Of a DNA stretch of 64,000 nt, positions 1 through 64,000 are shown piece by piece. Source of the stretch: Vanrija pseudolonga. Lineage: Eukaryota; Basidiomycota; Tremellomycetes; Trichosporonales; Trichosporonaceae. A program made the translations under genes and the position numbers. The notes beneath the pieces were generated by a model, which ran no database searches, was not told the DNA's origin, and was given only the letters and a program-made list of their open reading frames with translations. How positions within the stretch are numbered: position 1 is the stretch's first letter; each line of letters starts with the position of its first letter. The stretch lies in assembly GCF_020906515.1 (NCBI RefSeq), contig NC_085850.1, positions 4,030,001 through 4,094,000 of the forward strand. Direction: 5' to 3'.

Positions 1-1676
<1,676 letters not shown>

Positions 1677-2477
1677 TTTGGATCAAGATTAACTGTGGGT
1701 TCGAGAATGCAAAGAGTGCGTATGTGTGCGTGTGTGCTGTCTTTGTGTGTGTGTGCCGCAAGACTTGCTTTGACGGCCTTTTAGAAGAGTTGAAGAGACG
1801 TCGAGAAGAGTGTGGTGCTCGCTAGTAAAAGGTTGTCATCGAGCATCGAGTCAGACTGAGATGAGCCGAACTGTGCCGCAACTAGGCTGCGATCGTTGCC
1901 GACAACTATTAATGACTAATAGGGGGAACATTAGTGACGGAACCAAATTGACTTGAGCGTCATGTTAATCCACACAATCCGCGCGTAATGGCCCCATGGC
2001 CCCAATTCACTTGGCGACTTATCCGAGCCACGTTTTATTACACGCCGGCCGCCCATCTCGTCCGCCCGCAAACTCGTCCGCCGACGGACACGCCGAAGCG
2101 AAGAGCTCGCTCGTCATCGCCGACGCCGCTCACTGGCCGCGCTCGACCTCGGCCGGAGCTTGGGCCAAGGGGAGGCGGTGCCGGGTGAAGGGTGGGGGGA
2201 GGCGGAGCGATGGAGGGGTGGGGGGAGGCGGAGCGGTGGAGGGGTGGGTGGTGGCATAACTTCTTGCTCGCGCAGCGAGGATAGGGGTGGGTGGGTGGGC
2301 CATTTCTCGTGCGCAGCGCGTAGGGGTGGGTGGGCGGGCGCCTTATCGCTCGCGCCAGCAGGGGGGGTGGGCGGGCGAGATGAGGGTAGTCAGTCTGCTA
2401 GTTGTCGTTGTTGTTCTGCGCCAGGCAGAGTCGGCTTCTTCGCAATCTGGCATTCCTCGGCCTCGCTCTCTCGCTCT
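1677..2477. other. Intergenic region with G-rich repeats
   Basis: No gene supported. It holds the LEU4 promoter (about the first 250 bases) and, at 2161-2390, a strand-biased G-rich tract described separately. The right end is the 3' flank of the secreted SH3b gene. Confidence 0.6.
2191..2385 (+). repeat. G-rich tandem repeats
   Basis: Two 26-base copies (2191-2216 and 2217-2242) differ at one base. They are followed, from about 2270 to 2385, by three degenerate units of roughly 40 bases. Each of these pairs a CTCGCGCAGC-like segment with runs of GGGGTGGGTGGG type. The plus strand has many closely spaced G runs, so G-quadruplex formation is possible (inference). Confidence 0.75.
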
Positions 2478-2849
2478 CTACAACGACTTCTTCTTGCAAG
2501 GATACGGGATACACACGTCTCTGTTTCCCTCACCAGGCAAGCACTCGTCAATGTCCGTGATAAAGTTGTTGCCCATGCCCGTGACGACGTAGCGGTCCGA
2601 CACGAAGCACCCGTCCTGCGTGAGGTCCCAGATGTTGTTACCGCGCACCCATTCCCCGCGGACCTGGCACGCGACGAAGACCATCTCGCCGGCGCTGTAC
2701 CTCTTGACCCAGGTAGCGCCGCTTTCGGGGCCCTTGCGGCAGTTGAGCGCGGACGAGAGGGCGAAGGGGCGATAGATGGCTGGCGAGGCGAGGGCGCTGT
2801 GCGCGAGCGCGAGCACAGCGGCGAGGGCGAGCAGGACGGCGGTGTACAT
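2478..2849 (-). CDS. Small secreted bacterial-type SH3 (SH3b) domain protein
   Basis: A single-exon reading of 123 residues. Residues 1-22 (MYTAVLLALAAVLALAHSAL) form a clear signal peptide with a small-residue cleavage site (ALAS-PA). The rest matches the SH3b pattern seen in fungal and actinobacterial secreted proteins: LNCRKGPESGATWVKRY, a VACQV strand, the WDLTQDGCF turn and DRYVVTG. Six or so cysteines suggest disulfides. In many fungi this fold sits in front of a GH24/GH25 lysozyme or NlpC/P60 domain; here no catalytic domain follows, as the protein ends in IPYPCKKKSL. Role is unknown; a wall- or peptidoglycan-binding secreted protein is an inference. The start was chosen because it gives the signal peptide. 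Confidence 0.8.
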   Translation of the reverse strand: MYTAVLLALAAVLALAHSALASPAIYRPFALSSALNCRKGPESGATWVKRYSAGEMVFVACQVRGEWVRGNNIWDLTQDGCFVSDRYVVTGMGNNFITDIDECLPGEGNRDVCIPYPCKKKSL

Positions 2850-3164
2850 GCTGTGGGGGGCGCGAGTTCGTTATCGTTGAGGTGATGAACAAGTGTCAAG
2901 CACAGCAAGGAGCGCGTCGCGTTGCGCGTCGTGCTCGTCGTTGCTGTGGCACCCCCCACTGCGGCCATCGCGCGGTCGTTGAAACGCGGTAATGGCAGGG
3001 GTGACCACCTCTTGGCAGACCGCTCTTCCTCTCGGCGGGGGTCGCCGAGGCCAGAGAGGGAGGGACGCCTGCAGGACCGCGGCTGCATACGGTACATGTT
3101 CCATCGCCGGTACATGTTCCATCGCTCGACGGCAAGACCATCGAGCACAGCCAGCTAGCACCAT
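2850..3164. other. Intergenic region, promoter of the SH3b gene
   Basis: No gene seen. Contains a perfect 18-base tandem duplication at 3090-3125. Confidence 0.5.
3090..3125. repeat. Perfect 18-bp tandem duplication
   Basis: The unit CGGTACATGTTCCATCGC occurs twice without mismatch (3090-3107, 3108-3125), about 240 bases upstream of the SH3b start codon. It could be a doubled regulatory site or a replication slip. Confidence 0.85.
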
Positions 3165-3533
3165 CTAAGAAGGCGGCGGAGCCTCCACCGCCTCCGAGGC
3201 GGGTACTGGTACGTGGGGCGCCGGTGTCTGCCCCTCGTTCTTCGCAGCGCCGGAAGCATCGCTCGCTTCGCGCATAGCCCAGCTCAGCCCACCCTTGACC
3301 TGGAAGAAGGCCAGCTCGCCATACCACAGATTGAGCCTGTAGATCTTGTACTCGCCCGCGATGCCGGCGCTCTTGAGCTCGTCTGCGCGCTGCGCCCGGC
3401 TGTCGGCGCGGTCTTCTTCGGTGTCGTCCGAGCCCAGGCGGAGGAACATCTCGACGTGGTGCCCTGGCTTGAGGGGGTCGCTGTTGGCCCGCTTGAGCGC
3501 CTCGGCGTGCTCGGCGTCGTTGCGGAAGAGCAT
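3165..3533 (-). CDS. Hypothetical protein (122 aa)
   Basis: Not recognised. The first ATG in the open frame is at 3533; the frame is open further upstream to about 3608 but with no ATG there. The protein begins MLFRNDAEHAEALKRANSD and has a charged, probably helical N-terminal half (DDTEEDRADSRAQRADELK). A more hydrophobic core follows (YKIYRLNLWYGELAFFQVKG), then a low-complexity proline/alanine tail. No signal peptide or membrane span. Codon third positions are strongly G/C, as in neighbouring real genes, which is the main support. It could have a missed upstream exon. Function unknown. Confidence 0.5.
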   Translation of the reverse strand: MLFRNDAEHAEALKRANSDPLKPGHHVEMFLRLGSDDTEEDRADSRAQRADELKSAGIAGEYKIYRLNLWYGELAFFQVKGGLSWAMREASDASGAAKNEGQTPAPHVPVPASEAVEAPPPS

Positions 3534-4218
3534 GCCGGGGCGTGATGAGGTGTTTGCGATATCAGGTGTGGAGCATGCTTTAGAAGATGGCGTGTATACG
3601 GCAATCACCAGCTGGTTGCACGTGGTGCCACTTGCCGAGGGACTAGGTTGTGCCTACGCTAGTTTGTGCCTTGCGGGGTAGCGATCAACGACCATCACGC
3701 AACTCTGACGCACCATCCGATGGAGGCCACCGCACACGACGTCACGAGCGCTGCAAGAACCAGTGTGGCAGAAGGCAGCTCTCATCACCGCAACGAGCGC
3801 TGATCCGATCTCGCACCAGGCAGCTGACACAGCAGTCACAGGCCACTCGCCCCCCTGCCGACGGATATAGTGCTGAATCATCGCCCAAGCACCGCGATAG
3901 CCTCAAACGCCGAGCGGCGTGCTGTGGATCGCCTGATCCGAGCAGTCGAGACTCAAGATCTACGGTACAGCTCACTCACCGCGCTGGGGCACGGGGCACG
4001 GGCGCAAGAGTGGCAGTGGGCGAGCTGTGTGGCACCGCGTCCGAGCTGTGGCCTTTCTCACTGCGATTCGTGTCGGGCGCAGAGGCCAGAGGTGTACTTA
4101 AGCGGTGGTCTGGGACGTCCCTCTCATCCCCATCAGCTCAACGCTCTCACACTCTCACAACCACTACTACTCAGCGCTACTGCTCTACCCAGCTCAACCA
4201 CCAACAAACCAAACCAAC
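3534..4218. other. Intergenic region, divergent promoters
   Basis: Lies between divergently transcribed genes (the hypothetical protein on minus, DUF3455 protein on plus). The last 100 bases before 4219 are C/T/A-rich (CTCACACTCTCACAACCACT-like), typical of the 5' leader of well-expressed genes here. No further gene seen. Confidence 0.5.
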
Positions 4219-5060
4219 ATGCTCGCTACTACTCTCTTCACCACCCTCGCCCTCCTCGCCTCGGCCTCGGCCGCTCCCCAGTGGGGCCCGTACCGCGACT
4301 GGTCCAAGAACGGCAACAACGACAACCAGGGCAACTCGTACTCTGCCAACGGTGACAAGGCCTCGCAGGACTACGGCTACGAGGTCGCCGGCATGGGCGG
4401 CAGCAGCAACGACTCGGCTTGGTCGGGCGGCGCGATCGTCGCCCCGCCCACGGGCTTCACCCTCCCCCTCCCGCCCAACCAGTCCAACCTCACCATGCCC
4501 GCCGGCCAGAGCGTCACCATTGCGACTGTCTCACGCGGTGTCCAGAACTACACTTGCACCTCGGGTGCTTGGGTCTCGGACGGCGCGCTTGCCAAGTGAG
4601 TAGCGAGGCGAAGTCGGCTCAATAGTACTGTAACTCACGCCACAGCCTCTACGATGCGGGCCTCCTCCTCGCGCTGACTGAGAACGTCGCCCCGGCCGAG
4701 AAGGTCACCGACGGCCTCGCGCCTCTCTTCCTCGCCGCGCAGTCGTTCCCCTCGAACAACCCCGCGCCGACCCTCCAGCACGAGTTTGTCGCGACGCCCA
4801 ACAAGCCCGGCTCCATCTCGCCCCGCTTCTTCAACCCCAACACGGGCGACACGGTCACCCTGGCCAAGGTCGGCACCATCCCGTCGCCCGACAACTCGAC
4901 CGCCGACGTCACCTGGCTCCAGCTCCAGGCCATCGAGGGCAACCTCGCCAAGAGCGTCTTCCGCCTCCAGACGGCCGGCGGCCAGCCCTCGGGCGGCAGC
5001 TGCGCCGAGGGTACCCAGGCGAGCGTCGACTACGCCGCCATGTACTACTTCCTCAGCTAG
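4219..5060 (+). CDS. Secreted DUF3455 family protein
   Basis: Two exons, 4219-4595 and 4646-5060 (50-base intron), give 263 residues. MLATTLFTTLALLASASAAP is a signal peptide, which decides the start over an ATG at 4105. After a variable linker come the hallmarks of fungal DUF3455 proteins. These are a PPTGFTLPLPPNQSNLTMP segment, GVQNYTCTSGAWVSDGALA, FVATPNKPGSISPRF, VTWLQLQAIEGNLAKSVFR, and QTAGGQPSGGSC, ending in YAAMYYFLS. Such proteins are extracellular and often abundant in fungal secretomes, but no activity is established. Several NxS/T sites suggest N-glycosylation. Confidence 0.85.
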
Positions 5061-5286
5061 GCGCATCGCGCTGGCTCTGGCATAGCTGGACCTCGGTCTA
5101 AGCTGGACAGTTTGAAGTGTTTCCGTAGTAGAAGATAAGAAAGTAAGAAGTGTTTAGAAAACCAGAAAACCCATGCATTTCGCCTCAGTGATTTTTACAA
5201 CCTCGAGCCACACAGCCACAGCCACGTCCCCGCCTCTGTGAACTTATCAGCGCCGGCTCCCTCTCATTCCCATCAAACCCACCACA

Positions 5287-5978
5287 TTAAACAAGGACAA
5301 ACGCCTCGTCCTCGGGCGAGGAGGCAGAGGAACCGCCGTCAACTTCCTCCTCGACATACGTAACCGAGTCGCCCCACGGCTCATCCGCCGCCAGAGCAGC
5401 GTTGTACCGCGCCTCGCAGTCACGCGCGATCTGCTCCGCGACGGCGACGAACGCACGCGCACCCGACCAGGTCGGCAGCATGCTGTCGCGCACGTCGCGC
5501 ATCGAGGTGTAGGCGCGGTGCGCTTCCCCCTCGGCCGCGGCCACGACCGACGCGTTGACAATCGCCGTCTCGACACGCCAGATGGCCTCGGCGCGCTGCG
5601 CGGCCAGGACCGGCAGGAGGATCTCTCCGGGGACCGCAAGCGCCTCAGTGACGATGGCTTCGCGCATCTCTTCGATGGCGCGGTTCTTCGCGGCGATAGC
5701 GGTCGTCTTCTCAGCTGTCTTCTGGGTGAGTTGCGCTCGCAGGGCCTCAACGTCGGCCAGGGAGGTGGCCTCGTCCCGGGCCGCGTGGGCAGCCGCGAGG
5801 CGCGCTGCGCGGAGGGCGACGAGGGCTGATTGCCACTCGCGGTAGGTACGCTGCGGGGAGTTAGCGGGGCTGGTGGGACGTGTGGGGGACGTACTGTGCT
5901 CTCCGTGGGTGAGTTGGGGGGCACGGGAGGCGTCGAGAGGCGGCGGCGGGAGGTAGTGAGGGCCGTCGGGGCAGGCAT
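5287..5978 (-). CDS. Alanine-rich helical orphan protein (215 aa)
   Basis: Two exons, 5978-5895 and 5850-5287, with a 44-base intron, phase 0. Exon 1 encodes a 28-residue basic, proline-rich leader (MPAPTALTTSRRRLSTPPVP). Exon 2 encodes a long Ala/Glu/Arg-rich helix beginning RTYREWQSALVALRAARLAA, likely coiled coil, and ends in an acidic serine-rich tail. No signal peptide or membrane span. Not recognised. It is the first of four minus-strand genes (5.3-9.7 kb) that share composition, size and tryptophan-in-helix pattern, so a local expansion is plausible. The ATG at 5978 is chosen because it joins cleanly across the intron; the frame around it also contains ATGs further upstream. Confidence 0.65.
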
Positions 5979-6501
5979 GGTTCGAGGCTGGTAAAAGTCC
6001 TGAAATGTCGGTTGATTGCTCGTCGGGGGAAGTGGTGGAGTGAGCAGCGAAAGTGGTGGTGGGGGACTCACTCAGGAAAGTGGCCAGACTATAAGCATTC
6101 TCCTGGGGGAGCTGTGGGAGCGAGGGGGACACGAAAGGGAGAAGGCGGACGATTGATGATGGTGATGGAGTGTGTGGTGCCAGTGGATGGCATGTTTGTG
6201 GCACACAACCATCAGCGCCCCGTGCACAGCTACGACTCCCACGCGCACTCGGCGGGTGCGAATGGGTGATTCTGGTGAAGGGGCAATCACGCTCATTATT
6301 ATGGCTCGCATTCTGGCTATTGTACATGCACTACTGGTGCTGGCGAGTCGATGCTGTCTACGCTCTCTACTGTTGGCCCCTTGTCACGCCACATACCCAA
6401 CACTACATACCCCTCGAAAGCCAAAACAGACGGCTGTCATGATGTCAGTCGCGTGACTTTCACTCGCAGCCGGTACTCACAGGGTTGTGGCCTCGTGGAA
6501 A
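5979..6501. other. Intergenic region
   Basis: Promoter of the gene at 5287-5978 and 3' flank of the gene at 6502-7104, both minus strand. Rich in short CA/TG runs; no gene seen. Confidence 0.45.
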
Positions 6502-7104
6502 CTAGAGACGGCGACCGGATTTGCACAGGTAAGTGTGGAACGTATTGTTGATTTTCTTAAGCGAGTGACGACGTTGAAAGGCCTCCTTGAGGCGCGTCTC
6601 GGCCTCCTCGAGCTCCATGGCTGCGGCATGGTATGCGTCCATAGCACTCTTCACGGACTTGAACCAATTCTGCGAGGCAGCGACGGCCTCAAGGTGGGCG
6701 TCGCCGGCGCGCTTGAAGCAGGGCAGGCAGCAATCCTCCCAAACTTCATCCTTGGCGGAAGCAGTCTTCTTGAGCACCTTGTTGGCGTCGTGCAGACCGT
6801 CGACGGCCCCCTTCAGGACGATGCTCGCGTGTTGATGGCCGACCTTGAGACGACGGACTTCACCCTGGTAGTAGGTGATAGCGTCGACACCGGCAGGTGG
6901 ACCATTAGTGGGCTGATGGCCGCCGAGCATCTGATATGTTGTCAGCTCATCGCGGAGAAGTTACATGTGGGTTGACTGTGCCTTCCTTTGACTGTGAGGA
7001 AGACAGAGACGCACCTTGGGCTTCTCGTCTTTCGTGGTCGCGTTGGGGCGCTTGTAGGGAGAATGATCACCCTTCCGGGTGTTCTGGCCGTTGTCCTTGG
7101 GCAT
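6502..7104 (-). CDS. Helical orphan protein with basic leader (172 aa)
   Basis: Two exons, 7104-7015 and 6930-6502; the intron (84 bases) ends CTGACAACATATCAG. Exon 1 encodes a 30-residue polar basic leader (MPKDNGQNTRKGDHSPYKRP, ending DEKPK). Exon 2 encodes a helical domain with YYQGEVRRLKVGHQHASIVL, a cysteine pair in EDCCLPCFKRAGDAHLEA, and AMELEEAETRLKEAF. Not recognised; no signal peptide or span. Layout (short basic first exon, one intron, helical second exon) matches the neighbours and the genes at 41.1 and 43.3 kb. The lysine-rich leader could act in nuclear import (inference). Confidence 0.6.
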
Positions 7105-7797
7105 GGAACTAGTTCGGTCTTGAGATGAGAGCGGAGGTCAATGACGACAGAGATTGGAGGAGAGAGATGAACAGAGAGTGAGAGACAAAGAGAGAAATAA
7201 GAGTGAGCGAGTAAATTAATAGTCGTGGTTGAGTGGACGGTGGCGAAAGAAGGTAGCCATGCCCAGGAAGGCGAGGAAGGCGAGGAAGACAAGGAAGGTG
7301 GGGAAAGACGCGTAAGACGAGAGAAGGGCCAGCCAGTAAACACCACACACGCACACCGACACACTCAACACGTCCACACTATTGCATCGTCCGTAACACT
7401 CTAGCAAGCCACACAACTCCAACACTGTGTTCCCGCCCACAGGTCCTCCTCCCCGTCTACACAGCCCCGCACACACTCGCCACCTCCCGAGCTCGGAGTG
7501 ACCGGGCGGCCCGGCGCCGGTCGATCGCTCGCAGCCGGCGATGGGTCCGAGTGCCGAGGTCGCGAGGTCGTGGACAGAACCGGCCGCGACGCAGCTTGGG
7601 GACCTCGGTTCCTTCGGTGGCGCGCATAGTCGCTTCACGCTGCGCGGTTGCGGTTCCGGCAGATGCTGCCGTCGGGCTCGAGTCGCAATGCGTCCGGTGT
7701 ACCACACGCGTGTCTGCGATATGATCAGCTGCCGTCCGCCCGACACACAGCCCCGGGACTCACATTCTTGCGTCCCCTGTTACTCCGCATCGTGCCG
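7105..7797. other. Intergenic region
   Basis: No supported gene. The minus strand has an open frame through 7216-7746 ending in a hydrophobic run, but its codon use is unlike real genes here and it has no family resemblance. The right part is the 3' flank of the next minus-strand gene. Confidence 0.4.
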
Positions 7798-8303
7798 CTA
7801 CCCTCCTGCCCCGCTCGACTCGCTTGCTGCCACGTCGGCCTGCCACTGGACCTGCTCGGTGTCCCGCGCCGCCTCGGCCGCCTGGAGAAGCTCGTAGCGC
7901 CAGTTCCGGGCGACCACCGCTTCCTCGAGGGCTGCTTTGGCCGCATCCTTCGCAGCCCCGCGCACCCGCACCTGGGCGAACGCGGCGTCCTCCACCTCAG
8001 GAGCATCGAAGGCAGCTTGGCGAAGAGCCACGACCGCCAGGTTCCAGTCCCGCAAGGCCCGCTCGAGGACGTGCTCGGCCTCGTACGCCACCCCCAGGGA
8101 GGTGTCGTACTCGTCCATGGCGGCCTCCCACTCTGTCTGGACCGACATGAGTTCGGGATGTGGTGGCGTTTGAGAGCCTTGTGGTTAGTGTTGGTCTCTG
8201 GAGGGAGAAACTCACGGTTAGGGGGTGGTGAAGTTCGGGGAAGGAAAGGGTGACGCTGGAGTGGCTGGGGAGATAGGGGTGTTAGAGACTCGCCGGTGTA
8301 CAT
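7798..8303 (-). CDS. Alanine-rich helical orphan protein (155 aa)
   Basis: Two exons, 8303-8216 and 8177-7798, 38-base intron ending CACTAACCACAAG. Exon 1 gives a proline-rich leader (MYTGESLTPLSPQPLQRHPF). Exon 2 runs into MSVQTEWEAAMDEYDTSLGV and a continuous Ala/Glu-rich helix with WNLAVVALRQAAFD and RNWRYELLQAAEAARDTEQV. A start at the internal ATG (8148, MSVQTEW) is possible, but the upstream exon joins in frame with good splice sites. Tryptophans are spaced along the predicted helix as in the gene at 5287-5978. Unrecognised; no signal peptide. Confidence 0.6.
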
Positions 8304-9149
8304 AGCTGGGGGGTTGCTGGGCTGGGCTCACTGGTAGTTGGGTAGTAAAAGCCGGTGCGCGCCTGAGTTTGAGAATGAGGGGACGATGAAAGGTGGGATA
8401 ACAACGATGGGCTTGGGTTTGCGAATGAGGAGAGATGGAGAGAAGAGAAACTGACGCAGGACTGAGGTTAAGTATGCGGTACCGGAGGAGGGGCGCGCTG
8501 GCGTGCGACGTGTCTCATCCACCGCTGGCTACGTGTCGCGAGCCAGCAGGCGGGGAAGCAGTCGGACACGGCGCGCCGTCGCCGGGTGTCCACAGTGATG
8601 TGAGCACACGATGCAGCGCCCGATAGTGTGGTGTGTGGCTCGCTTTGCCACATTGTCTGTCGGTACAGCACACGTCGGAGATCGGTCGTCGTGTCAGCCT
8701 CGTAGGCAACGCCCCGCCACACCGCCACATTCCCCGTTGTGTCGAGCTCAGTCTCGCCTCACAAACAATGCACACAGGTTAACGCATGGAAATGCATCAA
8801 AACCTCTATCACAGGCGCTCTGGACTTTTTCTGAATGTTTGGGATGCGTCGGAGTCGTTGGGGGATGCACAATGCGTGTCGGGGGGTACTCAGGGTCGGC
8901 GTCGGCGGCGCGCTTGAAGCCTACACAGAGATCAGCACACCTGCCTCACCACACGCATGCCATCCACTCACTGCGATCTAGGGAGCCTTTCGGGGGCGGT
9001 GTAAGAGCGGGCAATGCAAGGGGAGTGTGTGGAGCAGAACGGGGGGCACGGCGGTGGAATTGACGTGTGGACTTTGATGGGTGTGGGCGGGTCCGACGAC
9101 TGCTGTGTCTGCTCACGCCGGTCCGGACGCCCCTTGCCCACGGCGCAGA
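8304..9149. other. Intergenic region with possible gene remnant
   Basis: No intact gene. On the minus strand an intron-like element (about 8922-8972, GTGAGT to TGTGTAG) precedes a short open stretch reading FKRAADADPEYPPTR. It resembles the FKRAGDAH segment of the gene at 6502-7104 and then degenerates. This may be a decayed copy of that gene or chance. Confidence 0.35.
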
Positions 9150-9668
9150 TCACCTGCGAGCCGAGTAGAGGTCCTCCGGTGCAGACCCATACCCGCGCCA
9201 ATCCGCCCGCTCAGCAATACCGCCCTCCTCGTCGGTCTCCTCGAACGCGTAGTGCTCCTCGCCGTGGTGGAGCTCCATCCAGGCGCGGTACAGGCGGTTG
9301 ACCTCCTCGGTGGCGTTGTACGACGCCTCCCACGCCTCGAGCCACGCGTTGGCCGTGTCGATCTTTTCGTGCGGGGCAGCCTCCCACGCGGCCTTGACCC
9401 GCTCGTAGCGCTCGACGTGGTCGTCGTTGGCGGGGTCGTAGACTGATGTGAGCGACGTGAACCGGGTCCATCTGAAGCGCTCGTCGAAAGCCGCGAGGTC
9501 CTTGGCGGCGCGCGCGTCGTCCTCGGCCTCCTTGGCGGCCTGGAGGTGGCGGCAGGCCTCCTGGAGTGCATGGAAGGCCTCGTACTCCGTGGCGGTGCGG
9601 GCGGCGGGGGCGGGCCTGTCGAGCACGGCCTGGACGACTTCGGAGGCGGTCATTGACAGGCGCAGCAT
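9150..9668 (-). CDS. Alanine/tryptophan-rich helical orphan protein (172 aa)
   Basis: Single exon from ATG 9668 (context CAACCACCATG). It reads MLRLSMTASEVVQAVLDRPA, then EYEAFHALQEACRHLQAAKE, FRWTRFTSLTSVYDPANDDH, RVKAAWEAAPHEKIDTANAW, LEAWEASYNATEEVNRLY and an acidic tail ending DLYSARR. Predicted all-helical and soluble. It is the most upstream of the four minus-strand orphan genes at 5.3-9.7 kb, with the same repeated A-x-W-x-A pattern. A second start at MTASEVV (9653) is possible. No known family recognised. Confidence 0.6.
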   Translation of the reverse strand: MLRLSMTASEVVQAVLDRPAPAARTATEYEAFHALQEACRHLQAAKEAEDDARAAKDLAAFDERFRWTRFTSLTSVYDPANDDHVERYERVKAAWEAAPHEKIDTANAWLEAWEASYNATEEVNRLYRAWMELHHGEEHYAFEETDEEGGIAERADWRGYGSAPEDLYSARR

Positions 9669-10229
9669 GGTGGTTGCTTGGACTTGGTGGCGAGGAAGAA
9701 GGGATGGGATAGGGGTGTTGTGGGAATGACAAGAGAGAGGTCGGGGGTAGGAGTTATTGATTGATATAGGAATGGCGAGCTGCGACTGATGAAGAGCGAG
9801 AGACGCATCAGCGCATGTTGAATGTTTGGCAGTGTGGCAGAGAGTGGCCTGTGCGCCACTGGCACAACGTCGCACCTCACTCGACATCACTTGCACACCA
9901 TCACCGCCCCAAAGAGTATTGATATTGTCTAGTATGCATGCAGTCATTACGGCAGTCAATGCCTTGCCATTATTAAAGCTACTGTAGCAGGCAGCTGGGC
10001 CGCCGCTGCTCCCAGGTGGTAGTGGGGATGCGGGGCCAGTCCCCGCAGCCATAGTTCGTTTTGCTGTTCGTCCAAAGTAATTGTTCTACCGATGTATGAA
10101 GGTCGAATGAATGTGGTGACATGCAAGGTGAAAGAAAGCGGGTATTGTGTCGTGGATATGTGTTTGTGTTGGGTATAATCGTTTCGTTTCGTGTTCGTGA
10201 GTTGTTGTTTGTTGTCTGCTTCTGACCGC
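9669..10229. other. Intergenic region
   Basis: Promoter of the 9150-9668 gene, then the 3' flank of the large membrane-protein gene (T-rich, GTTTGTTGTTT-like runs on the plus strand just before 10230). No gene seen. Confidence 0.45.
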
Positions 10230-13200
10230 TCATCCTCGTTTGTTTGGGCTCCACTTGAACCACTTGGGCGACCAACCGGCTTGGCGGCGCGGTGTGTCGT
10301 CGTCGTCATCGTCGTCCTCGGGGCGCGGTGGCCTGAGTAGCGCTTCCTCACCCTCAGCCATACCGCGCCTGCCCCCGACTCTTCTGAACGCTGGTGCCAG
10401 TGTGGCCCGAGGCGTTGAGGGCGAGCCGGTGGGGTCGGCCGGAAGCGTTGGGAGAGGAGGTAGCGGACGCTCCACTCGTGGTGGATCAGACCCCGAGCTG
10501 TTCCCAGCACTGGTCTGGCGCGAAGGTGGCAGCTCGACCATCTCTGGCTTGGAGATGCGGCCACGGACTGCACGGTCAGGCGTTGTAGGCCCGATCACCG
10601 CCGCTGGCGATATCGGCGATATGGGTGGGTGCGGCTCACCATACTCGGACACTGAGCCTAGAGAACCCAGCGCACTAGTGCCCGTTGACTGGCCAGAGTT
10701 ACCAGAGTTCCCCGTCGACCACAACGTCCGGCTGAGGAGAGGCGCCGACCGGCTCGCCGACTCGTGAACAACACCAAACTCGTCGAGGACGGCCACGCGG
10801 GGTCGGCCGCCGCCAGTCGCCTCACCACTCGAAAGGCTGCTGTCGTGGGCGCTAACTGGCGCTGAGGCCGACGTGTTGATGAGGTCGCCAACTGAGCGCG
10901 ACATTTGACGTTGTTGGATGTGTGTTCCCGGTCCAAGAGCGGGTGCGACGCGTGCCGGCGCAATGGGTGCCGCAGGGTCACTCTTGTCCGTCTGCCCGCT
11001 GGCTCGCTTGCCTTCCGACTGCCCGCTACTCCGTTTTGCAGGTACTGCGAGCGGGTGCTGTCTTGGAGCAGGACGGCGTCCATGGTCGCTAGAGCTGCCG
11101 CCACTGCCGGCCGTCTGAGGCGTCGCGAGCTGCCCAACGCCAACCTGGCCGAATGGCGAGAGCAGTGCTCCCGATCCTGGGTCGATCGGCACCGCACCGG
11201 GAACGAGATGTGACGGGGTGCTCTCGCGGCGGATACCGCCCGTAGGGACTACGAGCGCAGAGGTCGAACGGGTCGGTGAATCGCCAGGTTGTGAACCTCC
11301 GTGGCGGGCCGCAGCCGCGCCAGCAGCGACGGCACCTACACCCGCAGCTGCAGCGCCAGCGCTGATGGCTGGGGCGAGGTACCCGGCATGCGTTTGCAGG
11401 CTGGTGATTGAACCCATTGGGGAGTTGTCCTCTGGCACGGATGAGGTCGCAGGGAGGCTTGATATTGATGTCCTGCCGCGTGCGAAGACGGGGAAGTTGG
11501 GGTAGCTGTGGTGTTAGTGGAGGAAACACTTTGTGAACTTACTCTGACGAGCCGCGCGAGTCCTCTTCCACCGGCGTTCCAAATGTCCCGACACTGGTGT
11601 TGCGTTCCGAGAACGACGGCCGGCCAATGGAGGAGGGCACAGGGTGGTCGGCCTCGGACTCTCCAGTGGGCTGTCTGATGAAAATGCGTGTCCCGAACTC
11701 GCCAATGTCACCCGACGGGCCGGCAGCTTCGAGAGAGCGAGGGATACCTGCGGGTGGCGTGGCGGACCCAGCAGCGCTAGTTCTCGGGACAGCAATATCC
11801 GTCTCGTCAGTGTTGTTGCGGGACCGACGGGCGTGATACACAGCTGCAGCGCTCGCGCCGAGGGCGAGCACTCCGGCAGCACCGACAGCTGCGTCCTCGG
11901 GAATGGTGGTAGCCAGTCGACCTGACGCGCCGGCACGGCTGCCTCTGCTCCCAGAGCTTGCCTTGCTTCGGCCGCTCCGATTGCTTCCTCGGCTGCTCTT
12001 CGAGCTTGCGCTCCCTTGTGTCGCGTAGATCGATCTCGTCGAGTCGGTGCCCATCGACACGTAGCTTGAGATGCTGCCGCTGTCTGCGGTGACATACTGG
12101 CCGCTGCTGCCTTGGCGACTTGACTCAGGGATGGGCGGTGACTCTTCATGCTCCGCTGCCTCGGCAATTTCTTCGTCAGGCGATGCCGTGATAGTCTGTC
12201 GATTGTTGTACCATAAGTCTGCGCTGCCGACGTCTGAGCTAAGGCGCCCAGAGGAGCGCTTGGCATCAGTGCCGCCGCTAGCGGAGCGGTCACCAGGAAG
12301 GTGAGTACCACCACTTCCTGATCGTGCGCCGCTTCCGCCCCTCGTGGTTCCGCTGCCAGAATGTGTGCCACCGCTTCCAGACCTAGCGCCAGTGGTTTTG
12401 GAACCATCGCTGCTAGACCGGCCGGCCGCGACGGCCAGTCCAGCCGCGCCAGCAACTGCAGCTGTAGTAGCCGCAGCGGTACCCCATGAAACACCTTCGA
12501 GAGAGGGTCCCCTGGAAGGTCCTGCAGGCCTTGACGGTGTGCCGTGAGGCGACGGCTTTTGGACGCCAATCATGCGCTCCATGGTGTTGCCGCTGACGTT
12601 GCGCGGGGATTCGTTTGAGTACTTGGAAGCCGCAGATGAGTCGGAGAACTGTGACGCGGTCGACGCGCGGCGGCCTCGCCCCAGACGAGCCATGAGGGCT
12701 GCTGACCCGGCCGCAGCTGCCGTTCCGATGCCCGTGAGACTGTACTTTGAACTGTGTACACTGCCCGGGCGACTGCGGCCCAGCAACGCTGAGCTCTCGT
12801 CGCCACTTTGTGACGAGCCGACCGAGGAGCCAGACCGACGGCGGTCGTCATAGTTTGGCGCATGCAGCTCGGCGTCGTCGCGGGAGATTCGCATGATGGG
12901 CTGGGCGATGCCGAGTGTTGCACCTGCCGCGCCCATTGCACCTATTGGAACAGCCACTCCAGGATCTGGTGGGGCGGGGCGAGGTGGACCTCCAACCACA
13001 GCTGCCGCTTCGCCGGGTCGCACTGCCTTTTCATGGTAGGGGGTGTCATCCGAGGTCGGGACCGACTCGAAGGCGGCCACCCTCTGCTGTTGAGACTTGT
13101 CTCTTCTTCGCTTTAGAATGCACCATAGGAGAAGAAACAATAAGGCGAGGACGAATAGAGGCACGAGAACCGATGGAAGGACAATGCGAGGGATATTGCG

Positions 13201-13911
13201 GTGCGAATGCTGGGCGGTTGATGGTGGTGGTGTTGTTGAAGATGATGATGATGAGGAAGAGATTGTGGGGGAGGGTGTTGATGATAATGTCGACGAACCT
13301 GAAACATGGGTCAGCATCGATTGGTGGCCGGCCGACGATCTACGCACTCGATGTCCCTGTACTCGAGCTTCGACTTGATGTCGACGAGACAGATGAGGAA
13401 GACAGGGAGGCGGAGGCGGTGGCGGTGAGGGACGACGAGGACCCCAGGGAGGCAGTACCTGAGGACGAGGCTGTTGTGGCTGCGCTCGACGAGGTCTGCG
13501 AGGTTGAAGGACTGGTCGTGCTCGTAGAGGCCGACGTCGAGGTCCGCGGTGGTCTTGTCGAGCCACCATATGCCCACCCCGAACCCAACGGGATGCTTGG
13601 GCCGTAGTCTGCGGGACTGGTCAGGCGCCTGATTTTTTTTATATTGGACGCCACCGCGTCAGCAGTCTCACTCACAAGTCAATGGTAGGTTGACCACCTC
13701 GCCTGTTGTCACTGCTTCGCCGTCCACGGTCGTCACCACCTGTTGGGCATGTCAGCCTGATGCGCTCGTGACGTGGCCGAGCGGAGAATTGGGTGGGGGG
13801 ACTCACAGTCGACCATGAGAGCCAGTCTGGGAGAGCCTGTCCGTCTGGCGTGACCCCACCACGCTTTTCGCGCTGTGGGCAGCCGACAATGGCGCACCAC
13901 ACGCGCTGCAT
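10230..13911 (-). CDS. Single-span mucin-like membrane protein (1153 aa)
   Basis: Five exons: 13911-13807, 13739-13676, 13608-13348, 13298-11543 and 11505-10230; all phases close. The N-terminal module has a cysteine pair and the run DGQALPDWLSWS, then NLPLTYYGPSIPLGSGWAYG. A Ser/Thr-rich stalk follows, then one membrane helix (IVLPSVLVPLFVLALLFLLL) at about 187-209 and a basic stop-transfer (KRRR). The ~930-residue tail is cytoplasmic by the positive-inside rule, rich in Ser/Gly/Ala, with short GSGGTHSG-type repeats, a poly-Asp run and a Trp-rich end (GWSPKWFKWSPNKRG). The architecture resembles fungal wall-sensor or Mid2-like proteins, but homology is not shown. A hydrophobic exon at 14336-14199 would splice in phase 0 to 13905 and supply a signal peptide; with it the true start would be 14336. 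Confidence 0.75.
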
Positions 13912-16514
13912 GGCGGGGCGAGGCGAAAGCGTGGGTTAACGGCGGTTGTGATGGAAAGGCAATGTTGAACGATGGCGGCGACGACAAAAGCAATGACAAG
14001 AGGTGGTGGTGGTGGTGGCTCGTAGCGGTGGTGGTGGCTCGTAGCGGTGGTGGTGGTACCTGGGCCAGTGGCCTCATTGTTTGTCTGGTTCTTGGGTCGA
14101 TGCAGTTTCCCCTGGGGCTATGACTATCGACCGCTGCTACTGCCCTGGCTGGACTGGGGTGGCCACGCCATGGTATGCGGTCCAGCTCCAGCACGCACCC
14201 TGTTGCAATCCGGCCCACGGCACAAGGGGTAAAGGGGGTGCTGCTGCAGGTGCTGCTGCAGGAGGACGACGAGCGCTAGGAAAATGACGAGATGTATAGG
14301 CACGACCTCACCCGAGTGCATGCGATTGAGGGACATACCAGAGATTGGGGCGGCTAGGGGCGGTGTGGGCGGTGTGCATGGGCGAGCAGGTCGCCGCCGA
14401 GTCCACTCGCCGAACGGATGGCGGCGACGACGCGACTGCCTTTTTCCTAGGGTCGTCGACTCCAGTAGTGGGCATTTGCTGGGATGCATGTGGGTATGGC
14501 GCAACAACGCAACAACGAGGGTCCGAGCCAGAGGTATGAAGCGAGCAAGCAGCCCCAACTCGGACCAAAGACGCTTACCGTTCCGCGGGGAAACCCAACC
14601 GACGAGCCCTGCCTCCTTCCTGAAGCAGTTGTTATGAGCACTTTTCGATTTCCCACCGAGGACCGCAAGCCACTCGTTAAAACGGCCCAAAATCAGGACC
14701 TGCATCTACGATATGCACCATGCATCGTGTCCCAAACCCTGGACATCAGGCTGTCTCGGGACAGGCAACGACGTACTCGACGACCGACGCCGCCGGCGCC
14801 GCAACGGCGCAGCGCAGACACCGCGACGTAGGCTGCTGCTGCTGTTGTTTTTGCTGACATGCCGGCCCGCCGTCCGCTTGTCGCCTGCAGCTCTCTCCCG
14901 ACTTTCGCAGTATCTTCTGACAGCATGAGCGACGCCACCCTCAGGGCAGATGGCGCGGGGACCAGAATGCGCCAGCTCGGAATATCGGGTATCAGTCATC
15001 TGCCCACTGGAATACGCACAACGGGTGGAAGGAATGCTGCGCGCGCTGCCTGCCCAACCAGCCATGCCATGTTGTTGTGCCTTGGTGGCGTCGAGCTGTG
15101 CTCGTCCTGCTTGTCGTCGGAGCGGCTTGTCGTCGCCATCCACCCGTGCCGCGCCGGCGTCGTTGCCATCCGCCCGCCCGCGGAGAGTAGGAATTCAGGA
15201 GCCAGCGTCCTCGGGCAGTGACAACTAGGTTGAGCGGGAAAAGTATGTCGGTGGGCGTTGTCGAGGCACGCACCTTGTCGGCCCATCGACCGGATTCCAA
15301 TGGAAAGAAAGAAATCATTCGCGCAGAGCACCACAGCAAAAGCATGCGAGATATGATCGCCACCGCTGCCTTGGCTACCGTGCCTCACTGGCCCGTGTGT
15401 CGATGCCGGCGCCGCTGACGACCTGTCGACCCAGAGCTCACTGCTTGCCGGCACAGGCCGTTGCATCCGACAAGAGAAGAACTGACATGTCGAGTGAGGG
15501 ACAAGGTGGACTTGGCTTCTTCCCATTGCAGCCTGGTCAGATCCTCCCGAGGCAATCAGACAACAAACCTCCGCCATCGGCATGTCTTGCGGCACGGGCC
15601 GGAGAATGACTGCATTTGTCTGTTGGTATGCCCGGCTTGGGCTAATCAAGCTTGATCGGTGCCACCGCCCCGATGAACACTCCCGCTCCCGTTGCTATCT
15701 GTGGGGGCTGGTTATGCGCGCATCACACACTTGGCACCATGATGGATACACAACATCAGTCGCGTTTTTATCATGGCAAGTCGGCGTAAAACGCGGGATA
15801 GGAGCTGTAGAAGCGGATGGATCAAGGTGGATGTCGGAGCAATGTTGACCATCAAGCCATCAACACCCACCGATCTGGTTCCCGCCTCCCTGCGAGAAAG
15901 TTGCGCGAAGGGAGTGCGGGTGGCGTTGGCGGGTGGCGTCCTAGTCTCACTGTCGTGTTTATAGTCGCCGCAGGGCCACCCAATCGCGACTGCTTTTCAT
16001 TTTGGGGTGCTGCCAAACTTGACCCAGTACCGCTATCCTGGTCCACCTCGATGCATGGTCGCACGACTGGAGCCAGTTGTCGTTTGCATCCTGTTCGCGT
16101 GGCGTTTGCATGGCCCTGGGGTGGCAATACAGGGATGGTGTTTCATACAAGAGAGATCTGCTAACAAACACCGCACCGGAAACAACAACCAGACACCGGG
16201 GTCGTCGTCGTACTGTGGTGAGTAACCTGGTGTGGCCTGGCCCGACCTGACCGTCAACCTCGACTTTCAACTCAAAGTCTTGAGTTCAGGTCCAAGGCCC
16301 CCCCTTGTGCGTCGAAACGCGCTACGTACGAGCGCCATTGTCAGTTCTGTTCTGCTCTCTTCTGTTCGGCTCTGAGCAGAAGACAGACAAGGTCAGGGCG
16401 AGGGAGGGTTTGTTCAAAATAGTGCATTCAGGCCATTGTTCTTACGGCCTTTGATCTAGCCAAGTGTCCATAATTGTTCGTATGTTCATCAAACCCATGC
16501 GAGAGCTAGCGCGA
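13912..16514. other. Gene-poor region (2.6 kb)
   Basis: No gene supported on either strand apart from the possible signal-peptide exon at 14199-14336. Open frames are short, with codon use unlike real genes. A GGTGGT-rich repeat lies at 14001-14057. Near the right end, short inverted repeats (around 16258-16290 and 16345-16385) lie in the 3' flank of the glyoxal oxidase gene. Confidence 0.5.
14001..14057. repeat. GGTGGT-rich tandem repeat
   Basis: A block of GGTGGT followed by GGCTCGTAGC is repeated twice with a third partial copy. Low-complexity; lies in the upstream region (or a first intron) of the mucin-like gene. Confidence 0.7.
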
Positions 16515-18754
16515 TCATTGACCGGCATTCATTGCTCGCTTGTAACCAGCTGCTCCGAAGCCGTTGGCTCCGGGGATCCAGGCAGTGGGCCACACCCAAG
16601 GCGGAGGGGACCATGGGGCAGCCTTGGTGGTCGTGGGCGGAGGGGGGACCGGCGCCTTTGTGGTAGTCGTTGGTGCAGGCGCCTTCGAGGTAGTCGTAGG
16701 AGGGGGAGGGGGAGGGGCGGCAGTCGTGGTCTGGGGCTTGGGGGTCGTGGAAACAGGGGGCGGAGCCGCGCTCGACGGGGGAGGCACCACGCTCGACACC
16801 ACGGGAGGCACGCTCGACACTGCAGGAGGAACGGACGCCGGGGGGCTCGACAGGACAGGAGAAGCCGAGGAAACGGGGGCAATGACGCTACCAATCGAAG
16901 CCGAGGCGACATTGCTGGGCACGGGGTTGCTAGCGTTGGTCACGGGCGGGGGAATGGGAGTCGTGGGGAGGGTACCGTTAGCGATGGGCACGACAGATCC
17001 TGATCCAGCGACGGGGAGGTCCTGAACAGGAGCGATGCTCTGCGTGCCGATCACACCGTCGCCAACAGTAATGTACTGGCCCTGCGAAGGCACGCCGTTG
17101 ACCACAATGAAGAGAAGAGCTGGGCCGGGGGCGATGATGGCAGGGTTGGGGGGGATCTGCGAGACGTGAAGGGTGAGGGCGCCGTCGGGAGTGGCAGTGT
17201 AGCTAGTCTTGAGCTGAACGTGGCGCTGACCCATGTGAATGCCGTGCGTGGCGAAACCACCACGGATAACAACGGCCTTGACCGACTGGGGCTGGGCGCC
17301 GTTGAGGTCGGCAGCAGTGAGGGCGACGTTGAACCAGTTGCCGCCGTACTTGAGCTGCGTGGGGAGGCCAGTCGGCTTGGGGCGCGGCTTGCCAAAGTAG
17401 TCGGGGTAGAAGTACTCGATGCGGCTGTCGGAGAAGTACTTGCGGTTCGCCTTGGACTGGTACGATCCGTTGGGGTTGGAGCCAGCGATAGCGACACTGC
17501 CGTCGGGGAGGAGCGTGGCGCTAGAGTGGTACATGCGGGGGATGGTCGACGAGCCGGCCGAAGACCACCTCTGGCCCTGGGGCTTGGAAGGGTCATAGTA
17601 CTTGGCCTCGAAGGCGGGAGGGTCGGCGAGCGACTCACCGACCGGCCACCCACTAAAAGAGTAGCCGGCGGTGCCCGAGAGGGCGCCGTTGACGAGGAAG
17701 AGACGTCCGTCGGGGAGACTGACAAACTGTAGGGTCAGCGCGGTCATGCACCACCCCAGCTTACCTCTCCCATAACGCGTCCTTGGTCCATCGAGTCCTC
17801 GGTCGTCCACGACTTCTCACCCTTGTCGGGCGAGATGGAGATACACGAGTTGTCAGACTTGAGCTTGGTGACAGCCTGCCCCAAGCTCCAGTTCGAGTTC
17901 GTCCCGCCACAGATGAAGACCCTCAGATCCCAGTTGTTGTCTGGGGTCTGAGGAAGAGAGGCCGATGCACCCGAGCCGGGGTACACGCGGACCGAGAATG
18001 GCACGTTGCTGAATCCGCGCGTCTCAACTCCCGCGTTGGGGTCGAACAGGGATGCCGTGTTGCCAGACTGGATGAAGAGCTTGCCGCTGGGCAGGAGCCA
18101 GGTGAGCGCGTACAGGTTGAGTGTCGTCGTGTCGGCGAGAAGCTGCATCTTCTTAGGAGCGCCGCGCGACGGGTAGAACTGTGGCGTGGTTAGTTTGCAA
18201 GCCCGATCAACCTCTCTGAACCCCACCTCGTACGTCGGGTTGTCGTACGCCCACGAGTTGACGTAAACCAGCGCAGTAGAACCTCCGATGATGATCGCCG
18301 AGCCGTCGGTGAGGGTCTCGACGGTCACGTACCATCTGTTGGTTGTGAGGGGCGGGCTCGACTCGTCCCAGTATGGTGTGCCGATACGGGGGTCAAGCAG
18401 ACGGATGGCCTTGCGGCCCTCTGCTGAACCAGTCTCGGGGCTCTGGCCGCCGACAACAAGGAAGCGTCCGTCTCCGAGCGACGAGCCTCCGGCACAGAAA
18501 GGGTTCTTGGCGAGTGTCATGGGGCGGGTTTGGCGGTTACCGAGGTCAAACTCGGCGGCCCAGATGGCCTTGCCGTTCACCTTGAGCGGGTTGTTGTTAC
18601 TCCTGTCCATGGTGTAGAGCTTGTTCTGAGAGCCGAGGAACATGATGAGCTGAGAGATGCCCTGGTCGGCAATGAGCTCAAACGTGCCCGGGGCGGGGTC
18701 GGCCACGACCGCCATGGCCGCGAGGAGCGACCAGAGGAGCTTGGTCGTCAGCAT
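16515..18754 (-). CDS. Glyoxal oxidase (AA5 copper radical oxidase)
   Basis: Oxidises aldehydes such as glyoxal, making hydrogen peroxide outside the cell. Exons 18754-18227, 18178-17765 and 17726-16515 give 717 residues; introns are 48 and 38 bases. Residues 1-18 are a signal peptide. The family's radical-site residues are present. Cys87 (NPFCAGG) and Tyr142 (RWYVT) are the expected Cys-Tyr cofactor pair, with axial Tyr380 and His381 (RMYHSSATLLPDGS) and His475 (FATHGIHMGQRH). The C-terminal DUF1929 domain is followed by a ~150-residue Ser/Pro/Thr-rich tail (PPPPPPTTTSK-like). Such a tail is often wall-associated, though no GPI signal is seen at the end. It stands alone between two long gene-poor stretches. 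Confidence 0.93.
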
Positions 18755-18829
18755 TGTCGGGTGTCGGGTTGTCGAGAGAGACGGATAGACAAGACACACA
18801 TGCGCATGGTAGCCTCCTCTCTCTCTGCC

Positions 18830-18835
18830 TTTATA
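18830..18835 (-). promoter_or_regulatory. TATA-like box of glyoxal oxidase
   Basis: TATAAA on the minus strand, 76 bases upstream of the start codon at 18754; position suits a fungal TATA element. Confidence 0.45.
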
Positions 18836-20183
18836 CATCTCCCCATGCCCACCACATCCCGTTGGAGAACACCGAACTCCCTCGTCAAGTTTGTGTTGTG
18901 GCAGGTTCCTTTGACCGTGACGGCCACAGTGCTTGCTTGACGTTGTGGCCATGCCCACTTGCCTGATACACGAGGCTGCATGGATCGCGGGATCTCGGAA
19001 CGCGGAAATGGCGCGTCGTCCTGGAGGCGGGATTGGGGCGTAGGAGACGCGGTCGACGAACTGATGGGACGAGACGCGTTTCAGGTAATTGTTTCCACGA
19101 AGCTTATTAGAAGGAAGTGACGTGAGTTTTGTCGATGTTTGCGGCCACAGGGTGGTGGGTATCTGTTATTTTGACGTCTATGGGAGCCTGCACACGGGCT
19201 GGAACCATCACGGGAGGGGTGCGACCGCAAGAGGGAGCGAAGATCCAGAGAGAGACCTGGGCATGCATGAGGTGATGCATTAACACGATTGACACGGACT
19301 CTCGTTGTCAGTGGTGCATAGGGTATCTGCGCCATTGAAAAGCCCGACATCGGCTCCAAGTCTGGTTGCGTTGTGACTCACCTCTTCACCCAACAAGTTG
19401 GACAGCCGACGCTCTACACGTCAGCACCAGCGCTGTGTGGCTGTACAGTGCAATCCGTTACAAACCACGACTACTAACCCTCCTAACCCGCCCAAACCCA
19501 ACCTTTGGACAGATGATCACGCAGATCAGGCAACCAGACACGGCGGGAACAGGGCATTCCTCGGTCCATGCTCGCCTCTGCGCGCGCAGCACCCACGATT
19601 AAACGCAGCACTCGACGAGCACGAGGCTTGGCGGCCGGCGGGTGGAGACGGTAGGCCAGTCTCGGCATCTCCACTGCATTGGCTTGGCTGTGAAACGTGA
19701 TGCTGGGTACACGGTCCATTCGGCGGGCCATCCGGCGAGCTGGGTGCCGGCATCCGCCTCTGGCTCCAGAGCACAAACACGCATAGAGGTGCGTCACGCT
19801 AGGGCTTCTGGAATTGGGCTTGGAACGTCTTATCGAGTGAGTGGCCCTCTGCACGCTGCTTGTTCGAGCGATTAGGTACACACAACGGCTCATCCAGATC
19901 CGCTGCAAACAGTGCACACGACAGGCTGCAACATCCACGCACCTCACAGCCGTACCCACGATCAGCACTGTCGTCCTGGCGCACTGACAAGTAGCCTTCA
20001 TCAGGGCCGGCCGCAACTCAACGAGTCTGCCGCCGAACCCAACCTTGTCGGGAAGCGCGCGGGACGCGTTCACGACGACACGGCCAAGCCGGAATCCTTA
20101 CAGCCTCCTGCCACGACGGGAAGTGCCGCGGGATGCAGTGGGCCAAAAGTGGCTATGGAAGTACAGTATTGGCAGCTGTGGCA

Positions 20184-20222
20184 CCAGTCGTGGCAGCATA
20201 AGGACCCAGTCGTGGCAGCATA
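20184..20222. repeat. 17-bp direct repeat
   Basis: CCAGTCGTGGCAGCATA occurs at 20184-20200 and 20206-20222, 5 bases apart, in otherwise unassigned DNA. Confidence 0.7.
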
Positions 20223-21765
20223 CGGCCGTATCCCAATGGATGCGCGGGGTGAGGGTGCCTTGCGCGCAGTCCTGGCGGATCATTACGAGGCGAGGTATAC
20301 AGTTCGGTTTGTGGCAAGTGTGTTGATGAGGCATTGTTGTGGCTCTTTGGGGTGGGCAGGCTCGTCTCTATCCAGATGCAGAGTGCTACGAATTAGCTGT
20401 CGCGGGGAGGCTACGAGCGGAGTGAGGATGGGACGAGGAGGAGATGGAGTCATCGGGCGCGCCGAGTGAAGGCGGTACCGCGTAGCACGTTCGCTCTCCA
20501 ACTCCGATTGTGTCGCACAACAGGACACGCAACGCATTCTACAAATCTCTGCATAACTGTTTGGAGTCCTAAAATTGTCCATTCGACGCCGGCTGGGCTC
20601 GTGAGTGCAGGAAGACGCGGAAGCGGATGCGAAGCAATCGTTCTTTGCGGCATAAGTGTGCCGAAGACTTTGGACGTCTTCCCCGAACTTTCATCGCTCA
20701 GCACGCTCGTTCCATCGCAACCTCGACGTATGCAGCTCGATAATGTCGACGTAAAGTGAGGAGACAGCCATGATAGGAGCGAACTACAGAATGACCACAA
20801 CTCCCCCAAAGCCGCACGTGGTGGGTCACCAGGGCGAAGAAGATGTCGCAACCTCAACTCAAGCACACCTCTTCACCTACCTTCTGAGAGCAGCACTCTT
20901 CAGCAGTATCGTCGCCCTCGACCACGCATCGAACCTGCATGATCATGGGCTCGTGGGACAACATTAGGGTCAGCGACCAGCACTGTACCTTGCCGTCCTC
21001 CCGGCCCCGGCAATCTTCTTGCCCCTCCGCGCCGACCCGACGTTCAATGAGAACAGCTGCAACACGCTCTGCACGGAGGTGATGCTGAACTGGAACACGC
21101 AGATTGACCTCTCTGCTACCACAAAAACAGAAGTGGGGATGCTGGTGCATGCTGGCGTGCCCTCGCTTTTCTGGGGATGCGCCACCGTTGGCTGGGTGGC
21201 GTCATTGCGCCATCTCCGGATCTAGATCCCTTCGCTCACCGCCGCTGGCTCTACCATGTGGATCTTTGGGGGTCAGTTTGGTGTTTAGTTGGTCCAGCTG
21301 GCGTTGCAAGCATGACAAGAGGGAAGTGGTGGGGGCATCGAGCGAGCCGGCACTCAAGTATCGGCGCAACTGGAGTATGAGGGATCCGGCGCCTTTATGT
21401 ACCGCCTAGCCTTTGGCTGGCCGTCCCCTTCTCCGGCCGCTGGGAGCATTGGCCTTCAACCTGGCGTGCGCATCCCATAAGAATACGTTGCATATCTCGT
21501 CGGTGCTTCAGCTTCGATGCAGCGTCGTCGCCGTCACCGTCGTCGTCGTCGACACTGAACAAGGTCGACGGAGACGCAGCAGTGCAGCGTCTCTCGGGTG
21601 ACATTTCCGCCTCCGCCGCCAAGCGCCGGCTGTGCGGCAAGTGGAATTTCCAAGACGGCCGACTCGACCGGGACAGTCGCTACTCGCTCGACTCCGTCGC
21701 TTGCTCGCTTGCTCATCTCTGTCTTACATTGCTTCAATAACAACAACATCGCCATCACACGGTTC

Positions 21766-22670
21766 ATGCGACTCGCACCGTCGTTGATCGCCCCTACACG
21801 CCTGTTCGCTAACTCCTCTGCGCGCGCTACTCTCCCCGTCCACCCTCGGCCTTTCAACCACCTCCACCACCTCCACCCCCGCTCCATCTCAACAACCATG
21901 ACGGCCACCGCGCCCTCTCCGGCGCCGTACGAGCCCACCGCGGCCGCGACAGCGACACAGCAGACATCCACGGGCGTCAAGCTGACCGCACACAACCAGT
22001 ACGACGCGACACGGCTCGACCGTACCTCGCTCCCAGCGGACCCGCTCGACCTCTTCCGCGCGTGGCTTGCCGAGGCGCTCCGGCCCGCTCCGGGCTCGCC
22101 GTTCCCGCCCGTGCGCGAGCCCGAGGCGATGGTACTCTCGACCGCGACGGCGCGCGGTGTGCCATCGTCCCGTGTCGTGCTGCTCAAGGAGGTCGACGCG
22201 GACGGCTTCGTCTTCTTCACAAACTACAACTCGCGCAAGAGCGCCGAGCTGCAGGCCAACCCGTACGCTGCGCTCGCGTTCCACTGGCGCGAGGTCTCGC
22301 GCCAGGTGCGCGTCGTCGGCAAGGTCGAGAAGGTGTCGCGTGCAGAGAGCGAGGCGTACTTTGCTACCCGGCCACGCGGGAGCCAGCTCGGCGCGTGGGC
22401 GTCGGCCCAGTCGAGCGCTGTGGGCGAGGGCGCACTCGCCGCTGCCGTCGAGGACGCCGCCAAGAAGTTTGAGGGCAAGGATGTGCCCTGCCCCGAGCAC
22501 TGGGGAGGCTGGCGCCTGGTCCCATTGTGAGTTTGGCTGTTGGTGCTGATCGCTGACACCGCAGCGAGATCGAGTTCTGGGCGGGCCAGCCAAGCAGGCT
22601 GCACGACAGGTTCAGGTACACGCGCCCCGAGGCCGGCGGCGAGTGGGCCGTCGATCGCCTCGCGCCATAG
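21766..22670 (+). CDS. PDX3: Pyridoxamine 5'-phosphate oxidase
   Basis: FMN enzyme that oxidises pyridoxine or pyridoxamine 5'-phosphate to pyridoxal phosphate (vitamin B6 pathway). Exons 21766-22526 and 22565-22670 (38-base intron, CGCTGACACCGCAG end) give 288 residues. Family marks include [60 protein letters not shown] and the C-terminal [17 protein letters not shown], ending VDRLAP. A 44-residue arginine/serine-rich leader precedes a second in-frame ATG (21898, [13 protein letters not shown]), so a mitochondrial and a cytosolic form from two starts is possible. Identification is firm; the start is less so. Confidence 0.93.
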
Positions 22671-22941
22671 TGCGATGGCGAGCGAGCATGAGCATGATTG
22701 CATGGATTTCAATGGGCTTTTTGGCCGTGCTGGTGCTGATTGCACGCACTGCATTGCCATGGCCGTGCGGCCTTGGCGTGGCGTGGCGGCGATGCCCCGG
22801 CTTCGCGCCGCGACGTGGAAGCGGCCAATGCAGCTCGCCCTCGTCCCACTAACGTATATCTAACCGGCCCCCGCGCGTGCGGCGACTCGAGCAGCAGCAC
22901 CAGCAGCAGCAGCGAGAGAACCAGCGACGAAGAATCTAACC

Positions 22942-24842
22942 ATGGCTATGCCCCTCCCCTCGCCCAACACTGCTCCACCCGACGGCGCCGAGCCCGCTCC
23001 CGCCGCCAGCGCCGCCTCGCCGCCGCACAACTCGGTCTTCAACAAGCTCCTCTCCAAGGCCGGGCCGCACCTCGCCCCCCGGCTCCAGCACGCGCAGTCC
23101 AAGCTCACTGCGCACAGCTACGGCGCGCAGCTCGACACTGCGCTCCGCTCGTCGTCGTCCTCGCTCGAGGCCCGCGTCCGCCGCGTGTCGGGCCGCCTCG
23201 ACGCCGTCCATGCCGGCTGGGGCGGCAAGGTCGACGCCGCAGCGGACAAGTACGGCGCCAAGCTTGGCTCGCAGCTCGCCAGCGCCGGGATCGAGGGGCG
23301 CGTCGACTCGGCCGTCAAGCGCTTCGGGCACTCGCTCGGCGATTTCGAACACCGTCTCGGGTACGATGCGCCCGCCCCTGTCGCCGCTGGCCCAGAGGCA
23401 CAGCAGCCTCAGCAGCAGCAACAGCAATTCTACCCGCCACCACCTGGCGCTCCGGCGCGCAAGCAGCAGCAGCAGCAGCCGGAGCCACAGCAGCACCAAC
23501 AGCAACAGCAGCAGCTCGTCGTCGAGCCACCCACTGCCCCCAGCACCGTCAGCCCTGGGCCTTACGATTCACCCCCTGGCTCGCCGCCGCGGCCCGTCAA
23601 GCCTGTCGAGCCACGCCTCAACGAGCAGGTTCAAGGCCGGTTCGAGTCACCGCCCGGCTCGCCACCGCGGGTCGCGCTCGGGCTCGAGCACAAGCCGGCG
23701 CCTGAGACATCCACGACGCAGCCCGCACCCGCACCCGCACCCGCACCCGCACCCGCACCCGCACCCGCACATGCACCTGCACCCACCCCCGCGCTTCCAG
23801 AGCCTGCGCCAGCTCCACCCAGTACTTCTGTGCTCGCTCCTCGTGGTGGCGCTTCGCCTCCTCCCGTCGCTTCTCTATCTCTTCCTCTCGCTCCTGCCCT
23901 TCCTCCTCATATCGCTGGCCCTCCTACCCCCGGTGCTTCTGCTCCTCCCGCTCCTACTCCTGGCGTTCCTGGCAGCGCTGATTCTGGTGGTGTGGGACCA
24001 GCTCCTCCGCGTGCTCCTGGTGGTCCTCCCGCTCCTTCTGTTCATCCCTATCCCACTCCTTTCGTTTCTCCCGTTATCTACGACCCTCCGTCACCCCAGC
24101 AGCAGCACCATGCCGAGGGCACCCCCGCCCCCGAGGCTCGTCCTCCAGCGGTCGCAGTCACGGCCGCGCTCGCTGAGCTCCGTGTCGGCCCAGCTGGCGC
24201 CCCCGCGCTCGCTGAGCTCGGTACCGGCCCCGCCGACGGCGCTGCCAACGACGAGCAGGGACGCGTCCCCAGCAACGACAGTCACGGCGCTGTCCCCGCG
24301 CCCAACCCACTCGTCGCCGGGCTCGACGCCAACCCTGCGGCAGTATATCCCGTCCCCGGCGCTCCCTACGCTCCAAACGTCCACGTCCCCGACGCCGTCG
24401 TCCCTCCCGCCCCGCCCGCCGACGCCAACCCCACGGCCACGCCAGCGGTGCGCTCCACAACGCCGCCACCACGCCCGAGATCCAAGTCGGTGGTGGTGGG
24501 CGACTCGCGTGGTGGCCCGCCCCCGCCACGCCCGCAGCTCCGCAGCTGGACGTCCAACCCCGCCCTCAAGAGCCTCCCGCCCCGAGCCCGCCCCGCGTTC
24601 CCCATCTCGCCGGAGCCGCTGTGGTCGCCAATGTCGCCGGAGGAGCCAATCACCCCGTGGTGGGCGGCGTGAAGGAGGACGGCCAGTTTGATGACGCCGA
24701 GGGCGACGTGCCGCCTCGTAAGTTTGACCCCCGATCGAGCTGACCCCAAGCGCCATATGTTGAAATCGACGAGCACGGGCTCGCTCCCACCACCATCCCT
24801 CCCTCGGCGCGTCCCACGGGGGACACCAAGGCGAGGCCCTAA
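22942..24842 (+). CDS. PPPPY-tail protein A (Pro/Gln-rich, helical N-terminus)
   Basis: First of three tandem paralogues. Best reading: exons 22942-24447, 24546-24717 and 24751-24842 (589 aa). The N-terminal ~150 residues form an amphipathic helical domain (SVFNKLLSKAGPHLAPRLQH, LDAVHAGWGGKVDAAADKYG, GDFEHRLGYD). It is followed by a long Gln- then Pro/Ala-rich linker containing a hexanucleotide-encoded Ala-Pro repeat. The last intron (33 bases) splits the third proline codon of PPPPY, and the end reads VEIDEHGLAPTT then a short tail. The middle intron (24448-24545) is inferred: without it the frame stops at 24672, out of frame with the PPPPY exon. No known family recognised; PPxY ends typically bind WW domains, for example of Rsp5-type ubiquitin ligases (inference). 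Confidence 0.65.
23725..23766 (+). repeat. (GCACCC)7 coding hexanucleotide repeat
   Basis: Seven perfect GCACCC units inside protein A, encoding Ala-Pro repeats. Likely length-variable between strains. Confidence 0.9.
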
Positions 24843-25313
24843 GAATGTAGAGTACCTTGACATGTCTCGTAGTTGCCTTCTCATGTAGTTTACTATGCGC
24901 TCGCTGGTTCTGTGCCCGTCGAGAAGTGGGCGCCTCATCTTGGCACACGCACGGGTCAGCGCAGTCGAGTGATAAGTGACAACGTGAGCAAAGTGAGGGC
25001 GAGGAGGCCACCCTGTTTTTGGCACCTGGCACGTCCCGCCGAGCGCACATGTCTCCTCGCTCCACGCCGTTGCGAGGCGAGCTGTTGCCGTGCGAGCTGT
25101 CGCCGCGTAAGCCTCTGTGGGATAAGCCGTTGTCGAGGAAGTTGGTCGCACGCCGTCAGTAAGCTGATGACGGCCAAGCTCGCCATCCAACGTCAAGTCC
25201 TCCCTCCACTCCATCACCTCGCTCCCACCGCTCCCAAGCCGCTCGCCATCGCTGCCCACAGCACCACCGCGTCTTCGCCCGCCGTTCCGCCCGCATCGCG
25301 AATTGCCCCCGTC
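24843..25313. other. Spacer between the PPPPY paralogues A and B
   Basis: 3' flank of paralogue A and promoter of paralogue B. The frame of B is open upstream of its chosen start but contains a much less gene-like sequence. No other gene seen. Confidence 0.45.
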
Positions 25314-26199
25314 ATGGGCCACCACCGCAAGCACCGCGAGGAGGCCGACAAGGCCTCAGCCGAGGGGAGCAGCACCAGCAGCAGTGGGCGGAGCAGCAGC
25401 CGACACCGTCGGCACCGGCATGCTCCCAGCCCCCCGCCGCCGCTCACGCCCGTGTCTCCGCCTCTCCCTGCAGTGCCATCACCCAAGTCGGCCTCCCCAT
25501 CGCCCGTCCACATCCCACTACTCACCCTGCCCGCCCTCCCCCTCCCGGCGCTCGCCGCGCCCTCACCGCTATCAGCGAGCCCGACCGCGCCGGGGCCAAT
25601 CGAGCGCGCGCTCCAGACAGCAGGACACAGTCTCGACTACGCGCTGAGCACGGCACTCTCGGCGCACTCGCCGGCCTTTGCGAGCCGCCTCGGCCGGCTC
25701 GACGCGGCGCTCGTCCGCGCCGGCGAGGAGATGGACCGCACGTGGCCCGGCACGGCGGAGCGGGTCGGCTCCCTCCGTCGCGGGGTGGGCCGCGAGCTCG
25801 AGCGGTGGGAGGCCGCGCGCGCGCTCTGGGTCAGCGGGGGAGACGTGTCGCCATACACTCCTGTTGCGACTTCGTCGGGTGCGGACTCGTTGGTAACGGG
25901 CTCAGAGAAGGAGAAGCCTCTGCCGCCGCTACCTGGGACTGGGAAGGGCGAGGCCGCGCCGGATGAGGTCGAGGACGACGCGCAGAGCGTCATGGCCAAC
26001 CCGCCGCTCAGTGACAACGGCTCACGGAGCCCATCGGCGTGTGTTCTCGGCGACCACAAACGGCATGACGATGAGCCCAGCGAGGCCAGTGAGGACTGTG
26101 AGCCTTGTGAGCCTAGTGAGGAGCCTCCGCGTGAGTTGTGCCGTCGGCATCGCCTCTAGTTGTGTGCTGATGGTATGCCCAGCGCCGTATGAGGCATGA
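25314..26199 (+). CDS. PPPPY-tail protein B (277 aa)
   Basis: Second tandem paralogue. Exons 25314-26130 and 26183-26199; the last exon is only 17 bases and supplies PPYEA after the split proline codon. The start MGHHRKHREEADKASAEG is a basic histidine-rich leader; an upstream in-frame ATG at 25167 is less likely. A Ser/Pro-rich segment leads to the helical domain (ERALQTAGHSLDYALSTALS, RLGRLDAALVRAGEEMDRTW, VGRELERWEAARALW). An acidic tail with CEPCEPSEEPP precedes PPY. The intron sits at exactly the same codon phase as in A and C. No signal peptide or span. Function unknown. Confidence 0.7.
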
Positions 26200-26356
26200 T
26201 GTGATGGTCGTTGTAATCGAGAGAGTTGCCAGAGTAGATCTTGACGTGGCTTGTAATGAATGCGGTGTTGTCGCGAGCACTGCACTGCGTCATGCGTCAC
26301 CCAGTCGCCACCACGTTTCAGCCTCGCCCGCGGCATGCACCCACTGCCCTGCACCC

Positions 26357-26364
26357 ATAAATAA
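26357..26364 (+). promoter_or_regulatory. TATA-like box of PPPPY protein C
   Basis: ATAAATAA lies 50 bases before the start codon at 26414, in an otherwise GC-rich promoter. Confidence 0.45.
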
Positions 26365-26413
26365 CAAAAGCCGTCGTCGGGCAACCGTCTCTCCCTCCTT
26401 TGCATCACTCGCA

Positions 26414-28527
26414 ATGTCGTACCAGCAGCAGCAGCCGCCAGCTGGCGCAGACGCCTACAACTACGCGTACCAGCAGCAGCCACAACAGCAGCAGCAGCCA
26501 CAACAGCAGCAGCAGCACGCGGCGCTGCCGCCGCCGACATCACCACCGGCCGAGCAGCCGCCCGGCGCCTGGCCAAACCAGGACGCCTACGGCGCGCTGC
26601 CAGCACAAGGCGAGCGGCGCGAGTCGGCGGACCGCTCGTTATTCTCGCACGTCCCGCCGAGCTTCCGCGTCGACAGCCAGCAGCTCAGCGGGTGGGGCAC
26701 GCGCATCGACCAGGCGGTCGGGCAGGCCACGTCCGGCCTGGACCGCTTCCAGCCGGGATGGGGCCAGCGGCTCGACCCGTCGCTCAGGCAGGCGAGTAAC
26801 CGCCTCGGCGCGGCCTTCTCGAGCTTGGGCAAGCGGCTAGACCAGCACTGGAGCCAGGACCCGTACGGCCAGGGACCGAGTTACCCCCCTGGCCAGTACG
26901 GCGGAAATCAGTACCCCCCGCCGCCTGGCGGTCCGGGCGGCGCGGCCGGCGCAGCGCAGCAACCCGCTACCGCCGCGTCACAGCAGCCAGCCCAGCAGCC
27001 TCAGCCTGCGCCAGCGACGCAGTTCACTGCCCAGCCGCCCGCAGCTCCGGCACAGCAGTACGCCGGCGGTCTGCCCGTCGTCGGCTCGCCGCCGCCCGCG
27101 GCCCCGCAGCCCCAGCCAACACAGTACGCCCAAGGCGTGCCGGTGCTCGGATCGCCGCCGCCGCCGACGTCTGCCTCTCCCCCGCCAGCGACAGCATACC
27201 AGGCGCCAGCGGCAGCGTACCAGCCCCCCGTGTCGACGTATGCGCCGCCGCCACCGTCACAGTCGCCACTACCGACCACCGCGGCGCCGGGTGCATCCCC
27301 AGCCGCCTCAGCGGTGCCCGTCGCCGCTGTCGCTGGTGTCGGAGCGCTGGCAGCGGGAATGGGCGCGATGGCTATCTCGAGCACCCCGGCGCAGGCTCCA
27401 GCCACCACCGTCTCACCGCAGGCTACAGGGTATGCCCCGGCAGCGCAGTACGCCGCGTACGGCCAACCGGCGGCGCCTGCTCAACCCGCCGCCGCTGTGT
27501 CGCCCCAGTCTACAGGATACACACCAGCTGCAGCAGCCGCAGCGTACGCCGGCTATGCCCAGCAGTCTGCTGCAGCCTCGCCCCAGGCCGCGCAGGCGTA
27601 CCAGTCCCCTCAGCCCGCACTGGCACCAGAGCCCTCGGCACACGCGTACGAGTTTGAGCAGGCAGCGGCGACAGCGGCCGCGGCACAGGCACCTGCATCT
27701 GCACCTGCGGCCCAGCCGTGGCAGCAGCAGCAGCCAGCGCCCCAGCAGCCCCAGCAGCCTGGCTGGCCGCAACAACAGCAGCAGCAGACATGGCAGCAGC
27801 CAGCCCAGGCTCCGCCCCCGGAGCAGCAAGGAGCTCCGGCTCAGCAGCAGTGGCATGACCCCGCACAACAGCAACAGGCTGCCACAACTCAGCCAGGATG
27901 GGGTCAGGCGGCCTACGCCTCGACATATGCAGCGTACGGCCAGTCACCGTACGCTGCAGCTCCGGCTGGACAGGCACCGCAGGAGCAGGGCAGCTGGGGC
28001 AAGCCAGCAGGCGCAGCAGCCCCCGGTTCACCTCCTCCAACCACCACTGTCCCAGCGGCGCCACTCACAGCCCCTACGTGGCAGCAGCAGCAGCAGACGT
28101 ACCAGCCTGGCCCACTGCCGACAGTGACGCCTATGGTGACGACATTGCCAGTTAACCCTGCTTATGCGTCCGGTCCACCTGTCCCAGACGCGTCCACGCG
28201 TCCGATCGCGTCGTCATCGTCGGCTTCCCAGCCACTGCCCTCGCCGCCGGTCGCCTCGTCAAGCACGGCACCTGCGCCCGCACCGAGCACGGCCTCGGGC
28301 TTTTACCCGCCCGAGAAGTGGACGTACAGCCAGTCTGGCGCGGCGGCTGCGCAACCGACAGCCGGAGGTCCCAGCACGCACCATGTCGTCCCCGACGGCC
28401 CCGAAGCTGTGAACGAGCTCCCACCACGTAAGTCTCCGATCGCGATGCGTGCTGATCGGACCGCGCAGCCCCGTACGACCCCGGACCGCTGGCGCGCTCT
28501 GCGCCCCCGACCGCACCCCCGCGATAG
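26414..28527 (+). CDS. PPPPY-tail protein C (690 aa, Gln/Pro/Ala-rich)
   Basis: Third tandem paralogue. Exons 26414-28427 and 28469-28527 (41-base intron, phase 1 within the proline codon before PPY). It starts MSYQQQQPPAGADAYNYAYQ and then has a helical segment with two GWG repeats (GWGTRIDQAV and GWGQRLDPSL) and LGKRLDQHWSQDPYGQG. About 480 residues of low-complexity Pro/Gln/Ala/Tyr sequence follow, with recurring QPTQYAQGVPVLGSPPPP-like blocks. The end is NELPPPPYDPGPLARSAPPT and a short tail. The tyrosine-spaced, prion-like composition suggests a disordered or phase-separating region (inference). The helical domain and PPPPY end tie it to A and B. Confidence 0.75.
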
Positions 28528-30189
28528 ATTACTTATACCCCCGCATACCGGCGACTAGTATACACGGCCTAGTCGCTCACTGTCAGTCTTTTAAGTCATT
28601 CACGTTTGGCCAGATCTGAGGATGGAGATTGAGTTTTGGGAACAATTTGGGAACCGGGCCGTAAGAATTTCTACTAGGTTGAAACGCTATCCCCTGTTGT
28701 GCGCCGTAGGCTTGGCCTTGGTAGGTCTGTAGGATGACAGGTCGAGACCTCGATTTTTGCGAGCAGTACGGCATTGTTTGCCATGCTTGACTACATCCGT
28801 GGGCGTGCGTGTTTGGGGGTGGGCCGTGACCGCGGCCAGCAGCGCACACATTGGGTAAGACGTCCGGCATATGACGGCGGCGTGGGTGGGGCGATGTGCA
28901 CGACTGAGCGAGCGAGGCGAGGCAGTGACAGGCGAGCGGCGACGCGGCGCATGACCATACGCACGCAAGACGTCGACAAACACTGGCCGCCTGGCTCGCT
29001 GGCGCCGGCTCGCATGTTTGCCTCGGGCAATTCCCAGCAGTGAGCACATCCATCGGACAGCGAGCGCACGAGCACCACGGCAGCGCGGAATGCAAGGCCG
29101 CTGGAACGACCGTGTATTCCGAACGCGCTCGCTCGCGCGAGTGCAACGCGCAGCAGCGCATGCATGTTTGCTTGCTTGCCTTCCTTGTCAGGCAGCACTT
29201 TGTTATACTTACCCTCGCCCAGCTTAGTAGTAGTCCCCCCCGCGCAGCCCGCGTCATCACGGGCAGGCGAGTGGGGAATCGAGATATGCATAGGGCTGTG
29301 TGGGTGTGGGCTTGAGCTGGCAGCCAGTGCTGTTCCCGGCGGGAGGTGAGTCGTGGTGTCTTCATGAGCCCTGAAGCAGGCGGCTGGCGGCTCAAAGAGG
29401 GCAGCGGTCAATGGCGTAGGTTGGGCAAAAGTGCATCACCACCCAGTATTTTGCGTCGTGCCTTGCCTCCCCTTTGGAGAGTTTGCGCCTGCCGAGTTTG
29501 GGGCCGCGGGCTTTATTATGTCAACCAAGGAGGAGAGGCACAAACACGGCGGGGACCAAGGTCTGATTTGTGTGAATGGTCAATGAGATCTGTCTAGTCG
29601 ACAGCAGCGAGCAGAACAGAGCAGCATGCATCACGCGGCGCACTCGGCGCAACCCCAGAACTGAGCGGCGCTAGCTGCCCCGCGTGGCGGCGGCGGCGCT
29701 GTGGCGTCAAGGACAGGCGTCGTTGGTGTGGCCGCCGCTGCCGCCGTTATCAAAAGACGAGCAGCAGCCAGGGCCTTGGCACCCACCCACCCTCGGTCGG
29801 CTGGCTGCCTGGGTCGATGACGGCGGCTCCTCCCACCGACCGACCTGCCTGCCGTCCCGTGCAGCAGCCGCGCCCACCCGCTCGATCGGGCCAATTACGC
29901 CAACATGATCAAACAGTGTGTGTCTCGATTGGACTGGCTGGTGGTGCCGGCGCCGCTGCCGCGACTGCAAGTATGCACCATCTCATTCACGCGAGGACGA
30001 CTAGTTGTCGCGCGTGTTAGTAGTTGTTCATGTCTGTAGTCGTCCTTGCCTTGTCGGCGTCGTCGTAGAGAAGAAGGGGGTGTTATAATCGTGGCCCTCG
30101 CCGCCTCCTCCTAGCCACACCTCGTCCCCTCCCACCACCACCACCACCGCCACCACCACCTCCCCACGACCCACCATACCCACGCCCCC
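28528..30189. other. Intergenic region (1.7 kb)
   Basis: 3' flank of paralogue C, then promoter of the small PPPAY gene. The C-rich stretch just before 30190 looks like a 5' leader. No gene supported in between; open frames there are short and lack codon bias. Confidence 0.45.
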
Positions 30190-30713
30190 ATGACCCGCGT
30201 CTCGCCGCGACACCGGCGCGTGCCGCACGCGTACCGTGCCCCGCCTCCCCCGCCGCCCGCGTACTCGTCGCTATTGCCCTCGCTGCCGAGCCTACCACCA
30301 CTACCGCCCCTCGAGGTCGAGCTGCCCTCCGACACGGACGACACGTCGCGCAGCTCTCTGAGCGACGACTCGACCCCGCCCCGGCGCAGTGCCGACTCTA
30401 CAGCCGACAACGCCGCCGACGACACCAAGGCTTCGGCATACCGCGCCTTCCTGGCCGACGGTATCTCGAGCGGGCAGTACACCCGCTCCGAGTGTCTCCG
30501 TGAGCTCAAGCGCCTCGTCCTCGAGCTCGAGAGCGCGTGCAAAAAGGTGCGTAAGGGTCGTTCGTGCTGCTTGTCAAGACATTGCCAGATCAGATCAGAG
30601 CAGAGCAGAGAAGAGAGAGCACCTGCTGACGGGTACCTCAGCGAGGCACGCTGCCCGGTGAGACTGCTGCTGCGGTCAAAGAGCGCCGCCGCTTGACGAC
30701 CGTCGACGAGTAG
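30190..30713 (+). CDS. Small PPPAY-motif protein (142 aa)
   Basis: Exons 30190-30546 and 30642-30713; the intron ends GCTGACGGGTACCTCAG. It begins MTRVSPRHRRVPHAYRAP, with PPPPPPAYSS near residues 18-27. Then come a proline/leucine-rich stretch, an acidic Ser-rich segment (SDTDDTSRSSLSDD) and a helical end (ASAYRAFLADGISSGQYTRS, CLRELKRLVLELESACKK). Unrecognised. Its N-terminal PPxY motif and its position just downstream of the three PPPPY paralogues suggest a shared binding partner, but there is no clear sequence homology to them. Confidence 0.65.
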
Positions 30714-31044
30714 GAGGAGGTGTAGCTGCTCTTGAGGCACCAACGACCATCACCACCCACGCCCCTTGACCACATCATACCACTCGACTCTTCCACTTTA
30801 CCCATTTCCTCGCACGCACCGGCCCGCGCATACACGCCCACGCCCAGCCATTCTTCATCCATAGCTTCATCGCCCTGTATATAGTCAACCATGCATTGTA
30901 CCAATTACCTCGATACTCACTCTACAGGCTCTACAGTCTACCCTTCAACACCTCCCAATTTTTCTATTAAACTCATCACAAGCCCTGAGATCTACAGGCT
31001 TGGTGACACCCGTCGCCCCTTGGCAACCCCCGCACCCCCCGCTC
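30714..31044. other. Intergenic region between convergent genes
   Basis: 3' flanks of the PPPAY gene (plus) and the GH5 gene (minus). C/A/T-rich; no gene seen. Confidence 0.5.
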
Positions 31045-33443
31045 TCAGTAACTCAGTTCCGCAAAGCCCTCGCCCGTGAGGTACAGCTTGATCTCGCTGG
31101 ACAGTGCAAACGTGCACACGAGAGCCAGGAAGACGAGCACGAGGATGACGCCCCAGCCGCGCTCATCGACAGGGTCCTTGACCCAGATGTCGACCCGACG
31201 GTGAGCTTCCTTGCCCTTGGCATTGTAGACCGTGTCGACGCTGTCCTCAAACCACACGTACAGGCGCTGCGCCTCAAAGTCAAACTTGCCCTTGCCGCCG
31301 CGGGTGAGCGTCCACTTGACCTCGCCCTCCTTGTATACGCGGTTCGGGAGGAAGATTTCGGTGACACGGGCAGTAGGCGGCGTACCCTTGGAGAGCACCT
31401 CGGGGGTTTCGCGCCAACGGTGCGTGAAGAGGTTGGTCGCGACTTCGTACGAGGTCGACATGACAGTTCCGGACGTCGCGATGGCGTACGGGCGCTGGGG
31501 TCAGTGGGGGAACAAACAACAAAACTCACCACAAGGACGTCGAGCAGCCTCGCACCGGCGTCAAGGTCCCCCTTTGTCGCCTTGCCTGCGGCAATCTCCC
31601 TGTCACGCAGCTCGTGCGAGAACCACGAAAAGTTCTCCGAGTTCCAATGGTCGCCGAGGTCGTCGCGGTTTTGCGGGTTGTACGCCCACAGGTTAAAGTG
31701 TGCCCGACTCGACTCGAGCGCAGAGATGAGTGCATCGAGCATGCGCTCGTGCCACTTGAAGTCGCCCGTCTTGAAGGCCTCCTCATAGCTGACAGTCAGC
31801 GCGAGCTCTCTACCACCACTCACTTCATGTCCATCGGGATGCCACACTCGCCAAACACGATCGGCACCTCGCCCAGCTGCTTGTGAGCCTCGGTGACAAT
31901 GTTCCTGATCTGCAGAGCATAGTTCTTCTTGACCGCCTTGCCAAAGTACAGCGCGCGGAGCGGGTTCATGCCGCGAGCAAGGCCCTGAACGTTGACCGAC
32001 AGCGAGCCAAACTTCTTGTTGAACATGGTGTGCAGGTCGTACCAGTGCGGCGCGAACACAAAGTTCTTGGGGCGGGAGTCGGCGGGCCACTCGGGTGCGT
32101 ACTCGTTCGGAAGCGGCTCGACAAACCGTGCCGCCTTCTTTGGCGCCCGCTTGCTCACCAGCACCTCCCAGCGCTTGACGAAGGGGAAGTAAAAGTCGGG
32201 GTAGAAGTTCACGCGGCGGCCCTTCCTGTCCTTGGCAAAGTAGTCCTCCTGGAGCGCCACGGCAATCTTCTTCTCAGCGCTCCACTTCCACACGCCCTCC
32301 TTCTCCCATGGGCACTTGCCGCCCGTAGGACCCGAGGATGACCACGCGACCACGTCGGTGGGGTTGGCGATGACGCGCTGCTGCACGCGAGTGGGGTACG
32401 GGAACGACCGCACGTACTTTGGCACGGCGGTCGCGTGGCCCGAGCCGAGCGAGAAGCTCTGCAGAGGCGAGGGGAAGTGGCCGAGGTGGAGGTCGGTCTC
32501 GTAGCACCACTCGTCTATCGAGTTGAGGCCAATGTATCCCGAGTGCGGCTCGTTCATCATCTCGAACCCGATAACCGTTTCGAGGTCGCCGACGGCGTCG
32601 ATCAGGGCGCCGAATGCACCGAGGAAGTGGTCCTGGAGGTACGACTGGATGTTGACGCCCTTGGGGCCGACCTTGAGGCCGGGCGCAAACGTCTCGCCGC
32701 CCCAGAACAGCGTGTTCATCGTCGCGCATGCAAGCTTGGTGTAGCCCGTGGGCCAGAGACCCCGCTCACCCTCGACGCGGTGGCCGCGCACGCCGCCGAC
32801 GTAGGCCGCGCCCGACGCCTCGAGCTTGGCGCCGTCGTCGCTAAGGTCGAAGCCGGCCGCCTCGAGTGTCCAACCCGGTGCGCCGGACCCGCCGCAGTAG
32901 CGCGACCACACGTCCTGGTGGACAGACTCCGTGTGTTAGCCTAGCTGCTCCTTCCCAACCGGCAAGCCGCCAACTCACGACATATGCGACAATCCCTGTT
33001 CCACGCAGACTCTCGAGCAGCGCACGAAAGTAGGCGAGAAACTCCTTGTCGTACTCGCCGGGGCCGGCATGCTCAATCGCGTCCCACGTAACATTTACTC
33101 GGACTGTCGTCAGCTCTGCGCGTGCCTACGCCGACGTACGGAATGTCAATCCCCACGACTTGAGGCGAGCCCAGTGCTCTGGCGCCTCGGCGAGCGGGAA
33201 CGGCTGGTCGACGTACGACGACTGGGCGTGGTCGTGGATTTTTGGCCGTGGTTCGGTGGGTCTGTGATGGGTGTCTAGTCAGCACTACGATGTCGCCGGT
33301 GGGTACGCCGCAACGTACACTTTGGACGCCGAGCCGACGTTGGCGCCGCGGAGGTGCAAGATGCGGCCGTGGTCGTCGACAAAGTTGCCGGCGAGGATGC
33401 TGATCTTGCTGCTGCTTGGCGCGAAGGGGGTGAACTCTGTCAT
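31045..33443 (-). CDS. GH5 glucosylceramidase/sterylglucosidase (EGCrP-like)
   Basis: Glycoside hydrolase family 5 enzyme of the type that removes glucose from glucosylceramide or ergosteryl glucoside in fungi (endoglycoceramidase-related proteins). Exons 33443-33319, 33261-33140, 33103-32979, 32926-31824, 31788-31530 and 31494-31045 give 727 residues; introns are 35-57 bases. It starts MTEFTPFAPSSSKISILAGN and has the early LHLRGANVGSASKVP. The acid/base Glu is about residue 250 (GFEMMNEPHSGYIG) and the nucleophile Glu about 484 (PIVFGECGIPMDM). A beta-rich domain follows, then a C-terminal hydrophobic helix (GVILVLVFLALVCTFALSS) that probably anchors it to a membrane. Which of the two substrates it prefers cannot be told from sequence. 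Confidence 0.9.
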
Positions 33444-33910
33444 TCTGGCAGAGAACAGGTTGAAGAGGAGGGGAGAAGAGCAACACGAGATGAAGGCGGG
33501 TCGAGCAGAAAGTCTGGAATAGCCAGCCCACCTGGCGCCGCGCGCTGCGATGGACGGCGTACGGCGTGCAACCAGCCGGTTGGGCGGGACCTCGATGCGG
33601 GGTGGCGGCGCGGGTGGCGTGCGGTGAGATCTTCGGCACGTGATATTTACACGTGGGGAACTCGTGGCAATCGCGTGGAGCCGTCACGTGATACTATTGA
33701 CAATTGATTACCCTCCACTCGGTCGGATGCCGGTGGAGCCGGAACAAGCGATGGATGGACGACAGCCCCCGACGACACCGGCGACCTCGACGGCGACTTT
33801 TGGGTGCACCACCGCGGTCAACTCCCCATCTTGGCAAAGCAAACCCCCTCTCTCTTCTTTTCTAGACTTTACTCAGCCCCCCATCTCACCTCAAGCAAGA
33901 AACAGACACA
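33444..33910. promoter_or_regulatory. Shared divergent promoter, GH5 gene / ribokinase
   Basis: 467 bases between two start codons on opposite strands. The ribokinase side ends in a C/T/A-rich leader before CAATGCCC. Includes a short AT-rich stretch (33690-33715) unusual for this GC-rich DNA. No gene seen. Confidence 0.5.
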
Positions 33911-35168
33911 ATGCCCAAGGCCCTTGTTCGCGGATCAATCAGTGAGCCGTGACGGACGGCGGACAGCGAGCTCGCCAGACGCAACGCCACCGGATGACGC
34001 CGGCTAACACCTTCCCTCTCCCCCAGACATCGACGAGTTCTACCTCCTCCCGCACATCGTGCGCCCGGGAGAGACGATCGCGTCGACCGGCTTCTCGCGC
34101 AGCACGGGCGGCAAGGGTGCCAACCAGGCGTACGCTGCTGGCCGGGCGGGCGCTAACGTCGTCCTCGATGCCCAGGTGGGCGCGGACGGCGCCGAGGTCG
34201 TCAAGCTCATCGCGAGCGGCGGTGTCGACGTCTCGCGCGTGCGCGTGATTGACGGCGAGGTGGGTCGTGGCCAACAACATTGTTCTGACTCCAGGTTACT
34301 GGCCGCGCCATCATCCAGCGCGCTGCCGACGGCGAGAACAGCATCGTGCTCCACCCCGGCGCCAACTTTGCGCCGTCCAGCGGCGAGGTCGACCTCGCGG
34401 GCTACACGCATCTCCTGCTCCAGAACGAGATCCCGCTCGACGACACGCTCGCGTACCTCCGTGCTGCGGGCAAGGCGGGCATCAAGAGCGTGTACAACCC
34501 CTCGCCGATGCCCTCGCGCGAGGTGCTCGCCGCGTTCCCGTGGGACTGCCTGTCGTACCTCATCGTCAACGAGGGCGAGCTGTCCGACATCCTCGCCGCG
34601 TTTGACGACACGCCGCTCGACGCCAAGCTCAGCGTCAAGGACCGTGCTATTGCGCAGATGCACGCGCTGCACGGCGCAAAGGGCTTCGCAAAGTCAGTCG
34701 CGATCGTCACGACGATCGGACCCGAGGGCGTTCTCGTTCTCGACGTCAAGGGACCCCATCCCGAGGTCGCGTACTCGCCTGCCGCCAAGGCGCGCAAGGT
34801 CGTCGACACGACCGGCGCTGGCGACACGTTTGCCGGCTACTTTGTGGCCATGCTCATGGACAAGGGCGACGACGCGCCGATCGCCGAGTTGATCCCGACT
34901 TGTCTCCAGGTGAGTGGTGCTAGAGATGCCGAGCCGATCCATCAACGGGCTGTTCCGGCACCGGCCTGCTCCGGACTCTTGCCATGCTGCGTGATGGGGC
35001 ACAACGGGCCGCAGTGGTCCGTGGTTGAGCGGCACTGCGGAGGCTCCACTAGCTCGGGCATTGCTGACTTTGGCACAGGCCTGCGCTATCACGGTCGAGA
35101 ATGCCGGCGCTTTGGAGAGCATTCCTGCCCGGGCGGACGTTGAGGCGCGCCTTGCTCTCAAGGAGTAG
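33911..35168 (+). CDS. RBK1: Ribokinase
   Basis: PfkB-family kinase that phosphorylates D-ribose at O5. Exons 33911-33941, 34027-34259, 34295-34909 and 35079-35168 give 322 residues. Domain marks: RGSINIDEFYLLPHIVRPGE, the substrate loop STGGKGANQAYAAGRAGA, AQVGADG, IVLHPGAN, VYNPSPMPS, the NEGEL segment, and the ATP/anion-hole motif VVDTTGAGDTFAGYF carrying the catalytic Asp. It ends ACAITVENAGALESIPARA, the usual C-terminal helix. The last intron is long for this window (169 bases). Length fits the family. Confidence 0.95.
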
Positions 35169-35772
35169 AGCACGAGCACAGGCACGAGGGAGCAAGCAGA
35201 CGGCGGTTGTTACATTGGGTCGCATGGCATGCATCGTTTGGCAGATATACCTAGTCTCGGTCGGCGCCGAGGCATCGCATGGGGCCTCATGGGTCGCCGT
35301 CGCTTGAGTCGGTAAAGGGCCAGTGACTGCGGGGGTTCGCTGCCGCTCCGAGATGATTCGACGGCGGCTCCAGCGCAGCACCACACACTCTCTCTCTCTG
35401 TACGCAATCAGTCGCACTAGCCTGCGCTTGATTCTTCTTTCCCGTGCTGCCTTGCATGCATACATGAGGTCATGCCTCTGTTGCTGCGTGTTTGCCCGCT
35501 TTCATAGCCGATTGAGCGGGTGCTCGGGTCCGCCACGGTGGAAGACATTGGTCCGTCCTAGTTGGTTGCATGTGGATATCGCGCGCAGCCCGAGAGGCCC
35601 GGCAGTCTCATCGGCTTTGCCCGAGTGCGTGCTGCGTCACATCTCGCATCGATCGGCAACGCGCAGCAGCAAAACATTTATTAAGACCTGCCCATCGCCG
35701 CTCCCCTCCCCTCCCACGACGAGACTTGTCATGCTCAACGTCTCGCATCGTACAGTCTAAAGCCCGGGATCC
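35169..35772. other. Intergenic region upstream of the ABCC transporter
   Basis: 3' flank of ribokinase and promoter of the transporter. No gene supported. Confidence 0.45.
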
Positions 35773-38700
35773 ATGGTGACGACTGGCGCGGCAGCCCCGC
35801 GCGCGGCCGGCACAAACAACACTAATAGCGGCGTCAACAACAACATCACTACGGCCCCGGCGTCGTACCCGCCTGCCGCTCCACACGCCGCTGCAGAAGA
35901 CAAGGCGTCAACGACAACGGCCAACGACGAGGAGAAGGGCACCCTCGCGTCCCCGCGCCGAGACGAGAAGGCCTATGCCGAGTCCGAGGACGAAGACGAG
36001 AAAGATGGCGCGGACGGCGCGGCAGGCGGAAGGCTGCGAGACCTAGGCCAAGGCCAGGCCGCGGAGAGCTTCAAGCGCGAACATTGGTGGTGAGTGGCAC
36101 GAGTGGGGGGCGTAGATGGCCGAGCCTCGGCGACTGCGACAGCAAGTGATGGGCAGGAGAGGGATAGATGCAGAGCCCGGATCAAACCGCCAAGAGTGCT
36201 GCGCAGATGCGCATTGGTTTCGGGTGACCCGACGATAGCGCGCTCCACGGCCTGATCAGTGACAGAGGTGCTGACAACAACGCAGGCAAATATGGCGCCC
36301 GCGCAACCCACCACCGCCGCCGAGCAAGTCGTTTGACGATGCGGCGGAGATCCCGCTCGCGACGGCCAACATCCTCTCGGCGCTTACCTTCCACGTGAGT
36401 GTGGCCCCCCGGCCTTTGCTGACAATCAGTGGGTATCGCCCATCATGAAGACGGGTTATCAGCGGCCGTTACAGGCGACCGACCTGTGGAAGATGGATCA
36501 CTCGCGAGAGGGTGAGTAGGGGCCGAGGCCGAGGCAGTGCTGACGACCAGCCGATTACCTCTCGGATCGGTTCCTTGCCAACTTGGAGAAGCGGCAGAAG
36601 GCAGCTGCGGAGTGGAATGAGAAGCTGCCGACCGTTGTGGCGCCGTGGACGACGCGCACAAAGTGGTCGTTCACCGCCGCGACAAAACATCACCTGCCCC
36701 CCGAGTTTGCAGCGTACGGCAGTGACAAGAGCTATGCCGCGCGCAAGGCGACGCTCGAGGCCGAGTGGCGCGGGCACAGTGGCAAGAAGAAGGGCAGCAT
36801 CACCTGGGCGCTCAATGACACGTTCCCCAACTTTTGGTGGGCAGGCGTGTACAAGCTCTTTGCGGACGAGGCGCAGCTCATGTCCCCGCTGCTCGTCAAG
36901 GCACTGATCAACTTCAGTAAAGAGAGTGAGTAGGATCCGTAGACAGGCGGGCGCTGACCACAGTGTACCTCGGGAACCACCACGAGGGCAAAAAGCCCAA
37001 CATCGGGCGCGGCATCGGCATGGCTATCGGCATGTTCTGCCTCGCCATCATGCAGACGCTGTGCCAGCACCAGTTCTTCTTCCTGTCCATGCAGACGGGC
37101 GCCATGTCGCGCGCGGCCCTCATCTCGGCAGTGTACAAGCGCTCGCTCCGGCTGTCGGTGCGCGCGCGCTCCAACATTCCCAACGGCAAGCTCATGGCGC
37201 ACCTGTCGAGCGATATCAGCCGCATCGACTACTGCGCCCAGTGGTTCCACGCCATCTGGACCGCCCCGATCCAGCTCATCGTGACTCTCATCCTGCTCTG
37301 CCTCCAGATCGGCCCCTCGGCCATCGTCGGCTTTTCGCTCTTCATCATCCTCACCCCGCTCCAGACGTACATCATGAAGCTGTCCCTCATGGTGCGCAAA
37401 AAGTCCATGGTCTTCACCGACGGCAGGTCAAAGCTCCTCCAGGAGATCCTCAGCTCGATGCAGATCATCAAGGTGTTCACCTACGAGCTGCCCTTCCTCA
37501 AGCGCCTCGAGTTCCTCAGGAATATGGAGATGAAGTCGGTCCGCAAGATCGCCTACATCCGCGCCGCGAACATGAGTCTCGCGTTCAGCGTGCCCGCCCT
37601 GGCGACGGTCCTCTCGTTCGTGACGTACACGTCGACGCACAGGAATCTCGATCCCGCCATCCTCTTTACCGCCCTTGCCTTGTTCAACCTGCTTCGCCAG
37701 CCTCTCCTATTCCTTCCGCGTGCGCTCTCGACCTACGCCGACGCCAAGAACGCCGTGGAGCGTCTCACAGACGTGTTTGAGGCCGAGCTCATGGAGGAGA
37801 AGGACATGGTCAACCCCAACCTGGACGTGGCGATCCGCGCAAAGGGCGCAACGTTCCAGTGGGCGTCCATCCCGGAGGTAGATCAGATTGTGGAAGGCAA
37901 GGGTGGCAAGGGCGGAAAAGGTGGCAGGGGCAAGAAGGACAAGAAGGGTAAGACTCCCGCCAAGACCCCTCCCAAGACTCCCCCTGTCCAGGATTCCGAC
38001 GCCACTCCGGCCGAAGCGCGCGAGCCGTTCAAGGTCGAGGACCTCAACCTTGAGATTCCTCGCGGGCGCCTCGTTGCCATCGTCGGCCCTGTAGGCAGCG
38101 GCAAGAGCAGCATCCTCCAGGGCCTCCTGGGCGAGATGCGCACCTTGTCTGGAACAGTCGAGTTTGGCGGCCGCGCGGGCTACTGCCAGCAGTCGGCATG
38201 GATCCAGAACGCAACATTGCGCGACAACATTGTGTTTGGGCAGAAGTGGGACGAGAGCCGGTACTGGCAGTGCGTTGCCGACGCGTCGCTACTTGCCGAC
38301 CTTGAAATCCTCCCAGACGGCGACCTGACCGAGATTGGCGAGAAGGGCGTCAACCTCTCCGGCGGCCAGAAGCAGCGTGTCAACATTGCCCGAGCAATGT
38401 ACTTCAACTCTGATATCGTGCTGTTCGACGACCCTCTCAGCGCTGTCGACGCGCACGTGGGCAAGGCGCTGTTCAACGAGGCCATTCTCGGTCTCCGTAC
38501 TCGCGGCAAGACGGTCGTGCTCGTCACCCATGCGCTCCACCTGCTCCCCCAGGTCGACTACATCTACACAGTCGGAAATGGCCACATCGTCGAGCAGGGC
38601 ACATACGAGAGCCTCGTCAGCTCTGGCGGCGCGTTCAAACGCCTCATGGACGAGTTTGGCGGCCAGCAAGAGGCCAAGCAGGAGGAGGAGGCCGCAGACG

Positions 38701-40862
38701 AGGAAGAGGCCATCGCGGAGATTCCGCTCGAGTCGCCGCTGGACGAAAAGTTGACCAGCGAGCGTGTGGCAAAGTTGACGAGGAAATCGGTCGGCAAGGC
38801 GGCCGGTACTGGCAAGCTTGAGGTGAGTTACTATGGTGGTCTGCCGAGCTGACAGCTCCAGGGCCGGCTCATGCAGTCTGAAGTCCGCAAGACGGGCTCG
38901 GTCGGGCGTAAGGTTTACGCCGCGTACCTCAAGGCTGGTCGTGCGGCCGTCACGCTGCCCCTCATCTTGGTGTTCGGCATCGGCATGCAGACGGCGTCGG
39001 TGCTGTCAACCGTCTGGCTCACGTGGTGGGAGGCCGACTCTTTCCACAAGTCGATGGGTTTCTACCAGGGCATGTACGCCTTCCTCAACATCTCCCAGGC
39101 GCTCATCTTCCTCCTCATGGGCATCGCCATGGCTGTCCTGTCGTACCTCGCCTCGAAGAACATGTACAATGGCGCGCTGCAACGCGTCATGTTCAGCCCC
39201 ATGTCCTTCTTCGACACCAACCCCACGGGTCGTATCATGGGCATCTTTGGCAAGGACGTCGACATGATGGACAACCAGCTCGCCGACGCGTTGCGAATGC
39301 AAGCTATCACGCTGTTCTCGGTGAGTCGCGCAATGCTGAGGTGGGCATCGCTGACGTTTGCAGATGGTCGGATCTGTGGTCATTATTACCGTCTTCTTCC
39401 ACTACTTTATCATTGTGTAAGTGAGCCTCGGGTGGCACCAGCTGACGTCACAGTATGTTTGTTGTCGGCCTGGGATACCTCTACTTTGCCCAGTACTACC
39501 GCACCTCGGCACGGGAGATGAAGCGCCTCGACTCGATGCTTCGTTCACTTTTGTATGCGCACTTTTCGGAATCGTAAGTCGCATTGCCATGCCTGAGGAC
39601 GACTGCTGACATTGCCCAGGCTGTCGGGCCTCGCGACCATCCGCGCATACGGCGAGACATCGCGCTTCATCAAGGAGAACAGCTGGTACATGGACCTCGA
39701 GGACAGGGCGTACCTGCTCACCTCGGCCAACCAGCGCTGGCTTGCAGTGCGCCTCGACTTTCTCGGCGCCATCCTCGTCTTCTGCGTAGCTGTCATGTCA
39801 GCGGCAGGCGGTGCCGGTCTCACGCCGGCGCAGATCGGCCTGTGCTTGACCTACATGACTCAGATCACCCAGCTTCTGGGCATGCTTACACGCCAGTCGG
39901 CCGAAGTCGAGAACAACATGAACGCCATCGAGCGCATCATGTACTACTCTGACGGCGGCCTTCCCCAGGAGGCAGCATACAACGTCGAGCCTGAGCCGCA
40001 GAACTGGCCAAGTGCGGGTAACATCAAGCTTGAGAAAGTCGTCATGTCGTACAGAAAGGGCCTGCCGCCGGTCCTCAAGGGAATGTAAGTGTGGCGAGTG
40101 GCATCCATTGGCGGTCGCTGACACCCAACCAGCTCGGCAGAGTTCAAGAGTGGCGAGAAGATTGGCATCATTGGCCGTACCGGTGCAGGAAAGACATCGA
40201 TCACAGTCGCGCTGTACCGCCTCGCTGAGCTCACGTCGGGCAAGATCACGATTGACGACATCGACATTTCTAGCCTCGGTCTCCAGACGCTGCGCTCGCA
40301 CATTGCCATTATCCCACAAGACCCAGTGCTCTTCAGCGGCACGCTGCGCTCCAACCTGGACCCGTTCAACCTGTACGACGACGCGAGACTGTACGACGCG
40401 CTCAAGCGCGCCTGTCTTATCGACGAGACGGGCCACGACGGGGCCGACCCAGCAGCGACGCGCACAGCACGGTTCACGCTCGACATGCCGATCGACGACG
40501 AGGGCTCCAATCTGTCGATTGGCGAGCGGAGTCTTGTCAGCCTGGCCCGCGCACTCGTCAAAGACTCGCGTATCGTCGTGCTCGACGAGGCCACCGCGGC
40601 CGTCGACCTCGAGACGGACGCCAAGATCCAGGAGACGATCCGGCGCGAATTCGGCTCCAAGACACTCCTGTGTATCGCGCACCGGCTGCGCACTATTATT
40701 TCATGGGACCGCATCCTCGTCATGAACGCCGGCGAGATCGAGGACTTTGGGACCCCGCTCGACCTGTTTGACGCAGGCGGCCTGTTTAGAACCCTGTGCG
40801 AGAGGAGCCATATCTCGCGCGAGGAGATTACAAGGGCGAGAAAGGAGGAGACTTTTGCGTAG
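35773..40862 (+). CDS. ABCC (MRP) multidrug transporter, Yor1-like
   Basis: Full-length ABC exporter with TMD1-NBD1-TMD2-NBD2 and no extra N-terminal TMD0, as in yeast Yor1. Ten exons: 35773-36089, 36286-36394, 36430-36511, 36551-36925, 36964-38822, 38862-39320, 39364-39416, 39454-39573, 39620-40084 and 40133-40862 (1522 aa). NBD1 has Walker A GPVGSGKS (about residue 670), signature LSGGQKQR and Walker B LFDDPLSAVD, with Asp where catalytic Glu is usual, as is typical of ABCC NBD1. NBD2 has GRTGAGKT (about 1292), signature LSIGERSL and canonical VVLDEATAAVD. The N-terminus is long and acidic (~100 aa). A Gly/Lys-rich insert (37896-37990) lies just before NBD1. Likely plasma-membrane efflux of organic anions or drugs; substrate unknown. 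Confidence 0.92.
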
Positions 40863-41148
40863 TAGATGCATTGCATTGTGTGGGCAGAGAAGCGGGGCGA
40901 GGGGGTGAGCGTTACAGTGTGTGCGTGTTGTGTGAGGCACACGCGCACAAGCCTCGCCACACGCATGTGTGGCTCGCAACCAAACACGAGTTGTGCAAAC
41001 ACGACATGTCCATCACCCACGCACCGCAAGCAAACATGCAACACGCCCGAGTGTCAGCTCTCTTTCTCCCGTCTTTATCACCTCTTCCCAACTCTTACCC
41101 CTTCTCTTCTCTCTACTCAACTCATTTCACCCATTCCAAGACAACAAC

Positions 41149-42739
41149 ATGCCCTCCTCCACGAGACCAACCAAGCGCTCCGCCACACCTGCGAACCCGC
41201 CTGCCGCCAAGAAGCCCAAGGTCGTCGCCACGAACGGCAACAAGCGCGCCGCTTCGTCGGGCGACACACGCGAGGCGAAGAAGGCCAAGATTGCTGCCCC
41301 CGCCCCCGAGAACGACGCCGGTCAGCGTGTGCGCACACAGCCCGAGGAGACGGGGGGTGCCACTCTTCCGAGCGCCTCATCGGCGGGCAGTCCCGAGGCC
41401 GTTTCGACGCTCGCCGCAGTCGACGGGTCCAACGCGTCGACGCCTGAGAAGACCCCGACGGCCGTGACCACGCCCTGGGTGAAGGGTGGCGCCGACACTG
41501 CCGGGGACACGCCACAGCTCCTGGCGCCTCCGAAGGCCGAGAACACACTCGGCGCGGGTGCGAAGGGTGAAGTGGAGGTGGAGGTGAGTGTTCCAGCAGT
41601 ACATGGGGCGAAGCTGACGGCAGGGCGACAATGTGTCGGTTCCGCACTTGACGGCTGACGGCGTGGGGAAGGAGCGCGACCACAAGACTGCCCAGCCCAA
41701 GGACGACGTCAAGGCAGACGTGACGTCCGGGGTCGAGGCCGGCGAGGAGGCGCAGATGGCCCAGGAGCAGCCCAAGACCGAGACTGAGGCAAATCTCGAG
41801 CTCCTGGACGGCTCCGCCTCTGAGGGGGAGGTCGACGCGGGGCTAGACGCCGAGACCTCCGAGGTCGAGAGCAAGCCGGCGGTCGCGGGCGACGCCAAGC
41901 CCGACGCGAAGCCCAAGGCTGGGGGCGACGCGGAGTCCCGGAGCGGGGCTGGGGCTGTTCCGGAGATGGTGGCGACTCATGCTGGGTCTGCCTCGAGCGC
42001 TGGAATGGCGCAGCTGCGCTTCGAGAACATAACCCAGGACCGCCCCGGAGTCGAGGCTAAGGCCGAGGCTGCACCTCCCAGCCATCCCACGCGCAAGATC
42101 ATCAAGCCCAAGGCCCCGACCACCCCCGATACTCGCAAGGTCAGTCCTGCTGCCGCCTGCCTCCCGAGGCATCGGCAACGCCGCCAACACCTCCCGCTGA
42201 CGCCCCAGCTCGCCAAGCTCCCAAAGGCCAAGCCACTCGACCGCGTCGCGAGGGCCGAAGAGGCACTCAACACCGCCCATGCGGCATGGCAGGCCGCGAT
42301 TCCGCCCCTGCGCGCCGCCGAGCCCGTATCCGACCGCACCGAGGTGGTCTGGCTGCGCGCGACGAGCATAGCCGACGCCGCGCGGGTCAAGCTCAAGAAG
42401 GCCACGCAGGCGCTCGAGGACGCGGAGCTGAGGGCGAGTGTGGCACGCGTGGTGGCCGAGGTAGCATGTGCGACGTGCACGGCGGAGCACAGCATTGCGT
42501 GCCGCGTCGCGGCCGCTGCGGCGAAGGACTCGGCTGAAACACTCGAGGACGCCAAGGCCGACGAGGCGCGCGCGCGCGAAACGTCTTCCTTGGCTGAGAC
42601 GGAGCTCGGCGCCCGCCTGGCGGCGTACAAGGCTGCCATTGCGGCCGAGCGGCGCGCGAAGGAGAGCCTGGAGACGGCGTATCAGGCCTACCAGGATGCT
42701 GTTAAGGGCCGGCGGGAGGCGGGGTATGCTGCACATTAG
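41149..42739 (+). CDS. Orphan protein: basic leader, acidic linker, Ala-rich coiled coil (493 aa)
   Basis: Exons 41149-41583, 41624-42139 and 42209-42739. The second intron keeps frame when unspliced, but it has a strong branch/acceptor (CCGCTGACGCCCCAG) and donor GTCAGT. The N-terminus is Lys-rich with KRSATPANPPAAKKPKV, which looks like a bipartite nuclear signal. The middle is acidic and low-complexity. The C-terminal ~175 residues are a long alanine-rich helix (RVARAEEALNTAHAAWQAAI, WLRATSIADAARVKLKKATQ, AYKAAIAAERRAKESLETAY). The helical part resembles in composition the orphan genes at 5.3-9.7 kb. Unrecognised family. Confidence 0.65.
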
Positions 42740-43300
42740 GCGTGCGCGGGCGAGGTGTAGATCTGGGTACATACATAATTGATGCGCCTCTTGTACAGTA
42801 GTGTAGACTTGGCCTGGTGATTTGATTTAGGACTCGGTGACTCCCAGTAGCACAATGCTACACACACCATGTCAGTGGCCTCGTGCACAACAACAAACAA
42901 TGGAGGGGAATTGACCTGAACCGTCCACACCCATCACCCACGCCGAGAGACAATATCAGCCATGCGCCTTTGCCACAGGTTCACATCACTTCTGAGCGAT
43001 GCATGTCGCCTTCCATCACCAAATAATGCGTGATGCATGTAGACGGACACAATCCAGTAAAATAACTACCCAGGACCCAGCCTCGGGTAGGCTGTTGTTC
43101 GAGCGAAAAGTGTCGGAGGTGCCCAAACGGTGGCGGTGCCACATCACGGCCTGGGCGGGCGACTAGGGACGGCGCGTCGAGTCCCAGTCGGCCGCACGCC
43201 GTTCCCGGCAATCCACTCACTCTCTCCCCTCTCTTCTCCCCACCACCCATCCCACCACCACTCCCCACATACGCCTCTCATCTCCCTCTACACCACCACC
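42740..43300. other. Intergenic region
   Basis: 3' flank of the 493-aa gene and promoter of the next. The last 80 bases are a C/T-rich leader before the ATG at 43301. No gene seen. Confidence 0.45.
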
Positions 43301-43795
43301 ATGAGCGCCCCAGCGACCAGCAAGCGCGCCCTCGAGTCGTCCTCGCCAGCCCTCGACGACCCCGATCCGCAGAAGAAGGTAGCCACTCTCTCCAGGGCAA
43401 GGCCAAGCTAACCCCTCCAGCGGCGCCTCGAACCTTCCCACGACCCGGAGGAGACGCTCAACCTCCTCCTCCCAGCCCTCGACACGGCCACACAGCTCAG
43501 CCGGCACACGGTCGAGGCGACCCGCGCCGCGCGGGACGCTTGGACCGAGGTGCTGGACACTGCGGACGAGGGCGACGACGTGTGCGCCCGCTTCCAGCGA
43601 CTCCTGGTCGAGGCTCAGAAGCGGACGAGGCAAGCGAGGGACGCGGCGGACGGCTTGCTCGTCTCGTTGAAGGCGCACGAGCAGGGGTGTGGCACGACGC
43701 TCGGCGTGGCTACGGCCATACCCGAGGCTGTGCTGGTGGAGGAGGGCGCCGGCCCGGGGGATCCCGGATACGAGGCCGACTCGGAGGATATGTAG
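43301..43795 (+). CDS. Small helical orphan protein with basic first exon (150 aa)
   Basis: Exons 43301-43378 and 43421-43795. The 42-base intron begins GTAGCC and ends GCTAACCCCTCCAG. Exon 1 encodes MSAPATSKRALESSSPALDD ending in PQKK. Exon 2 starts RRLEPSHDPEETLNLLLPAL and continues as a helix (VEATRAARDAWTEVLDTADE, LLVEAQKRTRQARDAADGLL) to an acidic end (GDPGYEADSEDM). The basic leader cut by an intron before a helical domain matches the layout of the genes at 6.5 and 41.1 kb. No known family recognised. Confidence 0.65.
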
Positions 43796-45042
43796 CTTCG
43801 AAGCGTCGGGGTATTGAGATTGGGAGGCAGGTTGTACTCTGGATGCATGTGTAGTCGTTGTTTGAGCAACTGGAAGGAGGCACACAAACTTTCCCGCACG
43901 CGCCCGCAGCGGCCGAGGCACCGACGCCGACCGCACACACGCGAAGCATTGGCCCGTCCCTTCCCCCGCCGGGGCGGAGCCTGGTGAACAGTCAGCAGAG
44001 GGGGCGCAAGTCGGCTGCCTAGTGTGAGGAGGGTACGTTGGAGTCGGTGTGGGTAGCACCCGGGCACGGTTGCGCGCGTCTCGTATCCCCCATCCCATCG
44101 CCTCACCATTCCGGATCCTCTCCCAACTCATCCCCCTTGCCACACCCATCCGGCCTCTCCCCTTCCTGGCCTTCCTCTCCCTCAACAGCATTCAAGAAGT
44201 CTCCACGCCCCTGCTATACCACCGAGCTCCCGGCGGCCGCTCTCCCTTCCAGAGCCCCAGCCCCGCCTCCGGCCGAGGGGGAGAAGCCCCAAAGTTAAGG
44301 ACGACTGACTCCTAGACGACTGTGACGAGACGGGGACCGACGAGGGCGCGTTCCTCTGTCAGCTTAGAGCGAAGGGGGGGAAGGGGGAGAAGACCACGAA
44401 GGACGGCAAGGACGAAAGTCAACCATTGCCACTGGCTTTGAGGGGGGGGGGGGGGCTGGAGCGGACCCCTCCCCTGCCATGGGCGGGGGTGACGCCGAGG
44501 AGGAGGCCGCCTTTCCCCACGGCTGACCCGCGTTGCCTGTCCTCACGACGAACAAGGGAGAGAGTGGGGAGCGGTATTGGCAGCCGCAGGCTCGAATTCC
44601 ATGGTGGTGAGCGATCGTTGCCGCGCTGGGTTTTGTTCGCGGTGAGGTCGACATGCCCTCGGGTCATCAAACCTGCACTCCCAGTCATCAAACTTGCCCC
44701 CAAGCTTGTCATTGTACACCCAGCAATATTCATGTATTTTTGCAAGCATTCTGCTCAGTGCATTGTGGCCAAATCACTCCCCGGTTGGTGGTGGTGTCGC
44801 ACTGACGCGCCATTGTACACACTCATCCCCGTCATCCCAGCACTGCGTTTCGCCGTCCCCTGCGCGTCCTAGCCGCGTCCAGCCCGCCCCGTTCATAACC
44901 CATAAATACATCCCCCTCGCATCGTTCATGCACCGCTACCCACACCAAGCCTTCCACACCATAAAGCCAATACCACCGCCGCCAAACGCATCCGCCGCAT
45001 CATACATACCACCTCGCCAGTTACCAACACACCCCCTCCCAA
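43796..45042. other. Intergenic region (1.2 kb) with a G14 run
   Basis: No supported gene. A 14-base G run is at 44442-44455. The 44.1-44.3 kb part has a proline-rich open frame whose composition resembles the neighbouring orphan genes but without a convincing start or splice pattern; it may be a decayed copy. TATA-like ATAAATA at 44902-44908 belongs to the next gene. Confidence 0.4.
44902..44908 (+). promoter_or_regulatory. TATA-like box
   Basis: ATAAATA, 135 bases upstream of the ATG at 45043, in GC-rich surroundings. Confidence 0.35.
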
Positions 45043-45735
45043 ATGACAGACATCCAGGAACCAGCAGGCCCTCGCAACGACAAGACCACGAAGGAGGAAG
45101 AGGAGTGGGAGCTGGTCGAGGGCGCGTCGACGAGGGTTACTGGCCCGGCTGCTGCGGCGGCGGAAGAGAAGGACAAGGAGACAGAGAAGGAGGAGGAGAA
45201 ACAGGAGAGCGAGGTGGGTTGTCCCTGGGCGCGCCCGGGACGCGCCGGCTGACACCCCCAGACCGACAAAGAACAGGCCGACACACCTCCCTACCCCCGC
45301 CGCCGGACCGAGGCAGACTGGGACCTTACGGGCGACTTCGCCGTCTCCGAGGCCGAGTACGTCGGCCAGCAGGAGCGCTCCCGGCTCAAGCGGTGGTGGA
45401 GCAAGGGCACCAAGAAGCTCCTGGGCAAAAAGGTGACCAAGGCTGTCGCCCCCCGACAGGACCCGCAGCCAGCAGCTACACGTGAAGTTGCTCATGTCCC
45501 CTCGGCTTCGGCTTCGGCATCGGCTTCTGCTTCGGCTTCGGTATCTCCCCCCTCCGCCAGGACGAGGCAGCCCCGCCGCATGCAGTGGAACGAGACGGGC
45601 GGGGACTGGAGCGACGTCGATGGCAACGAGGCACGCGAAGGCTCCGGCTCGGACTCGCAGCACGCGGGGGGCTGGCGAGGACAGCGTGGCGTCGAGGCTT
45701 CCAATGCCAAATCTGACGGCCCCACGGCCATCTAA
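45043..45735 (+). CDS. Small charged orphan protein (214 aa)
   Basis: Exons 45043-45213 and 45262-45735; the intron (48 bases) ends GCTGACACCCCCAG. Exon 1 encodes an acidic segment (KTTKEEEEWELVEGASTRVT, ending KQESE). Exon 2 encodes TDKEQADTPPYPRRRTEADW, a basic stretch (RLKRWWSKGTKKLLGKKVTK), an Ser-Ala repeat from an imperfect TCGGCT microsatellite (45502-45540), and WNETGGDWSDVDGNEAREGS. Unrecognised. No signal peptide or span. Exon 1 resembles that of the next gene (glutamate-rich end with EEKQE). Confidence 0.6.
45502..45540 (+). repeat. Imperfect (TCGGCT)n coding repeat
   Basis: Six to seven hexanucleotide units with two changes, encoding alternating Ser-Ala. A likely site of length variation. 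Confidence 0.75.
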
Positions 45736-46136
45736 AGTGTTCGTTTTGAACGTGAATTGTGCTGGCGGCGCTGACCCCTTGTGCAGCACCAACTCCCGTC
45801 AAGACCGACAGCTGTCCCCACTGACTGTAGCGCTTAAACGCATCCTCTTGTTCCCTCTAGCATATCTATACTGTACCCATACCCAATGCATTGATCCCAG
45901 TGTATACGACAGCCCGAGGCGTTCCGTTCGGATGATTCAACAACGTTGCCCGCCTCGTGTGTTGTGTGTGTGTGTTGTGTCCATCAGCGGCGCGGCGAGC
46001 TCGCCCGCCAACACACCCACAACACCCCGCTCGCTCGCGCCCTTACATACCGCCGGTTCTCATAATGTCTCCGTTCTCATCCTCTCTTCCTCTTCGTCTT
46101 CTACTATTAATCGTCCCCTCACACCCAGTCCCAGCC
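45736..46136. other. Intergenic region
   Basis: 3' flank of the 214-aa gene and promoter/leader of the 145-aa gene. No gene seen. Confidence 0.45.
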
Positions 46137-46616
46137 ATGTCCAACCCGTTCCAGCCCATGGCCAGCCACTACGACCACGCGTACGCGCGCCTCTTCGACG
46201 ACGAGGGCGACCGGCCCCCACCTCCGCAGCAGCCCAAGTCCACGTCGCGGAGGGGACGAAGTCACAAGGGCAAAGGAACGGCCGAGACCGAGGGGGAGGA
46301 GAAGCAGGAGACAACCGAAGCGGAGCCAGCGCGGGGCGAGGTGAGCCTCGTGTCGTGTCGATCACGCACTGACCCCACGCAGCAGCCCCGCCGCACCCCG
46401 CCCAAACACACGTCCCGGCAGCCCCAGCTCGCCGCGTGGACGTCGGTCGTCAAGGCCATCCTCGCCAAAGCCCGCGCCCCCGACGCACTCCTCGTCATGC
46501 AGCACATCTTCATGACTGTCGACCCGCTCGACCCGTCGTCCGTGCTCTTCTGCCACTGGGTTCTGATTGCGCAGGACAGGCGAGTTGATGGGCGCATGCA
46601 GATGCCGGAAGCATAG
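46137..46616 (+). CDS. Small orphan protein (145 aa)
   Basis: Exons 46137-46340 and 46383-46616, 42-base intron ending CACTGACCCCACGCAG. Exon 1: MSNPFQPMASHYDHAYARLF, RPPPPQQPKSTSRRGRSHKG, then an acidic end (EGEEKQETTEAEPARGE). Exon 2 contains a more ordered part, QLAAWTSVVKAILAKARAPD, LLVMQHIFMTVDPLDPSSVL, FCHWVLIAQDRRVDGRMQMP. Unrecognised; no signal peptide. Exon 1 shares its glutamate-rich, basic-plus-acidic make-up with the gene at 45.0 kb, so the two may be old duplicates. Confidence 0.6.
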   Translation: MSNPFQPMASHYDHAYARLFDDEGDRPPPPQQPKSTSRRGRSHKGKGTAETEGEEKQETTEAEPARGEVSLVSCRSRTDPTQQPRRTPPKHTSRQPQLAAWTSVVKAILAKARAPDALLVMQHIFMTVDPLDPSSVLFCHWVLIAQDRRVDGRMQMPEA

Positions 46617-46875
46617 TAGGGTGCTCGCACTTCCGTTATACACATAGGATACTAGGACAATTGTATGGGTGTATGTAATGGTAGCGATTGTGAAAACGTG
46701 CCCTTGTGGCATGGGCCGGGGTTTGTGGCACTCGCCGCCTCCAGTCTCCCGGCGCCCATGGCTCCACCTCCAGCTGCAACCTCTCCTCCAGGTGCTGCGT
46801 TCAACTCGATGCCATGCGTGGTAATATGTACAAGAATGAAGTGTTGCTTTGGATGTGGTGTGCACGCCGGCGCGC

Positions 46876-48453
46876 CTACTCGAGCACCGGGACGGGGGGC
46901 TTGAACGCGCCGAAGCCCTTGGCCTCGTACAGCAAGTCAGTGCGGATGACGAGCTTGCCGCCACCCGCGCCGACAGCCGAGCCCTCGTGCAGGAGCGAAC
47001 CCATCGTGTCGCCGTGTGCTGGGGAATGGGGTCAGCTCTGTCGTCTGCAACTGTTCGCGACTCACGGAAACACAGCACGGCGCCCTGAATCGGCCGCACG
47101 CTCGTCGCGTCCATGACCCCCATCTCGGACGAAGGGAGGAAGTACGTCGTGCTGCCCGTCCCCTCGGGTATGTCGCTGTTGAGGTACACGAGCAGCGTGT
47201 ACCTGCTCCACAGGGGGTCGTCGGCAGGCTGCGAGTCGTGCAGGTACTCGCCCTCCGGCGAGAGCCCGGCGGCGGGCCACGCGCCGTCAATGTGCGGTCG
47301 GTACAGCTGGTTCTCGGTGTACTGGTACACCCTGAAGCGCTTGTTGAGTGCGCGCACGCGGCCGCCGCCTACGCCGTCGTGGATCTGCGCGTTCTGCGGC
47401 ACAAAGTCCTTGATCTGCGAGTAGAAGTGGTCGTGAAACTGCTGGTCAGCGAGCCAGACAAAGTTGCGCGCGAGGATCTGAGCCCGGTTAGCTGCGCGTC
47501 TCCTCAACAGCTAAACCCACCGAGGTCTTTTGCAAAGCGCTCCCGTCCGCCGCCTGGTCCTTCTCGAACCCGATAGCAGTGGCCGCCTGGATGATCTGCA
47601 GACACTCCTCGGGCGTGAACACGTCGAGGACGATAAACGCCCCAGGCACGCCCGGCACGTCCATCTTGCTGGGCTTGCGGCGCGCTTCGGGCGGCGAGAG
47701 GGCGATCGCGCCGTCGACAGACGTGTACACTGTCGAGTCGTACAGGTTTGGCGGGCGGCGGTCCGCCGCCAGCACCTTGTGGCACGCCGAGAAGCCGGGG
47801 TACGGGGTGGGCGGTTCCGCGCCGCCCCAGAGCGTGCCGGCCTGCATCTTGTCCCAGATGGAGATCTCGCCTTCGACCGGCTCGCGCGCGCGCCAGAACT
47901 TGGGGTTCCGCACGTGGTCGCTCGCGTTGGCGCTCTCGCCCGCCGAGACGGCACCGCCAGAGCCGAGGTTGGCGATGCGCAGGATCATGTCGAGGCAGCG
48001 CAGCGCCTCGGGGTCGCCCGGCGTGCCGTCCGCATTGGACGTCGCGTCGCACTCTCGCACCCAGCGCTGCAGCGCGCCGAGCTTGGGCGGGAGGCGGCGC
48101 GTGTACATCTCGAACAGGAGCACCAGCGCGTCCGTGAAGCGGTAGTCGCGGAGCGCGGCCGAGATGCGGGACGTCAAGGAGGTGCCAAGCGTCGCGCCCT
48201 CCGCAAGCACGCGGTGCAGCTCGTACACTGACCGCTTGAGATCCTTCATCTCCTTGCCGGCCAGCGCGTCGGGGTTCTCGGCCAGCGTGCGGAGCGTGAA
48301 GACTGTCGTTTCGTGTTCCTCGGGGAGCACGAGCTCGTCCGAGCCGTCGGTGGGCGGGGTTGGCGCCTGGGCGGGGACGGCAGCGGTCTTGGGTGCCGCG
48401 CCGCCGTTATTCAGGCGGCGCTTCTTCTTTGCTTGTTCGGATCGCTTGCCCAT
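46876..48453 (-). CDS. 2-oxoglutarate/Fe(II) oxygenase, prolyl-4-hydroxylase-like
   Basis: Exons 48453-47521, 47477-47066 and 47018-46876 give 495 residues (introns 43 and 47 bases). The C-terminal half is a P4Hc-type double-stranded beta-helix. It has iron ligands His373 and Asp375 (YRPHIDGAW) and distal His459 (GSLLHEGSA), with the co-substrate Arg in KLVIRTDLLYE. Upstream, GAFIVLDVFTPEECLQIIQA and RFRVYQYTENQLYRPH are typical of the family. The N-terminus is basic (MGKRSEQAKKKRRLNNG), a likely nuclear signal, and a ~200-residue helical extension precedes the catalytic domain. The substrate is unknown; hydroxylation of a nuclear or ribosomal protein is possible but unproven. Confidence 0.88.
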
Positions 48454-48830
48454 GGTGTGTGATGTGAGTGAAGCGTCGTCGTCGTTGTTGGGAAAATTCG
48501 AGGTATTGAGTGGCAAAGTGGGAGGATCGCCGGAATGCTCGGCAACAACCAGACGGGAGCAAAATCTCTGCACTCCACACACTCCACCCCACCCCACCCA
48601 CTCTCCTCGTCCTCCTTGCCTGTGGTGTGACTTGCATCTGCACAGTTACAAATACACTGTATGATATTGACCGAGCCATGTCGTGCTTGCCTGATGAATG
48701 ATACTAGAACTAGAACTTTTGGGGGGCACCGTGTAGGACATCTAATGCCTCTCGACCCCTTGGCCGGGCCTACTCGGCGATACCCTTCGCGCCGAGGGGG
48801 AGCTTTCTATTACGTGGACAGGTCGTCGCA
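48454..48830. other. Intergenic region
   Basis: Promoter of the oxygenase gene and 3' flank of the mitoferrin gene (both minus strand). No gene seen. Confidence 0.5.
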
Positions 48831-50300
48831 TCATGCGGGCGCGCCAGTCTCGGGCAGCTGACCGCCTTGACGAATGAGAACCTCTGGGTGGGTGTCAACT
48901 GTGGAACCAGGGAGGGAGGCGTAGCTTGACTCACTGAAGAACTCGTACGACATCCATGAAATCGCGGTCGAAGGTGCCACGGTGAGGACGCGGGGGACCA
49001 TGCCGCGGCGCAGACCACGCCATCCGTCGCGCTCAACGATGATGCGGAGCGCCTCGCCCATGCCTCTGGCGTTGCGTATCCTCTCGTCAGCCGAAGATCC
49101 GCGGGTCTGCAGGAGCGTCTTGGCGACGTCGAGGGGAGTCGTGACGGCGGCCGCGATACCACCGGCAATACCACCAGCAGTGACGTGGGTGATAGGCGAG
49201 TAGCCACCGCTGGGGTTGAACAGCGTCTTGAGCGACTCGTAGACGCTGAACTGAACGGCGGTGAAAGGAACGGTCATGGTGAGGGTCGTGGGGTACGAGA
49301 CGTAGAATGCGGTCAGGCCCTCGGTGTGGTACACCGTCTTGGCGCACTGCCAGACGGAGCGGAATGGCGAGCCCTGGATCTGCATGCGCTGCTTGATCAC
49401 TGCGGGTGTAAGCGCTGCACTACAACCGGCGGGCCGCCGCGCTCACCGTCAAAGGGGTTCATCAAAGCGTCCGAGGTGATGGTGGCCGAGGCACCCGCGA
49501 GCGCAGTACCCGCGACACCCTTCATGCCCTCGTCGTGTCCGCCAGCAATCTCCCTCACAAACTCGTACATGCCGAAGTGGGCGGCATGGGCGGGACCGGC
49601 GCCGAGGATGACGGACGCGACTCCGCGCCAGAGCGAGCGGACGCCCTCAGTCATGGACGCGAGGCGCAGGTGCTGCGTGAACGTCGTGACTGGTGCCCGA
49701 GCGGCAGCGGCAGCGGCACCCTCACCGGCAGCCTGCACCGAGACGGGTGCGAGGACCTGCATTCGGGTCTGGGGGGCGAAGTTAGCGAGTGATGATTAGG
49801 AGCGCGCGGAAAAAATGGTTCCGCGTGCGTTGAACCGGCAAGCGCTCGGCACGGCCGGGGCAGTGACAACATACCTTGATAGAGTCCACGGGGAAGATGG
49901 CAGCATGCTCCGAGATGCCAGCCTGGGAGTGTTAGCTCGTGGTTATGGCGACGAGATGGCGATGTGGAAGAACGAGCCCGGTGGTGGTCGGGGGTTGCGG
50001 GGAGGGCGAGCGAGCCCTAGTCGGGCAAGTTCCAACCGATGTGCCAGGCGATGTGCACCTGGACACGATGCTGCGGCAAAGGACCACGACACGACGACGA
50101 CTTACCATGGCGCCCGCGATCATGTTGGTACCCCATCCGTATCCGAGCGGCAGGCTCTCATAGTCGTGCTCGTCCTCTTCCAGTGCCTCGAGCGCCGAGC
50201 TATGTGTTTGCGTGGGGTGCCCGAGGTGGGTCACGCCGTGGGGGTGGACGTGCAGCCGTCCAGAGGAGGAAGAGGTCGACGGAGCAGCCGAGTCGGTCAT
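48831..50300 (-). CDS. MRS3/4: Mitoferrin-type mitochondrial iron carrier
   Basis: Inner-membrane carrier of the MRS3/MRS4 group, moving Fe(II) into the matrix for haem and Fe-S cluster synthesis. Exons 50300-50106, 49922-49875, 49768-49447, 49399-48935 and 48898-48831 give 365 residues. Three carrier repeats show signatures PVDSIKTRMQ, PFDVIKQRMQ and PLDVAKTLLQ. Mitoferrin-like features include AGISEHAAIFPVDSIK, GPAHAAHFGMYEF and PSTAISWMSYEFF. The N-terminal extension is unusually histidine-rich (RLHVHPHGVTHLGHPTQTHS), which might bind metal (inference). An in-frame ATG at 50351 exists, but a CTGAC...CCGCAG acceptor between the two suggests a 5' leader intron, favouring 50300. Confidence 0.92.
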
Positions 50301-51916
50301 GGCTGCCGTCGTCAAGGATCCCACGATAACCTGCGGTGGCTGGAGGGACATGTCAGTATGTGCTGACGAGATGGCGAGTGGTGACGATGGGGGATGAAAA
50401 GTCGGCAAGGGAGCGAGCAAGCGCGATGAGCGGCAAGCACAAAGGTGAGGGATAAAAGCCTGCGTCTGTTTCTTTGGCAGCAAGTAGGCTTGGTGCTTGG
50501 CCTACCCGACCGATCAAGGCCGAGAGGGGAGCTCGGGTGGGTAGGGGGGGGGGGGCATTGCCTGGCGCAGATGCCAGAGGTCGAGGTTTGAGGAGGAGCG
50601 TCGGCCGATCGGAGCGAGGAGCTCGGTGAGTCACTTACCGTGGGGGGAGAGCTTTGGGCTTGTGCGTGAGGCCTAGTGGTCAATGATCTCGTCCGTGGCG
50701 CGTCGCTGTTGTTGTTGTTGCTGTTGTTGCTCGATGTTGCTTGATGCCCGACTTAAATGCCAGTCAGTGACGGGGTTTCGAGAAAAAGACGGAGGAAGGT
50801 CTCGGCGGGATGGTCGTTTCAAGTCTCGTTGGTCGGTTAACTCAAAGTAGCGGCGGCAGCCAAAGGAAGGTGGGTGACGGTGTCGCTGGCTACCACGACG
50901 GGACTATATTTTTTGAAAAGTCAGCCAGGCGGGCAGACGGCCAGACGGGGCTAATCGGGCCAAAATGCACTTTGCTTGTTATTCAGCCTATTCGCCCAGC
51001 CAAAAATCATTAGGAATGCCCTCGGGTCAACGGCGAGATGTGCATTGGACTGCCAGGCATGGACCCTATGCAAAGAGACGAGAGCCCTGCAGAAGACGAC
51101 GCATGCTGCCTGCAGCTTTGCGCGCGAGAGGGGCAAAGAAAGGACCGAGGGCGACAAAGCAGAGTGCCCCCCCGCCGCCGGCACTTTCCACCTGCCCACA
51201 TATCAGATAAGCCCCAGTGTCCCACCTCGCACGCCATCGGCACTGTCGGCGGAGGTTGCAGCATGCCTTGGTGGGCACTGGACACAGACATACACACACA
51301 TACCGCACGCATGCACACACTACCAGATGCAGCTTGGTGTCACTGCGCATGTCGTCGTCGATGCCGCGCACTGACGCCAGCGCCCGCCAGCGCGCACCCA
51401 CCCTCGGGCACGGCGCAGGCTTGGCCGCCGCCGAGGGAGGCTGTGGTCGGCCGAAGCAGGCGTGGCCGGTGGATGCGCATGGGCAGGCAGGTGTGCGCTG
51501 TGGCGCGCGCGCTGGCTGGGGTGCATGTCCCGTCCGACTGGCCATGCAGTCTGCCAAATCTGCTCGCTTGCCTCGGCGCCGCGGCGCTACTTGTTACACA
51601 CAGTCGACGCGGGTTATCCGACCCCGTTCCGGACAAGGCGACGTCACAATGTGTAGCTCGTCGTCGCCACCCCCCTACCTTCTGCTACTCACTGATGCAC
51701 GACGGCACGGTGATACAGTGATAAGCATCGCCACCACGAGCTCATCATCAGCCAGCCCGTGACAGTGGCGTCACGCAGCTCCGTATCTCGGCGATGTCGC
51801 GCGCGCCACGAGACGCGCTAGATCAGATATAACAACGCGACGAGCACGACAACAACCCCGACGATCCGTCCGACGACATTACAACTGGGGTTCCTGGGGT
51901 TCCTTCACCACACACC
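50301..51916. other. Intergenic region, divergent promoters (1.6 kb)
   Basis: Holds the mitoferrin promoter with a likely leader intron (acceptor near 50326, donor GTAAGT near 50640, minus strand), and the fructosamine kinase promoter. A 12-base G run is at 50544-50555. AT-containing GATATAAC lies about 90 bases before 51917. No gene supported. Confidence 0.45.
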
Positions 51917-52968
51917 ATGCCGCTCCACCCGCTCATAGCAGCAATCTTCACCGAAGCAGGGCACGACCCGTCCCTCCTGCCCCAGACGGCGACGGACATA
52001 CTCCGCACCCCCAGCGGCGTGTTCTACACCAAAGTCGTCCGCGGGACAGCGGCAGCCCAAGCACGGGGCGAAGCGGCGTCCCTCGTCGCTATGGCGCGCG
52101 ATGCACCTCCCGGGCTAGTGCCAACAGTGCTCGGGGTCAAGGAGGACAACGGCTCGCTCGCCATGGTCAGCAGCTACGTCGACGGCTCGCGCGCCCCCGA
52201 CTTCCAGGCGCGTCTCGGCGCCGCCCTCGCCGCGATGCACGCGCCGGGCCGGAGCTCGCGCTACGGCTTTGACACGCCGACGCACTGCGGCGCCACGGAG
52301 CAGCGTAATGACTGGAATGAGAGCTGGGAGGCGTTCTTCCGGGACCAGCGGCTGGGCGACTTGGTACGGCGTCTCGGGGACGCAAGGATCAGCAACCTGT
52401 GGGAGGAGATGGTGGCGGGGTGGGTTGAAGCTGAGGCTTGAGGCGGCCGCTGACACCCCCACGCAGCGCCGTGCCCCTCCTCCTTGGCCACTTCTCACCC
52501 CCGCCCACGCCGGTCATACTCCACGGCGACCTGTGGTCCGGCAACGTCGCTGCGTCGCGGGATGGGATGCCGGTCATCTACGATCCCGCGAGTTACTACG
52601 GGCATGGGGAGGCGGATCTGGGGATCACGCACATGTTTGGCGGTGAGCGCGAGCGAGCGAGCGAGCACCTCCCCTTCAGCTGGCAGACGGCCAGGCCGGG
52701 ACACCCTGCTAACCCTCGCCAGGCTTCACACCCGCCTTCTACGACGCATACCACGCCGTCCACCCCCGCTCAGCGCCATACTACGACCAACGACAGCAGC
52801 TGTACGAGCTGTACCACCACCTCAATGTGGGTCCAGCCAGCTCTGGCCAAGCTGACGGTGCAGCACGCGCTCATGTTTGGCGGTGGGTACGTTGGGTCTG
52901 CGGTGCGGATCATGCGCGGGCTCGTTGCTTGGGCCGAAGGGGTCGAGAAGGGGGCGTCGGGTGACTGA
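51917..52968 (+). CDS. Fructosamine/ketosamine-3-kinase
   Basis: Repairs glycated proteins by phosphorylating the sugar of fructosamine or ribulosamine adducts. Exons 51917-52419, 52467-52642, 52723-52826 and 52864-52968 give 295 residues, the usual length. Marks: the N-terminal [20 protein letters not shown] (nucleotide-binding Lys and Glu), [40 protein letters not shown], the catalytic loop [12 protein letters not shown], the metal-binding region [16 protein letters not shown], and [20 protein letters not shown] at the end. All introns have a clear CTGAC or CTAAC branch. Confidence 0.93.
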
Positions 52969-53258
52969 CCGAGGCTGGCTTGCGGCGGCCTGCCCTTCAA
53001 AGCTCCGCAACAATGATAGGCGTAGAGGGCTTGATAACCACAGAGTTGTACATTAGAAGCAGTAGACGATGTCATCAGTGGAGGGACTGGGGCCCGGAAA
53101 GAATCAATCGGGTCGCCGACACGGTCCGTCTTCGAGCAAACACTGGCCGGGATACGCCCACTCCTCTCTCCACCCCACACCCACACGCCCACCCCCACCT
53201 GCCTATTTCTACTCCATGCATCTTATCATTTTTAACCCCATCCAAGCACGTGTTGTGC

Positions 53259-54658
53259 TTAGAGGGCCGAGGCACCGGTGATAATGTCGATAAGCTCGGT
53301 GGTAATGACGGCCTGGCGACCACGGTTGAACTGGAGCTGGAGCGAGGCCATCATGTCGTTGGCGTTGTTCGAGGCGTTCTCCATGGCAGTACGACGAGCG
53401 GAAATCTCGGCGGCGTGGCCCTCGACAAGGGCAGTGTAGATGCCGTTGGCGAGCGAGAACTCGGCGAGGTCCTTGGACACGTCCTCCTCCATCTCGTACT
53501 GCTGGAATCCGGGCGAGTTGCGGAGGGCCTCGGCCGAGGTGAGGGTGACAGTGTTGGCCTCGTACGAGAGGGCCGAGATGTAGTGGTTGGAGATGATGCG
53601 GATCTCGTCGTAGTCGGGGGTGACCTTGAGGATCTCGTCGGCAATGGCCGAGGCCTCGGCGAACGTGGGCACGTCCTTGCCGACACCGGCGAAGGTGACC
53701 TTGATCTGGTCGGCAGCGGTACGGCCGAGCTGGGCCTTGGGCTTGTCACCAACAATGGCGAGCTCTCCAGGCTGGGCAGCGAGCGCCTTCTTGGTGTAAC
53801 GCGAGATCGAAGAGTGGATACCACCGCAAAGACCACCGTCCGACGAGACGGCGAGGTAGACAATCTTCTTGCCACCCTCGGCAGCGGCCTCCTCCTCGGC
53901 CGAAGTGTGGTTGTAGAGCTCTGCGGGGTGGTTAGGGGGTTGTTCGGGGTGTGTGAGGAGAGAGGTCGGTGGATCCGTGGACGGCTTCCGGTAATGACTT
54001 TCGTCATCGAGCAAGGTGGCTTCGAGGGCACTTCACAGTTCGCAATCTCTGTTGCGCGCGAGCAATGATCTGTGCTTGTAGGCGCATTGCCGTGAAGGAC
54101 ATGACTGATCCAATGGCCTACACGTTTGCTCGCCGCGCGCGCAAGCAAGAGACCACGATCCACGTCTCTTCGACCACCTCGGCACCTCCTCGATCCCCGC
54201 TCATTCAATCCTACGTACCGTTGTTGGCGGCACCGTACTTCTTGGCCTCCTTCATGGCACGCTCGGCACGGGTGAGCTTGGTCGAGGCGACGACCTTCAT
54301 CGACTGGGTGTGGTGTCAACAGGGCATCCGACGGCGCAGTGTTAACCAGCAACCAACCTTGGTGATCTTCTCGATGTTGCGGACCGACTTGAGACTGCGC
54401 AAGGGGGTCAGTATGCATCCTAGGGTGGGTCCAGTGGCCTCCGACATCGATACACTCCAGCCTCGGCGACGTGTCGACCTGCGCGCCGAGTGCTGGAAGC
54501 GTAATGACGGCCGTTTAAAGGTTTGTCGGGAGGCCACGGACCCAACGACCGACGACGACGCACCGCTGGTCAATCTCCTTGAGGGTCGCCATGCCGGCCT
54601 GCTGCTGGCGGGCCACGCGGGCGACGGTGAGGGCGGGACGGACGCCACGGGTGAACAT
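53259..54658 (-). CDS. ATP3: ATP synthase F1 gamma subunit
   Basis: Central rotor shaft of mitochondrial F1Fo ATP synthase. Exons 54658-54564, 54394-54358, 54303-54219 and 53920-53259 give 292 residues. It begins with a mitochondrial presequence (MFTRGVRPALTVARVARQQQ), then ATLKEIDQRLKSVRNIEKIT, the KSMKVVASTKLTRAERAMKE helix, VSSDGGLCGGIHSSI and the highly conserved C-terminal helix NASNNANDMMASLQLQFNRG ending ITTELIDIITGASAL. Introns of 54-298 bases are long for this window. It faces away from SUI3, with which it shares a promoter. Confidence 0.96.
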
Positions 54659-55346
54659 GGTTTTCGGAGTGGGAGGGGGGAGGGGGGGTGAGGAGGAGAG
54701 AGGAGAGAGTGGGGAGGTGAGCGTTCTAGGTGGTGATGAGATGGTTGGCGATGGGCGCGGCGCAGAGCGCGGAGTGGCAGGCAGGCAGGCAGGCAGCCAG
54801 CGGCCAGCGGCAGCCAACGAACCACGCTGCCGCCTCGAGCTCGATTCCGACCCGCCCCGTCGGTGAGTTACTGCTGTATGCTGGGGACAAAATGCTCCCG
54901 CTCGTCATACAAACGCAAAGAAGCCAGCCCTGGGTGACGAAGTTTAAAATGCCGCGTAGCGCCGCCCACTATAGAGCGTGTGGCAATTGGGTGAGGGGGA
55001 CGGAACCTAATTGGGGTCATATTTCGAGTCCACTCTTTTGTACGGTGTGCCGCGTGCAGCGTGCAGGCGGCGTGCAGTACGAGAGCCGCTCGAGCAGCAG
55101 CAGTACGAGTTGCGACACTCGACGTGGTCATCATCTTCAACAACTACTCCAGGTCCATTGTATCGACGTAGATTACTGCATCGACACTCTCGACCAACGC
55201 TAAAAGAAAAACGGCTCAACACGACCCGAGCCGACTCGCACGACCCCCCTTCCCTCGACTCGCGTCGACCCCTAGACACCCCCACCTACCCCGCTCCAAC
55301 CACAGTTCAAGAGTACGCCTTGCCCCGACCACCTCGCCACCCAGCC
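54659..55346. promoter_or_regulatory. Shared divergent promoter, ATP3 / SUI3
   Basis: 688 bases between two start codons on opposite strands. Holds GGCAGGCA-type short repeats (54775-54800) next to ATP3 and a long C/A-rich leader before SUI3. No gene seen; coupled control of the two housekeeping genes is an inference. Confidence 0.55.
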
Positions 55347-56555
55347 ATGACCGCTAACATGACCGCAGTGGCCGACCCCGAGGTTGACCTTTTCGCCGGA
55401 ATGAAGAAGAAGAAGAAAAAGGTTGTCGTCGCCGAGCTCGACGAGGCCCCCGTCGCTGCTGCCGTCGAGACGCCCGCCGCCCCCGCCGCCCCCAAGGCCG
55501 AGGAGCCCGTCGCTACCTCGTCGTCGACGCCCGAGCCTGCTGCTGAGGCTGCACCTGCCGAGGACGCTGGCGACCTGTTTGCCGACTTGAAGAAGAAGAA
55601 GAAGAAGAAAAAGGACATTCCTCTCGACCTCGAGTCGGCTGAGCCCGAGCCTTCTGCCGACGGCGACGTGCCCATCGTGAAGAAGAAGAAGAAAAAGCCC
55701 GCTGCCGACTTCGCCGCCGAGGTGAGTGTGTGGTGTTGTGCTGGGTAGCATTGGCAGGGACCTCGCCGTTGTTGGCGCGCACGATCTGTGCTCCGACGCG
55801 CGCGCGCGAGCGCTTGGCGCGAACAATGGTGATCGGCTTGTTCCACGCCACCCAGCACGCCCCTGCATCATCACACAATGACATGAACTAACATCCCCAA
55901 GCTCAACGAGCTCGACGCCGAGCGTGCTGCCGACGGTGCCGAGGGCGAGGAGTTTGGTGACGACGTTTTCAAGGCTGGTGACGGCGAGTCGGCCGAGACT
56001 GGCGGTGTCGACGCATGGGTTTCGGAGAACCGTGACCCCACGTACCCCGAGGTGAGCAGCTACGAGTTCCATGATTCCATGAGTTCCAGCTGACACACCC
56101 AGCTCCTTAAGCGCTTCTTCACCCTCCTCCACCTCAACAACCCCGAGCTCGCTGGCGAGAAGAGGAGGTACACGATCGTCCCGCCCCAGGTCGCGCGTGA
56201 CGGCACAAAGAAGACCATGTTCGCCAACTTTGTCGACATCTGTCGCCGTATGCACCGTCAGCCCGAGCACGTCCTCGCCTTCCTGTACGCCGAATTGGGT
56301 ACCCAGGGTTCGATGGACGGCAGCCAGCGCCTCATCCTCCGTGGTCGTTTCAACCAGAAGCAGATTGAGAACGTTCTCCGCAAGTACATTGTCGAGTACG
56401 TCACCTGCAAGATCTGCAAGTCGCCCGACACGCTCCTCGGCAAGGAGAACCGTCTCTACTTCCTCACCTGCGAGTCGTGCGGTTCCCGCCGGTCCGTCTC
56501 GGCCATCAAGGCCGGTTTCCTGGCCCAGGTCGGAAAGCGTCCCAAGGCCCCGTAA
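55347..56555 (+). CDS. SUI3: Translation initiation factor eIF2 beta subunit
   Basis: Part of the eIF2 GTPase complex that carries initiator Met-tRNA. Exons 55347-55721, 55902-56051 and 56103-56555 give 325 residues. The N-terminal part has the three family lysine blocks ([26 protein letters not shown]) that bind eIF5 and eIF2B-epsilon. The core reads [40 protein letters not shown], and the C4 zinc ribbon CKICKSPDT ... [10 protein letters not shown] lies near the end. The first intron is 180 bases. An upstream in-frame stretch is open, but [20 protein letters not shown] is the natural start. Confidence 0.96.
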
Positions 56556-56858
56556 GCGGCCGTGGCCAGCAGTTATACATATGGAGGGGTTCGGTGCCGC
56601 GCCGCGCCGTGCCCACGAGAGAGGAGGACATCAGGCGCCGAGTGTATACTATGCATATCTGCACAAGCAGTGGAGTGGGGTGGTGGGGTGGGGTGTAGGT
56701 GGACTTGGGTCAATCCAGACGGCGGAGAGCTGCAGCCGCGACCACACCTTGGGGCCATTGATCAAGACTGACGTTCTCCGTCACCGGTTGTTCCGACTGT
56801 CCACTTCCTGCGCAACCGCTCGAACCCAGTACCATGCATTAAATTACAAACCCCGTCC
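56556..56858. other. Intergenic region between convergent genes
   Basis: 3' flanks of SUI3 and IST1, which converge. A GTGGGGTGGTGGGGTGGGG run is at 56676-56695. No gene seen. Confidence 0.5.
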
Positions 56859-57883
56859 CTAGCGCAAGTTCTTGAGGCGCTCAAACCGTGCCGCGAGCTC
56901 GTCGTCCTCGGTCGGCTTCTTGACGACGCGAATCTGCCCAGGAGGGGGCGGCGCGTCCTTCTTCTCAGCATCAGGCGACTTGAGGGGCGATGGTTCGCGC
57001 GCGGGCGCAGCGGGTGCAGGAACAGCAACCGCAGCGGCCTTGGGCTCGCTGTTGCTCTCCTTCGCGCCGCCGTCACCATCCCCGCTGCCCGCCTCATCGT
57101 CGGCACCCTCGCCGTCCCCCGCTTCCGCGCTGTCGTTCGGCAGCAAAGGCAGGTACGACACCCCGTAGCTGCTCGCAATCTCCGACAGGTACGCGTCGAC
57201 CAGCTCGGCGCCCGGCGCGAAGACCTTGAGCTTGGACACGATGCGCGGCGGCACGCCGGGCGGCGAGGGGTTGTTGTCGCCTGGGAGGAGGGAGAGGGAG
57301 AAGTTGCGGCCGAACTGGGGGTGTCAGCTGGCCAGCCTTGACCCCAGCGACGACCGCACCCACCTTGTGCATGAGGATCTCGCGCAGGATGTGCAGCTCC
57401 TTGAGCTCGGTGCGCGGGGCCGCGTAGACGATGGCGCAGACCGCGTCCGAGATGGACGGCTCGGGGGTCTCGCTGCTGCGGGTGTGTGTGAGCTAAGCGA
57501 GCACCTCGTAACTCCAGCTGCACCACTTACACACTCGCGTCGAGCAGGCCAAAGCGCGCCTGCAGCGTCTCGGCGTACAGCTGCCGGGTTAGCTTGGCGT
57601 CCACGACTCACACCCACCTCCAACAGCTCGAGCAGCTCGACATAGATATCGTCCTGGATCAACCCCTCCACCCTCAGCTTGGCCGTCTCAATGCGCCCCT
57701 TCTGCACCAGGTCGGCAATGTCGCGGCGCGACTTCTTCGCGAGGGCATGTTTCTTCTCTTGGAGGGTGCGCAGGCGCTGGATCGAGAGCTTGATCTGGAC
57801 CTGGGGGGGTGAGTGAGTGGGCTGCGGTGGCATGGTGGGCCAGCCGGGCTCACCTTTGTCCGCGCTGCGTTCCACGGGACCAT
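56859..57883 (-). CDS. IST1: ESCRT-III-associated protein Ist1
   Basis: Regulates Vps4 on endosomes in multivesicular-body sorting. Exons 57883-57854, 57800-57618, 57580-57531, 57475-57364 and 57314-56859 give 276 residues. The Ist1 helical domain is clear: QIKLSIQRLRTLQEKKHALA, KKSRRDIADLVQKGRIETAK, LRVEGLIQDDIYVELLELLE, LYAETLQARFGLLDASV, VCAIVYAAPRTELKELHILR and EILMHKFGRNFSL. The C-terminal half is acidic then Ala/Pro-rich, and ends KKPTEDDELAARFERLKNLR. This end looks like a leucine-rich MIM-type motif for Vps4 MIT binding (inference). Confidence 0.93.
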
Positions 57884-58119
57884 GGTGCCGTGTGAGATGG
57901 GGGGTGGGGAGGAGGGAGCGAGGAGGGAGGATGTCTGACGACCTCGTCGTGGGTGATTGCGATGCGTCGATGCGGGGCTCGATTGCGACGTCACTCCACT
58001 CACAGGCAGGCAGCCCGGGGGCGGAAGCAAAATATCGGCAGTGGTCGGTCGTCGCGACCTCACCTCAGTTCAATGTTGTCCGTCTCGACCTCGACGAGCT
58101 CGACAACCGCCCACACACA
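57884..58119. promoter_or_regulatory. Shared divergent promoter, IST1 / FMC1
   Basis: Only 236 bases separate the two start codons on opposite strands, so both promoters must overlap. No gene within. Confidence 0.6.
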
Positions 58120-58569
58120 ATGTCGCAAACAAAGCACATCTACCGCTCCCTCCTGCGCGAGCTGCGCCTCAGCGTGGGTCCGCCCCCGCCGCAAGCTGTA
58201 CTAACCCCCAGTCGAACCAGCCCAGGGCGAAGCGGAACCCCACCGTGGCGATCCATGTGCGCCAGCTCGTCGACAGCGCGCAGAGCAAGGAGCAGCTCGA
58301 CCGGACGCTCGTTGAGGCGCGCGACTTTCTGCGCTCGTCGAGGATATATGATGTGCGTGGGTTGGCGGGCAGCTGGGTGCCATCGATCTTCGCCAGCTGC
58401 CTGAACCTGTTTCCGATGTACGCCCGCTCACACCCACCCCCAGGAACTCGTCAAGCGCTACAACCCCACACATGGCATGAGTCAGGACGAGCGCGTGCAT
58501 GCCTCTGCTCGGCGGGTGGGACTGGACACTCCGCTCGAGTTCAAGAAGGAGGACGGGGAGAAGGAGTAG
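58120..58569 (+). CDS. FMC1: LYR-type F1-ATPase assembly factor Fmc1
   Basis: Mitochondrial factor that supports F1 assembly with Atp12. Exons 58120-58173, 58212-58352 and 58444-58569 give 106 residues, the family length. The LYR-like motif is HIYRSLLRELRLS at the start. It is followed by HVRQLVDSAQSKEQLDRTLV, EARDFLRSSRIYDELVKRYN and the conserved PTHGMSQDERVHASARRVGL. All introns have good signals (38 and 91 bases). It lies 3.5 kb from ATP3, whose product it helps to assemble. Confidence 0.88.
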
Positions 58570-58922
58570 ACCACAAGGGAGGAAGGGGAAGGAAGAAGAA
58601 GCACTGGGCCGCCCGAGTCACCTCGGGCCCCTCACACATTGCATGGGCATGCATCATCTTGATTTATGTGGAGGCGCGTGGGTTGTCTGTGGCTAGAGAA
58701 CGACGATAAGCATCAGAGCCGCCGTTGTCGTTGTCTTTGTCGTCGTTGTCGTGCCGTGTCTTGTCTCGCGGCTCTGGCCGGCAAACGTCAGCACCACTTT
58801 GCGCCGCACACGCGCACCGATCGTCTCGGAAGTGGAATTTTGCGGCGCAAGATAAGGATCACCAACTTTTTCCCATCTCACTTCCATCTCGACCCGCATC
58901 AACCGCATCAGCAGCAAGCATC
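58570..58922. other. Intergenic region, promoter of HPT1
   Basis: Between two plus-strand genes; T/C-rich run with CGTTGTC repeats near 58725-58750. No gene seen. Confidence 0.5.
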
Positions 58923-59936
58923 ATGGCTCCTCCTATGTACGTGGGGGCGTGATCCGGGCGTGGAGGGCATTCTGTGCATACATATGCTCGACCCACGGCT
59001 GCGCCGCTCGTGCCGTCGTCGAGGAGCCAAGCTAACGCCCGCCCCAGGGTCCGCCTGTCGTACAACGACATCCACAAGGCTATCCAGGCGTCCGCGCCCA
59101 AGATCATCAAGGATTTTGGTGGGTACATGCGGTGTAGAGCTTCGATGTGCTTTACGGTGAAGCTCACACCCTGCCCCAGCCCCCGACCTCTTCATCGCCA
59201 TCGGCGGCGGAGGCTTCATCCCCGCGCGTATCCTCCGCACGTTCTGCAAGACGACCGAGGACGGCAAGAAGCGCAACATTCCCATCCAGGCTGTCGGCTT
59301 GACGCTGTACGAGTCGCTCGGTGGTGTGAGTGGCGGCGTCGGTGCGCTTTCAGGCTGTGTGCTGACACTCCGTCAGATCGAGGAGCAGATCGGCAACGAG
59401 GTCGTCCGTGTCCAGTGGATCGACTTTAGCACCGTAAGTGACTTCTGCCAGACCGCGCTAACTCCCCAGCTCGGCTCCAAGCTCAAGCACGGCGGTCTTC
59501 TTGGCCGTCGTATCCTCGTCGTCGACGAGGTGGACGACACGCGCACCACCCTCGTGTAGGTGTCCCAATCCGCGCGCGACGAACCCACCTAACACCTCCC
59601 CCAGCTACACCATCCGCGAGCTCCAGAAGGACATCAACAAGCAGCTCGAGCTCGTCACCGACGTCGCCGAGCGCGAGCGTCTCCGCGAGGCGACCAAGCT
59701 TGCCATCTTTGTTGTCCACAACAAGTGCGTAGTGCGAGCGGGTTTCGAGCGGAGCAAGGCCAAACTGACACACTCGCAGGCTCAAGCCCAAGGCCGGCGA
59801 GGTCCCCGAGGGCGTGCAGTACTTCTCCGCCGTGGACACGCCCGACGTTTGGCTCGCGTACCCCTGGGAGTGTGAGGACGACATTGACGAGCACGACGCG
59901 CTGCGCGTCAACAACCCCAAGGTCGAGAACCTCTAA
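58923..59936 (+). CDS. HPT1: Hypoxanthine-guanine phosphoribosyltransferase
   Basis: Salvages hypoxanthine and guanine (possibly xanthine) with PRPP. Seven exons: 58923-58936 (14 bases), 59048-59118, 59180-59325, 59377-59433, 59470-59555, 59605-59724 and 59780-59936, giving 216 residues. It matches yeast Hpt1: MAPPMVRLSYNDIHKAIQAS, PDLFIAIGGGGFIPARILRT, VVRVQWIDFST, the PRPP-binding loop RILVVDEVDDTRTT, LAIFVVHNKLKPKAGEVPEG and DVWLAYPWECEDDIDEHD. All phases close. Six introns in a 216-residue protein is dense even here. Confidence 0.95.
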
Positions 59937-60259
59937 GTGGGGTACGACGGAGGTGGCCTGCCACCGCGGCCACACTTAGAGTGTATGATTATGCATATGC
60001 ACATGCTTAGAGTGGGTGTGTTGGTGTCGGGCGGGGCCAAGGTTGCGTGTGTCGTGAGCTGCCTGTAGCTGCTGCTGTGGTCGTCGTCGTTGTGGTCGAA
60101 CTGCGGAGCGATAATTTTCTTAACTTTGCGCCGAAAAGCATTACAAAATCGTCGTAATGCTCTGGCCTCCACTTTGCGGGGACCCCGCGTAACCCACCCA
60201 ACACAACACGATCCAGTCACCAAGCCGTTGTTTGTTGACATCTCACCATCTCACTCAAC
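59937..60259. other. Intergenic region, promoter of the ligase gene
   Basis: 3' flank of HPT1 and promoter of the next plus-strand gene. It has a (CGT)n-like stretch at 60075-60100 and an AT-containing AATTTTCTTAA stretch near 60115. No gene seen. Confidence 0.5.
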
Positions 60260-62100
60260 ATGGCGGCACTCGGGCGGCTGGGCACCGTCGCTCGGGTCAG
60301 AGCAATACCATCAGCCTCACGCCCCACTGCCCGCCGACACAAGTCGCACAAGCCCCTCGCCCCGCCGCCAACCAACACCGTCCAAGCCGAGCTTCGGCGG
60401 ATAGGCGAGCTCCGCCGGCGCGCAGGGGCGGAGAACAGCCGTGTCGCCAAGGCGGCCTTGATCGCCGAGTACTCTGACCTTCGGGACCTCCTCGAGCTGT
60501 GCGTTGCGCCAGGCCAAGAGAATTCGCTAACGCCGGCGGCAGTGTGTACGACCCCTCCACGCGGTTCGGGGTCAAGTCGGGTACGGTGAAAGAGTTCCTC
60601 GGCGGACAGTGGGACGGCGACGCGCCGGCGTCGCTGAGCGAGCTGTTCCGCTCCATGGCGGCACGTGAAGCTGGCGATCCCAGCGCACGGGGCGCCGTGG
60701 CGAACTTCTGCGCCGCCCACGGGATAGTGGCCAACGGGCGGGTCGACGAGGCCCTGTGGGACGAGTTTGCGCGGCTGCTCGATCGGAACTTGAAAGCGGG
60801 CTTCAACCAGGCCTTTCTGTCCAAGGTGCCGTGGAAGGAAGACGGCAGGAAGAAGAAACGGGCAGTGACGCCGACGATAGTCCCGGCAACGGACGACGGC
60901 ATCCCGCGCTTCTCGTGCGCGCTCGGCAAGCCGATCCATCCGCCCTTCGACGAGGTCTTCTCCCCGGGCGCGCGAGCCGCCAAGGTACACACGAGGTGGT
61001 TTGCGTCGCGCAAGCTCGACGGCGTGCGGTGCCTCGCGCTTGTGGACGTGCGCGTGTCGACCCGGCGCGCAGAAGTGCTCGACGTGCGGTTCGTCTCGCG
61101 GTCCGGAAACGAGTTCACGTCGCTCGGCCTGCTCAGGGAGCAGCTGATGGTGCTCGGTGACGTGCCGGGATTCCGGAAGTTGGTCAACCGGGATACGGCG
61201 TTGCGGACGGAATCTGGCGGGGAGGTCAAGCGCCTCGTGCTTGATGGCGAGGTGGCCCTCATGCGCGACAAGACGCCCGAGGAGGCGCAGAGCAGCGGCG
61301 GCGACTGGGCGACGCCGGCTATGCCAGGCGACGGCGTTGAAGACTTCAACGAGACCGTGTCGTGGGTGCGCAGGCTGCGCGACCAGGTACCCGACCCGCG
61401 CTTCTTCCTCTTCGACGTGTTGACCTGGAGCGAGGTTGCGTCCGGCCAGGGGGAGCGTGTGTTCTCCAAGCGGACGGCGGAGGCCGAGGCGCTGGCGGTC
61501 GGCCTGGCGGAGGTGCTTAAGACGAAAGGCGTCGATACGCCGTTCGTGCGTGCTCTGCGCCAGAGGGAGGTGACGGCCCGCGCCGAGGTCGAGGATTTCG
61601 TCGAGCGCGCCACGAGGGAGGGGTGGGAGGGGATCATCCTCCGTGCTGATAGGGGATACAAGGGCAAGCGGATGTGAGTCACGACGTGCGCGTATAGTAG
61701 GAGGGAGCTGACCCACTGCCCCAGTGCCGACATCTACAAGTGCAAGCGGTGGCAGGACGCAGAGTACACCGTCGAATCCGTCGACACGTCGCGTCAGCGC
61801 CTATCAGTGGACGGGGTATACGGCGAGCACGACGCCTGCGCGAACGTGTGGATCACGCATGAGGGCGTGCGGGTCAGCGTCGGGACGGGGTTCACGACTG
61901 AGCAGCGGCTGCGGTACGGCCGGCATCCCGAGGACATTGTGAGTGGGCGACAGTGGCTGGGCTGACGAGCGTAGATTGGAAAGCAGATCACGGTCGAGTT
62001 TTTCACCGAGTCGTCTGGCGGGGGGAGGGGCAAGGAGGAGAAGAGTTTGCGATTTCCGCGCGTTAAGGCTGTGTGGGAGGAGGGCAAGCGCAGGATTTGA
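60260..62100 (+). CDS. Phage-type ATP-dependent DNA ligase with possible mitochondrial leader
   Basis: Exons 60260-60498, 60543-61673, 61725-61938 and 61975-62100 give 569 residues. The nucleotidyl-transferase motifs are in order: motif I SRKLDGVRC with Lys about 237, motif III-like FRFFLFDVLTW region, VLDGEVAL, motif IV EGIILRADRGYKGK and motif V YKCKRW. A short OB fold (WITHEGVRVSVGTGFT, DIIGKQITVEFF, SLRFPRVKAVWEEGKRRI) follows, as in small phage and bacterial ligases (DNA_ligase_OB_2 type). The large DNA-binding domain of nuclear Lig1/Lig4 is absent. The N-terminus (MAALGRLGTVARVRAIPSAS, then RRHKSHK) is basic and alanine-rich, like a presequence. A role in mitochondrial DNA repair is an inference. 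Confidence 0.85.
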
Positions 62101-62278
62101 GGAAGAGGGGTCGAGCTGCCAGCTGTATCTGTACCATTACCGACATACTGTGCCACTACAGTGCCCACCCCACTCATGTACAAATAACACCACATATACA
62201 TCGGGGCCCACGGAGTGGTGAATAGAAGTACAGCTACAGGTCGCTCGTGTGTGTGCGACAAATTACACGCCTCACGCC

Positions 62279-63169
62279 TCACGTAGAGAACGACGCCCGG
62301 CCCGACGGCTTGCGCTGCAGGCCCTCGCCTCCAAACGAGTCGAGGCGGATAACGTCCTTGTTCTTCTCTTTGCGCTCGAGCTGGCCCGAGCTAGGCCCGT
62401 CGACAGGCACGAGCTTGAGCCCCGTCTCGGCGACGGTCGGGCTAGCGGTGCGGCTGAGGGCGAGGTTGAGCGCCGCGAGGCCGTCGTCGCTGATCGAGCC
62501 GGAGGGCGTGCGCGTCATGCTTGGCCGGCGGGGCGAGTCGCGGGGCGGCGTGTGCACGGGCACGTTGTTGAGCTTTGTAGGGTCGATGGGCGGCGTCGAG
62601 GGCACCGACGGGGGCGCGGAGGACGCGAACGACGGCGAGGTCGAGAAGCCCGAGCCTGAGGAGCCGGGGAAACTCGCCGAGGAGGGGTACGACGACGCGA
62701 CGGAAGGGTACGGCGCGTTGGGGAGCGCGGAGGCGTCGACAAACTCGGGGTGCAGACCCGCGAGCGGGCTGCTTGGTCGCGAGCCCGAGCCGCCGTCGAG
62801 CCACCACGTGCGGGACGGTAACTTGATGTTCATGGCGCGCAGGCGCTGTGTTGGCGAGTCGGGCGTTGGCTGGGGGCGCGGGTAGAGCGCGGTAGGAGAC
62901 GCGGGTGGCGACGTCGAGCTGGCGGTAGCGGCGGCGGCGTGGTGCTGGTCGCCGAGGTGCGGGTGCCAGTGCGCCGGGTGGTCGAGGTAAAGTACTTGCG
63001 CGTCGGGGTCATGCTCGTCGGTGTAAGCGTCGGCGTCAGCAACGTCGGCCGGAGCTTGGGCCGGGACACGCTGTTGTCCGTTGTTGTCGGTCGGGGAACG
63101 GCCAAGTGGTGGTGGTGGCGAGAAGGCCGAGCGCGCGCGCACCTGATCGCCGCCAACCGTGTCGGCCAT
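62279..63169 (-). CDS. Unidentified Ser/Pro-rich protein (296 aa)
   Basis: A single-exon reading from ATG 63169: MADTVGGDQVRARSAFSPPP, an acidic stretch (DEHDPDAQVLYLDHPAHWHP), then RLRAMNIKLPSRTWWLDGGS, a long Ser/Pro/Ala-rich region, and the end LVPVDGPSSGQLERKEKNKD ... RKPSGRASFST. No membrane span or signal peptide. Many SP and SPxR sites suggest a phosphorylated, mostly disordered protein. Not recognised. The short ordered core around SRTWWLDG may be the conserved part. Codon bias supports coding; an alternative start with further upstream exons cannot be excluded. Confidence 0.6.
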   Translation of the reverse strand: MADTVGGDQVRARSAFSPPPPLGRSPTDNNGQQRVPAQAPADVADADAYTDEHDPDAQVLYLDHPAHWHPHLGDQHHAAAATASSTSPPASPTALYPRPQPTPDSPTQRLRAMNIKLPSRTWWLDGGSGSRPSSPLAGLHPEFVDASALPNAPYPSVASSYPSSASFPGSSGSGFSTSPSFASSAPPSVPSTPPIDPTKLNNVPVHTPPRDSPRRPSMTRTPSGSISDDGLAALNLALSRTASPTVAETGLKLVPVDGPSSGQLERKEKNKDVIRLDSFGGEGLQRKPSGRASFST

Positions 63170-64000
63170 TGCGTGAGGGTGTCGTCGGTATTTGGTGGGT
63201 GTGAAAAGGAAGGAGAAGGAGTGTGAAAGGAAGAGAGAGAGAGAGAGAGAGAGTAAAAGTTGGAGCGCGAGCAATGTCAATAAACCGCGCTTGGACCCAA
63301 GCCAGGCAGGCGGCGACGACGGCAGCAGCGGGTGGCGAGTGGCGAGTGGCGGCCGGCCGGCGGGGCTGGTGGTGGTGAGGCATGTGGGCATAGGCGGCAC
63401 GCCGGCGCGTGTCCTCGGGGGCACAGCCTCTCTCGGGGGGCCCAGTTGAGGCTCAATATACCCCTGTGGCCCATTGTGTGCATGCATACAGGCCGCGGCC
63501 ACGACACGGTGCCCGCCCAACACGCCCATTGTTGTTGGTTGATTAGCACGCAAAGGCAGGGGCATCGGGGGATCAAGTACGTCGTCCGATCCGCGCAGCT
63601 GCCGCCATGGGAGCGGCCAAGCACTTACGTTTCAGAGGCGGGGTGGTACTGCAACTGGCAATCTGGGCATGTGTTGGCCGCAAGAGCTGGGACAATGTAG
63701 TCATGTCTGTCTGTGCGAGACGCGCGGCGCGGCGCCGAGCGGGGCAATGTGGCGCCGGGCGGTGGCGTGGCCTCGCCGAGCCGATCTCGCCGGAGGCGCC
63801 GGGGCTGTGCTGGTCACGGAGGGGGGCGGTGGAAGGGCGTTTCAAGTCTGAGATGGGGCACGTGTGCTCGGGCGGGGATTCAAGCCGTGTCGCGGCGAGG
63901 GTGACGAGGGCGAGGGCTGGTGCTGGTATGCTGGAGGAGACACACACGCGGCGTCGGTGCTGAGACATTTGTTGTCCAGGTTTCGACACGACTCGCCCAT
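63170..64000. other. Intergenic region to window edge
   Basis: Promoter of the 296-aa gene, with a GAGAGA run at 63233-63253. No supported gene. On the minus strand a short open frame enters from the right edge (start ATG at 64000, containing SPPAYQ). It is too short to call and may be part of a gene beyond the window. Confidence 0.4.

Follow-up and report, generated by a model that had tools for sequence, protein, structure and literature searches.

A tandem gene triplet of Vanrija pseudolonga with a PPPPY motif split by a predicted intron

Layout of the locus and ends of the predicted proteins

The window, that is, the whole stretch of 64,000 nucleotides that was analysed, corresponds to C2:4030001-4094000 of the 24.9-Mb genome of Vanrija pseudolonga (nine contigs). 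It carries three tandem genes, A, B and C, all on the plus strand (Table 1). As claimed in a preliminary description of this DNA, a phase-1 intron running through the third proline codon of a PPPPY motif is predicted at all three loci. Each has GT and AG ends, and it was confirmed at the DNA level that the tyrosine comes from a small last exon of 92, 17 and 59 bases in A, B and C, respectively. The split motif is composed of two proline codons, a C, the sequence GTNNGT...AG, the remainder of the proline codon, a proline codon and a tyrosine codon. The donor of the predicted last intron is GTRAGT in the three genes, CTGAC or CTGAT begins 11 to 17 bases before the end of each intron, and the 3' ends are CAG in B and C and AAG in A. 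Acidic residues precede the PPPPY in A, B and C.

Table 1. Coordinates of the features of genes A, B and C in the window.
Feature	Position	Strand	Description
Gene A, ORF	22942..24672	+	576 aa, ATG to TGA, Pro/Gln/Ala linker
Gene A, predicted helical N-terminal domain	about residues 30-138	+	predicted
Gene A, conserved end		+	RSKSVVVGDSR...SPMSPEEPITPWWAA, from the comparison with V. albida
Gene A, part of the linker	24227..24433	+	V. albida protein fits another frame than the 576-aa ORF
Gene A, stretch directly 5' of the intron	24669..24717	+	out of frame, reads VKEDGQFDDAEGDVPP + C
Gene A, predicted phase-1 intron	24718..24750	+	33 bases, GTAAGT...CTGAC...AAG
Gene A, last exon	24751..24842	+	92 bases, completes PPPPY, then VEIDEHGLAPTTIPPSARPTGDTKARP, stop; out of frame with the A ORF
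Gene B, exon 1	25314..26130	+	helical domain (about residues 90-174), acidic stretch, PP
Gene B, predicted phase-1 intron	26131..26182	+	52 bases, GTGAGT...CTGAT...CAG
Gene B, last exon	26183..26199	+	17 bases, ...PPPPYEA, stop
Gene C, exon 1	26414..28427	+	amphipathic GWG/RLD region (about residues 73-146), long Gln/Ala/Pro linker, NELPP
Gene C, predicted phase-1 intron	28428..28468	+	41 bases, GTAAGT...CTGAT...CAG
Gene C, last exon	28469..28527	+	59 bases, ...PPPPYDPGPLARSAPPTAPPR, stop

All three proteins had been described as ending with PPPPY and a few residues, which holds for B and C but not for A, where the motif is out of frame. In B, the reading from the ATG to the tyrosine exon is in frame and gives 277 residues ending in ...SEEPPPPYEA; in C, it is likewise in frame and gives 690 residues ending in ...NELPPPPYDPGPLARSAPPTAPPR (...PPPPYDPG...). 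Given splicing of the predicted introns, a PPxY is thus present in the translated proteins of B and C, and in each of them this terminal motif is the sole [LP]PxY. A PPPPY within the last 40 residues was obtained in 0.05% of the shuffles of B and 0.4% of those of C (2000 each). When the intron is retained, B ends in PPRELCRRHRL and C has 42 other residues after PPR. The ORF of A contains no [LP]PxY: it is closed by a TGA (24670-24672) located 45 bases before the intron, the protein ending in ...PITPWWAA, and the split motif is found downstream, at 24711-24758, where the PPPPY exon does not share the frame of the ORF and reads VKEDGQFDDAEGDVPP followed by PPYVEIDEHG...

N-terminal domains and relatives in protein databases

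The mean hydrophobic moment of the N-terminal domains was compared with that of shuffles, none of 1000 reaching it for C (p 0.014 for B and 0.041 for A), and the maximum over 18-residue stretches was not above shuffles (p 0.13-0.16). Hydrophobicity has its strongest period at 98 degrees in C, 105 in B and 163 in A, this last value not being helical. The AlphaFold models are all-helical and of low confidence, with a mean pLDDT of 50 for A and of 67 for B, in which three helices are modelled. Based on these moments, periods and models, the designation "amphipathic helical" is reasonable for B and C, and for A it is uncertain. Apolipoproteins and perilipins are the type of amphipathic lipid-binding helices; the period of C, near that of an 11-residue repeat, resembles theirs, whereas the absence of a profile match and the peaks of B and A differ from them. 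Binding of the helices to membranes would be a guess drawn from the amphipathic periodicity, which is clear for C and weaker for B and A.

A Pfam scan up to E 1 returned 0 families for A (ORF), B and C (both without their last exons). In sequence searches of the PDB, 0 matches were obtained with B up to E 1. The 3 matches obtained up to E 1 with the A relative P0001 described below (two huntingtin fusions and a weak one), the 2 weak matches of A residues 1-150 (best E 0.072, a phage tail-tip protein) and the 3 weak beta-lactamase matches of the C domain (best E 0.29) were all taken as chance. Of the 38 fold matches of the B model in the PDB (E up to 10), none was at 0.001.

Searched with the A domain, 895 candidates (E up to 10) yielded a sole relative, the uncharacterised hypothetical protein Q8F55_004106 of Vanrija albida (P0001), 78% identical to the searched domain. 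Like the product of A, it ends in PITPWWAA, with a BLASTP identity of 85% over the last 81 columns; unlike the A ORF, it has 410 residues instead of 576, and its linker over 24227-24433 corresponds to a second frame of the window, the ORF frame being followed from about 24427 to the stop. For the C domain, 295 candidates gave no relative (E up to 0.001), nor was a C relative found in a joined-query search in which 7995 candidates were scored. This last search recovered the window's own B and one B relative, P0003, a protein of 283 residues encoded on a 5.5-kb contig. With borders chosen after viewing the alignment and gap columns set aside (7 before the domain, 0 in it and 1 after it), B and P0003 are identical at 82 of 85 positions of the helical domain, 74 of 87 before it and 57 of 87 after it. 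Identity is 8/10 in the stretch preceding the intron and 8/9 over the nine codons that continue into it. Most of the acidic stretch of B is retained in P0003, as are the PP and the splice donor. Through this donor P0003 reads PPREL..., like P0002, the record of B from the window itself, a sign that both donor and phase have been kept.

No relative from any named genus besides Vanrija was found in the protein searches, which require shared five-residue words and a similar length and may therefore overlook relatives that are distant or annotated differently. The statement that these proteins belong to no described family fits the 0 Pfam families and the three protein searches, in which only the V. 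albida protein, P0003 and the window's own records were recovered. In the open-licence literature, nothing joining PPPPY with basidiomycetes was found; among the matches listed, none of those on Vanrija genomes is about the A/B/C family by title, and those on PPxY, WW domains and alternative splicing concern animal topics by title.

Candidate partners of the tails and the frame of gene A

Ten WW matches were found in the genome, nine of them above the Pfam cut-off. One protein, encoded at G000:C3:1203656-1204192, combines three WW domains with a HECT domain and is an Rsp5-type ligase. A small protein encoded at G000:C3:317633 has one WW domain, a PPAY of its own and a Gly/Gln-rich part, a layout from which we take it to be Wwm1-like. 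According to passages of a study on budding yeast, the partners of WW domains are enriched in PY motifs; among 124 proteins bound by Rsp5 WW domains, 27 carry such motifs, and the network includes 9 PY proteins that did not bind Rsp5 (PMC1557994). Since an Rsp5-type ligase is encoded in the genome and the terminal PPxY is the sole such motif of B and C, a role of these two proteins as WW or Rsp5 ligands is plausible. The earlier extension of this role to A is unsupported, its PPPPY being out of frame with the ORF. Taken together with the budding yeast data, the presence of the ligase suggests that the best reading of B and C would be that of adaptors or substrates of Rsp5, and that A, by its ORF, would be neither.

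Rsp5 is not the sole candidate, because other WW proteins are encoded in the genome, and the tails could dock on one of them, for example the small protein at G000:C3:317633, as a scaffold and not as an adaptor of a ubiquitin ligase. The number of WW matches and the presence of this single-WW protein with its PPAY are in agreement with such docking, which we nevertheless consider a minor possibility, Rsp5 being the commoner partner in budding yeast by the counts in the passages cited above.

The alpha-arrestins, Bul1/2, Ear1, Ssh4, Bsd2, Tre1 and NDFIP carry PY motifs and serve Rsp5/Nedd4 ligases as adaptors or substrates. Like them, B and C have a C-terminal PPxY in a proline-rich tail, here after acidic residues, and an Rsp5-type ligase in the same genome; unlike them, B and C each have a single, terminal PPxY. 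In contrast with the arrestin-related (ART) adaptors of Rsp5, no arrestin N or C domain is recognised in A, B or C, no Pfam match being found up to E 1.

In A, the helical domain would have been kept, together with a conserved C-terminus of its own and a stop placed before the PY exon; this stop and this C-terminus make it most likely, from the sequences compared, that A no longer carries the PPPPY tail. Either the tail would have been lost, the exon being an untranslated relic, or it would be reached by an unusual route. Judging from the change of frame in the match with the V. albida protein, the linker of A holds indels, an unrecognised intron or an error. It could then be supposed that the frame breaks are base-calling errors of the assembly and that A really runs into PPPPY. 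The V. albida protein fits two frames of the window within the linker, which points to small insertions or deletions in one of the two, DNA or annotation, but the stop of A is at the same residue in the V. albida record, and base-calling errors are an unlikely explanation of the missing tail.

Somewhat more doubtful still is a second, PPPPY-tailed product of A, obtained by a -1 ribosomal shift at the stop or by a non-canonical splice. The frame beyond the stop is open, nothing looks wrong with the last intron and A retains an intact split PPPPY; however, no slippery heptamer was seen by eye and the V. albida protein stops at the same place. Furthermore, there are 111 formal GT-AG introns that would join the frames of A (donors from 23300 on), and among the 40 listed none is convincing, the best donor having 6/9 consensus letters without a branch-like site and the next 5/9 with one. 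The loss of the tail from the product of A remains the preferred reading.

Common descent and proposed interpretation

The whole 24.9-Mb genome was scanned with the pattern CCNCCNC-GTNNGT-N(20-50)-AG-CNCCNTAY. Three matches were obtained, all corresponding to the A, B and C loci and spanning 3.8 kb on one strand, with 0 for the reversed-pattern control. When the intron was slid one codon earlier or later, the genome gave 0 and 0 matches (1 and 2 for the reversed-pattern controls), and the split motif was absent from 150 simulated windows of the same trinucleotide make-up. Widening the gap to 50-80 gave 2 matches on other contigs (controls 0), with the poor donors GTCCGT and GTCGGT, and these were considered as chance. 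A, B and C have the same intron position and phase inside the same motif, as members of a paralogous family would. The clustering of the split motif and its uniqueness in the genome point to common descent of the three genes, by which three matches in 3.8 kb on one strand would be best explained; the three clustered matches and the 0 of the slid versions give good support to the conclusion drawn previously from the common position of the intron. That the PPPPY tails would be ordinary proline-rich low-complexity sequence with a common intron by chance is hardly credible, very proline-rich as the proteins are, since the split motif is unique and clustered, the slid, wide-gap and simulated scans are against it, and no unrelated gene with the same split motif was found in the genome scan.

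The common N-terminal domain proposed in the preliminary description holds only in a weak form. Local alignments are 4.7 (A-B), 5.9 (A-C) and 4.0 (B-C) s.d. above shuffles, the real score being reached by 0.2%, 0 and 0.4% of 1000 shuffles, respectively. When A is replaced by its V. albida relative, the scores are 2.8 s.d. against B (2.1% of shuffles) and 5.3 s.d. against C (0). The likeness is weak, and mutual searches fail: when the genome was searched in six frames with whole A, the B domain or the C domain, the other two were not retrieved. The weak genome matches at C6:1551114, C3:2028907, C6:503181, C4:390718, C2:2169166 and C4:931381 (E 0.045 to 2.4) were regarded as chance, and no PPPPY was found in the ORFs of at least 120 aa around C6:1551114. 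When P0001 was compared with the window by unfiltered tblastn, A was matched together with many Pro/Gln-rich places, including C; this result was set aside, unrelated places having scored alike.

The interpretation to which we give even chances builds on the direct observation of the split motif and its uniqueness, the frames, the helical domain of B conserved in one relative and the presence of the ligase: the three genes would form a tandem family, so far found only in Vanrija-like yeasts, in which B and C are PY ligands of an Rsp5-type ligase and A is probably without a tail. Each ancestral copy in this old tandem duplication would have combined a helical domain at the N-terminus with a disordered linker rich in Pro and Gln and, at the C-terminus, an acidic-PPPPY tail, with the tyrosine supplied by a tiny last exon. 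B and C would still produce this tail through the predicted splicing, and its PY motif would most likely be bound by a WW domain of the HECT ligase of Rsp5 type. The helical domain, possibly lying on membranes, would bring the ligase to a place or a cargo; alternatively, the helical domain itself could be the substrate of the ligase.

The intron inside PPPPY could also act as a switch, its retention giving no tyrosine and its splicing a gain of the WW ligand, in which case the splicing state would decide whether the helical protein recruits a ubiquitin ligase. In the retained reading, P0003 keeps eight of the nine residues of B and a stop at the same place, figures to be read with the donor constraining part of these residues and the two proteins being close relatives, and we regard such a switch as improbable.

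If the interpretation as a tandem family is true, a lineage-restricted family of PY proteins would be added to the Rsp5 partners of basidiomycete yeasts, and the intron inside a linear motif would provide a clean marker of descent where the protein sequence hardly shows kinship. Were the switch to be true as well, a docking motif would be turned on and off by the retention of one small intron, in a fast-evolving family found so far only in Vanrija-like yeasts.

Reading frame in the gene A linker

Within gene A, the frame matched by the relative from Vanrija albida (hypothetical protein Q8F55_004106) differs, over one segment (see table), from the frame of the long open reading frame, and this mismatch reflects an error in the sequence, an intron that was not recognised, or indels that compensate for one another.

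Neighbouring genes in the window

The ORF located 5' of the cluster matches pyridoxamine 5'-phosphate oxidase (PNPOx_N). Adjoining ORFs encode a Glyoxal oxidase N-terminus and a galactose-oxidase-like early set domain, and together probably represent a single copper radical oxidase gene. The window also carries an ABC transporter, for which both the membrane region and the ATPase are present. A further ORF contains an ATP-dependent DNA ligase domain.

Positions of the features (window coordinates unless L005, the genomic stretch with the small WW protein, is named)
Feature	Position	Strand
Oxidase ORFs	16518-19165	minus
PNPOx_N ORF	21559-22530	plus
Frame mismatch, gene A	24227-24433	plus
ABC transporter	36930-38849	
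DNA ligase ORF	60478-61674	
Small WW protein	L005 865-1660	minus

A small WW protein

The small protein encoded on L005 has a single WW domain followed by PPAY and a Gly/Gln-rich sequence, and could be a partner for proteins with PY motifs.
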